Assembly (NCBI RefSeq): GCF_016722895.1
Contig: NZ_JAEQNA010000005.1
Span: 248,001 to 312,000, forward strand
Direction: 5' to 3'
Length of the DNA: 64,000 nucleotides
Source: Ramlibacter aurantiacus
GTDB lineage: Bacteria > Pseudomonadota > Gammaproteobacteria > Burkholderiales > Burkholderiaceae_C
The first letter of the stretch is position 1. Each line of letters begins with the position of its first letter. The notes beneath the pieces were generated by a model. The model ran no database searches and was not told the DNA's origin. It saw only the letters and a program-made list of their open reading frames with translations. The position numbers and the translations under genes are program-made. Below, piece by piece: positions 1-64,000 of this stretch.

Positions 1-455
1 GCGACCACGCCAGCCTCGAACAACTCGGACAGGCGCTGCACCGACTTCTCGTGGTACGCCACGTCCACCCGGGCCTTTGCCGTCTCGGACTGGGCGATTC
101 CGAAATCGGGCGACGCGAGCTGCGCGAGCACCGTGCCTCGCTGCACGGGCTGCCCCACGTCGACCGCGATCCGGTCGACCCGCCCGGCAAGGGCCGGCTG
201 AATGCGCTGGGTGCGGTCCTCGTTCCAGACCAGGCGGGCTGGCAGCTCGATCAGCTGCGGGCGCGCCGCCTGCGCGGCGACCACGTTCAACTGCTTCAGC
301 TGCGGGTGGCCGGGCTCGAAGGAGAGCCGGCTGCCGTCCATCACGGGCGGTGCGGGTGTGGGCGGCACCGCGGCGTGTTTGGCCGGGTCACCGCAGGCAG
401 ACAGCAGGACCATCGCGGCGGCGATGGGCAGAAGGCAGGCTCGGCGGGCGTGCAT
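1..455 (-). CDS. RND efflux periplasmic adaptor (CzcB/CusB-like), N-terminal part
   Basis: This gene runs off the left edge, so only about the first 151 residues are visible. It starts at the ATG read from 453-455. The product begins with a lipoprotein signal (basic start, hydrophobic run, LLSAC lipobox with Cys21), followed by a proline-rich linker. The stretch WNEDRTQRIQPALAGRV and then VDVGQPVQRGTVLAQLASPDF is the barrel-sandwich/lipoyl-like part of membrane-fusion proteins. Adaptors of this family bridge an inner-membrane RND pump and an outer-membrane channel, and the CzcB/CusB type exports metal ions. It lies 24 bases downstream of the TolC-family gene and is transcribed with it; the pump gene is presumably beyond the edge. 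The substrate cannot be read from this fragment. Confidence 0.85.
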   Translation of the reverse strand, partial: MHARRACLLPIAAAMVLLSACGDPAKHAAVPPTPAPPVMDGSRLSFEPGHPQLKQLNVVAAQAARPQLIELPARLVWNEDRTQRIQPALAGRVDRIAVDVGQPVQRGTVLAQLASPDFGIAQSETAKARVDVAYHEKSVQRLSELFEAGVV

Positions 456-479
456 GACGAGTTCCGTTCGAAAAGGGGA

Positions 480-1835
480 TCAGGGTTGGGCGGGGCTGGC
501 GCGCAGCTGCCAGCTGGCAAGCGCGCGGGCGTGGTCGGTACGTGCCGCCAGCTGTTCCAGCAACACGGCGCGCAGCGTGCGGCGCGCATCGATCAGATCG
601 ACCAAGGGCAGCGCACCACGGCTGTACGCCAGTTCGGCCAGGTCGGCCACGCGTCGCGCCCGCGGCACGATCTCGGCCTCGAAGGCGGCGGCACGGGCAC
701 GGGCAGCCTGCAGGTCCTGCGCCAGGCGGGCGGATTCGCCTTGCGCCAGGCGGCGGGTGCGGTCCAGTTCGTCCTGGGCCTGGGCGAGCTGCGCGTGCGC
801 GCGAGCGATCTCGCCTTCGTAGCCATAGTTACCCAGGATGCCGGCCAGTGGCATGGCAAGCCGCACCTCCATCAACGCGCGCGAGGTGCCGGGATAGTGG
901 CTCAGCGAGGTGCCCACGGTGACGTCGTTGCGGCGCAGGGCCTGGGCGCTCTCGACGGCTACCCGGGCGGCTTCCACCTTGCGCTGGGCTGCGCGCACAT
1001 CGGCCCGCTGGTCCGGGTTGACGCTGGGCAGCGTGTCCGCCTGTCCGGCCTGAGGCCAATCGGCGCGCACCGCCAGGGGCGGCGCGAGCCCGGACAGCTG
1101 GGCCAGGGCCAGGCTGGCGCGCTCGCGCTCAGCCTGGGCCGCCAGCCGCTCAGCGATCGCCCGCTGGAATTCGATGTCGGTGCGAACGGCGTCCTGCTGG
1201 GAAATGTCCCCCGCACGCTGGCGGCGCTGCGCCGCGGTGCTCAGTTCGCTGGCGCCCCGCTCCAGCGCTTCGAGTTGCGTGATGCGCTCCTGCGCTGACA
1301 GCAGCTCGTAGAAGGCCTGCACCGCCGCCAGCTGCTGCTGCAGGGCGACCTCGGACGCTTCCCACGCGGCAGCCTCGGAGACGTACTCGGCCGAGCGCAC
1401 CCGCAGGGCGCGCTTGTTGCCGCGCTCCAGGGTCCAGTCAAAACCGAGCTCCTTGTCGATGCGCTTGCCGCCCAGCGGCGAACCGGGACCGATGCCGTTG
1501 TTCAGGTCGATCGATCCGGCCTTGGCGCTGAACACGGGCGTGGGAGCGCGGTCGGCGGCCAGGACATCGGCTCGCGCAGCGGCCTGCAGGCGCCGCGCGA
1601 TCGAGACCTGGATGTTGTCGCGAGCCGCCTGCAGCACCGCCGGCAGGCCGAGGGTGGGCGTGGCGGCGCCAACAGGTGCCTGCGGCACGACGGAGGCGGG
1701 CAGGGGTTGAGACATCCCCGGGCCGGCGAACAGGCACAGCAGCGACAGTGCGGCGAGGCCGCGAATGCAAGCAGGGGCATGGGAGCCGCGCGCTGCCAGG
1801 GGCAGGCGCGGCGATCGGGACGACAATTCGGACAT
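480..1835 (-). CDS. TolC-family outer-membrane efflux channel (CzcC-like)
   Basis: This 451-residue protein has an N-terminal export signal (hydrophobic stretch around residues 24-42, ending near GMSQ). It is followed by the alternating helical and beta segments of outer-membrane efflux proteins, with long Ala/Gln/Glu/Arg-rich coiled-coil helices. It would form the trimeric channel through which the RND pump and the adaptor encoded just downstream expel their substrate. Length and composition fit the CzcC/CusC branch of TolC proteins. It is the first gene of the leftward operon and is divergent from the two-component system at 1906, with 70 bases between the start codons that carry the tandem box at 1860-1876. 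That arrangement suggests control by the neighbouring response regulator. Confidence 0.85.
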   Translation of the reverse strand: MSELSSRSPRLPLAARGSHAPACIRGLAALSLLCLFAGPGMSQPLPASVVPQAPVGAATPTLGLPAVLQAARDNIQVSIARRLQAAARADVLAADRAPTPVFSAKAGSIDLNNGIGPGSPLGGKRIDKELGFDWTLERGNKRALRVRSAEYVSEAAAWEASEVALQQQLAAVQAFYELLSAQERITQLEALERGASELSTAAQRRQRAGDISQQDAVRTDIEFQRAIAERLAAQAERERASLALAQLSGLAPPLAVRADWPQAGQADTLPSVNPDQRADVRAAQRKVEAARVAVESAQALRRNDVTVGTSLSHYPGTSRALMEVRLAMPLAGILGNYGYEGEIARAHAQLAQAQDELDRTRRLAQGESARLAQDLQAARARAAAFEAEIVPRARRVADLAELAYSRGALPLVDLIDARRTLRAVLLEQLAARTDHARALASWQLRASPAQP

Positions 1836-1859
1836 CTAGCGGCATTGCAGCGTCTCCAC

Positions 1860-1876
1860 CTGAAGCGAGCCTGAAG
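1860..1876. promoter_or_regulatory. Tandem half-site box CTGAAG-N5-CTGAAG, likely response-regulator operator
   Basis: Two identical hexamers CTGAAG at 1860-1865 and 1871-1876 are separated by CGAGC, giving an 11-base repeat period. The shared run is longer, CCTGAAGC at 1859-1866 and 1870-1877. Tandem hexamers with an 11-base period are the known arrangement for PmrA/QseB-like OmpR-family regulators (CTTAAG-type half-sites). The box sits 29 bases before the start of the OmpR-family regulator at 1906, in the divergent gap with the efflux operon. Autoregulation and control of the efflux genes are inferred. Confidence 0.5.
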
Positions 1877-1905
1877 CTGCCGCGCCTTGGCCACAACCAC
1901 CCGAC

Positions 1906-2559
1906 ATGCGACTGCTGCTGCTGGAAGACGACGACATCCTGGGAGAGGGCCTGCGTGACTTCCTGCGGAGCGAGGGTCACCGCGTGGACTGGTGCTGCGA
2001 CCTGGCGCACACGCAAGCCCTGCGCGACGAGCCGCTCGATGCCCTCTTGGTCGACTGGCAGCTGCCCGACGGCTCGGGCATCGACTGGCTGCGCGCCCGC
2101 CGCGCGCGCGGGGATGCCACGCCGGCCATCGTGCTGACGGCGCGGGACCGATTGCGGGACCGCATCGAAGGCCTTGACGGCGGGGCGGACGACTACCTCG
2201 TCAAGCCTTTCGCGCCCGAGGAGCTGCTCGCGCGGCTGCGCGCCGTGATGCGGCGCACCGCCGGAGCGGCGACGGACCGCCTGCGTCTCGGCGAGGTCGA
2301 GCTGGACTTGGCCGCGCGAACCGCCAGCTTGGCTGGCGAGGCCGTGCCCCTCACCGCCCGCGAGTGGGCGCTGCTGGAGGCCCTCGCGCGGCGAGCCGGT
2401 CGGATCGTCGGCAAGCAGGACCTGGAGCGGCTGGTGCTCGGATTCGAAGCCGAGATCGCCAGCAACGCGCTCGAAGTCCATGTCTCCGCGCTGCGCCGCA
2501 AACTGGGCCGGTCCCTGATCGAGACTGTGCGCGGCCTGGGCTACCGACTGGTGCCATGA
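1906..2559 (+). CDS. OmpR/PhoB-family response regulator
   Basis: This 217-residue protein has a receiver domain (residues 1-115) followed by a winged-helix DNA-binding domain (about 125-217). The acidic pocket is EDDD (7-10), the phospho-acceptor is Asp50 (LLVDWQLPDGSG), Thr78 is the switch residue, and the conserved Lys is Lys100 (YLVKPFAPEELLARLRA). The C-terminus ends ETVRGLGYRLVP, typical of QseB/PmrA/TctD-like regulators. It overlaps the kinase gene by ATGA, so the pair is translationally coupled. The direct-repeat box at 1860-1876 is a likely target. The divergent RND/TolC operon suggests a role in metal or drug efflux control, but the signal is unknown. Confidence 0.93.
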   Translation: MRLLLLEDDDILGEGLRDFLRSEGHRVDWCCDLAHTQALRDEPLDALLVDWQLPDGSGIDWLRARRARGDATPAIVLTARDRLRDRIEGLDGGADDYLVKPFAPEELLARLRAVMRRTAGAATDRLRLGEVELDLAARTASLAGEAVPLTAREWALLEALARRAGRIVGKQDLERLVLGFEAEIASNALEVHVSALRRKLGRSLIETVRGLGYRLVP

Positions 2560-3842
2560 GGAGCACCCCGTCGATTCGGGCGCGGCTATCGAGGACTTTG
2601 CTGGCCTGGTCCATCCTGTGGATGGCCGCCGTGTCGGGCGCTGTATGGCTGGCCGTTCAGCATGAAATCGACGAGCAGTTGGACGACCGGTTGGAGGCGG
2701 CCGCGGACATGCTCGGTGCGGTGATCCGGCGGGTGCCGATCGAGGGCTGGCGGGCCGCGGCCGAGGTGCCCGTGTCCGCGGAAGTCGACATTCCCTTCGA
2801 TTGGCAGCTGATCGATTCGGCCGGGCACCTGGTCCTGCGCTCGGCCCTGGCGCCCATGGAGCCCTTTCAGGCAGTGGCGCGGTTCGGGCTGGGCAGCGCC
2901 GGAGGGTGGCGGATCTTCGGCCGGATGCTCGACAGCGGGCACATCCTCTACGTGGCCCACGAGCGTCGCGAACGCCGCGAAGCCCAGTTGGAAGTGGCGC
3001 TGAGCGCATCCCTGGCCGCACTCGCGATGGCGCTGGTGGGGCATGTGTGGCTGCGGGCGCGCTTTTGGCAGGAACTGCGGCCGCTGCAGGCCCTGTCGGA
3101 GCGGCTGGCGGCGCACGACCCCGCCGAAGGGCCGCTGCGGCTCGGCCCGGCGCAACGGTCCGAGCTGGAGCCGCTGCAGCACGCGCTCGACGTGCTGTCC
3201 GAGCGACTGGCCGACCGGATACGGCGGGAGGCCGGATTCAGCGCGCACGCGGCACATGCCATGCGCACACCACTGGCCGGCATTGACGCGCAGATCAGCA
3301 TCGCCTTGCGGGAGGCCCCGACGACGCTGCAGCCGCGGCTGCAGCGTGTCCGCGATGCCGCCCAGCGCCTGCAGCACGTGGTCGCCGCCCTGCTCGGGCT
3401 GTTCAGGACCGATGGCGGCCCCCGTCGGGTGAGTTTGGAGCTCGACGACCTGGTGGCCTCGCTTCCGGGCACCTCTTTGGCCGTCGAGGTGCGGCGGCCC
3501 GCGCGTATCGAGGCTGACGCCGACCTGTTGACGGCAGCCTTGATCAACCTGATCGACAACGCCCAACGCCACGGTGCGCGCAGCGTGATGGTGAGCGTGC
3601 CGCGACCGCAGGTTCTGCGCGTGGACGACGATGGTCACGGCCTCGAGCCGGCACAACGCGAGAACCTCGAACGCGCCCTGGCCGAGGAGGACTACGAGGC
3701 AATGCCTGGGCTCGGGCTGGTGCTGGCGGACGTGGTGGCACGGGTGCACGGAGGCGACGTGGCGCTGCCGGTGACCGGCAGCGGCTTCAGCGTCGAGATG
3801 AGGCTGGCCGCGCCTGGCGACGAGGCCGTTCCCGGCGCCTGA
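2556..3842 (+). CDS. Sensor histidine kinase, partner of the adjacent OmpR-type regulator
   Basis: The ATG at 2556 overlaps the regulator stop codon, giving a 428-residue protein; a longer upstream frame would only read through the regulator gene. It has one transmembrane segment near residues 16-36, a periplasmic domain of about 120 residues, a second membrane segment near 150-170, and a short linker. The dimerisation/phospho-acceptor region has His234 in HAMRTPLAG. The usual Glu after the phospho-His is replaced by Ala, which is atypical. The ATPase domain follows, with an N-box (LIDNAQRHGA), a G1 box (VDDDGHGLEP) and a GLGL glycine box. It is organised like QseC/PmrB/TctE kinases. Confidence 0.9.
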   Translation: MRSTPSIRARLSRTLLAWSILWMAAVSGAVWLAVQHEIDEQLDDRLEAAADMLGAVIRRVPIEGWRAAAEVPVSAEVDIPFDWQLIDSAGHLVLRSALAPMEPFQAVARFGLGSAGGWRIFGRMLDSGHILYVAHERRERREAQLEVALSASLAALAMALVGHVWLRARFWQELRPLQALSERLAAHDPAEGPLRLGPAQRSELEPLQHALDVLSERLADRIRREAGFSAHAAHAMRTPLAGIDAQISIALREAPTTLQPRLQRVRDAAQRLQHVVAALLGLFRTDGGPRRVSLELDDLVASLPGTSLAVEVRRPARIEADADLLTAALINLIDNAQRHGARSVMVSVPRPQVLRVDDDGHGLEPAQRENLERALAEEDYEAMPGLGLVLADVVARVHGGDVALPVTGSGFSVEMRLAAPGDEAVPGA

Positions 3843-3875
3843 GACTTCCGGGCCGCCCAGGGCCTGCCGCCGCCC

Positions 3876-5045
3876 TCATGTGCTGGCTCCCCGTGCGTCG
3901 ACCCGCAGGATGCGGTCGATGCGGCCCTCGGCCAGGCCGCCGCTGACCGCGACCAGGTGGTCGTGCAGGTTGACCGTCGGGTCGCAGTGGCCCGGTATCA
4001 GCCACAGGTGTTCGCCCAGCGCCGGCAGCCGGGGCCCTACCAGGATGCCGTGCTCGTCGCCGCCGTTGCGAAAGCTCAGGCCGCCCGGCTGCCGTGCAGC
4101 GAGCACCGTGGGCATGCCCGAATCGATGCTGTGGCTCTTGTGGCCGGCATCGCAGACCGCGTGGGTGGCGGCCACGCTGATGACCTGCGTGCGCACGAAC
4201 AACGCCTGCTCGAACAAGGGCTGGGCCGGGTCGCGCTCGTTGGCCGCGTAGTCGGCATCCATGAACAGGAACGAGCCGGCCTGCACCTCACCGAAGGCGC
4301 CGCTGGCCGCCTCGCACACGAGCGTGCCGGTGCCGGCGCCGGTGACCAGCGGCACCGGCACGCCCTCGGCCTCGATCAGTTTGCGGGCCACCTGCACCTT
4401 CTGCACCACCGCGGCGATCGCCTCGCGCCGCTCGAGCGCCGCTCGCAGGTGCTGGGCGCCCCCGTGGTACGCCTGCAGGCCGGCGAAGCGCAGGGGCGCA
4501 TGGCGCCGGATCTCGTGCACCAGGGCGACCGCACGCGGCCCGGGCGGCAGGCCGCAGCGGCCCTGCCCGACGTCGATCTCCACGAACACGTCGATCACCG
4601 CGGGCACGCCGCCCGCCGCCCGCGCCTGGTTCATGGCCTGGGCCAGGCGGTGCACGCCCTCGCCGCTGTCCACCGCGATCGACAGGCGCCCGCCCTCGGC
4701 CGCGAGTCGGTGCGCGAGCGCCGCCACCCGCGCCAGCTTGACCGGCGCGATGACCTGGTTGGTGATGTAGATGTCGTGCACGCCGCCAGCGGCCATCACC
4801 TCGGCCTCGGCCGTCTTCTGCACGCACACGCCGCAGGCGCCGGCCTGCATCTGCAGCCGCGCCAGCGCCGAGCTCTTGTGCATCTTGGCGTGCGGGCGCC
4901 AGCGGATGCCGTGCTTGCGCGCGAACTCGGCCATGCGGTTGAGGTTGCGGTGCATGGCATCGAGGTCGACCACCGCGGCCGGCGTGTCGATCTCGGCGAC
5001 GCCGCGGCCCACCAGCTTCTTCAGCCGTTCATACGGTGTTCTCAT
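3876..5045 (-). CDS. D-threonine aldolase / 3-hydroxy-D-aspartate aldolase-like PLP enzyme (DSD1 family)
   Basis: This 389-residue fold-type III PLP enzyme has an alanine-racemase-like N-terminal barrel carrying the lysine motif RPHAKMHKS (Lys54) and the C-terminal D-serine-dehydratase-like domain. The C-terminal metal site reads PGHCDPTVNLHDH, with His353 and Asp355 spaced H-x-D. That spacing matches the divalent-metal site of D-threonine and 3-hydroxy-D-aspartate aldolases; in eukaryotic D-serine dehydratase the second ligand is Cys. The likely reaction is retro-aldol cleavage of a D-beta-hydroxy amino acid to glycine and an aldehyde. Its first 17 bases overlap the end of the phosphatase gene upstream, so the two are probably co-transcribed. 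The substrate is not determined. Confidence 0.85.
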   Translation of the reverse strand: MRTPYERLKKLVGRGVAEIDTPAAVVDLDAMHRNLNRMAEFARKHGIRWRPHAKMHKSSALARLQMQAGACGVCVQKTAEAEVMAAGGVHDIYITNQVIAPVKLARVAALAHRLAAEGGRLSIAVDSGEGVHRLAQAMNQARAAGGVPAVIDVFVEIDVGQGRCGLPPGPRAVALVHEIRRHAPLRFAGLQAYHGGAQHLRAALERREAIAAVVQKVQVARKLIEAEGVPVPLVTGAGTGTLVCEAASGAFGEVQAGSFLFMDADYAANERDPAQPLFEQALFVRTQVISVAATHAVCDAGHKSHSIDSGMPTVLAARQPGGLSFRNGGDEHGILVGPRLPALGEHLWLIPGHCDPTVNLHDHLVAVSGGLAEGRIDRILRVDARGAST

Positions 5046-5670
5046 CGGTGGCTTCGCGTTCCAGGTGTTGTGTGTCGGACCAGCCCACCACCGCCAGCTG
5101 CCCGCGCGACCAGAGCAGGCGATTGATGGCGCCGTTCTGCAGTTGCCAGGTGCGCGGCGTGTCCACCGCCTGGCCCGTGGCCAGGCGATACAGCGCGTCC
5201 AGCACGCCGCCGTGCGCGACCAGCACGATCAGCTCGCCGAGATGGCGCGAGGCCAGCTGGTCGACCGTGCCGCGCACGCGCTCGCGCAGCGCCAGCAGCG
5301 ATTCGCCGCCCTCGGGTGGGGTCCAGTCGGGGATGCGGCGCCGCCAGTGCAGGGCCTGCTCGGGCCAGGCAGCCTCGATGTCCTTGAAGGTCTTGCCCTC
5401 GAACGACCCGAAGCGTCGCTCGCGCAGGCCGGCTTCGGCGACCACCGGGGCGCCTGCGGCCCGGGCGATGGCTTCGGCGGTGTGCCAGGCGCGCATCAGG
5501 TCGCTGGCGTAGATGCAGGCGACGGGATCGGCGGCCAGCGCGCGTCCGACGCGTTCGGCCTGCCACCAGCCGGTGTCGTTGAGCGCGATGTCCAGCTGGC
5601 CCTGGATGCGCGCGTCCACGTTCCAGGCGGTTTCGCCGTGCCGAACGGCAATGATGCGCGTCGCTTCCAT
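5029..5670 (-). CDS. Histidine phosphatase family protein (phosphoglycerate-mutase-like)
   Basis: The start is taken at 5670 (MEATRIIAVRHGET), giving 213 residues; the longer open frame upstream has no family similarity. The catalytic RHG motif is at residues 10-12 with His11 as phospho-acceptor, Glu84 (LRERRFG) is the likely general acid, and the second histidine is His153 (VLVAHGGVLDAL). The family includes GpmB-type enzymes, CobC and many broad phosphatases acting on small phosphorylated metabolites in the cytoplasm. No cobalamin genes lie nearby, so CobC is not favoured. It overlaps the downstream aldolase-like gene by 17 bases. Confidence 0.88.
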   Translation of the reverse strand: MEATRIIAVRHGETAWNVDARIQGQLDIALNDTGWWQAERVGRALAADPVACIYASDLMRAWHTAEAIARAAGAPVVAEAGLRERRFGSFEGKTFKDIEAAWPEQALHWRRRIPDWTPPEGGESLLALRERVRGTVDQLASRHLGELIVLVAHGGVLDALYRLATGQAVDTPRTWQLQNGAINRLLWSRGQLAVVGWSDTQHLEREATDENTV

Positions 5671-5707
5671 GGGGCGCGATTCTAAGAAGGACGCACCGAC
5701 AGGACTG

Positions 5708-6331
5708 TCAGCGCGAGCCGCCGACCTGCAGGTCGACTCGGCGGGGTCCCGGCGGCGGATTCGGGAAACCCTGGAGCGCCGCCTGGAACAGGGCCGGGTA
5801 CGCGACCGCGTCGTCGAGCCACGGCCCTTCGTTGACGGCGCGCGTTTCGTAGACCACCTGGTTGTTCGACAGGTCACGCATCAGCACGCGCACCTCGCGT
5901 CGGTACCAGGGCGACTCGGCACGCGGCCAGAAGGGAGAGCCGAAGCCCAGGCCGACTGCGCCGCCACCCCGGCGTGCTCCGAGGCCCACGCCCCAGCCCC
6001 AGCCCCAGCCAGGGTCCCAGGGATCGGCCCACGGCGAGCGCATGCGCTGCAGGCCAGCCTCGACCTGGACCGAGTAGCGCGGCGAGGCGTCGTCCCGCCG
6101 CAGGCCCGCCTGGAACAGCGCCGGGTCGGCCATGGCCTCCAGCGCCGATTGCGCCGGTCCGCGCTGCGAGGGCAGCCACTCGAACCGATAGGTGGGATTG
6201 GCCGGCAGGGCCGTGAGCGCCGAGAAGGACTGGACCGAGTTGTCCATGCGGTAGCCGGTGGCGCAACCGGCCAGCAACGCGGCGGCGGCGATCAGCAAAC
6301 CGCCGGTCCAGCGCATCCAGGATCGTGTCAT
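5708..6331 (-). CDS. DUF4136-type lipoprotein
   Basis: This 207-residue protein begins with a lipoprotein signal ending LLAGC (Cys23). The mature part has the pattern of DUF4136 proteins: a TYRFEWLP-like segment, a variable middle and a C-terminal segment VYETRAVNEGPW. The middle carries an unusual Trp/Gly-rich stretch (DPGWGWGWGVGLGARRGGG, around residues 107-125) that looks like low-complexity, glycine-rich surface sequence. No function is established for the family. It is transcribed in the same direction as the phosphatase gene and ttcA but is separated from both by about 40 bases. Confidence 0.8.
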   Translation of the reverse strand: MTRSWMRWTGGLLIAAAALLAGCATGYRMDNSVQSFSALTALPANPTYRFEWLPSQRGPAQSALEAMADPALFQAGLRRDDASPRYSVQVEAGLQRMRSPWADPWDPGWGWGWGVGLGARRGGGAVGLGFGSPFWPRAESPWYRREVRVLMRDLSNNQVVYETRAVNEGPWLDDAVAYPALFQAALQGFPNPPPGPRRVDLQVGGSR

Positions 6332-6375
6332 GCAGGCTCCCTTGTTGCCGCGGCGCTGGCCCGTGGCCCGGCGCC

Positions 6376-7293
6376 TCAGAGACTCACGATCTGCAGGCCC
6401 GGGGCGGCCGGGGATGCGGGGAACTCCGGCGGATCGAAGGCCTTGTCACCGTCCTCGCTGGGGACGCCCGTGGCTTGCAGACCTTTGAAATCGTAGTGTG
6501 CGGTGTCGGCCAGATGCGAAGGCACGACATTTTGTAAGGCCGAGAACATGTTCTCCAGCCGCCCCGGGTGCTTTCGCTCCCACTCCTGGAGCATGGCCGC
6601 GACCTGCTTGCGCTGCAGGTTTTCCTGGCTGCCGCACAACGTGCAAGGAATGATGGGGAATTGCCGGTGGGCGGCCCAGCGCACCAGGTCTTTTTCGGCC
6701 ACGTAGGCCAGCGGCCGGATCACGATGTGGCGACCATCGTCGCTCACCAGCTTGGGCGGCATGCCCTTGAGCTTGCCGCCGAAGAACATGTTGAGGAACA
6801 GCGTCTGCAGGATGTCGTCGCGGTGGTGGCCCAGGGCGATCTTGGTGGCGCCCAGCTCGCCGGCCACGCGATAGAGGATGCCGCGGCGCAGGCGCGAGCA
6901 CAGGCTGCACATCGTCTTGCCCTCGGGGATCTTGTCCTTGACGATGGAGTAGGTGTCCTGGTTCTCGATGTGGAACGGCACGCCGATGCGACCGAGGTAT
7001 TCGGGCAGCACATGCGCCGGAAATCCAGGCTGCTTCTGGTCGAGGTTCACGGCCACGATGTCGAAACGCACCGGCGCCCGCTGCTGCATCTTCAGCAGGA
7101 TGTCCAGCATCGCGTAGCTGTCCTTGCCGCCGGACAGGCAGCACATCACCTTGTCGCCTTCTTCCACCATGCGGTAGTCGGCGATCGCCTGGCCCATCAG
7201 GCGGCACAGGCGCTTTTCCAGTTTGTGCGTTTCACGCTCGATCCGGCCGGGTCGGCCAGGGGTTTCGGGGGGTTCGATCCAGACGGCGCTCAT
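6376..7293 (-). CDS. ttcA: tRNA 2-thiocytidine(32) synthetase
   Basis: TtcA thiolates cytidine 32 of certain tRNAs, using ATP and a [4Fe-4S] cluster. The ATG at 7293 ([11 protein letters not shown]) gives 305 residues, the normal size. The PP-loop SGGKDS is at residues 54-59. The cluster-binding cysteines appear as MCSLC (Cys129, Cys132) and CTLCGSQ (Cys217, Cys220), and GHHRDD near residue 155 is the second signature of the family. It is divergent from the hybrid kinase gene at 7381, with an 87-base gap in which I see no clear promoter. Confidence 0.96.
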
Positions 7294-7380
7294 GGGCCGG
7301 ATTGTCTCACCCGGCCTTGTCTTGTCATCTGATGAGCCATGTTTGCGGCACACTCGCCGGTTGCTCAGCCGGACCCTGCC

Positions 7381-10300
7381 ATGACGACGCCGAACGACCC
7401 CCGAACCTTCCGACGCATCCTCGTGCGAAACGTCGCGCTGCCCCTGGCGCTGGGTCTCGCCAGCGCCATCGTGTTCATCGCCCTGGTGCTGTACCTGGTG
7501 AACACGCTGGAGGCGGTCGAGACCACGGACGAGGCGATCAACCGCGCATACGCCGCCAAGATCCGCGACCTGGAGATGGAGGCCAGCCTGCGCGGCTACC
7601 TGATCGCCGGTGATCCGCGCTTCCTCGAACCCTTCGAGAACGCCGTTTCCTCAGGCAACGCGGAGCGCGAACAGCTGCGCCACCTGATGCTCCGTCGTCC
7701 CGAGCAACAGGACCGCCTGCGCCGCATCAACGATCTGCAGGAGCGCTGGTTACGCTTTGCGCAGCAGCAGATCGAGCTCAAGCGCTTCGATCGCAACTAC
7801 AGCCCTGGCGAGCGGCTGGAGGAAGGCCGGCAGTTGCGGCAGGCCGTGCGTTCGGAGTTCCGGCAGTTGATCGCGCAAGAGCAGCGCATCCGGCAGGAAC
7901 AGGTGGCGCTGGCCAATCGCAATGCGGTCATCGGGGTCATCCTGTTCGTGCTGCTCATGCTCAGCGTGGGCTTGGCCATGGCCTGGCGCGGCTGGCGCGA
8001 CCTGACCCAGCTCTCCACCCTGTACGACGCCGCCTTCGAGGAGCAGCGCCGGCAGGCCGAGATGCTGCAGGCGCAGGCCTGGCTGCGCGACGGCCAGTCG
8101 CAGCTGGGCGAGCGGCTGGCCGGCGAGCAGGCGCTCGGCGGCGTCGCCCATGGCGCGCTCGAGTTCCTGTCCCGCTACCTCGGCATGGCCGCCGGCGCCC
8201 TGTACGTCCCTGATTCGGGCGGCATGCTGCGGGCCGGCACGTGGGGCTGGTCCCCCGAGGCCGAGGGGGCCGGCTCGCACCTGCCCGCCGACCGCAGCCT
8301 GGTGGGGGAATGCGCCACCGAGCGGCGCGTCATCGCGCTCGATTCGGTGCCGCCGGATTACCTGCGGGTGAATTCGGGCCTGGGCCACTCCACGGCGCAG
8401 TCGGTCCTGCTCGCCCCCGTGCTGCACGAAGGACAACTGCACGGGGTGATCGAGCTGGGCCTGCTGCGTGCGCTGCAGCCGCGCGACGTCGAACTGGTGC
8501 AGGCGATCGGCAGCCACCTGGGCGCGTCGATCCAGGCCGCCCAGAACCGCCGCCGCCTGCAGGACATGCTGGCCGAGACGCAGCAGCTCAACGAAGAACT
8601 GCAGGTCCAGCAGGAGGAGCTTCGCACCAGCAACGAGGAGCTGGAGGAGCATGCCCAGGCACTGAAGGAATCGCAGGCCAGCCTGGAGAACCAGCAGGCC
8701 GAGCTGGAGCAGACCAACCTGCAGCTGTCCGAGCAGACCGAGAAGCTGGAACACCAGCGCGACGAGCTGCGCCGTGCGCAGTCGCAGCTTCAGGCGCGAG
8801 CCGAGGAGCTGCAGCGTGCCAGCCGCTACAAGTCGGAGTTCCTGGCCAACATGTCGCACGAGTTGCGCACGCCGCTGAACAGCGCGCTGATCCTGGCGCG
8901 GCTGCTGGCGGACAACCCGCAGGGCAACCTGAGCGAGGAGCAGGTCCGGTTCGCCGAATCGATCCACGATTCCGGCAACGACCTGCTGGCGCTGATCAAC
9001 GACGTGCTGGATATCGCCAAGGTGGAAGCGGGCAAGCTGGAGATCCGCCCCGAGGTCAGCGTCCTGCGCGGGCTGGTCGAAGGACTGCGCAACCAGTTCG
9101 AGCCGCTCACCGAACGCAAGGGCCTGCGCTTCGAGCTGAACATGGCGCCGGACGTCCCCGGCACCTTGTTCACCGATTCGCAGCGGCTGGAGCAGATCCT
9201 GAAGAACCTGCTGTCGAATGCCGTCAAATTCACCGACCAGGGCAGTGTCGAGCTGTCGGTGCGGCGCGAGGGCGAGCAGGTGCTCTTCGCCGTGCGCGAC
9301 AGCGGCATCGGCATCGATCCCTCGCAGCACGAGCTGATCTTCGAGGCCTTCCGCCAGGCCGACGGCACGGAGAGCCGACGCTTCGGTGGCACGGGCCTGG
9401 GCCTGTCGATCTCCCGCGACCTGGCGGGCTTGCTGGGCGGCACGCTGGGCGTGGACAGCGTGCCGGGCCAGGGCAGCACCTTCACCCTGTCGCTGCCGCT
9501 GCAGTACCAGGGCCCGGCCGAATCCCCGCCCCCCGCTTCCGCGGCACATCCGGCGGCGCCGACCACACCCCCCGCGGCCGCCCCGGCGTCGCCGGCCGTG
9601 CCTGCCTCGCCCGTGCCGCAGCCGGCCCCGGCCTTTCCAGACGATCGGGCCGATCCGCCCGGGACACGTCGCACGGTGCTGGTGATCGAAGACGACGAGG
9701 CCTTCGCCCGCATCCTGTTCGACCTGGCCCACGAGCTGGGTTACCGGTGCCTGGTGTCGCACCACGCGGAGGCCGGCATGCAGCTGGCCATGGAGCAGCA
9801 GCCGCAGGCGGTGCTGCTGGACCTGCGCCTGCCCGATGGCAGCGGGCTGTCGCTGCTGCAACGCCTGAAGGACGAGCCGCGCACGCGACACATCCCGGTG
9901 CACGTGGTGTCGGCCGAGGACCGGGCCGAGACCGCGCTGCAGATGGGCGCGATCGGCTACGCGGTCAAGCCCGCCACTCGCGCGCAGCTGCGCGACATCT
10001 TCGAGCGACTGGAGACGAAGCTGAGCCAGAAGGTCAAGCGCGTGCTGCTGGTCGAGGACGATCCGCGCCAACGCGAGAGCGTGTCCCACCTGATCGGCGA
10101 CGACGGCGTGGAGATCACGGCGGTGGCCGAAGGCAGCCAAGCGCTGCAGGCCCTGACCCACTCCGTGTTCGATTGCATGATCATCGACCTGAAGCTGCCC
10201 GACATGAGCGGACAGCAGCTCCTCGAGCGCATGGCATCCGGCGAAAGCCGCTCCTTCCCGCCGGTGATCGTCTACACCGGCCGCGATCTCGACCGCGAAG

Positions 10301-10845
10301 AAGAAGCGCAGCTGATGCGCTATTCGCGCTCCATCATCATCAAGGGCGCTCGCTCGCCCGAGCGGCTGCTCGACGAGGTGACGCTGTTCCTGCACCAGGT
10401 GGAGGCCGACCTGTCGAGCGAACGGCAGACGATGCTGCGTGCCGCGCGCAGCCGTGACCGCGCGTTCGAAGGCCGACGTATCCTCGTGGTGGACGACGAC
10501 GTGCGCAACATCTTCGCCCTGACCAGCGCGCTGGAGCACAAGGGCGCACGGGTGGAGGTGGCGCGCAACGGCGTGGAGGCCCTGCAGCAGCTGGGGCGCC
10601 CGGACACCGCGTTCGACCTCGTGCTGATGGACATCATGATGCCGGAGATGGATGGCTACACCGCGATGCGCGAGATCCGCCGGAATTCGCGCTGGCAAAA
10701 GCTGCCGATCATCGCGATCACGGCCAAGGCCATGCGCGACGACCAGGAAAAATGCCTGGCGGCCGGGGCGAGCGACTACCTGGCCAAGCCGATCGAACTC
10801 GAGCGTCTGTTCTCATTGATTCGCGTGTGGATGCGGAAGATATGA
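7381..10845 (+). CDS. Hybrid sensor histidine kinase: CHASE3-GAF-HisKA-HATPase-three receivers
   Basis: The ATG at 7381 gives 1154 residues. Membrane segments near residues 17-38 and 180-200 bracket a helical CHASE3-type periplasmic domain ([17 protein letters not shown]). A GAF domain follows (about 240-390), then a Gln/Glu-rich coiled coil of about 90 residues. The kinase core has His493 ([12 protein letters not shown]), an N-box ([12 protein letters not shown]) and GLGLSIS. After a Pro/Ala linker come three receivers with acceptor motifs [22 protein letters not shown] and [11 protein letters not shown]. The middle receiver reads IIIKGA where Lys-Pro is usual. It heads the cheR/cheB/kinase/kaiC-like cluster and is probably its membrane input. 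The signal is unknown. Confidence 0.93.
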
Positions 10846-10848
10846 CCC

Positions 10849-10960
10849 CCCCGAAGCGGCCTTCGGCCGCCTCCCCCCAGGGGGCGCAACCAGCGGCCCG
10901 GCGAAGCCGGTTCCGCGGTAGCCGCTGGAGCGGGCAGCGCCTTGCGGCGGCTGCCCTGGC
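10849..10960. repeat. GC-rich multi-hairpin intergenic repeat
   Basis: The gap between the hybrid kinase and cheR is filled by nested inverted repeats. GCGGCC-TTC-GGCCGC lies near 10856-10870, CCCCC-A-GGGGG near 10874-10884, an outer stem CCAGCGGC (10890-10897) pairs with GCCGCTGG (10921-10928) around an inner CCGGC-GAA-GCCGG, and GGGCAGC (10932-10938) pairs with GCTGCCC (10950-10956). The wording resembles dispersed intergenic repeats I recall from Comamonadaceae genomes. Only one copy is in this window, so the repeat status is inferred. It could act as a transcription attenuator or mRNA stabiliser. Confidence 0.6.
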
Positions 10961-11013
10961 GGGTCACGCGCGCCGGCTGCCTGGTGTGGCTGCCGCTTGC
11001 ATCGGGGAGGGGC

Positions 11014-11841
11014 ATGACGCTGGTTGACATCGAGGTGCGGCTGCTGGTGGAGGCGATCTACCTGCGCTGGGGGCACGACTTTCGGGACTACTCGATCGCC
11101 TCGCTGCGGCGGCGGGTCGAGCACGCGCGCGAGCAGATGGGGGCACCGAGCATCACGGCGCTGCAGGAGCGGATGCTGCGCGATCCCGAGGCCTTCCAGC
11201 AGTTGCTGCAGCACCTCACCGTGCCGGTCAGCGAGATGTTTCGCGATCCGCCGTACTTCCTGGCGCTGCGCGAACAGGTGGCGCCGGTGTTGCGCACCTA
11301 TCCGTCGATCAAGGTCTGGGTGGCTGGCTGCAGCACCGGCGAAGAGGCCTATTCGCTGGCCATCCTGCTGCGCGAGGAAGGCCTGCTGCCGCGCACCATG
11401 CTGTACGCGACCGACATCAACACCGCCTCGCTGGAGCGCGCCCGCAAGGGCATCTACCGGCTCGATTCGCTGCAACTGTTCACCCACAACTACCAGCGCG
11501 CGGGCGGCAAGGAAAGCTTTTCCAACTACTACACCGCGCATTACGGCAACGCCGTGCTCGACCGCGAGCTGCGCGAGAGCATCACGTTCGCCGACCACAG
11601 CCTGGCCACTGACAGCGTGTTCGCCGAGACGCACCTGGTGTCCTGCCGCAATGTGCTGATCTATTTCAACCGCAAGCTGCAGGACCGCGCGCTCGGGCTG
11701 TTCCACGAGTCGCTCACGCACCGCGGCTTCCTGGGGCTGGGATCGAAGGAGACGCTCGAGTTCTCGGCCTGGGGCTCCAGGTTCGAGCCCGTCGCCCGGC
11801 GCGAACGCATCTATCGCAAGCTCAAGGAGGCCGGCTCATGA
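11014..11841 (+). CDS. CheR-type protein-glutamate O-methyltransferase
   Basis: The ATG at 11014 follows a GGGAGGGG ribosome-binding site and gives 275 residues. The N-terminal helical domain is followed by the SAM-binding domain with GCSTGEE (105-111), the motif VSEMFRDPPYF (72-82), YATDIN, and SCRNVLIYF near residue 220. CheR methylates glutamates of chemoreceptors or receptor-like partners. Here it sits in a kinase/CheB cluster with no chemoreceptor gene, which suggests an alternative, non-flagellar signalling role. Its stop overlaps the cheB-like start (ATGA), so the two are coupled. Confidence 0.92.
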   Translation: MTLVDIEVRLLVEAIYLRWGHDFRDYSIASLRRRVEHAREQMGAPSITALQERMLRDPEAFQQLLQHLTVPVSEMFRDPPYFLALREQVAPVLRTYPSIKVWVAGCSTGEEAYSLAILLREEGLLPRTMLYATDINTASLERARKGIYRLDSLQLFTHNYQRAGGKESFSNYYTAHYGNAVLDRELRESITFADHSLATDSVFAETHLVSCRNVLIYFNRKLQDRALGLFHESLTHRGFLGLGSKETLEFSAWGSRFEPVARRERIYRKLKEAGS

Positions 11842-12431
11842 ACGCCACGCCATCCACGCCGCCCGGCGGGCTGCAGGCGCTGGCCATCGGCGCGTCGGCC
11901 GGGGGCATCGATGCCCTCATGGTCATCCTGGCCTCCCTGCCAGCCGAGACCCGCGTGCCCATCGTGGTGGTGCTGCACCTGCCGGCCGGCCACGACAGCC
12001 AACTGGCCGAGATCTTCGGGGCCCGGCTCCCCCTGCAATCCTGCGAGGCCCAGCCGGGCGAGCCGCTCCTACCGGGCCACCTGTACTTCGCGCCGGCGGA
12101 TTACCACCTGCTGATCGAGCCCGACGGAACGTTCTCGCTCAGTTGCGAGCCGCCGGTCCACTTTTCGCGGCCCTCCATCGACCTGCTGTTCGAGTCGGGC
12201 GCCGAGGCCTTCGGTGAACGCTTCGCCGCCCTGGTGCTGACAGGCGCCAACGAAGACGGCGCGCGCGGCCTGGCCCGGGTGCGCGAGTGCGGCGGCCTGG
12301 CCCTGGTGCAAGATCCGGCCGAGGCGGCGCACGCCGCCATGCCTCGCGCGGCGCTCGTTCGGGCCGGCGCCGACCAGGTGCTCACGCTGGCCGAACTGCA
12401 CGACCTCCTGCCCAAGCTGATCTGCCCATGA
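11838..12431 (+). CDS. CheB-type methylesterase, catalytic domain only
   Basis: This 197-residue protein corresponds to the CheB effector domain without the usual N-terminal receiver. The triad is visible: Ser20 (GASAGG), His47 (VVVLHLPAGH) and Asp140 (LTGANEDGARG). PREDICTED family chemistry is hydrolysis of glutamyl methyl esters or glutamine deamidation on receptors, opposing the CheR encoded immediately upstream. Without its own receiver, activity must be gated otherwise, perhaps by the separate receiver proteins of this cluster; that is inference. It overlaps cheR and the following kinase gene by four bases on each side. Confidence 0.92.
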   Translation: MNATPSTPPGGLQALAIGASAGGIDALMVILASLPAETRVPIVVVLHLPAGHDSQLAEIFGARLPLQSCEAQPGEPLLPGHLYFAPADYHLLIEPDGTFSLSCEPPVHFSRPSIDLLFESGAEAFGERFAALVLTGANEDGARGLARVRECGGLALVQDPAEAAHAAMPRAALVRAGADQVLTLAELHDLLPKLICP

Positions 12432-13570
12432 GTCCTCCTCCGCCACCCGTGAAGATCCTCCTGGTCGACGACCTGGAGGGCAACCTCATCGCCCTGCGGG
12501 CGCTGCTGCGCGCCGACGGCCGCGAGGTGTTCTGCGCACGCTCGGGCGAGGAAGCCCTGTCGCTCATGCTCGAGCACGAGTTCGCCCTGGCCATGCTGGA
12601 CGTCCAGATGCCGGTCATGAACGGCTTCGAGCTGGCCGAGCTGATGCGCGGCACCGAGCGCACGCGCCACATCCCCATCGTGTTCGTGACCGCGGCCGGC
12701 CGTGAGCTGAACCACTCCTTCCGCGGCTACGAGAGCGGCGCCGTTGATTTCCTCTACAAACCCCTGGACGCGCACATGGTGCGCAGCAAGGTCGCGGTCT
12801 TCGTGGACCTGTTCCGGCAGCGCCAGGCCCTGCAGCACGCGCATGAGGAACTGCAGCGCGCGGTGCGCATGCGCGACGACTTCATGTCCATGGTGTCGCA
12901 CGAGATGCGCAACCCGCTCAACACGCTGTACCTGCAGGTGCAGCTGCGCAAGCGGATGATCGACGGCGGCAAGCCGCCCGAGCTGGGCACGCTGCGCACG
13001 ATGACCGAGAGCGACGAGCGGCAGATCCGCAGCATGATCCGCCTGCTCGACGACATCCTGGATGCCTCGCGCATCCGCACCGGCCGCCTTGCCATCGCGC
13101 CCGCGCGCATGGATCTGGCCGCCCTGGTGCGCCGCATCGTCGATGCGATGGCCGAGCAGGCCCGCACCACCGGCACGGTGCTGGGGCTGGACGCCCCGCC
13201 GCAGCTGTGGATGTACGGGGACGAAGTGCGTCTGGAGCAGGTGGTCACCAACCTGCTGACCAACGCGCTGCGCTATGGCGGCGGCAAGCCCGTGCAGGTG
13301 AGCGTGCGCGAGCAGGCCGGCCAGGGCGTGGTGTCGGTGTGCGACAACGGCCCGGGCATCGCCCCGGCCGACCAGGAGCGCGTCTTCGGCCAGTTCGAAC
13401 GATCGGCCTCGGCCGGGGCGGTGCAGGGCCTGGGTCTTGGCCTGTTCATTTGCCAGCAGCTGGTACAGGCGCATGGCGGCCGCATCTCGCTGCACAGCGA
13501 ACCGGGCCAGGGCGCCGAATTCACGGTCCGGCTGCCCCTGGGCAGCGCTGGTGCAGCTGGTGCACACTGA
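12428..13570 (+). CDS. Receiver-histidine kinase hybrid (REC-HisKA-HATPase), soluble
   Basis: The ATG at 12428 overlaps the cheB-like stop and gives 380 residues. The receiver comes first (VDDLEGN at 13-19, acceptor Asp58 in MLDVQMPVMNG, Lys111 in LYKPLD). HisKA follows with His158 (MVSHEMRNPLN), then an ATPase domain with LLTNALRYGG, VCDNGPGIA and LGLGLFI. There are no membrane segments. A receiver placed before the kinase core suggests the kinase is regulated by phosphorylation, for example from the upstream hybrid kinase. This layout is common in CheB/CheR-linked sensory clusters. Confidence 0.92.
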   Translation: MSPPPPPVKILLVDDLEGNLIALRALLRADGREVFCARSGEEALSLMLEHEFALAMLDVQMPVMNGFELAELMRGTERTRHIPIVFVTAAGRELNHSFRGYESGAVDFLYKPLDAHMVRSKVAVFVDLFRQRQALQHAHEELQRAVRMRDDFMSMVSHEMRNPLNTLYLQVQLRKRMIDGGKPPELGTLRTMTESDERQIRSMIRLLDDILDASRIRTGRLAIAPARMDLAALVRRIVDAMAEQARTTGTVLGLDAPPQLWMYGDEVRLEQVVTNLLTNALRYGGGKPVQVSVREQAGQGVVSVCDNGPGIAPADQERVFGQFERSASAGAVQGLGLGLFICQQLVQAHGGRISLHSEPGQGAEFTVRLPLGSAGAAGAH

Positions 13571-13587
13571 CGGCTTTGCCCCCCCTG

Positions 13588-14373
13588 ATGCCGCACGACG
13601 CACCCCCTTGTCCTGAAGCCGAGCCGTGCGCCCGGCTGCGGGAGGCTCGTGAGGCGCTGCGTGCGCGCGACGACTTCCTCTCCACGGCCGCGCACGAGCT
13701 GCGCTCGCCGCTGAACGCCCTGGGCCTGCAGCTGACCTTGCTGGAGCGCCTCGCGGTGGCGGGCGATCCGCGCCTGCTCGACGAGATCGAACGCGCCCGC
13801 CGCAACGTGAGCCGCTACGTCCGCCGGGCCACCATGCTGCTCGACGTGAGCCGCATCAACAGCGGACAGGTGCAAGTGCATCGCCTGCCGCTGAAAGTGG
13901 GTGACGTGGTGAATGCGGTGATGGACACGCACGCCGACGAAGCCCGGTTCCACCACGTCCGGCTCAGCTCCCGCGTCGACGACGATGCCGACCTGGTGGG
14001 CTGCTGGGATCCGCAGATGGTCGAGCAGATGGTCTCCAACCTGGTGTCCAACGCCCTGCGCTACGGCGCGGGTTCACCGGTCGTGGTGAGCGCCGGCTTG
14101 CAGGCGCCGGACCGGGCGTTCTTTCGCGTGACCGACGGCGGCCCGGGCATTCCCGAAGCCGAGCGAGCCCGCATGTTCCAGCGATTCGAGCGGGCTGTCT
14201 CCCAGAGCGGCCATCGCAGCGGCTTCGGCCTGGGCTTGTGGATCGTCGCCCAGCTGGCCGCGGCCCACCACGGGAGCGTGATGGTGGACGAGGCGCCCGG
14301 CGGCGGCTGCGCCACCACCATCGTGCTGCCGCTCCAGCCCCCGGAGCACCCTTCCACAGGAGAATCCAAGTGA
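13588..14373 (+). CDS. Soluble sensor histidine kinase (HisKA-HATPase only)
   Basis: The ATG at 13588 (MPHDAPPCPEAEP) gives 261 residues; the longer upstream frame lies out of phase within the preceding kinase gene. His36 in TAAHELRSPLN is the phospho-acceptor. The ATPase domain shows LVSNALRYGAG, VTDGGPGIP and GFGLGLWIV. It has no sensor, membrane or receiver domain, and about 25 residues precede the HisKA domain. It resembles the kinase half of the gene upstream, so the two may be old duplicates. The kaiC-like gene starts within its stop codon (GTGA), so both are translated as a unit. Its partner may be the receiver at 15834. Confidence 0.9.
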   Translation: MPHDAPPCPEAEPCARLREAREALRARDDFLSTAAHELRSPLNALGLQLTLLERLAVAGDPRLLDEIERARRNVSRYVRRATMLLDVSRINSGQVQVHRLPLKVGDVVNAVMDTHADEARFHHVRLSSRVDDDADLVGCWDPQMVEQMVSNLVSNALRYGAGSPVVVSAGLQAPDRAFFRVTDGGPGIPEAERARMFQRFERAVSQSGHRSGFGLGLWIVAQLAAAHHGSVMVDEAPGGGCATTIVLPLQPPEHPSTGESK

Positions 14374-15815
14374 ACAGCTCGTCCGCGCCCGACCAGCGCA
14401 TGGCGCTCCTGGAGCGCGTTTCCACCGGCCTCGCAGGCCTCGACGAAGTGACGGGCGGCGGCTTCCTGAAGGCTGGCGTCTACATCTTCCAGGGGGCGCC
14501 GGGCGCCGGCAAGACCATCCTGGCCAACCACATCGCCTACCGGCACGCCGCGGCCGGCGGGCATGTGGTGTACGTCACCCTCCTGGCCGAATCCCACGCG
14601 CGGCTGCTGCAGCACATGGAGTCGTTCGCGTTCTTCGACGCCGAGGCCGTGCCCGAGGGGGTGTACTACGTCAGCGCCTTCAATGCGCTGCGCAACGAGG
14701 GACTCCCCGGCGTGCTGAAGCTCCTGCATTCGGAGATGCGCATGCACCGGGCCAGCATGCTGGTGCTGGACGGCCTGGTGATGGCCGCCAGCGCGGCCGA
14801 CTGCGACGAGGCGCTGAAGCTGTTCGTGAGCGAGATCCAGGCGCACTCCTCGCTCAGCGGCTACACCACGTTGATGCTGACCAGCGACGACGCCGACCAC
14901 CCCGTGTCGCCCGAGCAGACCATGGTCGACGGCATCCTGCTGCTGCGCGAGCGCGCGCACGGGCCCCGCCGCGAGCGCAACCTCGAAGTGGTGAAGTTCC
15001 GCGGCAGCCGCACCTTGCGCGGCAACCACATCTTCCAGATCACGCCCGAAGGCATCGTGGTGTACCCCCGGCTGGAGGCGGCGCGCCGGCAGTCGCCCGG
15101 CGCAGTGATGTCCACACACGGGGTGTCCACCGGCGTCGCCGGCATCGATGCGATGCTGGACATCGGCGGCTATGCGCGCAACAGCGTGGTGGTGCTGGCC
15201 GGCCCCTCGGGCAGCGGCAAGACCACGCTGGCCCTGCATTTCATGGCGTGCTCCCGGCCCGCTGAAAAAGGCGTCTGGTTCAGCTTCTACGAGTCGCCCG
15301 AACTGCTGCGGGGGATCGGGCAGCGGCTGGGCGTCGATCCCGCAGGGGTGCTGTCCTCGAAAGACGTTCGCATCGTCTGGCAGTCCCTGGGGGAAAACCA
15401 CCTGGACGAGCTGGCCGCTCGGCTGCTGCGCGCCGTGGCCGACAAGGACGCCCGCCGGGTCGTCATCGACGGCATGGGAGCCTTCCTGAGCATGCCGGGG
15501 TTCGCCGAGCGCGGCCCCGGCTTCCTGGCCGCGCTCGCCAACGAATTGCGCCTGCTGGGGGCCACCACCGTCATCACCATGGAGGAGCAGCCGGGCGTGC
15601 AGTTCGCACCGCCTCCCGTGCAGATCACCACCTTGTCCGCTGTTGCCGACACGATGATCCGCATGCGGCTGGTCGAACAATCGACCCTGCGGCGCTTCTT
15701 CTGGCTGGGCAAGTCACGCATGATCCGCGCCGACCTGCGCGTGCGCGAACTGGTGCTGGGCAAGAACGGGCTGGCCGTATCCGACGAGGCGGTGGAACTG
15801 CCACGCGGCAGCTGA
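14370..15815 (+). CDS. KaiC-like tandem RecA ATPase
   Basis: The start is GTG at 14370, supported by CAGGAGA at 14358-14364 and by overlap with the upstream stop; 481 residues. There are two KaiC-type ATPase repeats. Walker A is GAPGAGKT at 42-49 and GPSGSGKT at 278-285, with Walker B near MLVLDGL (130-136) and VVIDGMG (364-370). The paired catalytic glutamates of KaiC appear reduced to one per domain (LAES, FYES). Around the KaiC autophosphorylation pair the sequence reads TLSAVADT, so by-eye alignment keeps the Ser (423) but has Ala for Thr. No kaiA or kaiB is present. Non-cyanobacterial KaiC homologues in kinase clusters are thought to act in stress or light signalling. Confidence 0.9.
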   Translation: MNSSSAPDQRMALLERVSTGLAGLDEVTGGGFLKAGVYIFQGAPGAGKTILANHIAYRHAAAGGHVVYVTLLAESHARLLQHMESFAFFDAEAVPEGVYYVSAFNALRNEGLPGVLKLLHSEMRMHRASMLVLDGLVMAASAADCDEALKLFVSEIQAHSSLSGYTTLMLTSDDADHPVSPEQTMVDGILLLRERAHGPRRERNLEVVKFRGSRTLRGNHIFQITPEGIVVYPRLEAARRQSPGAVMSTHGVSTGVAGIDAMLDIGGYARNSVVVLAGPSGSGKTTLALHFMACSRPAEKGVWFSFYESPELLRGIGQRLGVDPAGVLSSKDVRIVWQSLGENHLDELAARLLRAVADKDARRVVIDGMGAFLSMPGFAERGPGFLAALANELRLLGATTVITMEEQPGVQFAPPPVQITTLSAVADTMIRMRLVEQSTLRRFFWLGKSRMIRADLRVRELVLGKNGLAVSDEAVELPRGS

Positions 15816-15833
15816 GACCGGGTGGAGGTACCC

Positions 15834-16214
15834 GTGAATCCGGTCCGAGTTCTCCTGGTGGATGACGAGCTCTCCAGCGCCGAGGTGCTGGGGCTGATCC
15901 TGAGCCGCGAAGGCTATGAGGTGACGATGGCCGCCGACGGCCAGCAGGCGCTCTTGCGCCTGCGCGACACGCGGCCGGACCTGGTCATCACCGACTTCAT
16001 GATGCCGGTGTTGAACGGCGCCGAACTGGTGAACGCCCTGCGCAAGCTGCCCGAACACGCCCACACCCCCGTCTTGCTGATGAGCGGCGCCCCCGAGGCC
16101 GCCCTGCGCGCCTACCAGGTCGACTACCAGGCCTTCATGCGCAAGCCGTTCGAGCTGGACGCGTTCCTGGCGACGGTGGCCCGGCTGGCCGCGCAAGCGC
16201 GGCCAGCTTCCTAG
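15834..16214 (+). CDS. Single-domain response regulator
   Basis: This is a stand-alone receiver of 126 residues. The GTG at 15834 is preferred because GGAGG at 15825-15829 lies five bases upstream of it; a GTG at 15822 would add four residues. The acidic pocket is VDDE (9-12), the acceptor is Asp54 (VITDFMMPVLNG), and Lys-Pro appears in FMRKPFELDAF. There is no output domain, so it must act through protein contacts like CheY. It ends the cluster, 18 bases after the kaiC-like gene, and is the natural phospho-acceptor for one of the three kinases. Confidence 0.9.
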   Translation: MNPVRVLLVDDELSSAEVLGLILSREGYEVTMAADGQQALLRLRDTRPDLVITDFMMPVLNGAELVNALRKLPEHAHTPVLLMSGAPEAALRAYQVDYQAFMRKPFELDAFLATVARLAAQARPAS

Positions 16215-16276
16215 GGGTCAGGGGCTGGCGGCCGGGGGACACGCGCGCCGGAAGCACTCCCCGGACCCTGGATCCC

Positions 16277-16648
16277 TCAGGCCCACTGGCCGGTTTCGAC
16301 GCGGATCGCCACCTCGCAGTCGTCGAAGATTTCGAGCTTGGCGATCTGCACGCGCACGCCGATGACACCGGGCAGCTGCATCAGGCGATGGGCCAGCTTG
16401 CCGATGAGGCTCTCGAGCAGGTTCACGTGCTCGGCGGTGCACTCGTCGATGATGATGGTGCGCACCTTGCGGTAGTCGAGCACGTGCAGGATGTCGTCGT
16501 CGTGCGGCAGCAGGGGCTGGGTGCCCAGGTTCAGCTCGGCATCGACTCGGATCGGCTGGGGCGCGTTCCGTTCGTGCGCCAGGATGCCCAGGTTCGCGTC
16601 GAAACGCAGCCCGGTGAGGGTGAGGATCTGGGTGCCGGCCTTGGTCAT
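16277..16648 (-). CDS. folB: Dihydroneopterin aldolase
   Basis: FolB splits 7,8-dihydroneopterin to 6-hydroxymethyl-dihydropterin and glycolaldehyde in folate synthesis. The 123-residue protein matches the family size. It shows the conserved core DYRKVRTIIIDE followed by HVNLLESLIGKLAHRL, where the Glu of LLESL binds the pterin, and the terminal VQIAKLEIFDDCEVAIRVE strand pattern. It starts immediately after the stop codon of the SDR gene, so the two form an operon of pterin enzymes. Confidence 0.93.
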   Translation of the reverse strand: MTKAGTQILTLTGLRFDANLGILAHERNAPQPIRVDAELNLGTQPLLPHDDDILHVLDYRKVRTIIIDECTAEHVNLLESLIGKLAHRLMQLPGVIGVRVQIAKLEIFDDCEVAIRVETGQWA

Positions 16649-17410
16649 CTACATCAGCGAGAAGTCGCGGTCGAACTTCATGAGGTGCTGGCCGCCGTCG
16701 ACCAGCAGCGTGGTGCCGGTGAGGGCGGCGTTTTCCAGGGCGAACCGCACCGCCGAGACCACGTCCGCCGGGGTGGACGAGCGGCCCAGGGGCGACAGGC
16801 GGTGCAGCTGCTCGAACTTTTCGTCGGACAGCATGTGACTCGTGAGGGTAAGACCCGGGGCCACGCCCACCACCCGCAACACCGGCGCCAGGGCCATGGC
16901 CAGCGCCGTGGTGGCGGTCTTCAACGCCGCCTTCGACAAGGTGTAGCTCAGGAAATCGGGGTTGGGGTTCCAGAGCTTCTGGTCCAGCAGGTTGACCACC
17001 GCGCCTTGCGCCTGGCGGCCCTGCAGGTGCCGGTGCAACTCACGCGCCAGCAGCACCGGCGCACCGGTATTGGCGGCCAGGTGCGCCTGCAGGCCGGCAT
17101 AGGTGAAGCTCGCCGCGTCGTCGTGCTCGAACAGCGACGCGTTGTTGACCAAGGCGTCGAGTTGCCCGAAGTGGCCGCAGACCTGCCCGACCAGGGCGGC
17201 GGTGGCCGCCTCGTCGGCGAGATCGGCCTGGAAGGCCTCGCAGCGGGCGCCCGGGCAGGCGGAATTGTTGCAATCGGCAACCGTCTGCAGCGCCTCGGCG
17301 GCCGAGCCGCGGTAATGCACCGCCACCTGCCAACCCGCCGTCGCCAACCCCAGCGCGATTTCGCGTCCGAGCCGACGCGCGGCGCCGGTGACCAGGACGA
17401 CAGGGGGCAT
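16649..17410 (-). CDS. Pteridine-reductase-like short-chain dehydrogenase (FolM/PTR1 type)
   Basis: The ATG at 17410 (MPPVVLVTGAARRLG) gives 253 residues. The NADPH motif reads TGAARRLG, i.e. TG-x3-R-x-G. The Arg variant is typical of pteridine reductase and dihydromonapterin reductase, whereas most SDRs have G-x3-G-x-G. The NNAS motif and the catalytic Tyr-x3-Lys (SYTLSKAALK) are present, as is a C-terminal VDGG. Its position directly upstream of folB supports reduction of dihydropterin or dihydrofolate. It is divergent from the methyltransferase gene at 17442. Confidence 0.85.
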   Translation of the reverse strand: MPPVVLVTGAARRLGREIALGLATAGWQVAVHYRGSAAEALQTVADCNNSACPGARCEAFQADLADEAATAALVGQVCGHFGQLDALVNNASLFEHDDAASFTYAGLQAHLAANTGAPVLLARELHRHLQGRQAQGAVVNLLDQKLWNPNPDFLSYTLSKAALKTATTALAMALAPVLRVVGVAPGLTLTSHMLSDEKFEQLHRLSPLGRSSTPADVVSAVRFALENAALTGTTLLVDGGQHLMKFDRDFSLM

Positions 17411-17441
17411 GCGAGGGTCCACAGAGAAGAGAATCGGCCGG

Positions 17442-18536
17442 GTGACTTCCGACAAGACCCGCAGTGTAACGAGCGCCCTCCTGGCGCTGCTTCGCGCCAC
17501 CATCGAACGCTCGGGCGGCTGGCTGCCCTTCGACCGCTTCATGGCCCAGGCGCTCTACGCCCCCGGCCTGGGCTACTACGCCAACGCCTCGCGCAAGTTC
17601 GGCCACCTGCCGGCTTCCGGCAGCGACTTCGTGACCGCGCCCGAGATGAGCCCGCTGTTCGGCCAGACGCTGGCCGCGGCGGTGTCCGACGCGCTGGACG
17701 CCACCGGCTGCGACGAGGTGTGGGAGTTCGGCGCCGGTTCCGGCGCGCTGGCCGAGCAACTGCTGCAGGCCCTGCCGCGCGTGCGCCGCTACACCATCGT
17801 CGAAGTCTCCAGCGTGCTGCGCCAGAGGCAGCGTGAGCGGCTGGCTCCGCACGCCGCCCGCGTCGACTGGGCCGCGCAGTTGCCGGAGCAGATGCGCGGC
17901 GTGGTGCTCGGCAACGAGGTGCTGGACGCCATGCCGGTCAAGCTGCTCGCGCGCATGGACTCGGTGTGGCACGAGCGCGGCGTGTGCTGGCAGGGCGAAC
18001 GGCTGGCCTGGTCGGACCGGCCGACCGAGCTTCGCCCGCCCGTGGAGATCACCGGCTCGCACGACTACCTCACCGAAATTCACCTGCAGGCTGAAGCCTT
18101 CGTGCGCACGCTCGCCGACCGGCTGGTGCAGGGTGCGGCCTTCTTCATCGACTACGGGTTCCCTGAGTCCGAGTACTACCACCCGCAGCGCCACATGGGC
18201 ACGCTGATGTGCCACCAGGCGCATCGGGCCGACACCGATCCGCTGGCCGACGTCGGCGCCAAGGACATCACCGCGCACGTGAACTTCACCGGCCTGGCGC
18301 TGGCCGCGCAGGAGGCGGGCCTCGGGGTCTTGGGCTATACCAGCCAGGGGCGCTTCCTGCTGAACTGCGGGCTTCTCGACAAGCTGCAACACGCCGGTGT
18401 GCGCGAACGGGCCGATGCCCAGCGCCTGTTCGCCGAGCACGAAATGGGCGAGCTCTTCAAGGTGATCGGCTTGCGCAAGGGCCCGTTCTGGGACGCTGTC
18501 GGGTTCGGCTCCGGCGACCGGACTTCTACACTGTGA
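17442..18536 (+). CDS. MidA/NDUFAF7-family SAM-dependent methyltransferase
   Basis: I take the GTG at 17442 as the start (MTSDKTRSVTSALL), giving 364 residues, because longer starts would overlap the divergent SDR gene. The SAM-binding motif is VWEFGAGSGALAEQLL. The family signatures FDRFMAQALYAPGLGYYA, SDFVTAPEMSPLFGQ, GNEVLDAMPVKL and FFIDYGFPESEYY are all present. Homologues (DUF185) include mitochondrial NDUFAF7, which methylates an arginine of complex I; the bacterial substrate is not established. The DUF2905 gene follows four bases later. The start codon is the least certain part. Confidence 0.88.
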   Translation: MTSDKTRSVTSALLALLRATIERSGGWLPFDRFMAQALYAPGLGYYANASRKFGHLPASGSDFVTAPEMSPLFGQTLAAAVSDALDATGCDEVWEFGAGSGALAEQLLQALPRVRRYTIVEVSSVLRQRQRERLAPHAARVDWAAQLPEQMRGVVLGNEVLDAMPVKLLARMDSVWHERGVCWQGERLAWSDRPTELRPPVEITGSHDYLTEIHLQAEAFVRTLADRLVQGAAFFIDYGFPESEYYHPQRHMGTLMCHQAHRADTDPLADVGAKDITAHVNFTGLALAAQEAGLGVLGYTSQGRFLLNCGLLDKLQHAGVRERADAQRLFAEHEMGELFKVIGLRKGPFWDAVGFGSGDRTSTL

Positions 18537-18540
18537 CCCC

Positions 18541-18735
18541 ATGATCCGCTGGCTTCTCGTCGTCTTCCTCGCGCTGATGCTGTTCAGCTGGCTCACCCCG
18601 CTGCTGCATCGGCTGGGCCTGGGGCGGCTGCCCGGCGACATGCGCTTCCGGCTCTTCGGACGCGAGTGGTTCATCCCGCTCACCACCACCATCATCCTCA
18701 GCCTCATCGCGGCCGGCATCGGTCGCCTGCTGTAA
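18541..18735 (+). CDS. DUF2905 small membrane protein
   Basis: This 64-residue protein has two hydrophobic segments (about residues 3-22 and 46-62) separated by the conserved polar stretch LGRLPGDMRFRLFGREWFIPLTT, which is characteristic of DUF2905. It presumably lies in the inner membrane with both ends on one side. No function is known. It lies four bases after the MidA-like gene and 12 bases before the ROK kinase gene, so the three are likely one transcript. Confidence 0.88.
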   Translation: MIRWLLVVFLALMLFSWLTPLLHRLGLGRLPGDMRFRLFGREWFIPLTTTIILSLIAAGIGRLL

Positions 18736-18747
18736 CGCCCTCCTCAT

Positions 18748-19674
18748 ATGCGAGCCTGCATCGACATCGGCGGAACCAAGGTCTCGGTCAGCCTCAACGA
18801 CGCCGCCCGCCCGCGCGAGCTGCTGGCCCGGCGGCACGAGCCCACCGCCGTGACGGGCACCCCCGATGCGGTGGCTTTGCAATGCATTCGCATGGTCGAC
18901 CAGGCCTGTGCCGAACTGGGAGTCGACCCGATCGTGGTGCAACACGCGGCGGTCGCGGCCCCGGGACCTTTCGTGCTCGGCGGCGGCCTCACCGAATTGG
19001 CCACTCCCAACATCTGCGGCGGCCTGCCGGGCTCGGGCCGCCAACTGCCCAACGACTGGCGCACCGCTCTGCTCGAGGCCCCGCTCCTGCGCCGCTTCGC
19101 GCGGGTGCGGGTCGAGAACGACGCGGTCGCCGCCCTTGAAGCCGAACGGCGTTGGGGTGCGCTTCAGGGCGCGGACCACTGCGCCTACGTGACCTGGAGC
19201 ACCGGCGTCGGCTGCGGCCTGTGCGTGGGCGGGCGCGTGCTGCGCGGAAAGCACGGCAACGCCGGCCACCTGGGCCACACCTTCGCCACGGACGACTCGA
19301 CGGCCGTGTGCGGCTGCGGCAACGTGGGCGACATCGAGGCGCTGGCAGCGGGCAACGCCATCGCGCGCCGCTTCGGCATGCCAGCGGCCGAACTGTTCGC
19401 CGCAGCGCGACGCGGTGAGGTCCCCGCGCTGTCCATCGTCGATGAGATCAGCCGCGTCGTGGGCCGCGCGCTCTACAACATCACGGCCCTGCTGGACCTG
19501 CAGCGCATCAGCCTCGGCGGCGGCGTGTTCCTGCACAACCACGACCTGCTGCTGCCCAGGTTGCAGGCGGAGGTGCGGGGGCGGCTGCCAACGTTGACGC
19601 AGGGGTGCGAGTTGGTGGTGGCGGGGCTGGGGGATCGGGTGGGGGATTACGCGGCGGTGGCGTTGTTGGATTGA
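18748..19674 (+). CDS. ROK-family sugar kinase
   Basis: This 308-residue ROK protein begins with the phosphate-binding motif CIDIGGTKVSVSL. It has VENDAVAALEAERRWG with the catalytic Asp, the TWSTGVGCGL phosphate-2 region and a GNAGHLGH zinc-histidine segment. The ROK zinc motif is usually C-x-C-G-x2-G-C-x-E. Here it reads CGCGNVGDIE, so the third cysteine is Asp. ROK kinases phosphorylate glucose, fructose or N-acetylated sugars. There is no N-terminal winged helix, so it is an enzyme and not a ROK repressor. The specificity cannot be told from sequence. Confidence 0.85.
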   Translation: MRACIDIGGTKVSVSLNDAARPRELLARRHEPTAVTGTPDAVALQCIRMVDQACAELGVDPIVVQHAAVAAPGPFVLGGGLTELATPNICGGLPGSGRQLPNDWRTALLEAPLLRRFARVRVENDAVAALEAERRWGALQGADHCAYVTWSTGVGCGLCVGGRVLRGKHGNAGHLGHTFATDDSTAVCGCGNVGDIEALAAGNAIARRFGMPAAELFAAARRGEVPALSIVDEISRVVGRALYNITALLDLQRISLGGGVFLHNHDLLLPRLQAEVRGRLPTLTQGCELVVAGLGDRVGDYAAVALLD

Positions 19675-19676
19675 AG

Positions 19677-19697
19677 GGCTGCTAGGCGCGCAGCCTT
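19677..19697. terminator. Hairpin between convergent genes, possible terminator
   Basis: GGCTGC (19677-19682) and GCAGCC (19690-19695) form a 6-bp stem with a 7-base loop directly after the ROK kinase stop. Only two T residues follow, so it is a weak intrinsic terminator at best. Confidence 0.35.
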
Positions 19698-19749
19698 AAG
19701 CCATCCACAACCATTGCGTTCCGGAACAGCGGGCGCAGCGAAGTGCCAA

Positions 19750-20265
19750 TTACTTCAACTTGAAAAGGTTCGTTCGTACAGTCGCAGTCTGGCTTCCAGA
19801 CAGTCCGGTAGCCACGTTAATATTACCCCTCACCATGTATCTGGTGTTCGGCTCGAAGTTAAAGTCATTGATGCGAAATTTGCACATAACAACTCCGGTA
19901 CCGAGATCCGATCTGGTAGTGTGGCAATAGGAGATTGAGTGGACCCCAGGGCTGAGTGCAATGGCTTGGTACCCGGTAGGTAGCTGTCCTCCTTTTGCGC
20001 CGGGCAGGTCCACGTCGTCCACCTGAAATGCGATCAATCGATCCCGAAAAGTGACAAACATTTCCACCCGAGAACCGGATTGGAAATACACCTCGGATGC
20101 TCCTTCAGTCGTGGGGTTTCCGGTCAGGTTCAGCAGCCGCGTTTGACCAGGAATGACAGGCTCATCGTAATCAGCACCAAGCGGGTTCGTTGTACTTGCG
20201 CACCCGGCAAATACGAGGCCAAACAATCCCCCCATGATCAAGACGTTTATTGATCTCTTATTCAT
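19750..20265 (-). CDS. Putative lipoprotein, AT-rich and probably acquired
   Basis: The ATG at 20265 is preceded by a near-perfect AGGAGG (20270-20275 on this strand), giving 171 residues; a longer frame upstream lacks such a site. The N-terminus is a lipoprotein signal ending VFAGC, followed by a mature domain of mostly beta-type sequence with two later cysteines (SYCHTT, VVMCKF). I recognise no family. Base composition is clearly more AT-rich than the surrounding chromosome. It is the last gene downstream of the cdiA-like gene and its immunity candidate, so it belongs to that acquired block. A second role in immunity cannot be excluded. Confidence 0.75.
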   Translation of the reverse strand: MNKRSINVLIMGGLFGLVFAGCASTTNPLGADYDEPVIPGQTRLLNLTGNPTTEGASEVYFQSGSRVEMFVTFRDRLIAFQVDDVDLPGAKGGQLPTGYQAIALSPGVHSISYCHTTRSDLGTGVVMCKFRINDFNFEPNTRYMVRGNINVATGLSGSQTATVRTNLFKLK

Positions 20266-20313
20266 TAATCCTCCTAAAAAATCCATATGGATCTTCCGTA
20301 GCACGTATTGGCC

Positions 20314-20532
20314 TCACTCAAGCATTTCGATCTTCTCAATGTCTGTCCAATCCGGCACGCGATGGAGTGACTTCACATGCGCGTCAAACGTTGTTCCGGC
20401 TCGATCAGATACTTCTTGGTCTTCTTGCCATACCGCATCGCACTCAAAACACAGCAGAAAGAAGTGCTGCGGAGCATTGCGCAGCCGGACTCGCCAGACA
20501 GCATCTTGCTGACAAAAAGGGCAAAGCTTCAT
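20314..20532 (-). CDS. Small zinc-ribbon protein, candidate CdiI immunity protein
   Basis: The ATG at 20532 overlaps the stop codon of the cdiA-like gene (ATGA), giving 72 residues. It shows two Cys-x2-Cys pairs (CPFC at 4-7, CFEC at 28-31) spaced like a zinc ribbon, and an acidic C-terminus (DWTDIEKIEMLE). Immunity genes of contact-dependent-inhibition systems are encoded immediately downstream of cdiA and are family-specific, so position and coupling make it the immunity candidate. The sequence itself does not name a known family. The longer frame starting at 20634 lies inside the toxin region and is not favoured. Confidence 0.65.
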   Translation of the reverse strand: MKLCPFCQQDAVWRVRLRNAPQHFFLLCFECDAVWQEDQEVSDRAGTTFDAHVKSLHRVPDWTDIEKIEMLE

Positions 20533-23500
20533 TTTGGGAAAGCAGTGATAAGTTGGGTTGTTCCGTCGCGGACCACGATCTGAACAGAAGTCTGACCTGA
20601 TGTTCCGATGGAGCGTCCCATATTGACAACCCAAACTCGGTTGCCGTTAGCCTGTAGCGTACCTGGCCCAACTCGGGCAGCCCAAGCTTCGTCGACCAAT
20701 CCAAGCACCTGATCTCGGCTCACGTTGAAGACAGAGTGGACGGGCTTTGAGGAATTAGGTGCTGCGTGGTCGAGCACGTGCAGCACCCGATTCCCATGAG
20801 CCGACCCTGGGCTGTAAACGAGCCCTTCAGGGGACATCCATGCACGCGTAGTCTTGTCGTAGGTAAGCGGAGTCCCTTTTGCGGCAGCAACACCTGGCGC
20901 TATAGGGGCTGCCGTTGCACTAGCACCTGCCGACCCTGCGCCCTCCGCCGCGACCTTGTTGCCGACGGCTGCTACGCCCACGCGAACCGCCGTACCCACG
21001 TTCAGCGCAGCCTCGGCCCACCCCGCCGCTTCCGGCGACATGCCCAGCCCCTGCAGCCCTTCATTCAGGAAGGTCGCCTCGGGATTGCCAGATACAAGTT
21101 GCCTGGCCCCTGCGTACGCCGCGTCAACGCTCATGCCAACCACGGCAGCCGTCGCCACGCAGCCAACGACCGTGGCGCAACTTGCCGGGGCCGTTGCGGC
21201 AGCGGCCGCGACAGTTGCGCCACCTAGCACCGCCTGACCCGCACCAATCGCGCGGGTGCCGATCTGGTATGTGTTGTTCAGCTGCTTGCCTGCATCGATG
21301 GCGAGATCGCCACGCGTGTAGCCGAACATTCCGGGCTGATCGGCCAGCTGGCTTCGCTCGCCCGCAAAGTCTTCGCGGGAGCCAAGGTCGGCCAGTTGCC
21401 GCAGCTGTTGGTAGGTTTCACTGGTCTCGCGGTATTCGGCATAGCAGCGGACGAGCGCGCAGGCCGCAGCAGTTAAACGCGCTTCCTTTTCCGCATCCTT
21501 GCCTGCCAGTTGCTTGATGCGGTCCTTTTCGGCTTGATGCAATTGCCGATTGTTCAGATCCACCGCCACACCAGCAGCCGCACCGGGCACGTTTCCACCG
21601 CCGGCCAAGCCACCGATCGCAACGGCCAGGCCGCCCGTGACCGCCTGCGCCGCAACACGCGCGCCGCCCTCGGACGCCCCCGAATCGCGCAGCGCGCTTT
21701 GGATGTCTTTCTGCAGCCCTTCGAGCAGCGGTGCCGCGTACGCGGTTGCCGCAGCACCCGCCGCACCGGCCGGACCCCCAACAGCTGCACCGAGCGTGGC
21801 ATGCAGGGCGACGCGGCGAACGCCGCCTTCTGCCCATTCACTGGCTTGTTGCTCCAACTCCTGCTTGCGCTGCGGATCGGTCTCGTTTGCTGCCTGCGCG
21901 CGCAGCTTGTCCTCTTGCGCGGTGGCATAGGTGCCGATGGCCTTGGCCCCTTGCTGCCCCGCAACCTGCGTGATGGTGCGCTGCGCGTCGATCTCCTTTT
22001 GCACCTGCTGCGCATCGAACACCGGCGCGAGGCCGCTCTCGGCATCTCCCGTGCGCGCGTCCTTGTCGCCGGCGATGCCGCTGATGCCTGCCCTCGTGAC
22101 GCTGTTCGCACTGCCCGATACAGAGCCGAAGCCGGCGCCGCCGCCGCGCAGGCCCGCGCTGGTTGCCGGCGCGTCTCCCTTGGCTTCCTGCCCCACGGCA
22201 CCCGACACGCTCCCGCCGACGCTGCTGCCCCTAAAGCTCGCGCTGTTCTGTATGTCCACCAGCTCCGGCGCCTCGCCCTCGAAGCGGTTGCGCCCCTCCT
22301 GCACGGCTTTTTCCGAGCTGGTGATGGCCGCGCCGACCATGCGGGTCTTGCCGCCGACCTCCATGTCGAAGCCACCGTCACCCGTGCGGATCGCCGTCTG
22401 CTCCTTGACGCTGGCGAATTCGCTGTCGATCTTGCTGCGCGAGGCACTGCCGCTGCCGCCGCCGCCCGCCCCGAAGGTGGCGCTGCCGCCGGCGGTCTGG
22501 CTGCGGCTGCTGTACTGGGCGGTGTCCTGCAGGCTTTCCATGTGCAGGTCGCCGGCCACGCGGCCTTTGAACTCAGGCGCCTTGATCACCGCGCCCTTCA
22601 TGGTGAGGTCGCCGCCGGTGTGCACGTCCACGCCCAGGTCGGACTGCACGTGGGTGTTGGTCCAGGTTTTCTCGCTGCTGTCGCTGTGACCTTTGCCCGC
22701 GCTGGCGGCGACGGTGACGCCGAAGCCGGTGCCGCCCGAGCCGACCGTGTAGCCGACGCCGACGCTGGCGCTGGAGCTGCGGTGGCTGGTGTGCTCCTCG
22801 CCGCTGTTGCTGGCGGCCAGGAAGTTCACATCGCCCTCGGCGTAGAACCCCGCCCGGCCCTGGCCGGCGCTGATGGTGCTGCCCTGGACGGTGATGCTCG
22901 AGTCCTTGCCGGCGCCGGTGGCCTGCAGGCGAACGCCTTTGCCTGCCTCGAAGCTGGAGCCGGCGGCGCGCTGCTCCTGCCGATCGCTTTTGCTTTCGCT
23001 GCTGCTGGTGCCGATGCTGAGGCTGACCGTCACGTTGGCGGCGGCGGCCGGGTTCTTGGCGGCCTGGGCCGCGGTGTTGCCCACGGTCAGGGCGGCACTG
23101 GCGGCGGCCAGTGCCTGCATGCGGCCGCTCTGGGTGTCGCCGGCGGCCCGCGCCACCTGGTCGAGCGTGCGTGCGGCATCGATCAGCCCGCCGCTGACGC
23201 CCACGCTCAGGCCCGATTGGCGGTGTCGCTGCTCCTCGGTGGTGGCGGTGCTTTCCCGGGCCTCCTGCACGAGGATCCGGCGGCCCATGGCATCGACGGC
23301 GCCCTGGGGCGTCTGCACGCGGCTGCCGGTGACGGTGAGGTCGCCCGACTGGGCGTGCATGCGCAGGTCGCCTTTCAGGCTGCCGACGGTGCTGCCCGAG
23401 GCGCTGGCGTGGCTCTCGGTGTGTGCGCTCTCCTGCTGCTGGGTGCCGACGGAGATGCTGCCGGCAGCGCCCCAGCCCGAGCGGCGGTGCAGCTCGGAGC

Positions 23501-26500
23501 TTTGGCTGCTGTGGCGGTCGGTGGCGGCGTCGAGGGTGATCTGGCCGCCCAGGAGGGTGACGTCACCCTCGCCCACGACCTGGCTGCCGGTGATGTGCAG
23601 GTGGCCCGAGGCGAGCTTGCCGTCGGCGCCCACCTGGCCGGCCTGCAGGTGCACGGTGGCGCCCTCCAGGGAGCTGCCGTGGTTCATGGTCGACTGGCCC
23701 TGGCTGCTGCTGGCGTGGCGCTGGCTGGAGAAGGTGGCGCGGCTTTGGCTTTGCCGCTCGTGCAGCTGGCTGTTCTCGGTTTGCAGCGTGGTCGCGTGCA
23801 GGTCGCCGCCGGCGGTGGCGGTGAGCGCGCCGCGTTCGGCGGTGAGCTGGGCGCCGGCGAAGGTGGTGTTGCCTTTCGAGTAGGTGGTGAGCGAGCCGCC
23901 GGCGCTGAGCTGGCCGCCGGTGAGGGCCTGCTCGCGGGTGGACAGGCGCTCGCGGCCGCCTTCGCTGGCGCCTTGCCGGTCGGTGTCGAGCGTCTCGATG
24001 GCCGCGCGCACGTCGAGGGTGTCGGCATCGAGCAGCAGCTTGTCTTGCGCGCGCAGGTTGCTGCCGGTGATCTGCAGCTTGCCGTCGGTGCTCAGGGTGA
24101 TGTTCTGCCCGGCGAGCTGCGTGCCCTGGTGCTGGCTGGCCTGTTGCCGGTAGTAGCCGCCGTGCGCCAGGGGTACGTCCAGCGCATAGCCGGTGGCCAC
24201 CGTGTCGACGGTGAGGGCGCCGCCGGCATGGGCGTGGAGGTCCTGCGTGGCCTGCACGGAGGCGCCTTGCAGGTGCAGGTTGTTCTCGGCGTTGAAGCCG
24301 AGGTGGGCGCCGGTGATGGTGGCGATGCGGTCGACGTTGGTGGAGCGGCCGGTGCTGGTGCCGTGGGGGCCGGCGACCTGGGTTTCGGTGGTCTGGGTGG
24401 TGGTGCGGGCAATGATGTCGCGCGCGTTGAGGCTGACCCGGCTGTTGGCGCCCTGGCCGTGGACGGCGCCGCCGGCGATGTCCAAGGTCTCGTCGGCGTC
24501 CAGCTGCACGTTGCGCCCGGCCACGGTGCCGCTGTTCGTGAGGTTGCGCGCCTGCAGGTGGGCCAGGCCGTCGTGGGCGACGAGGGTGCCGCTGTTGGTG
24601 AGGTCGCCGGTGGTGCGCAGGTCGATGCGGCTGCCGGCGATGAGGGCGCCGGTGGGGGCGAGGTCGCCGTCGATGGGGCGGCGCAGGTAGACGATGGGGA
24701 CGAGCGCGGTGGTGGTGCTGCCATCGGGCAGGCGCACTTCGCGCGGCTCGAGCCAGACGATGTCGGTGGTGAGCAGGGCCATCTGCTCGGCCGAGAGGGC
24801 GACGCCGGGGGTGAGCTGGTATTGCTGGGCGAAGAGGTGGCCGGCATCGAGCAGGGCCAGGTATTCGGCTTCGGTGTCCTGGTAGCCGGCCAGGAAGCGC
24901 CGGCCGGTGAGCGCGAGGATCTGGTCGTCCACCAGGCGCTGCTCGGCGAAGCCGTCGCCGTAGCGCTGCAGTTGCAGGCCGGGGTCTATGGTGAGGCGGT
25001 CGGTGCTGGAGAGGTAAGTCTGGCCGCCCAGGAAGTCGGTGTCGGTTTGCACCAGGGGCTGGCTGGGGCCGCGCTCGATGCGGTAGAGGCGGTTGGCCGG
25101 GGCGGCGACGGCGAAGCTGGCGCTGGCGGTGGTGTAGCCCTGGGCCTTGGGGGGTGCCGGCGGGGCACGGGGGGCGGCGCGGGAGGCGTGGCCTTGCTGG
25201 TGTTGCTGCGCGTGAGGCAAGGCGGTGGCGGCCAGGCTGACGCGGGTTTGCTCGATGGCTTCCTTCAGGCCCTGGCGCAGAGCGGTGGCGAGGACGCTGC
25301 CGCGAAGCGGACCATCAGCTGCCGTGGTGTCCGCGCCCTGGCGATCGGCGGCCAGGGCCTGTAGCGGCTGGGCGGCCAGGGCGTTGCGCGGGACGACGGC
25401 GGGGGCGGCGCGCGACAGTGCGGGGGCCGAGGGCGCTGCGCTGGCATCGAGCGGCTGGTTGAGCGTGTCGAGCGCGAAGGTGTCGTGCTTTGGCACGGAC
25501 CAGGGCTGCGGCGTCTGTGTCACGCGCTCGAAGCTTTCTTTCCAGCCACCGTGGTGCTTTTGAGAGCTGAAGGAGCTGCTGCCCAGCTCCAGCGTGTCGC
25601 GGGTGCCTTGGGCGGCCAGATTGTTGGGCGCCTCGCCCAGTACCGGGGCGCCAGCCACGATGGAGCTGTCTTCGTTCACGCCGCCAGCCAGGGTGACGGT
25701 GCCGGTGGCACGCACCCGGCCGGGCTGGGTGGCGGTGACGACGGTTTCGGTGACCTGGCGTTCGGTCAGGTGGGTCTGGTGCCAGTCGGAGACGTAGCGG
25801 CTGTCGAGGTCGGCGTTGAAGGCTGCGATGGCCTCGTCCAGTTTGTAGGCTTGCTGCTGCAGCTGTTCGTGGTACGAGGCCAGGGCTTGCAGGGCTTCGG
25901 TGCAGGCGGGGCTGTTGGAGGCCTCGCACTGCGACCCAAGCGGCTGCGGCGCCTGCGGCAGGGTGACCTCAAGCCGCGACCAGATCGGATCCTGCAGGTC
26001 GTAGTTCATCGTGCACTGGTAGGACGTCGAGTCGTCGCCGCCGCCCATGTCGCAGTGGAAAGCCGGGCTCAGGTGCATCAACCCCAGCTCGGCGGGGTAC
26101 TTGCTGCCGGGCAGCACGTAGCGGCCGGCCTCGAAGGGCACGAGCGGGAGCTCGCCGAGCGCGTAACGCTCGTTGCGGGAGCTGGGTTGGATGTAGACCT
26201 TGTCGATGCTTTCGGTGCGGGTGCGTTGCTCGGTCACGAGGCCCGCGTTGCGGTTGTTCAGGGGCGCAGTGAAGACGATGTTTCGCTGCGCCTCCAGGCC
26301 GGCGCCGATGTTGTCCACGGGCCCGCGCAGGGTGAGGTCGCGGCCGCTGTAGACCAGGGCCTGGCCGGTGTTGCGCAGGCGACCGGTGATGTGCACGTCG
26401 CCCACGCGGCTGGCGATGACGGCCCGGGGCTCGTTGTCGACATCGGCGGTGATGGCCACGTCGTGGCCGTAGATGCGGCCGCGGTTGCGCAGCTGCCTAG

Positions 26501-29500
26501 CCACCAGTTGGGTGGTGCCATTCGTGGCGTTGATCAGGCCCTCGTTGACGAGATCGCCATCGACCTTGACGGTGGTCCGCTTGCCGCTGACCACGCCCTG
26601 GGCTTCGTTGGTGAAGGCCTGGGCAGCGATGGTCAGGGCGTTGCCCGCGCTCAGGTGCGCCTGGTTGGTGAGCTGGCCGGTGGTCGTGAAGGTGAAGTCG
26701 CCGCCGGCGGCGATGTCGCTGCGCTGGGTGTGGTCGCCTTGCAGGTCGAGGTCGATGTCGCCTTGCGAGGCGATGGTGCCGTGGCCGCTGATGGTGGCGA
26801 GCTTGGCGGACAGGGTGTCGGTGGCGTCGAGGCGACCCGCGTCGTTGTGCAGCGAGCGGCCTCGCACACTCAGCTTCGCGGCTGCGAGCTGGCCGCCCGC
26901 GTTGTCGATGGCGTCGCCGAGGTGCAAGTCAGCCCGGCCACCGGCGAGCAGGGCGCCTGCCTGGTTGTGCAGGCTGTTGGAGGTCAGGTGGAGGTGGCGC
27001 CCGGCGAGCAGGCCAGACTTCAGCTCCTTCGGGGAGTCGCCGCCCGTGCCCCCGCGTGTGCCGGCGTTGTTCACAGTCTGGGCGTCGATGATGTGCAGGT
27101 CGCGCCCGGCAAACACCACGCTGTTCGGGCCACTGTTGTCCAGGATGGGCGTGCGCAGGTGCACGTCCTGGTTGCCCAGGATGGCGCCGCCTCGGTTGTC
27201 GATGCGGGTGGTGGCCTTGAGTTCGTTGCCGTTCAGGCCCAGCAGCGTGCCCTGGCGGTTGTCGATGTGGGTGGCCGTGGCCTTGAGCGTGCCGCGCGCG
27301 CCGATGGCGCCGGTTTCGTTGTCGAGTTCGCCGGCCGTGAGGTCGATGTCCCCCTTGCTGACGATGCCGCGGTGGCTGCCACTTTGCTTGTTGCGCAGCG
27401 TCTGGCCCTGGGTGTCGATGCGCACGCCGCCCATGCCGGCTTCGATTACGCCGGCGGTGTTGTCGAGGCCGGGGCCGGTGAGGTCGACCGAGTGGCGGCC
27501 GGAGATGACGCCTTCGGTGTTGGTGGTCGCGCCGCGCAGGGTGACGGTGTTGGCTGCGAGCACACCCTCATGGTTGTCGATCGTCTTGGCCGTGGCCGTG
27601 AGCGCGCTCTTTGCGCTGACGGTGCCGCCCTGGTTGTGCAGCTCGCCGGCTTTGAGGTCGATGTCGCCGGCGCTGTAGATGCCGGCCTTGTCGCCGCTGT
27701 TGGCGTTGCGCAGTTCCTTGCCCTGCGTGTCGATGCGCATGCCACCCGCGCCGGCTTCGATGGTGCCGGCGGTGTTGTCCAGCCCGGGTCCCGTGAGGTC
27801 GACTGAGTGGCGCCCGAAGATGATGCCTTCGGTGTTGGTGATCTGACCACGTAGATCGACGGTGTTGCCGGCGAGAACGCCGGTGTGGTTGTCGATCGTC
27901 TCGACCGTGGCCGTGAGCGCGCCCTTCGCGCTGACGGTGCCGCCCTGGTTGTGCAGCTCGCCGGCTTTGAGGTCGATGGCGCCTTCGCTGTAGATGCCGG
28001 CCTTGTCGCCGCTCTGTGCATTGCGCAGCGTTTGAGCGTCGATGCGCACGCCGCCCGCGCCGGCTTCGATCACGCCGGCCGTGTTGTCCACGTTCGGCCC
28101 CTTGAGGTCCACCGACTGTGTGCCGGAGATGACGCCTTCTGTGTTGGTGATGGTGCCGCGCAGGTCGACGGTGTGGGCGGCGAGCACGCCCTGGCGGTTG
28201 TCGATGTGCCGGGCATCTGCCACCAGCTGCTCGGTGGCCACGACCTGGCCTTCGACGTTGCTCCACTGGCCGTCGCCCAGCTCGACGCGCACCCGTTGGG
28301 CCGCGACCTTGGCGCCTTCGGTGTTCAGCCCGCTGGCCTGCACCTGCAGCTCACCGCCCACCGAGGCGGTGGCGCCGCGCAGGTCGGCCGAGCGCGCCTG
28401 CACCGAGAGCTGGCCGCCGGCGAAGAACTCGCCATCCTTGGACAGCAGCTGGCCCGCGGTGTGCAGGTGCATGTCACCCTGCGCCTGAAGCAGGCCGCGT
28501 GCGTTGTCGATCTTGTCCGCCGCCTGGACGTGCAGTGATCCATCGCTGATCACCGCACCGCCTGCGTTGTGCAGCTCGCCCACCTGCAGGCTGAGGTTGG
28601 TGCGGGAGAAGACCTGGCCGTCGGTGTTGTTCAGGAAGGCCATGGGCGAGAGGTCGGCGCGCGCGGCGCCGATGGTTCCGCCGCTGTTGTTCACGCCGCC
28701 CGGCGTGCGCAGCTGCAGGCCACCATCGGTCCACAGCTCGCCGCCGGTGTTGTCCAGCGCCTGGCCACGCAGGTCGAGCGCGGCGGCGTCTTCGCTGCGC
28801 GCCAGCAGCTGGCCGCCGCGGTTGTCCAGCTGGCCGCCGCGCGCATCGAGCTGCAGGCGCTGCGCGGACAGGTGCGAGCCGGCGGTGGAGACACCCTCGC
28901 CCTCCAGGCGCAAGAGGCCGTCCGATTGCGCCGAGCTGGCGGTGAAGCCCACCGCGCCCTGTGCCGCGATGTCCACCTGCGCGCCCGCGAGCCGGCTGCG
29001 CTCGACGTTCGCGGCGCCCTCGCTGCGCAGGACCACGGCTGCCGCCGAGAGCACCTGGCTGTCCGTCATCTGCAGCGACTCGGCCGCGATGCTCACGCCT
29101 TGGTTGGCCTGCAGGGTCTGCCCGCTCAGTTGCAGTTGCGCGCCTCCGATGTGCAGCGCGCCAGTGGCGCGCATCTCGCCGCCTTGGCTCGGCGCCGTGT
29201 CGATGCGCGAGGCCTGCAACTGCAGGTCGCCTGCCGAGTGGATCAGGCCCGAGTTGCGCAGGCCGCCTGGCAGCGCCAGCACCAGCGGGACGGCCGAGAG
29301 CTGCGCGACGACACCGCTGTTGTCCAGCGAGGGCGTGCGCAGTTGCAGCGAGGGCGCGATCAACTCGCCGCTGTTGGCCAGGCCGCCGCCGGCCGTGAGG
29401 TGCGCCACGGCACCCGCTTGCGTGTCGCCCGTGAGTTGCACCCGCCCGGGGCTGGACAGGCGCAGGTTGCCCGCCGCCTGCGTGTGGCGCAGCGTGAGCT

Positions 29501-30437
29501 GGCCATCGGCCGAGAGCACCAGGTCACCCTGCAGCGTGGACAGCCGCCCGGTGCTGTTGACGCCCAGGCCCTTGTCGGTGGCGACCAGGCGGATCTGCCC
29601 GGCGTGCATGCCGCCGGCGTCCTTGATGTCCACCGCGAACTGCGGCGCCGCGCCGCTGCCCGGGCGCCCCTGGTGCTGCAGGCTGTCGTAGAGCACCTCG
29701 TTGGCGCCGATGAGCGCCTGCAGTTGCGGGGTGAAGACTTCGCCGCGCAGCAGCAGGCCGCGCGCGAGCAGGTCGAGTTGCTGCAGCGCCGTGCCGTCCA
29801 GCCCCTGCGGGCCGACTTCGATGGTGCCCTGGCGCACGTCGAGCGCGCGCAGGCTGCCGTCGGGTGCGAAGAGCGGTGTGCCGGTGCCCAGCGTGGCGCG
29901 CGAGGTGTGGATGAAGCCGCAACCATCGCAGCTGATGCCGTTGGGGTTGGCGATGACGACGTTGGCCCGGTGGCCGCCGACTTCGATGACGCCGCGCAGG
30001 TGGCTGGCGTGGGTGCTGGTGACTTCGTTGAGGATGACCTGCGCCGGCGTGCCACCCAGCAGCGGGTTGGCCCCGACCCGGCCGCCCAGCTGGGTGGGCG
30101 TGGCGACCACGCTGTTGTTGAGGATCAGGCCGGGGGGCGCGACGTTGAAGTGCTCGTAGCTGTTGCGGCTGACGCCGCCGCGCGTGGGCGGCGCGATCAG
30201 GACCATGGGCACGCCGTTGGTCGCCGAGGTGACCACCGGCCGCTGGCTGGCCGGCGCAGAGGTCGAGGCGGCCAGCTGCGCGTAGGCCGGCGCGGCCGAC
30301 ATCAGGGTCTGGGCGATGAAGAAGGCAGTGAAGAACCGGGCCAGGCGACGCAGGCGGGGCGTGTGCGGATGGACCTGCGAACTCGAGGGCGACGGGCACG
30401 CAAGAGCGGGCGCGCGGACAGCGTCGTGACGGATCAA
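20529..30437 (-). CDS. cdiA: CdiA-like filamentous-haemagglutinin exoprotein with C-terminal toxin domain
   Basis: This giant intact frame of about 3300 residues encodes a two-partner-secretion exoprotein. I prefer the TTG at 30437 because GGGAGG lies six bases upstream; a TTG at 30455 is possible. An export signal (FFTAFFIAQTLMSAAPAYA) precedes the TPS domain with NPNGISCDGCGF. Long haemagglutinin beta-helix repeats follow, with tandem 105-residue units at 27249-28187. Near nucleotide 21550 lies NNRQLHQAEKDRIKQLA, a pretoxin motif shared by Burkholderia-type CdiA. The last 115 residues (HVLDHAAPNSSKPVHSVF, then GTSGQTSVQIVV and ITAFP) resemble EndoU/BECR-type RNases, by eye only. No CdiB gene is adjacent. 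Confidence 0.88.
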   Translation of the reverse strand: MIRHDAVRAPALACPSPSSSQVHPHTPRLRRLARFFTAFFIAQTLMSAAPAYAQLAASTSAPASQRPVVTSATNGVPMVLIAPPTRGGVSRNSYEHFNVAPPGLILNNSVVATPTQLGGRVGANPLLGGTPAQVILNEVTSTHASHLRGVIEVGGHRANVVIANPNGISCDGCGFIHTSRATLGTGTPLFAPDGSLRALDVRQGTIEVGPQGLDGTALQQLDLLARGLLLRGEVFTPQLQALIGANEVLYDSLQHQGRPGSGAAPQFAVDIKDAGGMHAGQIRLVATDKGLGVNSTGRLSTLQGDLVLSADGQLTLRHTQAAGNLRLSSPGRVQLTGDTQAGAVAHLTAGGGLANSGELIAPSLQLRTPSLDNSGVVAQLSAVPLVLALPGGLRNSGLIHSAGDLQLQASRIDTAPSQGGEMRATGALHIGGAQLQLSGQTLQANQGVSIAAESLQMTDSQVLSAAAVVLRSEGAANVERSRLAGAQVDIAAQGAVGFTASSAQSDGLLRLEGEGVSTAGSHLSAQRLQLDARGGQLDNRGGQLLARSEDAAALDLRGQALDNTGGELWTDGGLQLRTPGGVNNSGGTIGAARADLSPMAFLNNTDGQVFSRTNLSLQVGELHNAGGAVISDGSLHVQAADKIDNARGLLQAQGDMHLHTAGQLLSKDGEFFAGGQLSVQARSADLRGATASVGGELQVQASGLNTEGAKVAAQRVRVELGDGQWSNVEGQVVATEQLVADARHIDNRQGVLAAHTVDLRGTITNTEGVISGTQSVDLKGPNVDNTAGVIEAGAGGVRIDAQTLRNAQSGDKAGIYSEGAIDLKAGELHNQGGTVSAKGALTATVETIDNHTGVLAGNTVDLRGQITNTEGIIFGRHSVDLTGPGLDNTAGTIEAGAGGMRIDTQGKELRNANSGDKAGIYSAGDIDLKAGELHNQGGTVSAKSALTATAKTIDNHEGVLAANTVTLRGATTNTEGVISGRHSVDLTGPGLDNTAGVIEAGMGGVRIDTQGQTLRNKQSGSHRGIVSKGDIDLTAGELDNETGAIGARGTLKATATHIDNRQGTLLGLNGNELKATTRIDNRGGAILGNQDVHLRTPILDNSGPNSVVFAGRDLHIIDAQTVNNAGTRGGTGGDSPKELKSGLLAGRHLHLTSNSLHNQAGALLAGGRADLHLGDAIDNAGGQLAAAKLSVRGRSLHNDAGRLDATDTLSAKLATISGHGTIASQGDIDLDLQGDHTQRSDIAAGGDFTFTTTGQLTNQAHLSAGNALTIAAQAFTNEAQGVVSGKRTTVKVDGDLVNEGLINATNGTTQLVARQLRNRGRIYGHDVAITADVDNEPRAVIASRVGDVHITGRLRNTGQALVYSGRDLTLRGPVDNIGAGLEAQRNIVFTAPLNNRNAGLVTEQRTRTESIDKVYIQPSSRNERYALGELPLVPFEAGRYVLPGSKYPAELGLMHLSPAFHCDMGGGDDSTSYQCTMNYDLQDPIWSRLEVTLPQAPQPLGSQCEASNSPACTEALQALASYHEQLQQQAYKLDEAIAAFNADLDSRYVSDWHQTHLTERQVTETVVTATQPGRVRATGTVTLAGGVNEDSSIVAGAPVLGEAPNNLAAQGTRDTLELGSSSFSSQKHHGGWKESFERVTQTPQPWSVPKHDTFALDTLNQPLDASAAPSAPALSRAAPAVVPRNALAAQPLQALAADRQGADTTAADGPLRGSVLATALRQGLKEAIEQTRVSLAATALPHAQQHQQGHASRAAPRAPPAPPKAQGYTTASASFAVAAPANRLYRIERGPSQPLVQTDTDFLGGQTYLSSTDRLTIDPGLQLQRYGDGFAEQRLVDDQILALTGRRFLAGYQDTEAEYLALLDAGHLFAQQYQLTPGVALSAEQMALLTTDIVWLEPREVRLPDGSTTTALVPIVYLRRPIDGDLAPTGALIAGSRIDLRTTGDLTNSGTLVAHDGLAHLQARNLTNSGTVAGRNVQLDADETLDIAGGAVHGQGANSRVSLNARDIIARTTTQTTETQVAGPHGTSTGRSTNVDRIATITGAHLGFNAENNLHLQGASVQATQDLHAHAGGALTVDTVATGYALDVPLAHGGYYRQQASQHQGTQLAGQNITLSTDGKLQITGSNLRAQDKLLLDADTLDVRAAIETLDTDRQGASEGGRERLSTREQALTGGQLSAGGSLTTYSKGNTTFAGAQLTAERGALTATAGGDLHATTLQTENSQLHERQSQSRATFSSQRHASSSQGQSTMNHGSSLEGATVHLQAGQVGADGKLASGHLHITGSQVVGEGDVTLLGGQITLDAATDRHSSQSSELHRRSGWGAAGSISVGTQQQESAHTESHASASGSTVGSLKGDLRMHAQSGDLTVTGSRVQTPQGAVDAMGRRILVQEARESTATTEEQRHRQSGLSVGVSGGLIDAARTLDQVARAAGDTQSGRMQALAAASAALTVGNTAAQAAKNPAAAANVTVSLSIGTSSSESKSDRQEQRAAGSSFEAGKGVRLQATGAGKDSSITVQGSTISAGQGRAGFYAEGDVNFLAASNSGEEHTSHRSSSASVGVGYTVGSGGTGFGVTVAASAGKGHSDSSEKTWTNTHVQSDLGVDVHTGGDLTMKGAVIKAPEFKGRVAGDLHMESLQDTAQYSSRSQTAGGSATFGAGGGGSGSASRSKIDSEFASVKEQTAIRTGDGGFDMEVGGKTRMVGAAITSSEKAVQEGRNRFEGEAPELVDIQNSASFRGSSVGGSVSGAVGQEAKGDAPATSAGLRGGGAGFGSVSGSANSVTRAGISGIAGDKDARTGDAESGLAPVFDAQQVQKEIDAQRTITQVAGQQGAKAIGTYATAQEDKLRAQAANETDPQRKQELEQQASEWAEGGVRRVALHATLGAAVGGPAGAAGAAATAYAAPLLEGLQKDIQSALRDSGASEGGARVAAQAVTGGLAVAIGGLAGGGNVPGAAAGVAVDLNNRQLHQAEKDRIKQLAGKDAEKEARLTAAACALVRCYAEYRETSETYQQLRQLADLGSREDFAGERSQLADQPGMFGYTRGDLAIDAGKQLNNTYQIGTRAIGAGQAVLGGATVAAAAATAPASCATVVGCVATAAVVGMSVDAAYAGARQLVSGNPEATFLNEGLQGLGMSPEAAGWAEAALNVGTAVRVGVAAVGNKVAAEGAGSAGASATAAPIAPGVAAAKGTPLTYDKTTRAWMSPEGLVYSPGSAHGNRVLHVLDHAAPNSSKPVHSVFNVSRDQVLGLVDEAWAARVGPGTLQANGNRVWVVNMGRSIGTSGQTSVQIVVRDGTTQLITAFPK
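27249..28187 (-). repeat. Three tandem ~105-codon repeats inside cdiA
   Basis: Three successive units (about 103, 105 and 105 codons) carry nearly the same text. Each begins VLA-x2-TV-x-LRG, followed by TNTEG, SVDL, DNTAG, IEAG, GDIDL-like and GEL-x-N elements. The DNA period is about 315 bases; for example GCTGACGGTGCCGCCCTGG recurs at 27615 and 27930. They are beta-helix building blocks and likely sites for copy-number change by recombination. Confidence 0.8.
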
Positions 30438-30515
30438 AGGTGGCCTCCCTGGCAAGCCGTGCCGCCTGCGGCCGGAGGAGCCGTCTAGGCGGGTTGGCTT
30501 ATTTGTAGGCCGAAG

Positions 30516-30544
30516 ATACTAACTGGAGGGTCGCGGACTGTCCA
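30516..30544 (-). promoter_or_regulatory. Predicted sigma-70 promoter of cdiA
   Basis: On the minus strand TGGACA (30539-30544) and TAGTAT (30516-30521) are separated by exactly 17 bases. They match 5 of 6 and 4 of 6 of the consensus. The site lies between cca and cdiA, about 80 bases before the preferred start. Confidence 0.45.
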
Positions 30545-30586
30545 GCCAAGTTTGCTGCCGAGCAGTCGCTGAAGGGGGTGTGCCCT

Positions 30587-31747
30587 CTAGGACGAACCAT
30601 TCCCCAGCCGGGCGGCGACGGCGTCGACCCGGGCCTGGTGCACCCACTCGCCGACCCCCCGTCCCTGCACGCCTGCGGCTTGCGCGCGTGCCGCAATCCG
30701 CGCCGTGTCCACCGAACGTGCTGCCTCCAGCGCGGCCAGCAGGCGGGGCCGCTGCGGATAGGGGGCGTCCTGCATGCCGGGCAGGCTGCGCGCCTCGCAC
30801 TCGCAAACCAGCAGCACATCGACGAAGCGCTGCGGTTTGCGCAAGGCGTCGCAGCGCTCCAGCAGGGCCACGAGCTCGGCTGGGCCGGCACTGGCGCTGT
30901 CCTGGATCGAGGCCTGCTCACGCGCCAGCACCTCGGCGAGGTCGCGGCATTCGGTGGGCACGCGCAGGCGCTCGGCCATCGGCCGCGGGGGCCCGGCCTG
31001 CAGGGTGAGGCAGGCGAAGCGAACGGGCAGCGGAGCCGCCAGCCGCGCCGACAGATCCAGCCGGCGAAGCAGGCGGGACCCAAGGTCGTCTCCCGCGGCT
31101 TGCCCGACACCCCAGAGCCGGTCCACCTCGGGCAGCAGCCGGGCCATGGCGCCGCAGGCGCGCAGCACCTCCAGCATGCGCGAGGGCCGGCTCTCCATCA
31201 GGCCGCGCGCCAGCTCCTGCCAGACGCGCTCGGGCACCAGCGCATCGACCTCGCCATCGGCCACCATGCCGCGCATCAGCGACAGGGTCTCGGGCGCGAT
31301 GGAGAAGTCGTGGAACCGGGCGGCCAGTCGGGCCAGGCGCAGGATGCGGACCGGGTCTTCGCGGAAGGCTTCGGTCACATGGCGCAGCACGCGGGCCCTG
31401 AGGTCACGCTGCCCGTGGTAGGGGTCGATCAGGCGGCCGTCCGGGGCGCGTGCGATGGCATTGATGGTGAGATCGCGACGCGCCAGGTCTTCTTCCAGCG
31501 TGACTTCGGGCGTCGCCTGGAACGCGAACCCGTGGTAGCCGCGCGCGGTCTTGCGCTCGGTTCGGGCCAGTGCATGCTCTTCGCGGGTGTCCGGGTGCAG
31601 GAAGACCGGAAAGTCCTTGCCCACCGGCAGGTAGCCGGCGGCCATCATCTGCTCGGGGGTGGCACCCACCACCACCCAGTCGCGGTCGTTGACAGGCAGG
31701 CCCAACAGCGCATCGCGCACGGCGCCGCCGACTTCGTAGATCTGCAT
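30587..31747 (-). CDS. cca: CCA-adding tRNA nucleotidyltransferase
   Basis: The enzyme adds or repairs the 3' CCA of tRNAs using CTP and ATP. The ATG at 31747 ([16 protein letters not shown]) gives 386 residues; the longer open frame upstream is a shadow. Class II motifs are clear: [31 protein letters not shown], the [16 protein letters not shown] nucleotide-selecting helix, and [17 protein letters not shown]. The C-terminal HD phosphohydrolase motif of the longer E. coli type enzyme is not visible, so this looks like the short form. It ends 43 bases upstream of the cdiA promoter. Confidence 0.95.
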
Positions 31748-31788
31748 CGGGGCAGTGTAGCGGCGGCCCCCGCGGCGGCTGCCGCGCC

Positions 31789-32289
31789 TCAGTCGTTGCT
31801 GCGAGCGTCCGGCCCCGCCAGCCACTGCTTGACCGGCCCCTCCAGCCGCAACACGCCCAGGGCCAGCACCGTGGCGATGATGGCGAGCACCTCGTGCCCC
31901 AGGCCGGCCGCCAGCCCGATGGCCGTGGTCATCCACAAACCGGCTGCGGTGGTGAGACCGCGCACGTGCTCCGAGCGCGCCGACTTGAGAATGGCGCCAC
32001 CGCACAGGAACCCGATGCCGGCGGCGACGCCCTGGATCACGCGCGAGATCGGCTCGCTGTCGAAATCGGCCTTGATCGCGAGCAGCACGAACATGGCCGA
32101 CCCCATCGCCACCAGGATGTGCGTGCGAAGGCCCGCGAACTTGTTCGCGCGCTCGCGCTCGATGCCGAGCAGCGCACCCAGGAGGGCGGCGACCAGGAGG
32201 CGCACGATGACCTGCGCAAGTTCCTCGACTTCGCGCAGGTCGGAGAACTCGACGAGGATGGCGTGGCTGATCCGGCTCCAGAGATCCAT
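31789..32289 (-). CDS. MgtC/SapB-family membrane protein
   Basis: This 166-residue inner-membrane protein has four to five hydrophobic segments and the family signature [23 protein letters not shown], followed by GGAILK and [14 protein letters not shown]. MgtC proteins help bacteria survive low magnesium and, in pathogens, the macrophage; SapB is the related group without the C-terminal soluble domain. This protein lacks that domain and so is SapB-like. It lies between slt and cca on the same strand. The molecular activity is unknown. Confidence 0.9.
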
Positions 32290-32298
32290 GCCGTCGCC

Positions 32299-34287
32299 TC
32301 AGGGCAGGTCGCCGCTGGGCTCGGGGCGACGCTGGTCGCGCGGACCGACCGTGCCCAGGCGGGACTTGAGCGACTGCGGCTGGCCGCTCAGCAACGCGGC
32401 ATAGAGCGTGGTGTTGGCCAGCACCTTCTTGACGTAGTCCCGGGTCTCGTGGAAGGGCACGGTTTCGGCCCACGCGGCGGCGTCCATGACCGGGCCGTTG
32501 CGCCAGTTGCGGGGCCGGTTGGGGCCGGCGTTGTAGGCCGCCGCGGCCATGGGCATGGATCCTTCGAAGTCGTCCAGCACCAGCTTGAGGTAGCCGGTGC
32601 CGATGGCGATGTTGGTGTCACGGTCGTTGATCTGCGACGGCGTGAAGCCGGTCATGCCGAGCTTGCGGGCGGTCCAGCGGGCGGTGGCGGGCATCACCTG
32701 CATCAGGCCCGAGGCACCGACATGGGATTGCGCGTTCATGATGAAGCGGCTTTCCTGCCGGATCAGGCCGTACACGTAGGCCGGATCGAGGTCGATGTCG
32801 CGGCTGCGCTTGACCACCGCGTCGCGGAACGGGGTGGGGAAGCGCTGGCGCACGTCGAACTCGCCCCGGGTGCGTTCGCTGGTGTTGATACAGCGGTCCC
32901 AGACTTCGCGCTCGCAGGCCAGGTCGGCGGCGGCCAGCAGTTCGCGGTCGCCCATGCCGCCGGGCGCGTGCAGGTTGGTGGCGTAGTTCCATTCGCGCAC
33001 GCCTTCGCTGCGCAGGCCCAGGCCGATGGCATGCAGGCCCCGTTGCAGCGACGGGTTGGCGCGGGCCGCGGCGCGTTCCTCGGGCGTGAGCGGGGTCGGC
33101 AGCGACGGCACCGCGATGGGCTGGCCCAGTTCTTCCAGGGCCAGTTGCTCGTAGAAGCCGCGCGCAGACGCGATCGACTGCAGCAGCACGCGGGCCTCGG
33201 CGTGGTCGTCGTCACGGCGGCCGGCCAGCAGGGCCCGGGCCCGCCAGTAGGTCCAGGTCGCATCGCGTTGCGCCTGCGGGCTCATGGCATCGATGGCGGT
33301 GAGCAGCATCTTCCACTGCGGCCCCTTGGCGCCGCGCAGCGCGGCACGGGCCTTCCAGGCCAGTGCGTCGTCGCCGAGGTGGCTGGCCCGCTCGACCCGC
33401 GCGAAGTGGGACAGCGAATCCGGCAACAGCCGCTGCGCCGCCTGCTTGCCCATCAAGCCCCACAACCAGTCGCGCTCCTCCTGCGTGAGCATGGGCGACC
33501 ACTTGGTGTCCAGGGCGTGGGCCGCGGCGTCGAGGTCGGTGGAGGCCCAGCGGATCAGCGCGAGCACGACCAGTTCCTTGCGCGTGCGCGAGGCCGCGAC
33601 GATCTGTGCCGACAACCACCGGGCGGGGTTGGCGTGCAGCTGGTTCACCACCGCGAGCATCTCGGGCGCGACGATCTCCACCGCGGACTGGACGGCGCGC
33701 AGCCGGTTCATTTCCATGGCCACGCGGGCGCGCTGCCACACGTCGAGGGGCGCGAGGCGCACCGGCGCGCGCTGTTCGCTGAACAGGCTGCGTGCGGCCA
33801 AGCTGCAGGCGTCCTCGGCATCGCGCTGGCGCATCCACAAGCGCTTGACCTCCTCGGCCAGGGCCGGCGTCGCGCCTTCGCGCAGCTGCTGCACCAGGAG
33901 CGCGTAGCAGCGCACCTGGCTGTCGTCGTTCATGCGAAAGCGCGGGTGTTCGTCGGCGAAGGTGGACCAGTCGCGCCGCTCACCCAGGAGCAGCAACCAA
34001 TCGTTGCGAAGCCGGTCTTCCTGGTAGGTGCCGGCGTAGCGTGTGAGGAATTCCCGCACTTCCTGCGGGGAGGCGGTGTCGAGGCGGGCTCGCAGCTCCC
34101 AGTAGGCGGCCCAGGGTTCGAGCGCGTGCCCCTTGGCGGCGGGCAGCAGCTGCGTCAGTTTGACCCGGTTGTTCTGCCGGAAGGCCTGGTTCATCTCGAG
34201 GATGATCTCGTCGCCAGGCCGGACCTGGGCCTGCACCGAGCACGCGAGGACGGCCGTGATCAGTGTCAGAATCGATCGCAACTTCAT
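32299..34287 (-). CDS. slt: Soluble lytic murein transglycosylase
   Basis: The ATG at 34287 ([21 protein letters not shown]) gives 662 residues with a Sec signal peptide of about 21 residues. The large middle is the helical superhelix of Slt70. The C-terminal lysozyme-like domain has catalytic Glu512 in LIRQESRF, then [16 protein letters not shown] and [14 protein letters not shown]. It cleaves peptidoglycan glycan strands to 1,6-anhydromuropeptides in the periplasm. The anmK gene in the same window recycles anhydro-MurNAc from such cleavage. It is divergent from the cyclo-ligase gene, with only 10 bases between the start codons. Confidence 0.94.
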
Positions 34288-34297
34288 CAGCGGGATT

Positions 34298-34912
34298 ATG
34301 GACAAGTCGCCATCCAAAACAGCCCTGCGCCAGCGCCTGCTGCAAGAGCGCATGGAGTTGCCGGACCGTGTGTCGCGCGTGGACAACCTGCAGCGCGTGA
34401 TGCGCATCTGGCTGGTCGGCCGGTCCGACACCGTGATCGGCGCGTACTGGCCGATCAAGGGCGAGTTCGATCCCCTGCCGGCCCTTCACCGGTGGAAGGA
34501 AGACGGTGAACTGCTGGACCAGCCGCAGCGCCGTCGCATCGGCCTGCCGGTGGTGGACAAGGTGCACCGCACGCTGCGCTTCCATGCCTGGTACCCCGGC
34601 TGCCCGATGGAGGAGGACGCCTACCGCATCCCCAAGCCGCGCGACACCGAGGTGATCGTCCCCACGCTGTTGTTCGTGCCTTGCCTGGGCTATGGAGCGG
34701 GCGGCTACCGCCTGGGCTACGGCGGCGGCTTCTACGACCGCACGCTGGCCGAACTGCAGCCGCGCCCGTTCACCGTGGGGCTGGGCTTCACCAACGGCTT
34801 CGTGGCGGACCTCGAACCCGAGCCGCACGACCTGCCGCTGGACGCGATCCTCAACGACAACGGCGTGGCCTGGCAGCGCACGGGCGGGGCCGCGCCGGGG
34901 CCGCGGTACTAG
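34298..34912 (+). CDS. 5-formyltetrahydrofolate cyclo-ligase
   Basis: This enzyme converts 5-formyl-THF and ATP to 5,10-methenyl-THF. The ATG at 34298 (MDKSPSKTALRQRLLQER) gives 204 residues, the family size. The signature LLFVPCLGYGAGGYRLGYGGGFYDR is complete, and WPIKGEFDPLPAL matches the substrate-side motif (usually GEIDP). Start codons of this gene and slt are 10 bases apart on opposite strands, so their promoters must overlap each other's coding sequence. Confidence 0.92.
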   Translation: MDKSPSKTALRQRLLQERMELPDRVSRVDNLQRVMRIWLVGRSDTVIGAYWPIKGEFDPLPALHRWKEDGELLDQPQRRRIGLPVVDKVHRTLRFHAWYPGCPMEEDAYRIPKPRDTEVIVPTLLFVPCLGYGAGGYRLGYGGGFYDRTLAELQPRPFTVGLGFTNGFVADLEPEPHDLPLDAILNDNGVAWQRTGGAAPGPRY

Positions 34913-34942
34913 GGCCGAGGGGCGGGCCCGCGCTTTTGCCCT

Positions 34943-36852
<1,910 letters not shown>

Positions 36853-36855
36853 GCG

Positions 36856-38139
36856 TCAACGGCCCATCGAGTTGCTGAGGGCCGCCGCGGCGCCGCCGCC
36901 GGGTGATTCGGGCAGCGCGTCGTTACCGGGCTGCCAGGGCACGGGTTCGGCGTGCACACGGCGGCCGGGCGCCGGCGCCGGCCCCATCAGGACGAGGTCG
37001 CCGGCGGACAGGCCATCCAGCACCTCGGCCGCGTCCAGGGTGCGCAGCCCCAGGCGCAACTTGCGCGCCTGCACCCGTCCGTCCCGGGCGACCCAGGCGG
37101 TGTCGGCGCCGCGCAGGGCCGCCAGCGGCATGACCAGGGCCTGCTCGCGGCGGCCGGTTTCGACTTCGACCGAGACGGTGAGGTCCTCGCGCAGGAAAGG
37201 GGGTGGGTCGGGCGGCAGGGACAGCTTGACCTCGATGGCACCGCGCTGGGCGTCCACCGACGGCGCCAGGCTGCTCACGCGCGCCGGGAAGCGCTGGCCG
37301 GGAAAGGCGTCGGCCACGGCCGTTGCCGTCTGGCCCACCCGCAGCTGCTCGAGGAAGCGTTCATCGACCAGCGCCACCAGCTGGCGCGGCCCTTCCAGCG
37401 CCAGCACCAGCAGGGCGCGCCCTGGCTGCACGATCTGGCCCGGCTCTACCTGCCTCCGCAGCACCCGGCCGGCGGTCGGCGCCAGCACCCGGGTCTGCGC
37501 CAGCCGGGCCTGGGCCGCCTGGACAGCGGCCCGGGCCAGCTCGAGCTGCGCCTGCGCCTGGGCGGTGTCGGTGCCGCGGTCGGCGGCGGCGCCGGCCTGC
37601 GCTCGCGCGGCATCGAGCTGGGCGGCAGCCACAGCGACGGCTCGGCGGGCATCGTCCAGCCTCGCCTCCGAGACGAAGCCCTGGGCCACCAGTTGTTCGT
37701 TGCGGGCCCACTCGGCGCGGGCATTGCGCCACTGCGCCTCGGCCTGAGCGACGGCGGCCTGCAGCGCCTGGCGGCCGGTGCTGCGCAGGCCGGCCAGCCG
37801 GGCCGCGGCCTGCCGCTCGGAGGCCTGCGCCTGCGCCAGCGCCGCCCGGAGTTCGGGTTGTTCGAGCTGGACCAGCAATTGGCCGGCCTCGACGCGGTCG
37901 CCTTCCCGCACCCGCACGGCTTCGACCCGCCCGGTGACCGTGGCGCCCAGCTCGACGCGCGAATCGGTGGCGACGCGGGCGGTGAACTGCAGCGTTCGCA
38001 CCAGGGGTGCGGATTGCACGCGCACCGCCGACGCCGGCTGCGGCCGCAGCGACGACCAGGCCCAGGCGCCGGCCAGGGCCAGCAGCACCGCGGCCGCGAT
38101 CCAGAGGCGGGGGCGTTGGAGCCAGCTGGCGGATGGCAT
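36856..38139 (-). CDS. Periplasmic adaptor of ABC exporter (MacA/HlyD family)
   Basis: This 427-residue membrane-fusion protein is anchored by an N-terminal helix (LWIAAAVLLALAGAWAW). The lipoyl-like half-motifs are GRVEAVRVREGDRVEAGQLLVQLE near residue 70 and VLAPTAGRVLRRQVEPGQIV near 230. They bracket a long Ala/Gln/Arg-rich helical hairpin that would reach TolC. It is the first gene of the three-gene exporter operon and starts seven bases after the ruvB stop, so it may also be read from the ruvB transcript. Confidence 0.9.
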   Translation of the reverse strand: MPSASWLQRPRLWIAAAVLLALAGAWAWSSLRPQPASAVRVQSAPLVRTLQFTARVATDSRVELGATVTGRVEAVRVREGDRVEAGQLLVQLEQPELRAALAQAQASERQAAARLAGLRSTGRQALQAAVAQAEAQWRNARAEWARNEQLVAQGFVSEARLDDARRAVAVAAAQLDAARAQAGAAADRGTDTAQAQAQLELARAAVQAAQARLAQTRVLAPTAGRVLRRQVEPGQIVQPGRALLVLALEGPRQLVALVDERFLEQLRVGQTATAVADAFPGQRFPARVSSLAPSVDAQRGAIEVKLSLPPDPPPFLREDLTVSVEVETGRREQALVMPLAALRGADTAWVARDGRVQARKLRLGLRTLDAAEVLDGLSAGDLVLMGPAPAPGRRVHAEPVPWQPGNDALPESPGGGAAAALSNSMGR

Positions 38140-38146
38140 CCGCCGC

Positions 38147-39205
38147 TCAGGGTTCGAAGAGGCCGCCCGCCACCTGGGGCGGGGTCAGGCCCAGGTGGCG
38201 CCAGGCGGCCTGGGTGGCGATGCGCCCCCGCGGGGTGCGCTGCAGGTAGCCCTGCTGGATCAGGTACGGCTCGATCACGTCTTCGATGGTGCCGGCCTCC
38301 TCACCGATGCTGGCCGCGATGTTGTCCAGGCCGACCGGGCCGCCGTCGAAACGGTGGATGACGGCTTCGAGCAGCTTGCGGTCCATCAGGTCGAATCCTT
38401 GCGGGTCGACATCGAGCATGGTCAGCGCCTTCTGGGCGATGTCCTGCGTGATGCGGCCATCGCCCTTGACCTCGGCATAGTCGCGCACCCGGCGCAGCAG
38501 CCGGTTGGCGATGCGCGGCGTGCCGCGTGAACGGCGGGCGATCTCCATGCCGCCGGCCTCGTCCATGGGCACCGTGAGCAGCCCGGCGCTGCGCTGGACG
38601 ATGCGGGCCAGTTCGTCCGGCGTGTAGAACTCCAGCCGGGCGACGATGCCGAAGCGGTCGCGCAGCGGGTTGGTGAGCATGCCGGCGCGCGTGGTGGCCC
38701 CGACCAGGGTGAACGGTTGCAGGTCGAGCTTGATCGACCGGGCGGCCGGCCCCTCGCCGATCATGATGTCGATCTGGTAGTCCTCCAGCGCCGGGTAGAG
38801 GATCTCCTCGACCACCGGCGACAGGCGGTGGATCTCGTCGATGAAGAGGACGTCGTTGCGCTCGAGGTTGGTGAGCAGCGCAGCCAGGTCGCGCGGCTTC
38901 TCCAGGACCGGGCCGGAGGTCTGGCGCAGATTCACGCCGAGCTCCTGCGCGATGATGTGCGAGAGCGTGGTCTTGCCCAAGCCGGGCGGGCCGAAGAGCA
39001 GCACGTGGTCGAGCGCCTCGCCGCGCCGGCGCGCGGCGCCGATGAAGATCTCGAGCTGTTCGCGGGTCTTGGCCTGGCCGACGTACTCCTGCAGCAGCTT
39101 GGGCCGCAGCGCCCGCTCCAGCGCCTCCTCGGCCGGCGAGGCCGGGGCCGCGGACACCATGCGGCGGGCCGGCTGCGGGGCGAAGTCGTCGGTCTGGATG
39201 CTCAT
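38147..39205 (-). CDS. ruvB: Holliday junction branch-migration helicase RuvB
   Basis: RuvB is the hexameric AAA+ motor that drives branch migration with RuvA. The 352-residue sequence has an N-terminal [19 protein letters not shown], Walker [10 protein letters not shown], Walker [13 protein letters not shown], sensor 1 GATTRAG and the arginine finger region [10 protein letters not shown]. The C-terminal winged helix ends HLGL. It is separated from ruvA by the protease gene at 39209, and only three bases lie between that gene and ruvB. Confidence 0.97.
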
Positions 39206-39208
39206 GGC

Positions 39209-40717
39209 TCAGCGAGCGCCCGGGACGTCACCGAGATAGCGATAGAGCGCCTCGCGATACGGAATATCGAGCCGGCCGTAGTAGTCGGCCTCGGCCGGAG
39301 CCCTGCAGCTGGCCCGGCCGGCGTAGAGATGGCCATGCACATAGTCGCGGGTGCCGATGCGATGGAACAGGGCCGAGCCACTGCTGCCGGACTCCGTGGT
39401 GCCGATGCTCCAGATGACGCGCGCGAACTCCAGGCCCGCCAGGTCGCAACTGGGCTCATCCGCGGCGGTGCAGCCGACATATCGGCTGATGGACCCCAGG
39501 CTCACCTTCAGCAGGTCACCCACCGGATGATGCAGGCCGGCCACGGCGGAGCCGGCATTCGGGGCGGTGAGCACCGACCCGGCGAACTGCACGCCCGCGG
39601 GCGGGCGCGCGGCCAGCCGCAGGAATGCGGTATCGGTGCGGCTGGACTGGTACAGCAGTTCGGCACCACCCTCCAGGCGCACGCTGGACCTGCTGAGCAG
39701 TCCGCTGTTGCAGGAGGACGACCGGTAGAACCAGTAGGTGACGAGGCTGGAGGCAGCGGCCTGGTCACCGATGCAATGCCGGGCGGAGAGGAACCAGGGG
39801 GTGCCGCTCACGGCCGTATCCGCCATCAACGTGCCGGTGCACAGGAAGGAGCTGCCTTCGCTGACGAACACCATGCGTGCCACCGAGCGGGATTCGTCCA
39901 GGTATTCGCTGCGGCACATGGCGTCGACGTTGCAGGTATCTGCCCTGCCGTTCTTGAGGAAGACATCATCGCCGCGGAGCAGGTCGACCCAGAGGTGCGA
40001 CAGGAGCGGTACCGACAGCTCGACCTGGCTGGCTTCGGCCCCGGGCGGCAGGATGACGTCCAGTCGCGCCTGCGGGCCGCTCACGGGGGGCAGCCAGAAC
40101 ATGTGACCCGCGGCGCCGGCCCGACGATCCCGGGCCAGCGAGTCGAGCACCTGGGCACCGCTGAACTCCGCCACGTCCGCGCCGTCGGCGCCCGAAACCC
40201 GGACCAGCGCCCCGGCGGGCAGCCGCCCGACGTTCAGTCCCAGCCGCACCGACGCGGCGCCTTCGGAGCGGAAGCTCGCCGCACCGGCGATGCGGCCCTC
40301 AGCGGTGCGCTGCCAGCCCAACAGGCGGGTGGTCGCGGCGGCCGTGGAACTGGCGGGCAGTTCGCGCGCGGCGCCCACCTGGCGCCGGGTGTTGTTCGCG
40401 TGGCCCAGGCCGGCGGATTTCAGCGCGGCATCCATCGCGGCTGGCGGCAGCGGGGCCAGCCGCACCAGCGGTGCCGTCGGCGAACCCGCCGGCCGCGGCG
40501 CGGCCACGGGCACGGCCGCCGACTTGGCGGCCAGGACCGCGTCGTCATACGGCTCGATTCGCGGCGGTGAGTTGGTCGAGCCACCGGTGGCGGGTCCGTT
40601 GGTGGGGCCGACCGGTGTTTCAGCCGGATCGCTGGGCGTGCCATCGCCACCGCCACAGGCGATCAAGCCGGTCGACAGCAGCACGGCCAGGGTGAAGGCT
40701 TGAAGCTGGCGCCTCAT
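39209..40717 (-). CDS. Secreted trypsin-like serine protease, lipoprotein (lysyl-endopeptidase-like)
   Basis: This 502-residue protein begins with a lipoprotein signal (LLSTGLIAC, Cys21) and a Gly/Pro/Thr linker, so it is probably tethered to the outer membrane. The C-terminal half is a chymotrypsin-fold protease: His314 (LSARHCIG), Asp362 (SRTDTAFLRL) and Ser446 (ESGSSGSALF). The many cysteines (CNVDAMC, CTG, HC, CNSG, CTAADEPSC, SCRAP) fit the disulfides of the Achromobacter lysyl-endopeptidase group. The region between about 130 and 270 looks like a pro- or beta-sandwich domain. It interrupts ruvA-ruvB. Confidence 0.85.
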   Translation of the reverse strand: MRRQLQAFTLAVLLSTGLIACGGGDGTPSDPAETPVGPTNGPATGGSTNSPPRIEPYDDAVLAAKSAAVPVAAPRPAGSPTAPLVRLAPLPPAAMDAALKSAGLGHANNTRRQVGAARELPASSTAAATTRLLGWQRTAEGRIAGAASFRSEGAASVRLGLNVGRLPAGALVRVSGADGADVAEFSGAQVLDSLARDRRAGAAGHMFWLPPVSGPQARLDVILPPGAEASQVELSVPLLSHLWVDLLRGDDVFLKNGRADTCNVDAMCRSEYLDESRSVARMVFVSEGSSFLCTGTLMADTAVSGTPWFLSARHCIGDQAAASSLVTYWFYRSSSCNSGLLSRSSVRLEGGAELLYQSSRTDTAFLRLAARPPAGVQFAGSVLTAPNAGSAVAGLHHPVGDLLKVSLGSISRYVGCTAADEPSCDLAGLEFARVIWSIGTTESGSSGSALFHRIGTRDYVHGHLYAGRASCRAPAEADYYGRLDIPYREALYRYLGDVPGAR

Positions 40718-40805
40718 CGAGTTCCCTTTTATTTGCGTTCAGATCGGCTGATTGTGGCCGGCAAAGCGCGTCTCCGCCGGCTCCGGAAGAGCCGGGTGCA
40801 TCGGC

Positions 40806-41381
40806 CTACTTCGCCAGTGCGCGCAAAGCGGCCTTGATGCCTTCGCCCACCCCGATGCCGGGCGGCAGCGGCTTGAGCGCGGCGGTGGCCTCGCGCTCGC
40901 TGTAGCCCAGCGCCAGCAGCGCCTGCAGGATGTCGGCCTGTTCGTCCGTGGCCGCGCCACCCGGCAGCGGACCCAGGTCGGCACCGATCTTCCCCTTGAG
41001 TTCGAGCAGCAGGCGCTCGGCTGTTTTCTTGCCGATGCCCGGCACCTTGGTCAGCCGGCCGGCATCCTGGGCCGTGACGGCCTGCGCAATGTCGGCCACG
41101 CTCATGCCGGAGAGGATGGACAACGCCGTGCGAGGCCCGACACCGGAGATGCGGATCAACTGGCGGAAGGCCTCTCGCTCGCTGGCGCTCCCGAAGCCAT
41201 AGAGCACCTGGGCGTCTTCACGCACGACGAAATGGGTGAGGAGCGAGACGCGCTCCCCCAGGCCCGGCAGGTTGTAGAACGTGCTCATGGGCACATCGAC
41301 CTCGTAGCCGACGCCGTGGCACTCCAGCAGCACCTGCGGCGGGTTCTTGTCGGCCAGCGTTCCCGTCAATTTGCCTATCAT
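40806..41381 (-). CDS. ruvA: Holliday junction DNA-binding protein RuvA
   Basis: This 191-residue protein starts [12 protein letters not shown], typical for RuvA. It has the OB domain (1-65), two helix-hairpin-helix motifs ([16 protein letters not shown] and [16 protein letters not shown]), a flexible linker and the C-terminal domain that contacts RuvB ([16 protein letters not shown]). It is divergent from phoH. After its stop codon a 7-bp hairpin (40777-40783 with 40789-40795) precedes the protease gene. Confidence 0.97.
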
Positions 41382-41407
41382 GCGTGTCCTCCCATGGAAT
41401 TATCAGC

Positions 41408-42367
41408 TTGATCCTCAGGCACACTTTTTCGCCGCCCAACAACACGCGGCTGGCCCATCTCTGCGGCCCCACCGACGAACACCTGCGAACCATCGAGTTG
41501 GCCTTGCAGGTGTCCATTGCCCATCGCAGCGAACAGTTCAAGATCGAGGGGCCCAAGCCGCGTGCCGAGCGCGCCCTCGAGGTGCTGCAAGCGCTGTACG
41601 AGATCGCCGCGCGTCCGATTCCGGCCGAGACCGTGCAGCTGATGCTCACCGCGGAGCAGAGCATCGAGCAGGCCGAGGACGGTTCGCTGGTGTTGCACAC
41701 GCGGCGCAGCGACCTGAAGGCGCGCACGCCCAACCAGGGCGTGTACCTGGACAACATCGCCAACCACGACATCACCTTCGGCATCGGCCCGGCGGGCACC
41801 GGCAAGACCTACCTCGCCGTGGCCTGCGCGGTGGACGCGCTCGAACGCAGCAGCGTGCAGCGCATCGTGCTGACGCGACCCGCGGTGGAGGCCGGCGAGA
41901 AGCTCGGGTTCCTCCCAGGTGACCTGTCGCAGAAGGTCGACCCCTATCTGCGGCCGCTTTATGACGCGCTCTATGACTTGATGGGCTTCGAGCGGGTGAC
42001 CAAGGCCTTCGAGCGCAATGCACTCGAAATCGCGCCGCTGGCCTTCATGCGCGGACGCACGCTGAACAACGCCTTCGTCATCCTGGACGAGGCGCAGAAC
42101 ACCACCCCCGAGCAGATGAAGATGTTCCTCACCCGCATCGGCTTCGGCAGCAAGTGCGTGGTGACGGGCGACATCAGCCAGATCGACCTGCCGCGCGGCC
42201 AGCTCTCCGGGCTGGTGGAGGCCGAGCGCATCCTCAGGCGGGTCAAGGGCATCGCCCATACGCATTTCACCAGTGCCGACGTGGTGCGCCATCCGCTGGT
42301 GGCGCGCATCGTCGACGCCTACGACAAGGCGCGCAAGAAGGAGCCGGTCGAACCGGCCCCGGCATGA
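41408..42367 (+). CDS. phoH: PhoH-like ATPase
   Basis: This cytoplasmic P-loop ATPase of the PhoH/YbeZ type has 319 residues from the TTG at 41408 ([19 protein letters not shown]). A GTG at 41384 would add eight residues; neither start has a good ribosome-binding site. Motifs are [30 protein letters not shown], the Walker B region [11 protein letters not shown] and [10 protein letters not shown]. It overlaps ybeY by ATGA, matching the conserved ybeZ-ybeY pairing in RNA processing and ribosome quality control. Confidence 0.92.
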
Positions 42368-42816
42368 GCACCAGCCCAGTCGCGCTGAGCCTTCAATTCG
42401 GTCGGTTTCCCGGTGTGGATGCGCACCGCGCGTTGCTGCGGCGCGATCGCGTGCGCCGGTGGCTGGCCCACGCCATGCAGGGCCCGGCCGAGGTGGCGGT
42501 GCGCATCGTCGGCGAGGACGAAGGGCAGGCGCTGAACCGGCAGTTCCGCGGCAAGGACTACCCGACCAACGTACTCACCTTCGACTACGCGAGCGAGCCG
42601 GTGGTGGCCTGCGACCTGGTGCTGTGCGGCCCGGTGGTCGCGCGCGAGGCCGCCGCCCAGCGCAAGACACTGGAGGAGCACTACGCGCATTTGCTGGTGC
42701 ACGGCGCACTGCACGCCCAGGGCTGGGACCACGAGACGAACGAGCGCGAAGCGGCCGAGATGGAAAACCTGGAGATCCTGCTGCTTGGAGCGCTGGGCTA
42801 CCCCAACCCCTATTGA
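42364..42816 (+). CDS. ybeY: rRNA maturation endoribonuclease YbeY
   Basis: YbeY is a zinc-dependent RNase needed for 16S rRNA 3'-end maturation. The 150-residue protein has the metal motif [11 protein letters not shown] (H-x3-H-x5-H) and the upstream signature [11 protein letters not shown]. It is coupled to phoH by a 4-base overlap. Its last seven bases overlap the end of the convergent dtd gene. Confidence 0.95.
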
Positions 42817-43250
42817 ATGCGCAGCGGGATGGTGACGGGGCCGTCGTTCACCAGCTGGACCTGCATGTGCGCGCCGAACTCGCCGCAGGCCACCTCCGCA
42901 TGGATCTTCCGCGCCTGCGCCAGCAGGTACTCGTAGAGGGCGCGACCGAGATCGGGTGGCGCAGCCTGGGTGAAGCTGGGGCGGTTGCCGCCCGAGGTAT
43001 CGGCAGCCAGGGTGAATTGACTCACCAGCAGCAGACCGCCGCCGGTGTCCTGCAGGCTGCGGTTCATGCGGCCTTGTTCATCGCCAAAGATGCGCAGCTT
43101 GAGCAGCCTGGCCAGCAGGCGATCGGCGTGGTGCGGGGTGTCCGCGGGTTCGGCGCACACGAGCACGAGCAGCCCCGCGCCGATCTCGCCGACGGTGCGG
43201 TCGTCCACCCGCACGCGCGCCTCGCTCACGCGTTGGACCAGCGCCAGCAT
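42810..43250 (-). CDS. dtd: D-aminoacyl-tRNA deacylase
   Basis: Dtd removes D-amino acids (and glycine from tRNA-Ala) mischarged on tRNA. The 146-residue sequence has [13 protein letters not shown] at the start, the active-site SQFTLAAD and the cross-subunit GPVTIPL motif near the C-terminus, plus [12 protein letters not shown]. Its start codon overlaps the stop of the CDF transporter gene by one base, and its end overlaps ybeY by seven. Confidence 0.96.
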
Positions 43251-44188
43251 CAGCGGCCTTCCCCCGGCCGGTCCGGCACGGCGACGGGCGCATGCGCCTC
43301 GACATCGTCCGGCAGCAGCTGGATGGTGGCGCGCAGGCCCGGTACCGCGTCGATCAGCGCGCGCTCGACCTCGTTGCGCAGCTCGGCCGCCCGCCCCAGG
43401 GTCCAGTGGGCGGGCACGTGCATGTGCAGGTCGACGAAACGCCGCTGGCCGGCCTTGCGGGTGGCGACGTGGTCGAAGCGGATGGGCAATTGCGAGAACC
43501 GCGCAAGCGTGCGCTGGATCTGCGACTGCACCTCCTCTTCGAGCGCCTGGTCCATCAGCCCATGCGACGAGCGCCGCAGCAGCGAAAAGCCTTCACGCAG
43601 GATGTTCAGGGCGACGCCGATCGCCACCAGCGGATCGAGCCACAGCCACCCGGTGAGCCAGGCCGCGCCGACGCCCACCACGACCCCGGCGGAGGTCCAG
43701 ACATCGGTGATGAGGTGGCGACCATCCGCCTCCAGCGCGATCGATCGATGCCGGCGCGCCACGTCGAGCATGACCCAGGCCAGCAGGCCATTGAATGCCG
43801 AGCTGATCACCGACAGCCCCAGCCCCCAATCCAGCCGCTGCAGGGGCTGCGGCTCCAGCATGCGCGAGGCCCCCGCCCAGATGATCGCCAGCGCCGCCAG
43901 CAGGATCAGCAGGCCCTCGAACCCCGAAGAGAAGTACTCGGCCTTGTGGTGTCCATAAGGATGCTCCAAATCGGGCGGCCGCGCGGCGAGGGTGACCATG
44001 GTCAGCGCGAACATGGCGCTGCCGAGGTTGACCAGCGACTCCAGCGCATCGGACAGCAGCCCCACCGAGTCGGTCAGCCACCAGGCCAGGGTCTTGAGCG
44101 TGATGGTCAGCAGCGCGACCGCGATCGAAGCCGACAGCAGGTGGCGCGGCGTGAGCCGCTCGATCCATGGCGCGGGCGCAGCCGCCAT
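43250..44188 (-). CDS. Cation diffusion facilitator (CDF) metal transporter
   Basis: This 312-residue protein has six predicted membrane helices and a C-terminal cytoplasmic metal-sensing domain ([13 protein letters not shown]). The second helix carries [15 protein letters not shown], with Asp/Glu and Asn at the usual site-A positions. The fifth carries [16 protein letters not shown] with the His-x3-Asp pair. Such proteins exchange cytoplasmic Zn2+, Fe2+ or Mn2+ for protons. The E-x3-N variant in helix 2 is common in a large CDF subgroup, so the metal cannot be assigned. It is transcribed with dtd, between tyrS and dtd. Confidence 0.9.
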
Positions 44189-44198
44189 CAGACGGTCA

Positions 44199-45434
44199 TC
44201 AGCCGATCGTGACCCGCGCGAACTTGCGCTTGCCCACCTGCACCACGTAGGTGCCCGATGGCAGTTTCAGTGCCTTGTCGCTGACCAGTCCCTGGTCGAT
44301 GCGGACGCCGCCGCCGTCGATCAGGCGGTTGGCCTCGGAGGTCGAGGGCGCCAGGCCGGACTGCTTGAGCAGCTGGCCCACGAGGATGGGCGCGCCGGCC
44401 AGGGTGACTTCCGGAATCTGCTCCGGCACGCCGCCGCGGCTGCGGTTGACGAAATCGTGCTCGGCCGCGTCGGCCGCGCCGGCCCCGTGGAAGCGCGCGG
44501 TGATCTCCCGCGCCAGCAGAACCTTGGCATCGCGCGGGTTGCGCCCGCCTTCGACTTCGCCTCGCAGCCTGGCAATTTCCGCCTCGCTGCGGAAGCTCAG
44601 CAGAGGCCACCAGCGCCACATGAGGTCGTCGGAGATCGACATCACCTTGGCGAACATGGTGTTGGGTTCTTCGGTGACGCCGATGTAGTTGCCCTTGCTC
44701 TTGGACATCTTCTCGACCCCGTCCAGCCCTTCGAGCAGCGGCATGGTCAGCACGCACTGCGGCTCCTGCCCCCACTCCTGCTGCAAGTGTCGCCCCATCA
44801 GCAGGTTGAACTTCTGGTCGGTGCCGCCCAGCTCGAGGTCGCTCTTCAGGGCCACCGAGTCGTAGCCCTGCATCAGCGGGTACAGGAATTCGTGCACCGA
44901 AATGCTGCGGCCATCGGTGAAGCGGCGGTGGAAGTCGTCGCGCTCCATCATGCGGGCGACCGTGTACCTGGAGGCCAACTGGATCATCCCGCGCGCGCCG
45001 AGCGCATCGCACCACTCGCTGTTGTATCGGATCTCGGTTCGGGCTGGATCGAGCACCAGGCTCGCCTGGCGGTAGTAGGTCTCGGCGTTGGACTTGATCT
45101 GCTCGGCCGTGAGCGGCGGCCGTGTGGTGTTGCGCCCCGAGGGGTCCCCGATCATGGAGGTGAAGTCACCGATCAGGAAGATCACCTGGTGGCCCAGGTC
45201 TTGCAACTGGCGCATCTTGTTGAGCACCACCGTGTGACCGAGGTGGATGTCGGGCGCCGTGGGATCCAGCCCCAGCTTGATGCGCAGCGGCACCCCGGTG
45301 TGGGCACTGCGAGCGAGCTTTTGCAGCCAGTCATCCTGCGGCAGCAGCTCCTCGCAGCCGCGCAGCGTGACCGCCATGGCTTCGCGCACATCCTGCGTCA
45401 CGGCGAAGCTCTTGGTTACAACTGCTTGATTCAT
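44199..45434 (-). CDS. tyrS: Tyrosyl-tRNA synthetase
   Basis: This class I synthetase charges tRNA-Tyr. The 411-residue sequence has the HIGH-type motif HLGH (64-67), the tRNA/ATP loop KMSKS ([11 protein letters not shown]) and a C-terminal S4 RNA-binding domain ([16 protein letters not shown]). Spacing and size fit the TyrRS form lacking the long insertion (TyrZ-like). The gene is divergent from the M23 peptidase at 45612, with a 177-base gap that holds a TATACT hexamer at 45472-45477 but no convincing -35 partner. Confidence 0.96.
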
Positions 45435-45611
45435 ATGAAATTTTTCGCAATAGCTCAGCCGGGCGTGTGGCTATACTCTCGCGAGTTTTTTGGGAAGGCC
45501 GATTCTAGTTGCGCCCTCTCGGTGCACCCTGATCGGCCGCTCGCGCGGACATCCAGCCGGCATGCCGACTGCAGGACACAACAAGAGACACCCGCAAGCT
45601 AAGGACCCAGA

Positions 45612-46973
45612 TTGAAAAGAAACGGATTACTGGCCAGCGGCGACGCCCTCCTCGCGCAGGCTGCCGGCCTGTTGCAACGCTACCCTCGCCACGTCACGGG
45701 CCTGATTGCGGCCTTGCTGCTGGGCGGCGGCGGCGGCGCGTTCGCGGTGGCCTCCTTCGGCCCTGATCCGGCGGACCTGCCCGTCCGCCAGGTGGTCGAA
45801 TCCGTGAACACCCTCCCGATCGACCAGCAGATCGAGGCGCTCGAGTCGCACGCCCTGCGGCTGTTCCGCTCCGACACCCTGCGAGCCACCGACACGGTCG
45901 ACACGCTGCTGGCGCGCCTCGGACTGCACGACACGGCTGCCGCCATCTTTCTTCGCAACGATCCGTTGTTCCGCACCCAGGTGCTGCGCCGGCCCGGCCG
46001 CATGGTCACTGCCGAGGGCAGTGCCGACCACCGCCTTGAAAAGCTCACCGCCCGCTGGGCGTCGGAGACCGCGGGCCAGTTCCACCGGCTGGTCATCGAG
46101 CGCAACCCCGACGGGCACCTGCTCAGCCGGGTCGAAACAGGCCAGCTGGTCGCGTCTGCCCGCCTGGGCAGCGGCGTCATCCGCAGTTCGCTATTCGCAG
46201 CCGTGGACGACGCGCAGATTCCGGAGGAAGTCGCCGTGCAGGTGGCCGACATCCTGGGCAGCCGGGTCGACTTCCACCGCGGGCTGCGCAAGGGCGACTC
46301 GTTCAACATCGTCTACGAGGTGCTGGTGGCCGATGGCGAACCGCTGCGCACCGGCCGGGTGCTGTCCGTGGAATTCGACAACAACGGCAAGCATCACACG
46401 GCCATGTGGTTCCGCGAAGCCGGCAAGAAAGGCGCCTACTACGCGCTGGACGGCACCAGCCTGCAAAGTGCCTACCTGGCCTCGCCGATGGAGTTCTCGC
46501 GCGTCACCAGCGGGTTCTCCATGCGCTTCCACCCGATCCTGAAGCAATGGCGCGCCCACCTGGGCACCGACTACGGCGCGCCCACCGGCACGCCGGTGCG
46601 GGTGGTGGGCGACGGGGTGGTCGAGTTCGCGGGCTGGCAGAACGGCTTCGGCAACGTGGTCATCGTTCGCCACAACGCCAGCGACACGACCCTGTATGCA
46701 CACCTCAGCCGCATGGACGTGCGCAAGGGCCATTCGGTCACGCAGGGGCAGCGCATCGGCGCCGTAGGCGCCACCGGCTGGGCCACCGGGCCCCATCTGC
46801 ATTACGAGTTCCGCATCAACGGCCAGCACCAGGACCCGGTGCTGGTGGCGCGCAAGAGCGAGGGCGTGAAGCTGTCGGCCGAGGCGCTGCCAGCCTTCCG
46901 CAGCGCCGCGACGGCGATGCGGCTCAAGCTCGATGCCGCGGCACGGGTGGCCGAAGTCGCCTCCATCGAGTAA
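45612..46973 (+). CDS. M23 peptidoglycan endopeptidase, membrane anchored
   Basis: The TTG at 45612 has AAGGA upstream and gives 453 residues. One membrane segment (about residues 26-46, with a GGGGG run) is followed by a periplasmic OapA/LysM-like region and the LytM catalytic domain. Catalytic and zinc motifs are HLGTDYGAPTGTPV, the loop LYAHLS and GPHLHYEFR. The family (MepM/YebA) cuts peptide cross-links of murein. The gene precedes anmK, so cell-wall cutting and recycling functions are adjacent. The leader of the mRNA may be 130 bases or more. Confidence 0.9.
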   Translation: MKRNGLLASGDALLAQAAGLLQRYPRHVTGLIAALLLGGGGGAFAVASFGPDPADLPVRQVVESVNTLPIDQQIEALESHALRLFRSDTLRATDTVDTLLARLGLHDTAAAIFLRNDPLFRTQVLRRPGRMVTAEGSADHRLEKLTARWASETAGQFHRLVIERNPDGHLLSRVETGQLVASARLGSGVIRSSLFAAVDDAQIPEEVAVQVADILGSRVDFHRGLRKGDSFNIVYEVLVADGEPLRTGRVLSVEFDNNGKHHTAMWFREAGKKGAYYALDGTSLQSAYLASPMEFSRVTSGFSMRFHPILKQWRAHLGTDYGAPTGTPVRVVGDGVVEFAGWQNGFGNVVIVRHNASDTTLYAHLSRMDVRKGHSVTQGQRIGAVGATGWATGPHLHYEFRINGQHQDPVLVARKSEGVKLSAEALPAFRSAATAMRLKLDAAARVAEVASIE

Positions 46974-46994
46974 GGGCGCGCCAGCGCGGTTTCG

Positions 46995-48104
46995 GTGCCG
47001 GACCTCTACATCGGCCTGATGTCGGGCACGTCGCTCGACGGTGTGGACGGCGTACTCGTCGAGTTCACGGCCGGCTCGCTGCGGGTCCTCGAGCATGCGA
47101 GCGTCGATTTCGACTCTCCCCTTAGAGCCGAACTGCTCGCGCTAAACACCTCGGGCCCCGACGAACTGCACCGTGCCGGGTTGGCGGGCAATGCCCTGAT
47201 GCGGCTGTACGCTGGATGCGTCAGACAGCTCCTCGACCTTGCCGGGCTGGAGGCAGCGGCCATCCGCGCCATCGGTGCTCACGGTCAGACGGTGCGACAT
47301 CGGCCGCAGTGCTTCGATGGCACTGGCTACACCTGGCAACTGGCCCAGCCTGCCCTGCTGGCCGAGCTCAGCGGCATCGACGTGGTGGCCGACTTCCGCA
47401 GCCGTGACGTGGCCGCCGGTGGCCAGGGCGCGCCGCTCGCGCCGTTCTTCCACCGCGCTTGGCTCGGAGCGCCCGATCAGGTGCTGGGGGTGCTGAACCT
47501 CGGCGGCATCTCCAACCTGAGCCTGCTGCGCGCCGACGGCAGCCAGCTCGGATTCGACTGCGGTCCCGCAAACGCCCTGATGGACGGCTGGTGCGAGCGA
47601 CACCGCGGGCAGCCCTACGACGCCCAAGGGCAGTGGGCCGCTGCCGGCCACGTACTCGCGCCCTTGCTGCGTGAACTGCTGGCCGAGCCGTTCTTCGCGG
47701 CGCCGCCACCCAAGAGCACGGGTCGCGACCTGTTCAACCTCGATTGGCTGCACGCGAAGCTGGACCACTTGCCGCCGGCAGAGCCTGTCGACGTTCAGGC
47801 CACGTTGGCCGAACTGACCGCGCAGTCATGTGCCCGGGAGGTGCATCGGCACCAGCCCGATCTCGGCGAACTGGTGGTGTGCGGTGGCGGGGCGCTCAAC
47901 ACCCACTTGTTGCGGCGCCTCAGCGCCGCATTGCCGGCGACCCGGGTGGTTTCCAGCGCCGAGCGGGGCTTGCCGCCGACGCAGGTGGAAGCCGTCGCGT
48001 TCGCCTGGCTGGCGCAGCGCTGCATCGAACGCGACGCACTGCCCCTGCAAAGCACAACGGGCGCCAGAGGCGCCCGTGTATTGGGTGGGGTGTATCCGGC
48101 CTGA
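46995..48104 (+). CDS. anmK: Anhydro-N-acetylmuramic acid kinase
   Basis: AnmK phosphorylates and opens 1,6-anhydro-MurNAc released by lytic transglycosylases, giving MurNAc-6-phosphate. The GTG at 46995 gives 369 residues. Signatures are GLMSGTSLDGVDGVL at the N-terminus, AIGAHGQTVRH, DFRSRDVAAGGQGAPL, LNLGGISNLS and GFDCGPANALMD. It starts 21 bases after the M23 peptidase gene and converges on erpA. A 9-bp GC hairpin lies in its last codons. Confidence 0.95.
   Translation: MPDLYIGLMSGTSLDGVDGVLVEFTAGSLRVLEHASVDFDSPLRAELLALNTSGPDELHRAGLAGNALMRLYAGCVRQLLDLAGLEAAAIRAIGAHGQTVRHRPQCFDGTGYTWQLAQPALLAELSGIDVVADFRSRDVAAGGQGAPLAPFFHRAWLGAPDQVLGVLNLGGISNLSLLRADGSQLGFDCGPANALMDGWCERHRGQPYDAQGQWAAAGHVLAPLLRELLAEPFFAAPPPKSTGRDLFNLDWLHAKLDHLPPAEPVDVQATLAELTAQSCAREVHRHQPDLGELVVCGGGALNTHLLRRLSAALPATRVVSSAERGLPPTQVEAVAFAWLAQRCIERDALPLQSTTGARGARVLGGVYPA
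48057..48077 (-). terminator. Probable intrinsic terminator of erpA, inside the anmK 3' end
   Basis: ACGGGCGCC (48057-48065) and GGCGCCCGT (48069-48077) form a perfect 9-bp stem with a 3-base loop. On the minus strand it is followed by TGTGCTTTG, a weak T-rich tail. It lies 40 bases after the erpA stop and within the anmK coding sequence. Confidence 0.5.
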
Positions 48105-48116
48105 GAACGGAAGGGG

Positions 48117-48482
48117 TCAGACCGTGAAACTGGAGCCACAACCACAGGTGGTGGTGGCGTTCGGGTTCTTGATGACGAACTGCGCGCCCTGCAGGTCTTC
48201 CTTGTAGTCGATCTCGGCGCCCACCAGGTACTGGTAGCTCATGGCATCGATCAACAGGGCGACGCCGTTCTTGCTCATCACGGTGTCGTCGTCGTTGACG
48301 ATCTCGTCGAAGGTGAATCCGTACTGAAAGCCAGAGCACCCGCCGCCCTGCACGAACACGCGCAGCTTCAGGTCGGGGTTGCCCTCTTCGGCAATGAGAT
48401 CCGCCACCTTGGCCGCGGCGCTGTCGGTAAACAGCAGCGGGGCGGGCATCTCGGTCGGGGTGGTCTCGGCGACTTCGCTCAT
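48117..48482 (-). CDS. erpA: Iron-sulfur cluster insertion protein ErpA
   Basis: This A-type carrier delivers [Fe-S] clusters to apo-proteins. It has 121 residues with the three invariant cysteines: Cys49 ([11 protein letters not shown]) and Cys113 and Cys115 (TTCGCGSSF). It lies downstream of bactofilin and the rplM-rpsI operon on the same strand and converges on anmK with 12 bases between stops. This neighbourhood is conserved in many Burkholderiales. Confidence 0.95.
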
Positions 48483-48539
48483 CTGATCTTCCTTGCTAGC
48501 GGACCGGCGATGTTAGGCCATGCGGAAGGTCCGTCGGCT

Positions 48540-48935
48540 TCAAGCGTTGTTTGCTGCCAATTTGAGTAAGGGCTTTTCCTCAGCGGGCGGAAGATGCCTC
48601 AGCTGCCCGGTGAGCACCGCGCCTTGGTGGATCTCCAGCGAGCCATAGCTCACGTCCCCTTCGACCCGCGCCCTCGGCTGCAACTCCAGCAGTTCGGTGG
48701 CGTGGACCGGGCCCCTGACCGTGCCATTGACGATCACATGGTCGGCGACGATCTCGCCATCAACGATCGCGGTTTCGGAGACGACCAACAGGCTGGGCTG
48801 CTCAGCCATGCCACGGATGTCTCCCACGACCTCTCCGTCGATACGCAGGCCTTCGTTGAACAGCAGGTGCCCTTCAATGCGGCAACCTTGAGCCAGCAGG
48901 CTCTTGATGGGCGGTTGTGCCTTCTTGCCAAACAT
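48540..48935 (-). CDS. Bactofilin (polymer-forming cytoskeletal protein)
   Basis: The ATG at 48935 (MFGKKAQPPIKSLLAQGCRIEG) gives 131 residues; longer frames lack support. The core is a right-handed beta-helix with repeating hydrophobic six-residue turns: LLFNEGLRIDGEVVGDI, SLLVVSETAIVDGEIVADHVIVNGTVRGPVHATELLEL, and RARVEGDVSYGSLEIHQGAVLTGQL. Bactofilins polymerise without nucleotides and scaffold cell-shape or murein enzymes. Its neighbours include an M23 peptidase two genes away, the class of enzyme that bactofilins often position. Confidence 0.92.
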   Translation of the reverse strand: MFGKKAQPPIKSLLAQGCRIEGHLLFNEGLRIDGEVVGDIRGMAEQPSLLVVSETAIVDGEIVADHVIVNGTVRGPVHATELLELQPRARVEGDVSYGSLEIHQGAVLTGQLRHLPPAEEKPLLKLAANNA

Positions 48936-49018
48936 GCAGGGCTCCTGAGTACGCGGGAAGCTCTTGTACCACGGCCGAGCCAGCGCTTGTGTCGGATAAA
49001 ACCGAGCCAGAAAGCACA

Positions 49019-49045
49019 AGGCCGCCAGAGCGAGCTCGGCGGCCT
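49019..49045 (-). terminator. Probable terminator of the rplM-rpsI operon
   Basis: AGGCCGCC (49019-49026) and GGCGGCCT (49038-49045) form an 8-bp stem with an 11-base loop, 22 bases after the rpsI stop. On the minus strand it is followed by TGTGCTTTCTGG, sharing TGTGCTTT with the erpA hairpin. Confidence 0.5.
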
Positions 49046-49066
49046 CGTGGCAGGGAAGGCAGGCGC

Positions 49067-49459
49067 TTAGCGCTTGCTGAACTGCTTGCGCCGGCGGGCG
49101 GAGTGCAGGCCCACCTTCTTACGCTCGACCTCGCGGGCATCGCGGGTGACGAACCCGGCGGCCGACAGTGCGGGCTTCAGGGTGGCGTCCCAGTCGATCA
49201 GCGCACGGGTGATGCCGTGGCGGGTCGCGCCAGCCTGGCCGGATTCACCGCCGCCGTGTACGTTGACCTGGATGTCGAAGGTCTCGACATGGTTGGTCAG
49301 CACCAGCGGTTGCTTGGCGATCATGATCGAGGTCTGGCGGCCGAAGAACTGCTCGATGTCCTTGCCGTTGACCGTGATCTTGCCGCTGCCTTTTTTCAGA
49401 AACACGCGCGCGACGCTGCTTTTGCGACGGCCCGTGCCGTTGTTCCAATCACCAATCAT
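49067..49459 (-). CDS. rpsI: 30S ribosomal protein S9
   Basis: The 130-residue S9 begins [24 protein letters not shown] and ends [14 protein letters not shown], the invariant basic tail that reaches the ribosomal P site. It also has [19 protein letters not shown]. It follows rplM after nine bases, the universal L13-S9 operon. Confidence 0.98.
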
Positions 49460-49468
49460 CTCGATTCC

Positions 49469-49936
49469 TTAGGGCTTGGCCTGGGACTGGGCCGTGGCGG
49501 GGGCCAGGTCCAGGGTCTTGGGCTGCTGAGCGGTGTGCGGGTGGTTGGGACCGGCGTACACCTTGAGCTTCTTGATCATGGCGTAGCCCAGCGGGCCCTT
49601 GGGCAGCATGCCCTTGACGGCCTTCTCCAGCGCGCGGCCGGGATGCTTGGCCTGCAGGTCGCGGAAGTTGGTCTCGTAAATGCCACCGGGAAAGCCGGAG
49701 TGGCGGTAGTACTTCTTGTTGAGCTCTTTCGTGCCGGTGACACGGAGCTTCTCGGCATTGATGACGACGATGTAGTCGCCGGTATCGACGTGAGGCGTGT
49801 AAATGGCCTTGTGCTTGCCGCGCAAACGGGCTGCTGCTTCGCTGGCAACACGCCCGAGCACCAGATCGGTGGCGTCAATCACAAACCACTCGTGCTCCAC
49901 GTCAGCGGGCTTGGCGCTGAACGTTTTGAAGGTCAT
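49469..49936 (-). CDS. rplM: 50S ribosomal protein L13
   Basis: The ATG at 49936 ([22 protein letters not shown]) gives 155 residues. L13 signatures are [42 protein letters not shown] and [31 protein letters not shown]. The C-terminus carries an extra dozen residues ([14 protein letters not shown]) beyond the usual end at about 142. A TATAAT hexamer lies about 124 bases upstream. Confidence 0.98.
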
Positions 49937-50059
49937 GAGTTTTCCTGCGGGGAAGTGGTTTGGCGGGCTCTTTTCCACGGTCGGTGTCTCTCTGCTGGAG
50001 ACCTCTTAGGTGGGGTTTGGGTATCTGCCGCGGAGCCACAAGGCGCTGCAGAACCGGCG

Positions 50060-50065
50060 ATTATA
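50060..50065 (-). promoter_or_regulatory. -10 box TATAAT for rplM-rpsI
   Basis: A perfect TATAAT is read on the minus strand in the 174-base gap between rplM and rlmJ. The -35 region at 17 bases reads TGCGGT, a poor match, so the promoter may depend on other elements. Confidence 0.45.
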
Positions 50066-50110
50066 CGAAGCCGGCCGCCTGGACCGCAGCTGCGGGTTTA
50101 CCATGGCCGC

Positions 50111-51001
50111 ATGTTCAGTTACCGACACGCCTTCCACGCCGGCAACCATGCCGACGTGCTCAAGCACCTGGTGCTGATCGCCACCGTCAAGTACCTCACC
50201 CAGAAGCCGGCGGCCCTGATGGTGGTCGACACGCATGCCGGGGCCGGACTGTACCGGCTCGATGACGACTTCGTCGCGGCATCGGGCGAGGCGAACGACG
50301 GCATCCTGAAGCTGGCCGCCCATGTGCCGGCCGATGCCTCGCCCCTGATCTCCGATTACCTCGAGCTGGTGCGTGCCATCAACCGCGGCGGCGGCCTGCG
50401 CCTGTACCCGGGCTCGCCCTTCGTCGTCCAGCACCTGTTGCGACAGGAGGCGCGGGACCGCCTCAAGTTGTTCGAAATGCACCCCACCGACAGCAAGGCC
50501 CTGGCCGCTCACGTGGCGCAGCTGGAGGCGGGACGGCAAGTCAGCGTGGCGCGGCAGGACGGCTTCGAGGCGCTCAAGTCATTGCTGCCGCCGCCCTCGC
50601 GCCGCGGGCTGGTACTGATCGATCCCAGCTATGAAATCAAGAGCGATTACGGACGTGTGGTCGCCTGCCTGCAGGACGCTTTGAAGCGGTTCGCCACCGG
50701 CACCTATGCGGTGTGGTATCCGATCATTCCCCGGCCCGAGGCGCACGAGCTGCCGCGGCGGCTGAAGACCATCGCCAACCAGGCGCACAAGCCCTGGCTG
50801 CACGCCACGCTTGCGATCGGCCAGGCCGATGTTCCGCAGGAGCCCGGCCAGGAACGGCGCCCGGGCCTGACCGCCAGCGGCATCTTCATCTTCAACCCGC
50901 CCCACACACTCAAACCTGCCCTGGCCCAGGCCTTGCCGCAGCTGGTCCAGGTACTGGGGCGCGGTCGCGGCCAAGGGCACGCACTGGAATCTGGCGGCTG
51001 A
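50111..51001 (+). CDS. rlmJ: 23S rRNA (adenine-2030-N6)-methyltransferase RlmJ
   Basis: The ATG at 50111 (MFSYRHAFHAGNHADVLKH) gives 296 residues. The N-terminal FSYRHAFHAGN motif is diagnostic. The SAM-binding and target-base motifs are DTHAGAGLY and LIDPSYEIKSDY, the D-P-S-Y form of the D/N-P-P-Y motif. It methylates A2030 of 23S rRNA. It is divergent from rplM. Confidence 0.94.
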   Translation: MFSYRHAFHAGNHADVLKHLVLIATVKYLTQKPAALMVVDTHAGAGLYRLDDDFVAASGEANDGILKLAAHVPADASPLISDYLELVRAINRGGGLRLYPGSPFVVQHLLRQEARDRLKLFEMHPTDSKALAAHVAQLEAGRQVSVARQDGFEALKSLLPPPSRRGLVLIDPSYEIKSDYGRVVACLQDALKRFATGTYAVWYPIIPRPEAHELPRRLKTIANQAHKPWLHATLAIGQADVPQEPGQERRPGLTASGIFIFNPPHTLKPALAQALPQLVQVLGRGRGQGHALESGG

Positions 51002-51119
51002 AGGACAACGGCCCGAACAAGAGTCCGAAGGCGTACTCCGGACCGCAAGCTTGACGTCGGGCGTAGCCCTATTGGCTACAGTCCGGAACCCCGCGCACCC
51101 ACCGGGAGGAGCCCACGTC

Positions 51120-53033
51120 ATGTCCAACCAGTTCTCGCTGCTGCACCAGCGCCGCTTCGCCCCCTTCTTCTGGACGCAGTTCTGCGGTGCCGCCAACGAC
51201 AACCTCTTCAAGTTCGCCTTCACTGTGCTGGTGACCTACCAGCTTCAGCTGAGCTGGCTACCGCCGGAGCTTGCGGGCCTGGCAATCGGCGCCGTTTTCA
51301 TCCTGCCCTTCATCCTGCTGTCCGCCACGAGTGGGCAACTGGCCGACAAGTACGAGAAGGCGGCCCTGATGCGTGGCGTGAAGTGGCTCGAGCTGGCCAT
51401 CATGGTCGCGGCCGCCTGGGGCTTCCAGGCGGCCCATGCTCCCTTGCTGCTGGCGTGCGTGTTTTTGATGGGGCTGCATTCGACCCTGTTCGGCCCGGTG
51501 AAGTACGCCTACCTGCCGCAGCACCTCAATGAGCGCGAGCTGACCGGCGGCAATGGGCTGGTGGAGATGGGCACCTTTGTGGCCATCCTGCTGGGCAACG
51601 TCGCCGGTGGACTGCTGGTGGCCATGCCTGGCATGGGGCGCGGCTCGGTGGGGGCGGCGTGCCTGGGGCTGGCGGTGCTCGGGCTGGTGGCCAGCTACCG
51701 CATCCCGCGATCGGAGCCGGTCGACCCTCATCTGGAAATTCGGCTGAACCCGTTTACCGAAACCTGGCGCAACCTGCAGCTCGCGCACGAGCAGATCGTG
51801 GTCTTTCGGTCGGTGCTGGGGATCAGCTGGATGTGGTTCTTCGGCGCCGTGTTCCTTAGCCAGTTCCCTGCATTCGCCAAGGAGGTCCTGCACGGCGACG
51901 CTGGCGTCGCGTCGCTGCTGCTGGCGACGTTTTCCGTCGGCGTCGCTGCAGGAGCCCTGATGTGCGAGGCCCTCAGCCGACGTCATGTGGAGATCGGCCT
52001 GGTGCCGCTCGGCGCCATCGGCATGACGGTCTTCGCGGTGGACCTGTACCTGGTTTCGAGTGCGCTGCCGCCATCGGCCGGCGCCTGGTCACCGGCGAGC
52101 TTCCTCACTCAGTGGGCGCACTGGCGCGTGCTGGTCGACCTGGCCGGCGTGTCCTTGTGCGCGGGCCTGTACAGCGTGCCGATGTACGCGCTGATCCAGC
52201 TGCGCTCCAAGCCCACGCACCGGGCCCGCATCGTCGCCGCCAACAACATCCTGAATGCGCTATTCATCATCGCAAGCGCCCTGGCCTGCGCCGGGCTGCT
52301 GGCCGCAGGCGTGTCCATCCCGGGTGTGTTCCTGGCCGTTGCGATCGCCAACGCGGTGGTCGCGGTCTACATCTTCCTGCTGGTGCCCGAGTACCTGCTG
52401 CGCTTCGTGGCCTGGGTGTTGACGCACCTGGTGTATCGCTTCCGGATCGACGGCGAGGATCGCATCCCCGTGGCCGGCCCCGCCCTGCTCGTGTGCAACC
52501 ACGTGAGCTTCGTCGACGCCATCGTGCTGATGGCCGCCAGCCCGCGGCCGATCACCTTCATCATGGACCACCGCATCTTCCGCACCCCGGTGCTGGGACG
52601 GCTGTTCCGGCTGGCCCGCGCAATCCCGATCGCACCACGGCGCGAAGACCCGTGCGTCTACGACGCCGCCTTCGAGCGCGCCGCTGACGCGCTCTCACAG
52701 GGCGAGCTGGTGGCCATCTTCCCCGAGGGCGCGATCACCCGTGACGGCGAACTGCAGCCGTTCCGGCCGGGCGTGGTCAAGATCCTGGAGCGCGCAAGCG
52801 TGCGCGGCGTGCATCCGCCCGTCATTCCCATGGCACTGGTCAACCTGTGGGGCTCCTACTTCAGCCGGGTCGAACAGCGGGGCGGCCGACCTGCGGCAAT
52901 GGTGCGACCGTTCCGGCGCGGCATCTTCAACCCAATCCGCCTGCGGGTGGGCACACCCGTCGAGCAACACGCCGCGGAACCCGCGCTCCTGCAATCGCAG
53001 GTGGCCGACCTGCTCGCGGGCGCTGGCGCCTGA
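51120..53033 (+). CDS. MFS transporter fused to acyltransferase (LplT-PlsC type)
   Basis: The ATG at 51120 follows GGGAGGAG and gives 637 residues. Residues 1 to about 420 are a 12-helix major-facilitator domain like LplT, the lysophospholipid flippase, with SATSGQLADKYEKAALMR as the loop 2-3 motif. From about 440 comes a PlsC-type acyltransferase with the catalytic NHVSFVD (H-x4-D) and FPEGAITRDG. In E. coli the acyltransferase is part of Aas with an acyl-ACP synthetase domain, which is missing here. The fusion suggests import and re-acylation of lysophospholipids in one protein. It converges on rlpA. Confidence 0.9.
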   Translation: MSNQFSLLHQRRFAPFFWTQFCGAANDNLFKFAFTVLVTYQLQLSWLPPELAGLAIGAVFILPFILLSATSGQLADKYEKAALMRGVKWLELAIMVAAAWGFQAAHAPLLLACVFLMGLHSTLFGPVKYAYLPQHLNERELTGGNGLVEMGTFVAILLGNVAGGLLVAMPGMGRGSVGAACLGLAVLGLVASYRIPRSEPVDPHLEIRLNPFTETWRNLQLAHEQIVVFRSVLGISWMWFFGAVFLSQFPAFAKEVLHGDAGVASLLLATFSVGVAAGALMCEALSRRHVEIGLVPLGAIGMTVFAVDLYLVSSALPPSAGAWSPASFLTQWAHWRVLVDLAGVSLCAGLYSVPMYALIQLRSKPTHRARIVAANNILNALFIIASALACAGLLAAGVSIPGVFLAVAIANAVVAVYIFLLVPEYLLRFVAWVLTHLVYRFRIDGEDRIPVAGPALLVCNHVSFVDAIVLMAASPRPITFIMDHRIFRTPVLGRLFRLARAIPIAPRREDPCVYDAAFERAADALSQGELVAIFPEGAITRDGELQPFRPGVVKILERASVRGVHPPVIPMALVNLWGSYFSRVEQRGGRPAAMVRPFRRGIFNPIRLRVGTPVEQHAAEPALLQSQVADLLAGAGA

Positions 53034-53049
53034 GCCGCATTCGTGAAGC

Positions 53050-53511
53050 TCAGGGACGCGGATCCGCGCTGCGCTCCGCCGCGTCGGCGATGCGGATCTC
53101 CACCGGCTTGGTGCCACGGCCCAACAGGCCGAGCTTCTGGGCAGCGGCGCGACTGAGATCGATGACGCGGCGGCCGCTGAACGGTCCCCGGTCGTTGATG
53201 CGCACGGTCACCGTGCGGCCGTTGACCAGGCTGCGCACTTCCACCAGCGTGCCGAACGGCAGCCAGGGGTGCGCAGCCGTCAAATCGTGCATGTCGAAGG
53301 GCTCGCCGCTGGCCGTGCGCTTGCCCTGGAATGCCGCGCCGTACCACGAGGCGAGGCCCTGCCCGAGCTGGCGCAGGCCGGTCCTGACGCCCTTGGGCGT
53401 GGCCGGAGCGGCCGTGGAATGGGGCGGGTCGGCCACCGGCAGCTCCTGCGCTGCGGCCATGGCGCAACCCGCCAGGGCCCCACACAGCAGCAGCGCGGCG
53501 ACGCCGCGCAT
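53050..53511 (-). CDS. rlpA: RlpA-type septal ring lytic transglycosylase, lipoprotein
   Basis: The ATG at 53511 overlaps the metF stop (ATGA) and gives 153 residues. The lipoprotein signal ends LAGC. The double-psi beta-barrel domain shows GLASWYGAAFQGKRTASGEPFDM, AAHPWLPFGTLVEV and VRINDRGPFSGRRVIDLS with the catalytic-type Glu/Asp positions. There is no SPOR domain, so septal targeting through denuded glycan is not evident. It is the last gene of the ahcY-tlyA-metF operon. Confidence 0.9.
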   Translation of the reverse strand: MRGVAALLLCGALAGCAMAAAQELPVADPPHSTAAPATPKGVRTGLRQLGQGLASWYGAAFQGKRTASGEPFDMHDLTAAHPWLPFGTLVEVRSLVNGRTVTVRINDRGPFSGRRVIDLSRAAAQKLGLLGRGTKPVEIRIADAAERSADPRP

Positions 53512-54338
53512 CAGCCGGCCCCCAGCTGGCTGCACACGGCGAGGGTGGCCTGGGCCTGGTTCATCGTGTAGAAGTGCAGGCCCGGCGCACCGCCCCGGCG
53601 CAGCTGCTCGCACAGCGCCGAGACCACCTCGATCCCGAAGGACCTGATGGACGCGGTGTCGTCGCCGAAACTTTGCAGCCGCAGCCGAATCCAGCGCGGG
53701 ATCTCGGCGCCGCAGCTGTCCGAAAACCGCATGAGCTGGGTCGAACTCGTGATGGGCATGATCCCCGGCACGATGGGCGCCTGCACGCCCAACCGACGCA
53801 ACTCATCCACGTAGCGGAAGTACGCGTCCGCATTGAAGAAGTACTGCGTGATGCCGGCATCCGCGCCGGCCTCCATCTTGGCGACGAAGGCCTCGATGTC
53901 CGCGCGCGGCGAGCGTGCCTGCGGATGCATCTCGGGATACGCCGCCACCTCGATCTGGAAATGCCGCCCGGTCTCGGCGCGGATGAAGGCGACCAGCTCG
54001 CTGGCATAGCGGAACTCGCCGCCGATGCCGTAGCCGCTGGGCAGGTCGCCGCGCAAGGCCACGATGCGCCGCACGCCGGCTTGCCGGTAGGCGGCCAGCC
54101 GCTCACGGATGCTGTCGCGGCTTTGCCCGATGCACGACAGGTGCGGCGCGGCCGCCACCTCCTCGGCCATGATCTCGGTCACCGCCTGCAGCGTGCCGTC
54201 CTGCGTGGAGCCGCCGGCGCCGAACGTGACCGAGCAGAACTCGGGCCGCAGCGCATAGAGCTGCTGCCGCGCCTGGCGCAGCTTGGCCGCGCCTTCGGGC
54301 GTCTTGGGCGGAAAGAACTCGAGGCTGATGGGAAGCAA
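53511..54338 (-). CDS. metF: 5,10-methylenetetrahydrofolate reductase
   Basis: MetF supplies 5-methyl-THF for methionine synthesis. I choose the TTG at 54338 (LLPISLEFFPPKTPEG) because GAGGAG lies six bases upstream and it sits 10 bases after the tlyA stop, giving 275 residues. ATG codons at 54368 and 54383 would overlap tlyA. FAD/folate motifs are SLEFFPPKTPEG, VTFGAGGST, ALRGDLP, EVAAYPEMHPQA and ITQYFFNADAYF. With ahcY it belongs to the SAM cycle controlled by the riboswitch at 56612. Confidence 0.93.
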   Translation of the reverse strand: MLPISLEFFPPKTPEGAAKLRQARQQLYALRPEFCSVTFGAGGSTQDGTLQAVTEIMAEEVAAAPHLSCIGQSRDSIRERLAAYRQAGVRRIVALRGDLPSGYGIGGEFRYASELVAFIRAETGRHFQIEVAAYPEMHPQARSPRADIEAFVAKMEAGADAGITQYFFNADAYFRYVDELRRLGVQAPIVPGIMPITSSTQLMRFSDSCGAEIPRWIRLRLQSFGDDTASIRSFGIEVVSALCEQLRRGGAPGLHFYTMNQAQATLAVCSQLGAG

Positions 54339-54348
54339 GCTCTTCTCC

Positions 54349-55098
54349 TCAGGAGCCCTTGCGGGCATGGATGAAAAATTCACGGTTGCCGTCGCCGCCA
54401 GCGATCGGGCTATCGTGCCAGCCCATCACCTGCAAGCCAAGCCCGGCACACGCATCGCGCAGGCGCTGCTCCACCACCGGGTACAGGGTCGCGTCGCGCA
54501 CGATGCCGCCCTTGCCCAGCTGGCCGGGCTGCAACTCGAACTGCGGCTTGGCCAGCAGCAGCAGGTCGCCATCGGCGGCCAGCCACGGCACCAGCGCCGG
54601 CAGCACCAGGGTCAGCGAGATGAACGACAGGTCACCCACCACCCGCTCGAAAGGCCGCGCCTCGTCGCCGAGCCGAGCGGCATCGAGCTCACGCGCGTTG
54701 ACCCGTTCGATGCACACCACCCGCGGGTCCGCACGCAGATCCGGATGCAATTGACCATGTCCGACGTCCACCCCCACCACCCGCGCGGCGCCGTGCCGCA
54801 GCAGGCAGTCGGTGAAGCCGCCGGTGGACTGGCCCACATCGAGGCAGCGCCGGCCGGCCGGATCGATGCCACTGGCCCGCAACGCCGCCTGCAGCTTGAG
54901 GCCGCCGCGCGACACGTAGCGGGTTTCGGCATCGTCGACCAGTTCGATGGCGGCATCCACCGGCAGCTCGTCGCCGTTCTTGCCGACGGCACGCCAGTCA
55001 CCGGCGGCACGCCAGCGCACGCCGGCCGCGATCAGCCGCTGCGCCTGTGAACGGGACGCCGCAAGGCCGCGTTCGACGAGGAGCTGGTCGGCCCGCAT
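54349..55098 (-). CDS. tlyA: TlyA-family rRNA methyltransferase / haemolysin-like
   Basis: The 249-residue protein has an N-terminal S4 RNA-binding domain (MRADQLLVERGLAASRSQAQRLIAAG) and an FtsJ-like methyltransferase domain with SRGGLKLQAAL, CLDVGQSTGGFTDCLLRHGA and the catalytic-core lysine and aspartate positions (VVGDLSFISL). TlyA enzymes 2'-O-methylate cytidines of 16S and 23S rRNA. It lies seven bases after ahcY and within the same operon. A SAM-dependent methyltransferase next to SAH hydrolase fits a common metabolic theme. Confidence 0.9.
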   Translation of the reverse strand: MRADQLLVERGLAASRSQAQRLIAAGVRWRAAGDWRAVGKNGDELPVDAAIELVDDAETRYVSRGGLKLQAALRASGIDPAGRRCLDVGQSTGGFTDCLLRHGAARVVGVDVGHGQLHPDLRADPRVVCIERVNARELDAARLGDEARPFERVVGDLSFISLTLVLPALVPWLAADGDLLLLAKPQFELQPGQLGKGGIVRDATLYPVVEQRLRDACAGLGLQVMGWHDSPIAGGDGNREFFIHARKGS

Positions 55099-55105
55099 GT
55101 CCGCA

Positions 55106-56542
<1,437 letters not shown>

Positions 56543-56590
56543 GGATGCTCCAGAAACAGGTTGTTTGGTTCAACCACTGCTGCTCTGGGG

Positions 56591-56618
56591 GCTCACCACA
56601 CAGGAACAGTGGGTGAGC
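56591..56618 (-). promoter_or_regulatory. Expression-platform hairpin of the SAH riboswitch
   Basis: GCTCACC (56612-56618) can pair with GGTGAGC (56591-56597), extended by an inner CAC/GTG pairing. The first arm is the 3' strand of the riboswitch P1 stem, so P1 and this hairpin exclude each other. No T-tract follows, so whether it stops transcription or affects translation is open. Confidence 0.6.
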
Positions 56619-56673
56619 GTCGTTGCGGATGGAATCCGAGCCTCGCACTGATGAGTGCTGCAACGCTCCTCGG
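56612..56673 (-). ncRNA. SAH riboswitch (ahcY leader)
   Basis: The 62-base segment matches the SAH riboswitch core. It starts CCGAGGAGCGTTGC and ends GCAACGACGCTCACC. P1 is formed by GAGCG/CGCTC and P2 by TTGC/GCAA. A small hairpin CACT-CATC-AGTG follows, and the pseudoknot is CCGAG with CTCGG (in AGGCTCGG). It begins 11 bases after a perfect -10 box and precedes ahcY by about 70 bases. SAH binding should stabilise P1, prevent the downstream hairpin, and activate ahcY-tlyA-metF-rlpA. Confidence 0.93.
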
Positions 56674-56683
56674 ATGGACGCGG

Positions 56684-56689
56684 ATTATA
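56684..56689 (-). promoter_or_regulatory. -10 box TATAAT of the ahcY operon
   Basis: A perfect TATAAT on the minus strand would start transcription just before the riboswitch. The -35 region lies in the gap before the divergent ligase gene and is a poor match, AACGCG at 17 bases. Confidence 0.6.
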
Positions 56690-56732
56690 GGGAACGCGCC
56701 CACCGCCGCGTTTGGGTGCGATACAAAGGCCC

Positions 56733-57809
56733 ATGGCCGAAACCACCCTCTTCGAACGCCCCATCGAACCCATGCTCGCCAAGATCGCCGAGCAATTGCC
56801 CGAGGGCGAAGGCGTGGTCTACGAGCCCAAATGGGACGGCTTTCGCGCCATCGTCTTCCGCGGCAACGACGGCGTGCGGCTGCAGAGCCGTGACCTCAAG
56901 CCCTTGAACCGCTACTTCCCCGAGCTCGAGAAAGTGCTGGAAGAGCAGCTGCCCAGGGGCTGCATCCTCGACGGCGAGATCGTGGTGGCCGGGCCGAACG
57001 GGCTCGACTTCGACGCGCTGCAACAGCGGGTGCATCCCGCCGCCTCGCGCGTGGCCAGGCTGGCCCGCGAAACACCGGCGGCTTTCGTCGCCTTCGACCT
57101 GCTGGCCGCCGGCGGCCGCAGCACCATGGAGCTGCCGCAGCGCGAGCGCCGCGTGCGGCTGGAGCGGCTGCTGGGCCAGGCCAGGCCGCCGCTTCACCTC
57201 ACGCCCATCACCACGGACGCGGCGCAGGCGCGCGACTGGCTGCAGCGCTTCGAGGGCGCCGGCCTCGACGGCGTGATCGCCAAGCCCGCGGATGCGTCCT
57301 ACCAGCCCGCCAAGCGCACCATGTTCAAGATCAAGCACGCGCGCAGCGCCGACTGCGTGGTGGCGGGCTTCCGCTTCTACAAGGAGACCCGCGACGCGGT
57401 CGGCTCGCTGCTGCTGGGCCTGCATGACGAGGCCGGCCAGCTGCAGCACGTGGGCATCACGTCGTCGTTCACCATGGACAAGCGCCGCCAGCTGCTGGAA
57501 GAGCTTGCGCCGCTGCGGGAGGACGCCATGCAGGATCACCCGTGGCGCGACTGGGCCGAAGCCAGCGCGGGCGATGCCGACCGCATGCCCGGCGCCAAGA
57601 GCCGCTGGAGCGGCGGCAAGGACCTCGGCTGGGAGCCGCTGCGGCCCGAGCGCGTGTGCGAAGTGAAGTACGACCACCTGCAGGGCAAGCGCTTCCGCCA
57701 CGCCACCACCTTCCTGCGCTGGCGCCCCGACAAACCGCCGGCCGACTGCCGCTACGACCAGCTCGAGGTGACCACGCCCCTCGAGCTGGCGCAGGTGTTC
57801 AAGGCTTAG
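56733..57809 (+). CDS. ATP-dependent DNA ligase (LigC/LigD ligase-domain type)
   Basis: The ATG at 56733 gives 358 residues. Nucleotidyltransferase motifs are YEPKWDGFRA with adenylated Lys33, CILDGEIV, FVAFDLL, LDGVIAKPAD and TMFKIKH. The C-terminal OB fold follows, with CEVKYDHLQGKRFRHATTFLRWRPDK. This is the ligase module of bacterial end joining, found here as a free-standing protein. The LigD polymerase module is encoded convergently next to it, and the stop codons overlap by 11 bases. No Ku gene is in the window. Confidence 0.92.
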   Translation: MAETTLFERPIEPMLAKIAEQLPEGEGVVYEPKWDGFRAIVFRGNDGVRLQSRDLKPLNRYFPELEKVLEEQLPRGCILDGEIVVAGPNGLDFDALQQRVHPAASRVARLARETPAAFVAFDLLAAGGRSTMELPQRERRVRLERLLGQARPPLHLTPITTDAAQARDWLQRFEGAGLDGVIAKPADASYQPAKRTMFKIKHARSADCVVAGFRFYKETRDAVGSLLLGLHDEAGQLQHVGITSSFTMDKRRQLLEELAPLREDAMQDHPWRDWAEASAGDADRMPGAKSRWSGGKDLGWEPLRPERVCEVKYDHLQGKRFRHATTFLRWRPDKPPADCRYDQLEVTTPLELAQVFKA

Positions 57810-58824
57810 GCTTCCTGCGCACCGACGGCGGTGCCCGGGGCGGCTCGCCCTCCTGCTTGCGGTAGTGCGGCGGCCAGGGTGCATCGCCCTGACCCGCCGC
57901 TTCGTGCCGCGCCGACAACTCCAGCAGCGGCGCCAGCGAGCACACCGCCTCGTCGATGCCGTCGTGCAGGTCGCCTCGCTCAGCGAAGCGCGCCGGCATG
58001 GTTCGCAGGGTGAAGTCGGCCGGGTCGCAGTCGGCCAGCTCGTCCCAACCCACGGGCGCCGACACCCGCGCGTCCGGCCGCGGCCGCACCGAGTAGGCCG
58101 AGGCCACCGTGCGGTCCTTGGCGTTCTGGTTGTAGTCGAGAAACACCCCGTGCCGCTCCTCCTTCCACCAGGCGCTGGTGGCCAGCTTCGGTGCGCGCCG
58201 CTCCACTTCACGCGCCAGCGCCAGCGCCGCGCGCCGCACCTCGTCGAAGCCCCAGCGCCGCTCGATGCGGGCGATCACGTGCACCCCGCGCGAGCCCGAG
58301 GTCTTGGGCCAGCCGATGATCCGCAGCTCGTCCAGCAACTCGCGCACCACCGCGGCCACCTGCACGATCTGCGGCCACTCCACGCCCGGGGTCGGATCCA
58401 GGTCGATGCGCAACTCGTCGGGGTGGTCCAGGTCGTCCAGCCGCACCGGATGCGGGTGCAGCTCGATGCAGTTGAGGTTGGCCATCCAGGCCAGCGTGGC
58501 CGCGTTGCAGGGCACCACCTCCTCGGCCGTGCGGCCCGACGGGAAGCGCAGCGTGGTGGCACAGACCCACTCGGGCCGGTTCGCCGGCGCCCGCTTCTGG
58601 TAGAACGACCCGCCCTCCAGCCCCTCGGGGTATCGCTTCATCACGCAGGGCCGGTTGCCGGCGCCGCGCAAGGCGCCATCGGCCACGGCCAGGTAGTAAT
58701 TGACGAGGTCGAGCTTGGTGACACCCGCCGCCGGGAACATGAGCTTGCCGGGGCTGGTGATGCGTACCTCGTGGTCACCCGCCCGCACGGTCACGGCGTC
58801 GGCGGGGCGGGAGGAGGCGGCCAT
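57799..58824 (-). CDS. Stand-alone LigD polymerase domain (primase-polymerase)
   Basis: This 341-residue archaeo-eukaryotic primase-like polymerase shows ITSPGKLMFPAAGVTKLDLVNYY, GGSFYQKRAPAN, the metal-binding pair in ELRIDLDPTPG, KTSGSRGVHVIARI with the nucleotide-binding His, and SVRPRPDARVSAPVGWDEL. In Mycobacterium and Pseudomonas it is one domain of LigD, filling gaps with ribonucleotides during end joining. Here it stands alone, convergent with the ligase gene. No 3'-phosphoesterase domain or Ku is seen nearby. Confidence 0.92.
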   Translation of the reverse strand: MAASSRPADAVTVRAGDHEVRITSPGKLMFPAAGVTKLDLVNYYLAVADGALRGAGNRPCVMKRYPEGLEGGSFYQKRAPANRPEWVCATTLRFPSGRTAEEVVPCNAATLAWMANLNCIELHPHPVRLDDLDHPDELRIDLDPTPGVEWPQIVQVAAVVRELLDELRIIGWPKTSGSRGVHVIARIERRWGFDEVRRAALALAREVERRAPKLATSAWWKEERHGVFLDYNQNAKDRTVASAYSVRPRPDARVSAPVGWDELADCDPADFTLRTMPARFAERGDLHDGIDEAVCSLAPLLELSARHEAAGQGDAPWPPHYRKQEGEPPRAPPSVRRKPKP

Positions 58825-58833
58825 GCCGCGAGA

Positions 58834-60522
58834 CTACTGGAGGACGCCGGCGCTGGGGGCTGAAATCCGCGGGTCCGCGGCAGGGGCGACGATGGTCTGC
58901 CGCGGCAGGTCCACCCACCCCCGGCAACCGGCGATCTCACCGATGAGTGGAAGCTCCGCGCGCAGCTCGAACTGCAGTCGGCCTTCACCACCGCGTTCCC
59001 GCGCGACAAGGCGAGGCCACAGCCATGTCGGCCATGGCAGCCCCCACACCCGGATCGAGTCAAGCACCATCACCAGGTCGCCCAGCTCCTCGCGGAGCGC
59101 GAAGACGAGTCGGATCGGCCCCAGTGTCTCGGCTACGCCTCGCGCATGCGGACGCAGGCTGGAGCGCAGGCGGCCGCGCGGAAACTGCCGGGTCCAGACC
59201 TGCTCGTCGCGTGAGTGGCGCAGATGGACGCGCAACGGCCCGCCGCGGGTCGGGATCCGCAGCCCATGGGCCAGCAGCGCACGCAGCAGGCCGCTCGGCG
59301 CTTCGACGCGCCCGATCAGATCGATGCTGCCGTGCAGTTCGTGGAAGGCCCGCACGCTCGGATGGAGCTTTCGCCAGCCGCCCGCCATCGCCTGCTCGAA
59401 CAGCTCGGGCAGCGCAGCGACACCGGCTTCGATGGACAGCCCCCGCGCCTGCGCCAGGATCTCGGCACTGGACAGCTCGCCCAGGCAGGGGCGAGCCCCT
59501 GGCGCCAGGACCTGGGCCGCTGCCAGCCGCGCCACGAGGGCTGCGGCAGCCAGCGTGGGCACCGACGGACCGTGGCCCTCGCGTGCGACCAGCATCCACT
59601 CCCGCACCACGGGGCGCTGCCGGTGGTCATGGCCCTCGACCCGTACATGCATCGCTCCCGCGTCGCTGCCCCAGGGCAGGAGCCATTCGGACATGCGCTT
59701 CAGCGCCGGTGCGTACCGGTCCCAGCCGGCCACCCAGCCGCGCCGCACCAGCCAGCCCATCACATTCATGGCGCGGTGCAGCAGTGGCAGTTCCAGCCCG
59801 GCACCGAAGCGCACCTGCGGCCGGCCGGGGTAACGCCCGGGCAGCAGGGCCAGGTCGGGCACGTCGCAGGGCGACAGCAGGCGCGTGCCCACGGGGGCGG
59901 GGTAGGCCTGGCGCCAGTGCCCGCACCAGCCGTACACGCCGGCCTGTCCGGCCACCGCCAGCGGGCGGCCGCAGTAACCCAGGACGGCCCGCAACGTGGA
60001 CAGGCCGCGCTGCGTGCGGTTGCCGGGGCTGATGCCGACGTCGATGCGATCGATCTCACGCAGCCCTTGCGCCAGTTCGTCGGCCACCGCGGACGACAGC
60101 GCCGGCACCGAGCTGGCCCCGGAGATCACCGCTACGCCGGCGAGGCGCGCGGCCGCGTCCAGCACGCCGATCCCGGTGACGAAATCGCGCCCGTCCGCGA
60201 GATCGATGTAGTGCGCGCCGGCGGCGATGCAGGCCTGCGCCACCCGATAGTCCTGCCCCTGGAACGGCCCGACCGTGTGGACCACGACATCGGGCCTGGC
60301 ATCGGCCAGCCGGCACGCCAGGTCGGGCGCGTCGATGTCGAGCGTCAGCGCAGCGAGCGAACCGGCCGCCCGCGCCCCCAGCTCGGCGACCAGCGCCGTG
60401 CCGCGTTCGGCCGAGCGGCCGGCAACGACCACCTCCAGCCCGGGCTGGAGGATGAGCCGTTCCACCAGCAGGCGACCGAAGAACCCATGCCCGCCCAGCG
60501 CCATGACCCGAATTGTTTTCAT
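58834..60522 (-). CDS. Saccharopine-dehydrogenase-like NAD(P)-binding protein with DUF4166 C-terminus
   Basis: The ATG at 60522 (MKTIRVMALGGHGFFGRLL) gives 562 residues. The N-terminal half is a Rossmann domain of the saccharopine-dehydrogenase/trans-acting reductase type, with GGHGFFGRLLVERL, VVHTVGPFQGQDYRVAQACIAAGAHYIDLADG and a VPALSSAVADELA segment. The C-terminal 190 residues (from HPSVRAFHELHGSIDLIGRVEAP) match DUF4166, rich in Arg and beta-strands. The enzyme activity is unknown. The gene follows the LigD polymerase gene head-to-tail without evident functional link. Confidence 0.8.
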   Translation of the reverse strand: MKTIRVMALGGHGFFGRLLVERLILQPGLEVVVAGRSAERGTALVAELGARAAGSLAALTLDIDAPDLACRLADARPDVVVHTVGPFQGQDYRVAQACIAAGAHYIDLADGRDFVTGIGVLDAAARLAGVAVISGASSVPALSSAVADELAQGLREIDRIDVGISPGNRTQRGLSTLRAVLGYCGRPLAVAGQAGVYGWCGHWRQAYPAPVGTRLLSPCDVPDLALLPGRYPGRPQVRFGAGLELPLLHRAMNVMGWLVRRGWVAGWDRYAPALKRMSEWLLPWGSDAGAMHVRVEGHDHRQRPVVREWMLVAREGHGPSVPTLAAAALVARLAAAQVLAPGARPCLGELSSAEILAQARGLSIEAGVAALPELFEQAMAGGWRKLHPSVRAFHELHGSIDLIGRVEAPSGLLRALLAHGLRIPTRGGPLRVHLRHSRDEQVWTRQFPRGRLRSSLRPHARGVAETLGPIRLVFALREELGDLVMVLDSIRVWGLPWPTWLWPRLVARERGGEGRLQFELRAELPLIGEIAGCRGWVDLPRQTIVAPAADPRISAPSAGVLQ

Positions 60523-60838
60523 CGGCGGCAGTGTATGCAACCAAAGGCCTCACGACGCCCTGCGGCGCTTCGCACGTCCCTCGTGCAAACGACACCCGCT
60601 TCCCCGCAGCGGGTCCGACACAGCGGGTGAAGCAACCTGCAGTTCCAAGCTTTCCGACCCCCGCCTGGTCGCGGGCAGACCTTGAAACCGCTGAACCCGG
60701 TCTGACAACCCTGGGTGGTACAGGGCGCTGCCGCTTTCGGTCGGCAGCACGGCGTTCTGCGCCGGACGCGGCCTTCTCAAGGATGAGTTAGGTGCCGGCA
60801 AGACAGACCTTCCGCGCGCACGCCTCCGTAGACGCAAT
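60523..60838. other. Non-coding gap upstream of the mobile element
   Basis: I see no credible gene in these 316 bases. They contain short GC-rich inverted repeats, for example CTGCCG and CGGCAG near 60730-60748, and the segment in which the promoter of the DUF4166 gene must lie. No clear -35/-10 pair stands out. The gap originally continued into 63610-63756 before the element inserted. Confidence 0.5.
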
Positions 60839-60846
60839 ACGTAAGA
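60839..60846. repeat. 8-bp target-site duplication, left copy (ACGTAAGA)
   Basis: ACGTAAGA here is identical to the octamer at 63602-63609. Each copy abuts the outer end of a 22-bp inverted repeat. Eight base pairs is the usual duplication length for IS1595-family insertions. Confidence 0.88.
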
Positions 60847-60868
60847 CTGAAGTATGTACGTGACAAAC
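60847..60868 (+). repeat. Left terminal inverted repeat of the element
   Basis: CTG-AAGTATGTAC-G-TGACAAAC. It pairs with the right end, differing at positions 2, 3 and 14 only. It lacks a -10 partner, so unlike the right end it does not look like a promoter. Confidence 0.87.
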
Positions 60869-60947
60869 TAGCTTTGGTTTAAGCCGGTCGCGTACCGTCG
60901 CGCGCATGGACGCGACCGGCTACAGCTACCAAGAGAATCAGCCGCTT

Positions 60948-61769
60948 CTAGGCCGGGGAGGCAGAAGCCTCGGCCGCGATCAAGTCAACGACCTCACGAA
61001 TGAGCTGCAGGCACTGAGACGCCGTTGGGAACAGCGGCTCACCCGCGAAGACTTCAAGGCCCTCGGCGAAAGTTATCTCAGCGGTCGCCTTTCCCTTGTT
61101 TGTCACTTTGAGGTCGGTGCCGCTGGCGAAGCTAGCCAGGGCGATCCGAGAGCCGGTGGGGACTTCAACAGTCGCGCTCCTCATTCCGTGCTTGCCTTGA
61201 GCATCGACCGCGTCCAGCCCGGTGACCTTGACATAGGGGATGCTCGGAACAATCAGGTTGTGCTTGTCGATGTTGTCGAGCTGGCGGACCTCCCATACAC
61301 GGAAGTCCCCTCCACGGTACGGCTTCACTGTTTCCGTCAGCAGGCGCTGAATCCATGGAACGGCTTCGACTATGCGTCGGTTCGTGTTGGGGGGCTTTCC
61401 GGGCCTTGGGGCCATGAAGGATTGGTGGAGCGCCTCCCGCGTTTCGTGGGATGGGAAGGTTACTCGCGCCGTCGCCTTGCCAGCAGCGCGCATCAGCCCG
61501 CTCATGACGTAATCCAGAGCCGCGCTGAGGTTGTGAAAGCCGTCCCCCACGGACAGGATCAGCGGTGCATAGACGGGATTGACCTCAAAGGTGATGAACT
61601 GATTTCCAGTCTCCGGATCACGATCTACCCTGAGTTCGTGGAAGTCGGATTCAAGGTACCTCTGCCACCACGCTTGCGCTTGTCGAAAGTGCTGGTCGGC
61701 CCACTGGACTTTTAGTCTGGCTTGCGTGAAAGCGTCAGCGAGAATCGCTTGATCCAAGGACTCAGACAT
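60948..61769 (-). CDS. Uncharacterised passenger protein with HNL-x3-LDY motif
   Basis: The ATG at 61769 (MSESLDQAILADAFTQARL) gives 273 residues; a start 30 bases upstream is possible. Features are an N-terminal helix, VYAPLILSVGDGFHNLSAALDYVMSGLM, then WEVRQLDNIDKHNLIV and a C-terminal beta-rich part. The GDxxHNLxxALDxxx segment is shared by a widespread group of uncharacterised proteins; I recall no function for it. It lies inside the IS1595-type element. Its start codon overlaps the divergent small gene at 61768 in the palindrome CATG. The opposite-strand frame at 60906-61715 is its shadow. Confidence 0.75.
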   Translation of the reverse strand: MSESLDQAILADAFTQARLKVQWADQHFRQAQAWWQRYLESDFHELRVDRDPETGNQFITFEVNPVYAPLILSVGDGFHNLSAALDYVMSGLMRAAGKATARVTFPSHETREALHQSFMAPRPGKPPNTNRRIVEAVPWIQRLLTETVKPYRGGDFRVWEVRQLDNIDKHNLIVPSIPYVKVTGLDAVDAQGKHGMRSATVEVPTGSRIALASFASGTDLKVTNKGKATAEITFAEGLEVFAGEPLFPTASQCLQLIREVVDLIAAEASASPA

Positions 61770-61911
61770 GACGAAGGTTCCCCCCAGCAAGCCGAACAAG
61801 GATGCGCCATCGCCTCAGTTTGATGACGTGCTCAAGCGCATGCTGTCATCGCCGCCGAAGCAGCACAAGGGTAAGAAACCAGACGAGGCTAAGAAGGCAC
61901 CACACAAGTAA
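61768..61911 (+). CDS. 47-residue basic passenger protein
   Basis: The ATG at 61768 has AAGGA seven bases upstream. The product has 47 residues: MTKVPPSKPNKDAPSPQF, then DDVLKRMLSSPPKQHKGKKP and a lysine-rich tail. It has one short amphipathic helix (FDDVLKRML) between disordered, basic, proline-rich ends. I recognise no family. It is divergent from the 273-residue gene with fully overlapping start codons, an arrangement that makes simultaneous initiation on both strands mutually constrained. Small size lowers certainty. Confidence 0.55.
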   Translation: MTKVPPSKPNKDAPSPQFDDVLKRMLSSPPKQHKGKKPDEAKKAPHK

Positions 61912-62017
61912 GGCGGGGGCTGGGGGCATGCTTTACTGCACCGCAGCAACATAGGGTTCGTGTGCCTTGCTCTGTCTACTGCCTTGTGGAAGGATGGGGC
62001 AGAGAGACAAGTCAGGT

Positions 62018-62254
62018 ATGGCAGCAAGAACCTACAAGAAGCCGGGAAAACCTCCTACAGGTCACACATGCAAGTGCCGAGCGGACATCAACGACAACAT
62101 CCCGCAGAATGCTCATAAGGAGCCTAGGTACGCATTCGGGGAAGCGTCAGCGATGACTTGCGACGAGGCGATCAGGGCAGCAAAAAAGGATGCGGCCCAC
62201 AATTTGGGCGCACAGGCGAAACACACAGCTTGCAAGTGCAATCCAGAGTGCTGA
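62018..62254 (+). CDS. Small cysteine-rich passenger protein
   Basis: The ATG at 62018 gives 78 residues (MAARTYKKPGKPPTGHTCKCRADIN). It ends KHTACKCNPEC, so cysteines cluster as CKC near residue 19 and CKC-x3-C at the end, with one more in between (MTCDEAI). Two possible metal-binding or disulfide clusters flank a helical, Ala/Lys-rich middle. A start 51 bases upstream is possible but less likely. No family is recognised. It is 12 bases before the next small gene, so both are probably co-transcribed. Confidence 0.55.
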   Translation: MAARTYKKPGKPPTGHTCKCRADINDNIPQNAHKEPRYAFGEASAMTCDEAIRAAKKDAAHNLGAQAKHTACKCNPEC

Positions 62255-62266
62255 GAGGAACCAACG

Positions 62267-62509
62267 ATGCGCGACGTAAATGGCAAACCGCTAATTGATG
62301 GAGCGTCAGTTCGGCTGATCCGGGCTCCTGCGGAATTGCTGCGCGGTCTCCCTCTGGAAGACCAAGAGGCAATCAGGTGGGCAACGAACGAAGTCGCCAT
62401 GCGCCTCGTTGGAGCCGATGACTACGGCAATGTCGAACTGGAGTTCAAAGACCCCAGCGGAACTCGCCACTGGATATTCGTGCAGCCAACGTGCGTTGCT
62501 GCCACCTAA
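62267..62509 (+). CDS. Small uncharacterised passenger protein
   Basis: The ATG at 62267 follows GAGAGGA at a good distance and gives 80 residues. The sequence (MRDVNGKPLIDGASVRLIRA, later VGADDYGNVELEFKDPSGTRHWIFV) has the strand pattern of a small beta-barrel, perhaps SH3-like, but this is impression only. It is followed 24 bases later by a strong terminator, so it ends the plus-strand passenger transcript. Confidence 0.6.
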   Translation: MRDVNGKPLIDGASVRLIRAPAELLRGLPLEDQEAIRWATNEVAMRLVGADDYGNVELEFKDPSGTRHWIFVQPTCVAAT

Positions 62510-62533
62510 GAGCCGGCCCGGAGTTTGCAAAAG

Positions 62534-62560
62534 CCCGCCTATGGCGGGTTTTTGTTTTTT
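62534..62560 (+). terminator. Strong intrinsic terminator
   Basis: CCCGCC (62534-62539) and GGCGGG (62543-62548) pair around TAT. They are followed by TTTTTGTTTTTT and preceded by AAAA, so the hairpin could also work for the transposase message from the other strand. Confidence 0.92.
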
Positions 62561-62581
62561 AGTAGACGCTCCAACAGGCTC

Positions 62582-63538
62582 TCAAACGTTGGCTTGGGTG
62601 GGCTGCCCACCAATCCGCCGATAGGTCAGGCGCTTGCCTGCGATGGCCTTGAGCGCTGCTTGCTGGCGGTCCACGTCGCTCCAGCCCTGCGACAGTCGGG
62701 TGTTCCAGCGGAAATCGAACTCATGGCAGTAGCGCTGGAGGTGCTTCTCGCTCACAGCGTGGAAGGTGCCGATCAGGCCGCGCTTGAGCAGCGAGAAGGA
62801 CGCCTCAACGGTGTTCGTGGTCACGTCGCCGCGCGCGTATTCGCCCTGGCCGTGGCTGACCGTTTCGTGTGAGGCGAAGCCCTTCGCGGCCGGGATGTAC
62901 CACTTGGCCTCATCGGTCATCAGACGAGCTGCCGGATGGACTTGAGCCTTGAGGACAGCGCCCAGCGTGGCACCGTTGACTTTTGCGACGTGGAAGGAGC
63001 GCTTCTGGCCGTCGCGCTCGACCAGGGACACGACCATCATCTTGTGACGGAAGCCCCCACGGACGGGCATCTTCTCGCCCTCGTCGTTCGTGGCCGTGCC
63101 CCAGAACGTTTCGTCGGCTTCCACGATGCCAGATGAGCCGGGACCGCCTAGCAGGGTCGCGTTGTCGCCGGTCATGGCCTCGCGAATGCGATGGCACATG
63201 AACCATGCCGTCTTGTAGGTCACGCCCAGCATGCGCTCAACCTGCTTGGCGCTGATGCCCTTCTTGCTGGCGCACATCAGATGCACGGCTTGGAGCCAGA
63301 GGTTCAGTGGCACCTTGGAACGCTCAAAGACGGTGCCCACGGTGACGGTGAACTGCTCATAGCAGTCGGCGCACTTGTAGAGGCCAGGGCGGTACTGCTT
63401 GCCCTTGAGAACGAGGTGCTTGCCGAGCGATCCGCAATGCGGGCAGACCGGGCCGTGCGGCCAGCGCAGAGCCTCAAGGTACTCGCGGGCCTTGTCTACG
63501 TCTTGGAACTGCGGCTGGTTGAGGATCGCTTCGGCCAT
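62582..63538 (-). CDS. IS1595-family (ISXO2-like) transposase
   Basis: The 318-residue protein has an N-terminal zinc ribbon (CPHCGSLGKH and CADCYEQF, around residues 32-61), a helix-turn-helix-like region (ISAKQVERMLGVTYKTAWFMCHRIREAM), and the DDE/N catalytic domain starting IVEADETFWG. A later acidic residue lies in LMTDEAKWY and the terminal motif is NTVEASFSLLKRGL. The frame is intact. Translation appears controlled by the hairpin at 63543-63560. It is the mobilising gene of the element at 60847-63601. Confidence 0.95.
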   Translation of the reverse strand: MAEAILNQPQFQDVDKAREYLEALRWPHGPVCPHCGSLGKHLVLKGKQYRPGLYKCADCYEQFTVTVGTVFERSKVPLNLWLQAVHLMCASKKGISAKQVERMLGVTYKTAWFMCHRIREAMTGDNATLLGGPGSSGIVEADETFWGTATNDEGEKMPVRGGFRHKMMVVSLVERDGQKRSFHVAKVNGATLGAVLKAQVHPAARLMTDEAKWYIPAAKGFASHETVSHGQGEYARGDVTTNTVEASFSLLKRGLIGTFHAVSEKHLQRYCHEFDFRWNTRLSQGWSDVDRQQAALKAIAGKRLTYRRIGGQPTQANV

Positions 63539-63542
63539 GGTC

Positions 63543-63560
63543 GTTCTCCAGTAGGAGAAC
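63543..63560 (-). promoter_or_regulatory. Hairpin sequestering the transposase ribosome-binding site
   Basis: On the minus strand GTTCTCC (63560-63554), loop TACT and GGAGAAC (63549-63543) form a perfect 7-bp stem. The GGAG inside the 3' arm is the only Shine-Dalgarno candidate, seven bases before the ATG at 63538. mRNA containing both arms should be poorly translated. Confidence 0.7.
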
Positions 63561-63588
63561 TATGCGCCTCGCACATAGGGTTTGTCAA
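63559..63588 (-). promoter_or_regulatory. Transposase promoter embedded in the right inverted repeat
   Basis: TTGACA (63583-63588, perfect -35) and CATAGT (63559-63564, 4 of 6 at -10) are 18 bases apart on the minus strand. The -35 lies inside the terminal inverted repeat. The predicted start, near 63551-63553, falls in the loop of the RBS hairpin. Confidence 0.6.
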
Positions 63589-63601
63589 GTACATACTTGC
63601 G
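63580..63601 (-). repeat. Right terminal inverted repeat of the element
   Basis: Read on the minus strand: CGC-AAGTATGTAC-T-TGACAAAC. It matches the left end at 19 of 22 positions and abuts the right target-site octamer. Confidence 0.87.
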
Positions 63602-63609
63602 ACGTAAGA
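63602..63609. repeat. 8-bp target-site duplication, right copy (ACGTAAGA)
   Basis: Identical to 60839-60846. Removing the element plus one copy would rejoin GACGCAAT-ACGTAAGA-ACTATCGT as the ancestral intergenic sequence. Confidence 0.88.
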
Positions 63610-63756
63610 ACTATCGTCTGCAACAAACGACTATATTTCGGTGCGCCGATGCCGCATGCCCCGGACCTTTGGGGGCCAGATCAGCAGCCCACAGCAGCGA
63701 GGCACCCCCAGAAGGCGCAATCACCCCCGCCATACAGAACCTATCGATCCCGGCCC

Positions 63757-64000
63757 ATGGACTCACCCACCTACAACGAGCCCCCGCTAGTCCGGGTCTG
63801 CCTTGGTCATGCCGGCCTCGTGGCCATTCTCGGCATGTTGCTGCCTGGGGGAGAGTCCTTGGGATGGCTCCACGCAATCGTCTGGCCAGCCGCCGAATTG
63901 ATTCCGAATGCGGTCCGAATGACGGCGCTAGCGCCGGACCCGATATTCGCTCAAACATTGATCGGGATCTCGCTCTGGATCGCAATCTTCATCTTGGCTT
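63757..64000 (+). CDS. Membrane protein, N-terminal part
   Basis: The frame runs off the right edge; 81 residues are visible from the ATG at 63757 (MDSPTYNEPPLVRVCLGHAG). Two hydrophobic segments, about residues 16-30 and 66-81, suggest an inner-membrane protein, with LLPGGESLGWLHAIVWPAAELIP between them. No clear ribosome-binding site is seen, and I recognise no family. It lies just outside the IS1595-type element, in native flank. Confidence 0.55.
   Translation, partial: MDSPTYNEPPLVRVCLGHAGLVAILGMLLPGGESLGWLHAIVWPAAELIPNAVRMTALAPDPIFAQTLIGISLWIAIFILA

What the first reader, a model, noticed from the sequence alone, without database searches (positions are those of the whole stretch)
60839..63609. 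Complete IS1595-family transposon carrying four unknown passenger genes
A 22-bp inverted repeat pair (19 of 22 identical) brackets 2755 bp, and each outer end touches the same octamer ACGTAAGA. IS1595 elements make 8-bp duplications, and some are known to carry passengers. Here the passengers are a 273-residue HNL-motif protein and three small ORFs (47, 78 and 80 residues), none of known function. Identical TSDs and an intact transposase suggest a fairly recent insertion into the gap between the DUF4166 gene and a membrane-protein gene.
Basis: partly seen in the sequence, partly recalled or inferred. Interest (0 to 1): 0.85.

Follow-up and report, generated by a model that had tools for sequence, protein, structure and literature searches.

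The report
Transposon with a swappable effector gene
A complete, small bacterial transposon from a lineage whose members share a tiny protein gene and carry, next to it, one of many different genes, some of which look like defence or toxin genes and seem to be exchanged at a shared start codon.

Summary
The element is real: 60847-63601, inverted repeats matching at 19 of 22, exact 8-bp repeats ACGTAAGA, an open IS1595 transposase, one copy in its genome. The four-passenger description needs revising. The 47-residue ORF belongs to a small-protein family present in 23 of 25 delimited elements of this transposase branch and 0 of 15 of a distant branch, and it varies with the transposase. Beside it sits a variable gene: here the HNL protein, in relatives HEPN-like, DUF3800, NYN, HNH-like or protease genes. 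In the window and many relatives both genes start back to back on a shared CATG (14 of 33 small genes; 8-9% of control ORFs). In genus g309, elements with 94-96% identical transposase ends carry neighbours that do not align in DNA, and similarity resumes at or just before the CATG. An element on a viral contig joins a Mesorhizobium-type transposase and small protein to a window-type HNL protein. A relative's empty site shows the 8-bp duplication; the window's own could not be tested. That the variable genes are toxin or defence genes controlled by the small protein is inference. Transposons with passengers are known; I found no description of this organisation.

The parts
60839..60846 (.). left 8-bp target repeat ACGTAAGA
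   Evidence: sequence
60847..60868 (+). left inverted repeat, 22 bp (19/22 to the right one)
60882..60921 (.). 12-bp perfect subterminal palindrome with 16-nt loop near the left end; role unknown
60948..61769 (-). variable gene: 273-residue HNL-motif protein (HNLSAALDY ... NIDKH)
   Evidence: homologues in IS1595 elements L014, L070, L089, L128 and elsewhere
61767..61770 (.). CATG shared by the two divergent start codons
61768..61911 (+). 47-residue small protein of the family conserved in this transposase branch (FDDVLKRMLSSPPKQHK)
62018..62254 (+). 78-residue protein with two CxC motifs
62267..62509 (+). 80-residue protein, next to the 78-residue gene also in L015 and L025
62527..62555 (+). 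terminator-like hairpin with T run between the 80-residue gene and the convergent transposase gene (3 terminator-like sites found against a shuffle mean of 2.4)
62582..63538 (-). IS1595-family transposase, 318 residues, zinc ribbon plus DDE domain
63580..63601 (-). right inverted repeat, 22 bp
63602..63609 (.). right 8-bp target repeat ACGTAAGA
   Evidence: sequence

Best explanation
A complete IS1595 transposon of a branch that is built as a backbone plus an exchangeable gene. Backbone (shown by comparison): the two ends, the transposase and a gene for a small, mostly basic, proline-rich protein. Beside the small gene, often divergent and often sharing the four bases CATG as both start codons, lies a variable gene, here the HNL protein. 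Different variable genes have been joined to nearly the same backbone, with the junction at or close to the CATG (shown for elements of genus g309 and for L128 against L014 and the window). Inferred: the variable genes are toxin- or defence-like effectors that benefit the host or make loss of the element costly, and the small protein, or antisense overlap of the two divergent transcripts, keeps the effector in check. The 78/80 pair is a second, independent passenger unit.
For: Ends, repeats and transposase. Six of six congeneric elements fetched with both ends have their own exact 8-bp repeats (five with ends close to the window's, L021 with more diverged ends), and all seven elements, the window included, carry the small gene. 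Leave-one-out: small protein inside 22 of 40 delimited elements at E<=1e-3, 23 of 40 at 0.05, 27 of 40 at 1; outside in 1, 1 and 6 of 40. At 0.05 that is 23 of 25 of this transposase branch and 0 of 15 of the distant branch. Of 12 branch elements fetched through the transposase search 10 have it; of 17 when five that both searches list are added, 15. Searches with the small protein alone: 9 of 11 non-own hits had an IS1595 transposase in the locus; with a wider model 15 of 16 non-own places lie within about 2.4 kb of one, 7 of 8 for places not in the model (against coordinates). Small protein varies with transposase (Mantel rho 0.50, 0 of 999), neighbour type much less (rho 0.14, 17 of 999; 28 elements). 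CATG overlap 11 of 30, 14 of 33 with three later ones, against 49 of 580 and 94 of 1054 control ORFs. DNA similarity resumes at the CATG in L086 and L159 and 7 bp before it in L164. L128 against L014: C-terminal transposase part 81%, small protein 77%, HNL 30%; against window 45%, 44%, 52%. Empty site with a single AAAAATAT in G775. Small protein: pN below pS in 6 of 6 pairs. Variable genes above Pfam cut-off: DUF3800 (4), NYN, Trypsin_2, DUF1828; also a PemK toxin gene. PADLOC: DUF3800 of L097 to PDC-M04A 1.7e-18, NYN to HEC-09 1.3e-24, protease to LmuA 4.1e-6.
Against: The window's HNL protein matches no Pfam family above cut-off and no NCBIfam, PHROG or PADLOC family at E<=1 and lacks the HEPN Rx4H motif; its structure model is unusable (mean pLDDT 39.5). 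HNL homologues also occur without an IS1595 transposase in the fetched locus (L013, L125, L126, L127). HEPN labels rest on a motif for which the set was chosen; profile searches of Pfam and PDB gave nothing significant, and 7 of 10 genes scanned against PADLOC gave no hit at or below 1e-4. In g309 the neighbours are not all unrelated as proteins: L086/L162 share 39.7 bits and L085/L159 27.7 bits, while L164 resembles none. Small-protein similarity is also weakly tied to neighbour type (rho 0.19, 3 of 999). Several small genes have no divergent neighbour at the start (L018, L020, L071, L072, L075, L092, L096, L098), and some pairs have alternative ATG starts. Two branch members with ends (L087, L089) lack a detectable small gene. 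One small protein is unlikely to be a specific antitoxin for different effectors. At the g309 site transposase identity (94-96%) exceeds flank identity (85-94%) and the empty-site species lies among filled ones, so independent insertions at a favoured site fit as well as replacement in place.
Confidence: 0.6

Rival explanations
1. Ordinary tIS: an IS1595 insertion sequence that has picked up random neighbouring genes, with no organisation beyond the transposase and ends.
For: Passenger-carrying IS ('tIS') are a known class (passage in PMC7986276). Of 15 delimited elements of the distant branch, 13 are longer than 1.8 kb without the small gene. The 78/80 pair also sits beside an IS1-type transposase.
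Against: The small gene is in 23 of 25 elements of this branch, varies with the transposase and sits at a recurrent kind of junction.
Confidence: 0.15
2. The small protein is a transposition accessory factor (for example it controls transposase activity or targeting); the variable genes are incidental.
For: It follows the transposase in sequence and in occurrence more than the neighbour type.
Against: It usually lies next to the variable gene and often shares its start site; where it is fused to something, the partner is a protease in the variable position (L079).
Confidence: 0.25
3. Type II-like toxin-antitoxin pair: HNL (or HEPN-like, DUF3800) protein is the toxin and the small protein its direct antitoxin.
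For: Two-gene unit, small partner, several RNase-like neighbours, precedent of toxin-antitoxin pairs in Tn3 transposons (PMC7157771, passages).
Against: Genes are divergent rather than an operon, and one small-protein family accompanies different effector families, unlike specific antitoxins.
Confidence: 0.25
4. The CATG overlap is a chance product of the palindrome, since any ATG preceded by C creates an ATG on the other strand.
For: 224 of 580 control ORFs have C before ATG; some small genes have several possible starts.
Against: With an open antisense frame of 120 codons or more the control rate is 49 of 580 and 94 of 1054, against 14 of 33 here; the nucleotide similarity resumes there. The 33 are not independent.
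Confidence: 0.1

Closest known systems
IS1595 family (ISfinder; Siguier, Gagnevin and Chandler 2009, seen only as a citation)
   Same: Transposase domains, zinc ribbon, 8-bp target repeats, inverted repeats
   Different: This branch has a conserved second gene and an exchangeable neighbour; the 2009 paper was not held and may describe passengers
tIS, insertion sequences with passenger genes (passage in PMC7986276)
   Same: IS ends and transposase with non-transposition genes inside
   Different: Here one extra gene is a near-constant part of the branch and the other is exchanged at or near its start codon
Toxin-antitoxin pairs in Tn3-family transposons (PMC7157771, passages)
   Same: Conflict-type genes embedded in transposons and exchanged between similar transposons
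   Different: There type II pairs beside res sites, exchanged at res; here no resolvase gene was seen, the genes are divergent, the exchange point is a shared CATG and the small partner is constant
Defence cargo of Tn7-like transposons (PMC8649781, start of abstract in a search listing)
   Same: Variable cargo with defence genes in a transposon
   Different: Here mostly one slot next to a fixed small gene in a 2-4 kb element (size of Tn7 cargo recalled, not looked up)
HEPN ribonuclease superfamily (PMC3710099, passages)
   Same: Several neighbours in relatives show R-x4-H, mostly with N or D after R, near residue 100 and a glutamate in 11 of 12
   Different: Window HNL protein has S and Y in place of R and H; no significant profile match even for the relatives

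Membership tests
IS1595 family | DDE_Tnp_IS1595 domain | tested here: met
   PF12762 residues 136-279, 113.8 bits against cut-off 27; NF033547 207.9 against 75
IS1595 family | N-terminal zinc ribbon (absent only in the IS1016 group, PMC8101967 passage) | tested here: met
   PF12760 53.3 bits against 25.4
IS1595 family | 8-bp target duplication | tested here: met
   ACGTAAGA on both sides; empty site with single copy shown for a related element, not for this one
IS1595 family | terminal inverted repeats | tested here: met
   19 of 22; similar ends in five congeneric elements
HEPN superfamily (window HNL protein) | Rx4-6H motif | tested here: not met
   HNLSAALDY in window and L128; the homologue in L013 reads RSALDH
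HEPN superfamily (neighbours in relatives) | Rx4-6H with polar residue after R, plus acidic residue | tested here: inconclusive
   R and H in 12 of 12, but members were chosen for this; E in 11 of 12 was not a criterion; no significant Pfam or PDB profile match
Type II toxin-antitoxin module | toxin and antitoxin genes in one operon | tested here: not met
   genes are divergent with overlapping start codons
Type II toxin-antitoxin module | toxicity relieved by partner | not testable with these tools
   needs expression experiments
Known anti-phage defence system | match to a catalogued defence protein | tested here: not met
   the window's four non-transposase proteins: 0 hits in PADLOC at E<=1; 3 of 10 genes of relatives match at or below 1e-4

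The most novel reading that the evidence does not exclude
A branch of IS1595 transposons, found in several families of the window's phylum and on a Mesorhizobium plasmid, is a plug-in carrier of conflict effectors: a constant small protein serves as common controller of many different toxic or defence effectors, and the palindromic CATG shared by their start codons is the joint at which effectors are exchanged.
Probability: 0.3. Interest if true: 0.88.

Novelty: new variant of a known kind. Interest (0 to 1): 0.7.

Why it matters
It would give a sequence handle (a small protein with an L-x-R-x4-PP-like core inside IS1595 ends) with which unknown effector genes can be collected systematically, much as conserved neighbours have been used to find defence genes. 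It also poses a testable question: how can one small protein live beside different effectors, and why do the genes so often start on the same four bases? If the small protein restrains them, it is a general controller of a new kind; if not, it is a near-constant part of these transposons that was easy to overlook because of its size.

Tried and rejected
Empty site for the window's own insertion: left flank searched in 59 genomes of the genus, own included; the long left-flank matches are 66-76% identical, and apart from one 38-bp match the right flank aligned to none of the 29 loci tested: inconclusive, not negative.

HNL protein as a known family: Pfam below cut-off, NCBIfam, PHROGs and PADLOC without a hit; AlphaFold model from three sequences too poor to compare, so no fold search was run. 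I did not file it as HEPN because the motif is missing.

Replacement of the effector in place at one chromosomal site in genus g309: first taken as shown (and so in my note), then weakened by identity of transposase against flanks and by the position of the empty-site species; now one of two readings.

HEPN-like set against solved structures and Pfam: nothing significant. IS1-type element in L015: ends not resolved; the two 27-bp end-like repeats are direct, not inverted. Viral collection scans for the 78- and 80-residue proteins: no relative. Plasmid searches for them: no match. The 78-residue protein was found in 5 of 349 genomes of the order, own included, mostly weakly.

Literature: the listings, and passages of seven papers, showed no description of this small protein or of exchange at a shared start codon in IS1595 elements; the library lacks most subscription journals, including the 2009 IS1595 paper.

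Dropped or weak rows: 40 of the 79 places were fetched (the strong ones not yet held and 22 of the weaker); L073, L077 and L080 were not put through end calling; L083 was not counted as a small-gene carrier in the 40, having no called ends, though its start is among the 33; L022 is cut by a contig end; L107 and L121 may have wrong ends.
Full report
Observation. The window holds a complete IS1595-family element at 60847-63601 between two copies of ACGTAAGA, with ends that match at 19 of 22 and an open 318-residue transposase. It is present once in its genome. Exact 8-bp repeats outside ends this similar are rare by chance: 2 of 400 cross-locus pairings reached 17 of 22 or more.

Relatives in the same genus. 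A whole-element DNA search of 60 genomes of the genus, own included, gave matches in 10, own included. Six elements with both ends were read (L016 to L021): each has its own exact 8-bp repeat; L016 to L020 have ends close to the window's, those of L021 are more diverged. Each carries about 1.6 to 2.7 kb beyond the transposase gene. In 21 pairwise DNA comparisons of the seven elements the transposase aligns in all; outside it and the ends, 5 of 21 pairs share a stretch of 46 to 106 bp that lies in a tiny ORF, L018 and L020 also share parts of their larger gene, and L019 and L021 share 85 bp elsewhere. The tiny ORF is the window's 47-residue gene; seven of seven elements have it, with an invariant L-x-R-x4-PP core. 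So the 47-residue ORF is not an incidental passenger.

Wider occurrence of the small protein. A model of eight such peptides hit 12 of 398 genomes of the phylum, own included; 9 of 11 other hits had an IS1595 transposase in the same short locus. To sample from the transposase side I searched it in 398 genomes (52 with a match at 1e-20, own included; 79 places listed), fetched 40 places and called ends by rule, together with 8 loci from the earlier search: 32 of 48 could be delimited, of which two (L115, L118) are bare elements of about 1.0-1.1 kb and the rest 1.8 to 5.8 kb; L107 and L121 may be wrongly delimited. Adding the window, L014 and the six congeneric elements gives 40. In a leave-one-out search the small protein was inside 22 of 40 at E<=1e-3, 23 of 40 at 0.05 and 27 of 40 at 1, and outside in 1, 1 and 6 of 40 (the one at 0.05 is L107, about 500 bp from a transposase). 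By transposase branch (240 bits or more; own-genus elements and L014 counted in by identity) this is 23 of 25 at 0.05, against 0 of 15 in the distant branch. Of the 12 branch elements fetched through the transposase search 10 have it; with five more that both searches list, 15 of 17. A broader model gave 16 non-own places in 329 genomes, 15 of them within about 2.4 kb of a transposase listed, and 7 of 8 for places whose peptides were not in the model, though these seven were already known to me. In four elements of genus g309 the gene shows pN below pS in 6 of 6 pairs, on about 16 synonymous sites each, so it is probably translated. In L079 the same motif is the C-terminus of a trypsin-like protein.

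The neighbour. Next to the small gene lies a larger gene that differs between elements: HNL proteins (window, L014, L070, L128), proteins with an R-[NDGV]-x3-H motif near residue 100 that I call HEPN-like (L016, L019, L021, L074, L078, L083, L085, L086, L159, L162, L163), DUF3800 (L073, L094, L097, L099 above the Pfam cut-off, L088 below), NYN (L092, not divergent), Trypsin_2 (L079, fused), DUF1828 (L071, not divergent), an HNH-like protein (L076, below cut-off) and others without a label. L070 carries a PemK toxin gene as well. HEPN is an inference: the 12 aligned proteins (including L087, where no small gene was found) were chosen for the motif; a glutamate at one column in 11 of 12 was not a criterion and agrees with the published description of HEPN domains (PMC3710099, passages), but no profile search was significant. 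Of 10 proteins scanned against the defence library, three gave E at or below 1e-4: L097 to PDC-M04A, L092 to HEC-09 and L079 to LmuA and PDC-S45; the window's four non-transposase proteins gave none.

The joint. In the window the start codons of HNL gene and small gene overlap as CATG. The same overlap is possible in 11 of 30 small genes examined, some of which have other ATG choices, and in three more found later (L128, L159, L164): 14 of 33. Control ORFs of the same loci show it in 49 of 580 and 94 of 1054; the binomial value there, 3e-7, is rough because the 33 are related and the controls are mechanical ORFs. In L019, L078, L088, L094, L097 and L099 the divergent starts can lie 5 to 29 bp apart, and several small genes have no divergent neighbour. 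In genus g309, L085, L086, L159 and L164 have transposase ends 94-96% identical and small-gene starts 87.5-90% identical to L085, yet their neighbours do not align in DNA; alignment resumes at the CATG for L086 and L159 and 7 bp before it for L164. As proteins these neighbours are at most distant relatives: L085/L159 27.7 bits, L086/L159 24.3 bits, L164 like none. L128, an element on a viral contig beside genes that by eye encode terminase, pairs a transposase (C-terminal part, the contig starts inside the gene) and small protein close to the Mesorhizobium plasmid element L014 (81% and 77%) with an HNL protein close to the window's (52%, against 30% to L014). Across 28 elements the small protein follows the transposase (rho 0.50, 0 of 999 permutations) and neighbour type much less (rho 0.14, 17 of 999); small protein and neighbour type are weakly tied (rho 0.19, 3 of 999). 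Together this says that neighbours have been exchanged next to a near-constant small gene.

Empty site. G775 (L160) has, at the site filled in G708, G785 and G697, left flank, a single AAAAATAT and right flank. This shows the 8-bp duplication directly for a related element. In G777 and G784 the same left flank leads, at AAAAATAT and AATAATAT, into other IS1595-type ends and transposase starts in the opposite orientation, as read from the sequence. Because transposase identity exceeds flank identity in all three filled pairs, most with L086, and the empty species lies among filled ones, I cannot tell replacement in place from repeated insertion at a favoured site. For the window's own site no test was possible.

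The 78/80 pair. Both proteins recur together, 81% and 77% identical, beside an IS1-type transposase in a congener (L015) and, with weaker and for the 78-residue protein partial matches, in L025. This is a second unit, not tied to IS1595.

Mechanism. Shown: a mobile backbone of ends, transposase and small protein; different genes joined at or near the small gene's start. Inferred: the joined genes act in conflicts (phage defence or addiction), and the small protein or the overlap of divergent transcripts controls them. The HNL protein itself has no assigned activity; a homologue with no IS1595 transposase in its locus lies beside genes that by eye read like a phage lysis region (L125).

Known or new. 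Insertion sequences with passengers are known (tIS, passage in PMC7986276), as are toxin-antitoxin pairs exchanged in Tn3 transposons (PMC7157771, passages) and defence cargo of Tn7-like elements (PMC8649781, start of abstract in the listing). I found no description of a constant small protein with an exchangeable divergent neighbour in IS1595 elements (listings); the 2009 paper that defined the family was not available.

Noticed in passing
L015 11179-12676 (G038:C123): The 78/80-residue gene pair of the window sits beside an IS1-type transposase (PF03400) in a congener; end-like 27-bp repeats there are direct, so its borders are unresolved.
   Followed up: partly
L079 3310-4413: Trypsin-like protein (Trypsin_2; LmuA 4.1e-6 in PADLOC) whose C-terminus is the small-protein motif of this transposon branch, a natural fusion.
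   Followed up: partly
L160, L085, L086, L159, L161, L163 (genus g309, site AGGAAAAATATCCT): One chromosomal site is empty in one species and filled by different IS1595 elements, in both orientations, in others: a likely favoured site with a near-palindromic target.
   Followed up: partly
L100-L121 (distant IS1595 branch): 12 of 15 delimited elements of the distant branch are 1.8-4.6 kb long (one more is 5.8 kb) and so hold other DNA, without the small protein; their contents were not studied.
   Followed up: no
L125 1399-2253: HNL homologue with no IS1595 transposase in its locus, beside genes that by eye look like a phage lysis region.
   Followed up: no
L128 1-2035: IS1595 element with HNL and small gene directly upstream of genes that by eye encode phage terminase on a viral contig, so these elements may ride on phages.
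   Followed up: partly
window 56712-58824: Adjacent genes that by eye resemble an ATP-dependent DNA ligase and a LigD-type polymerase (end-joining repair); no family search was run on them.
   Followed up: no
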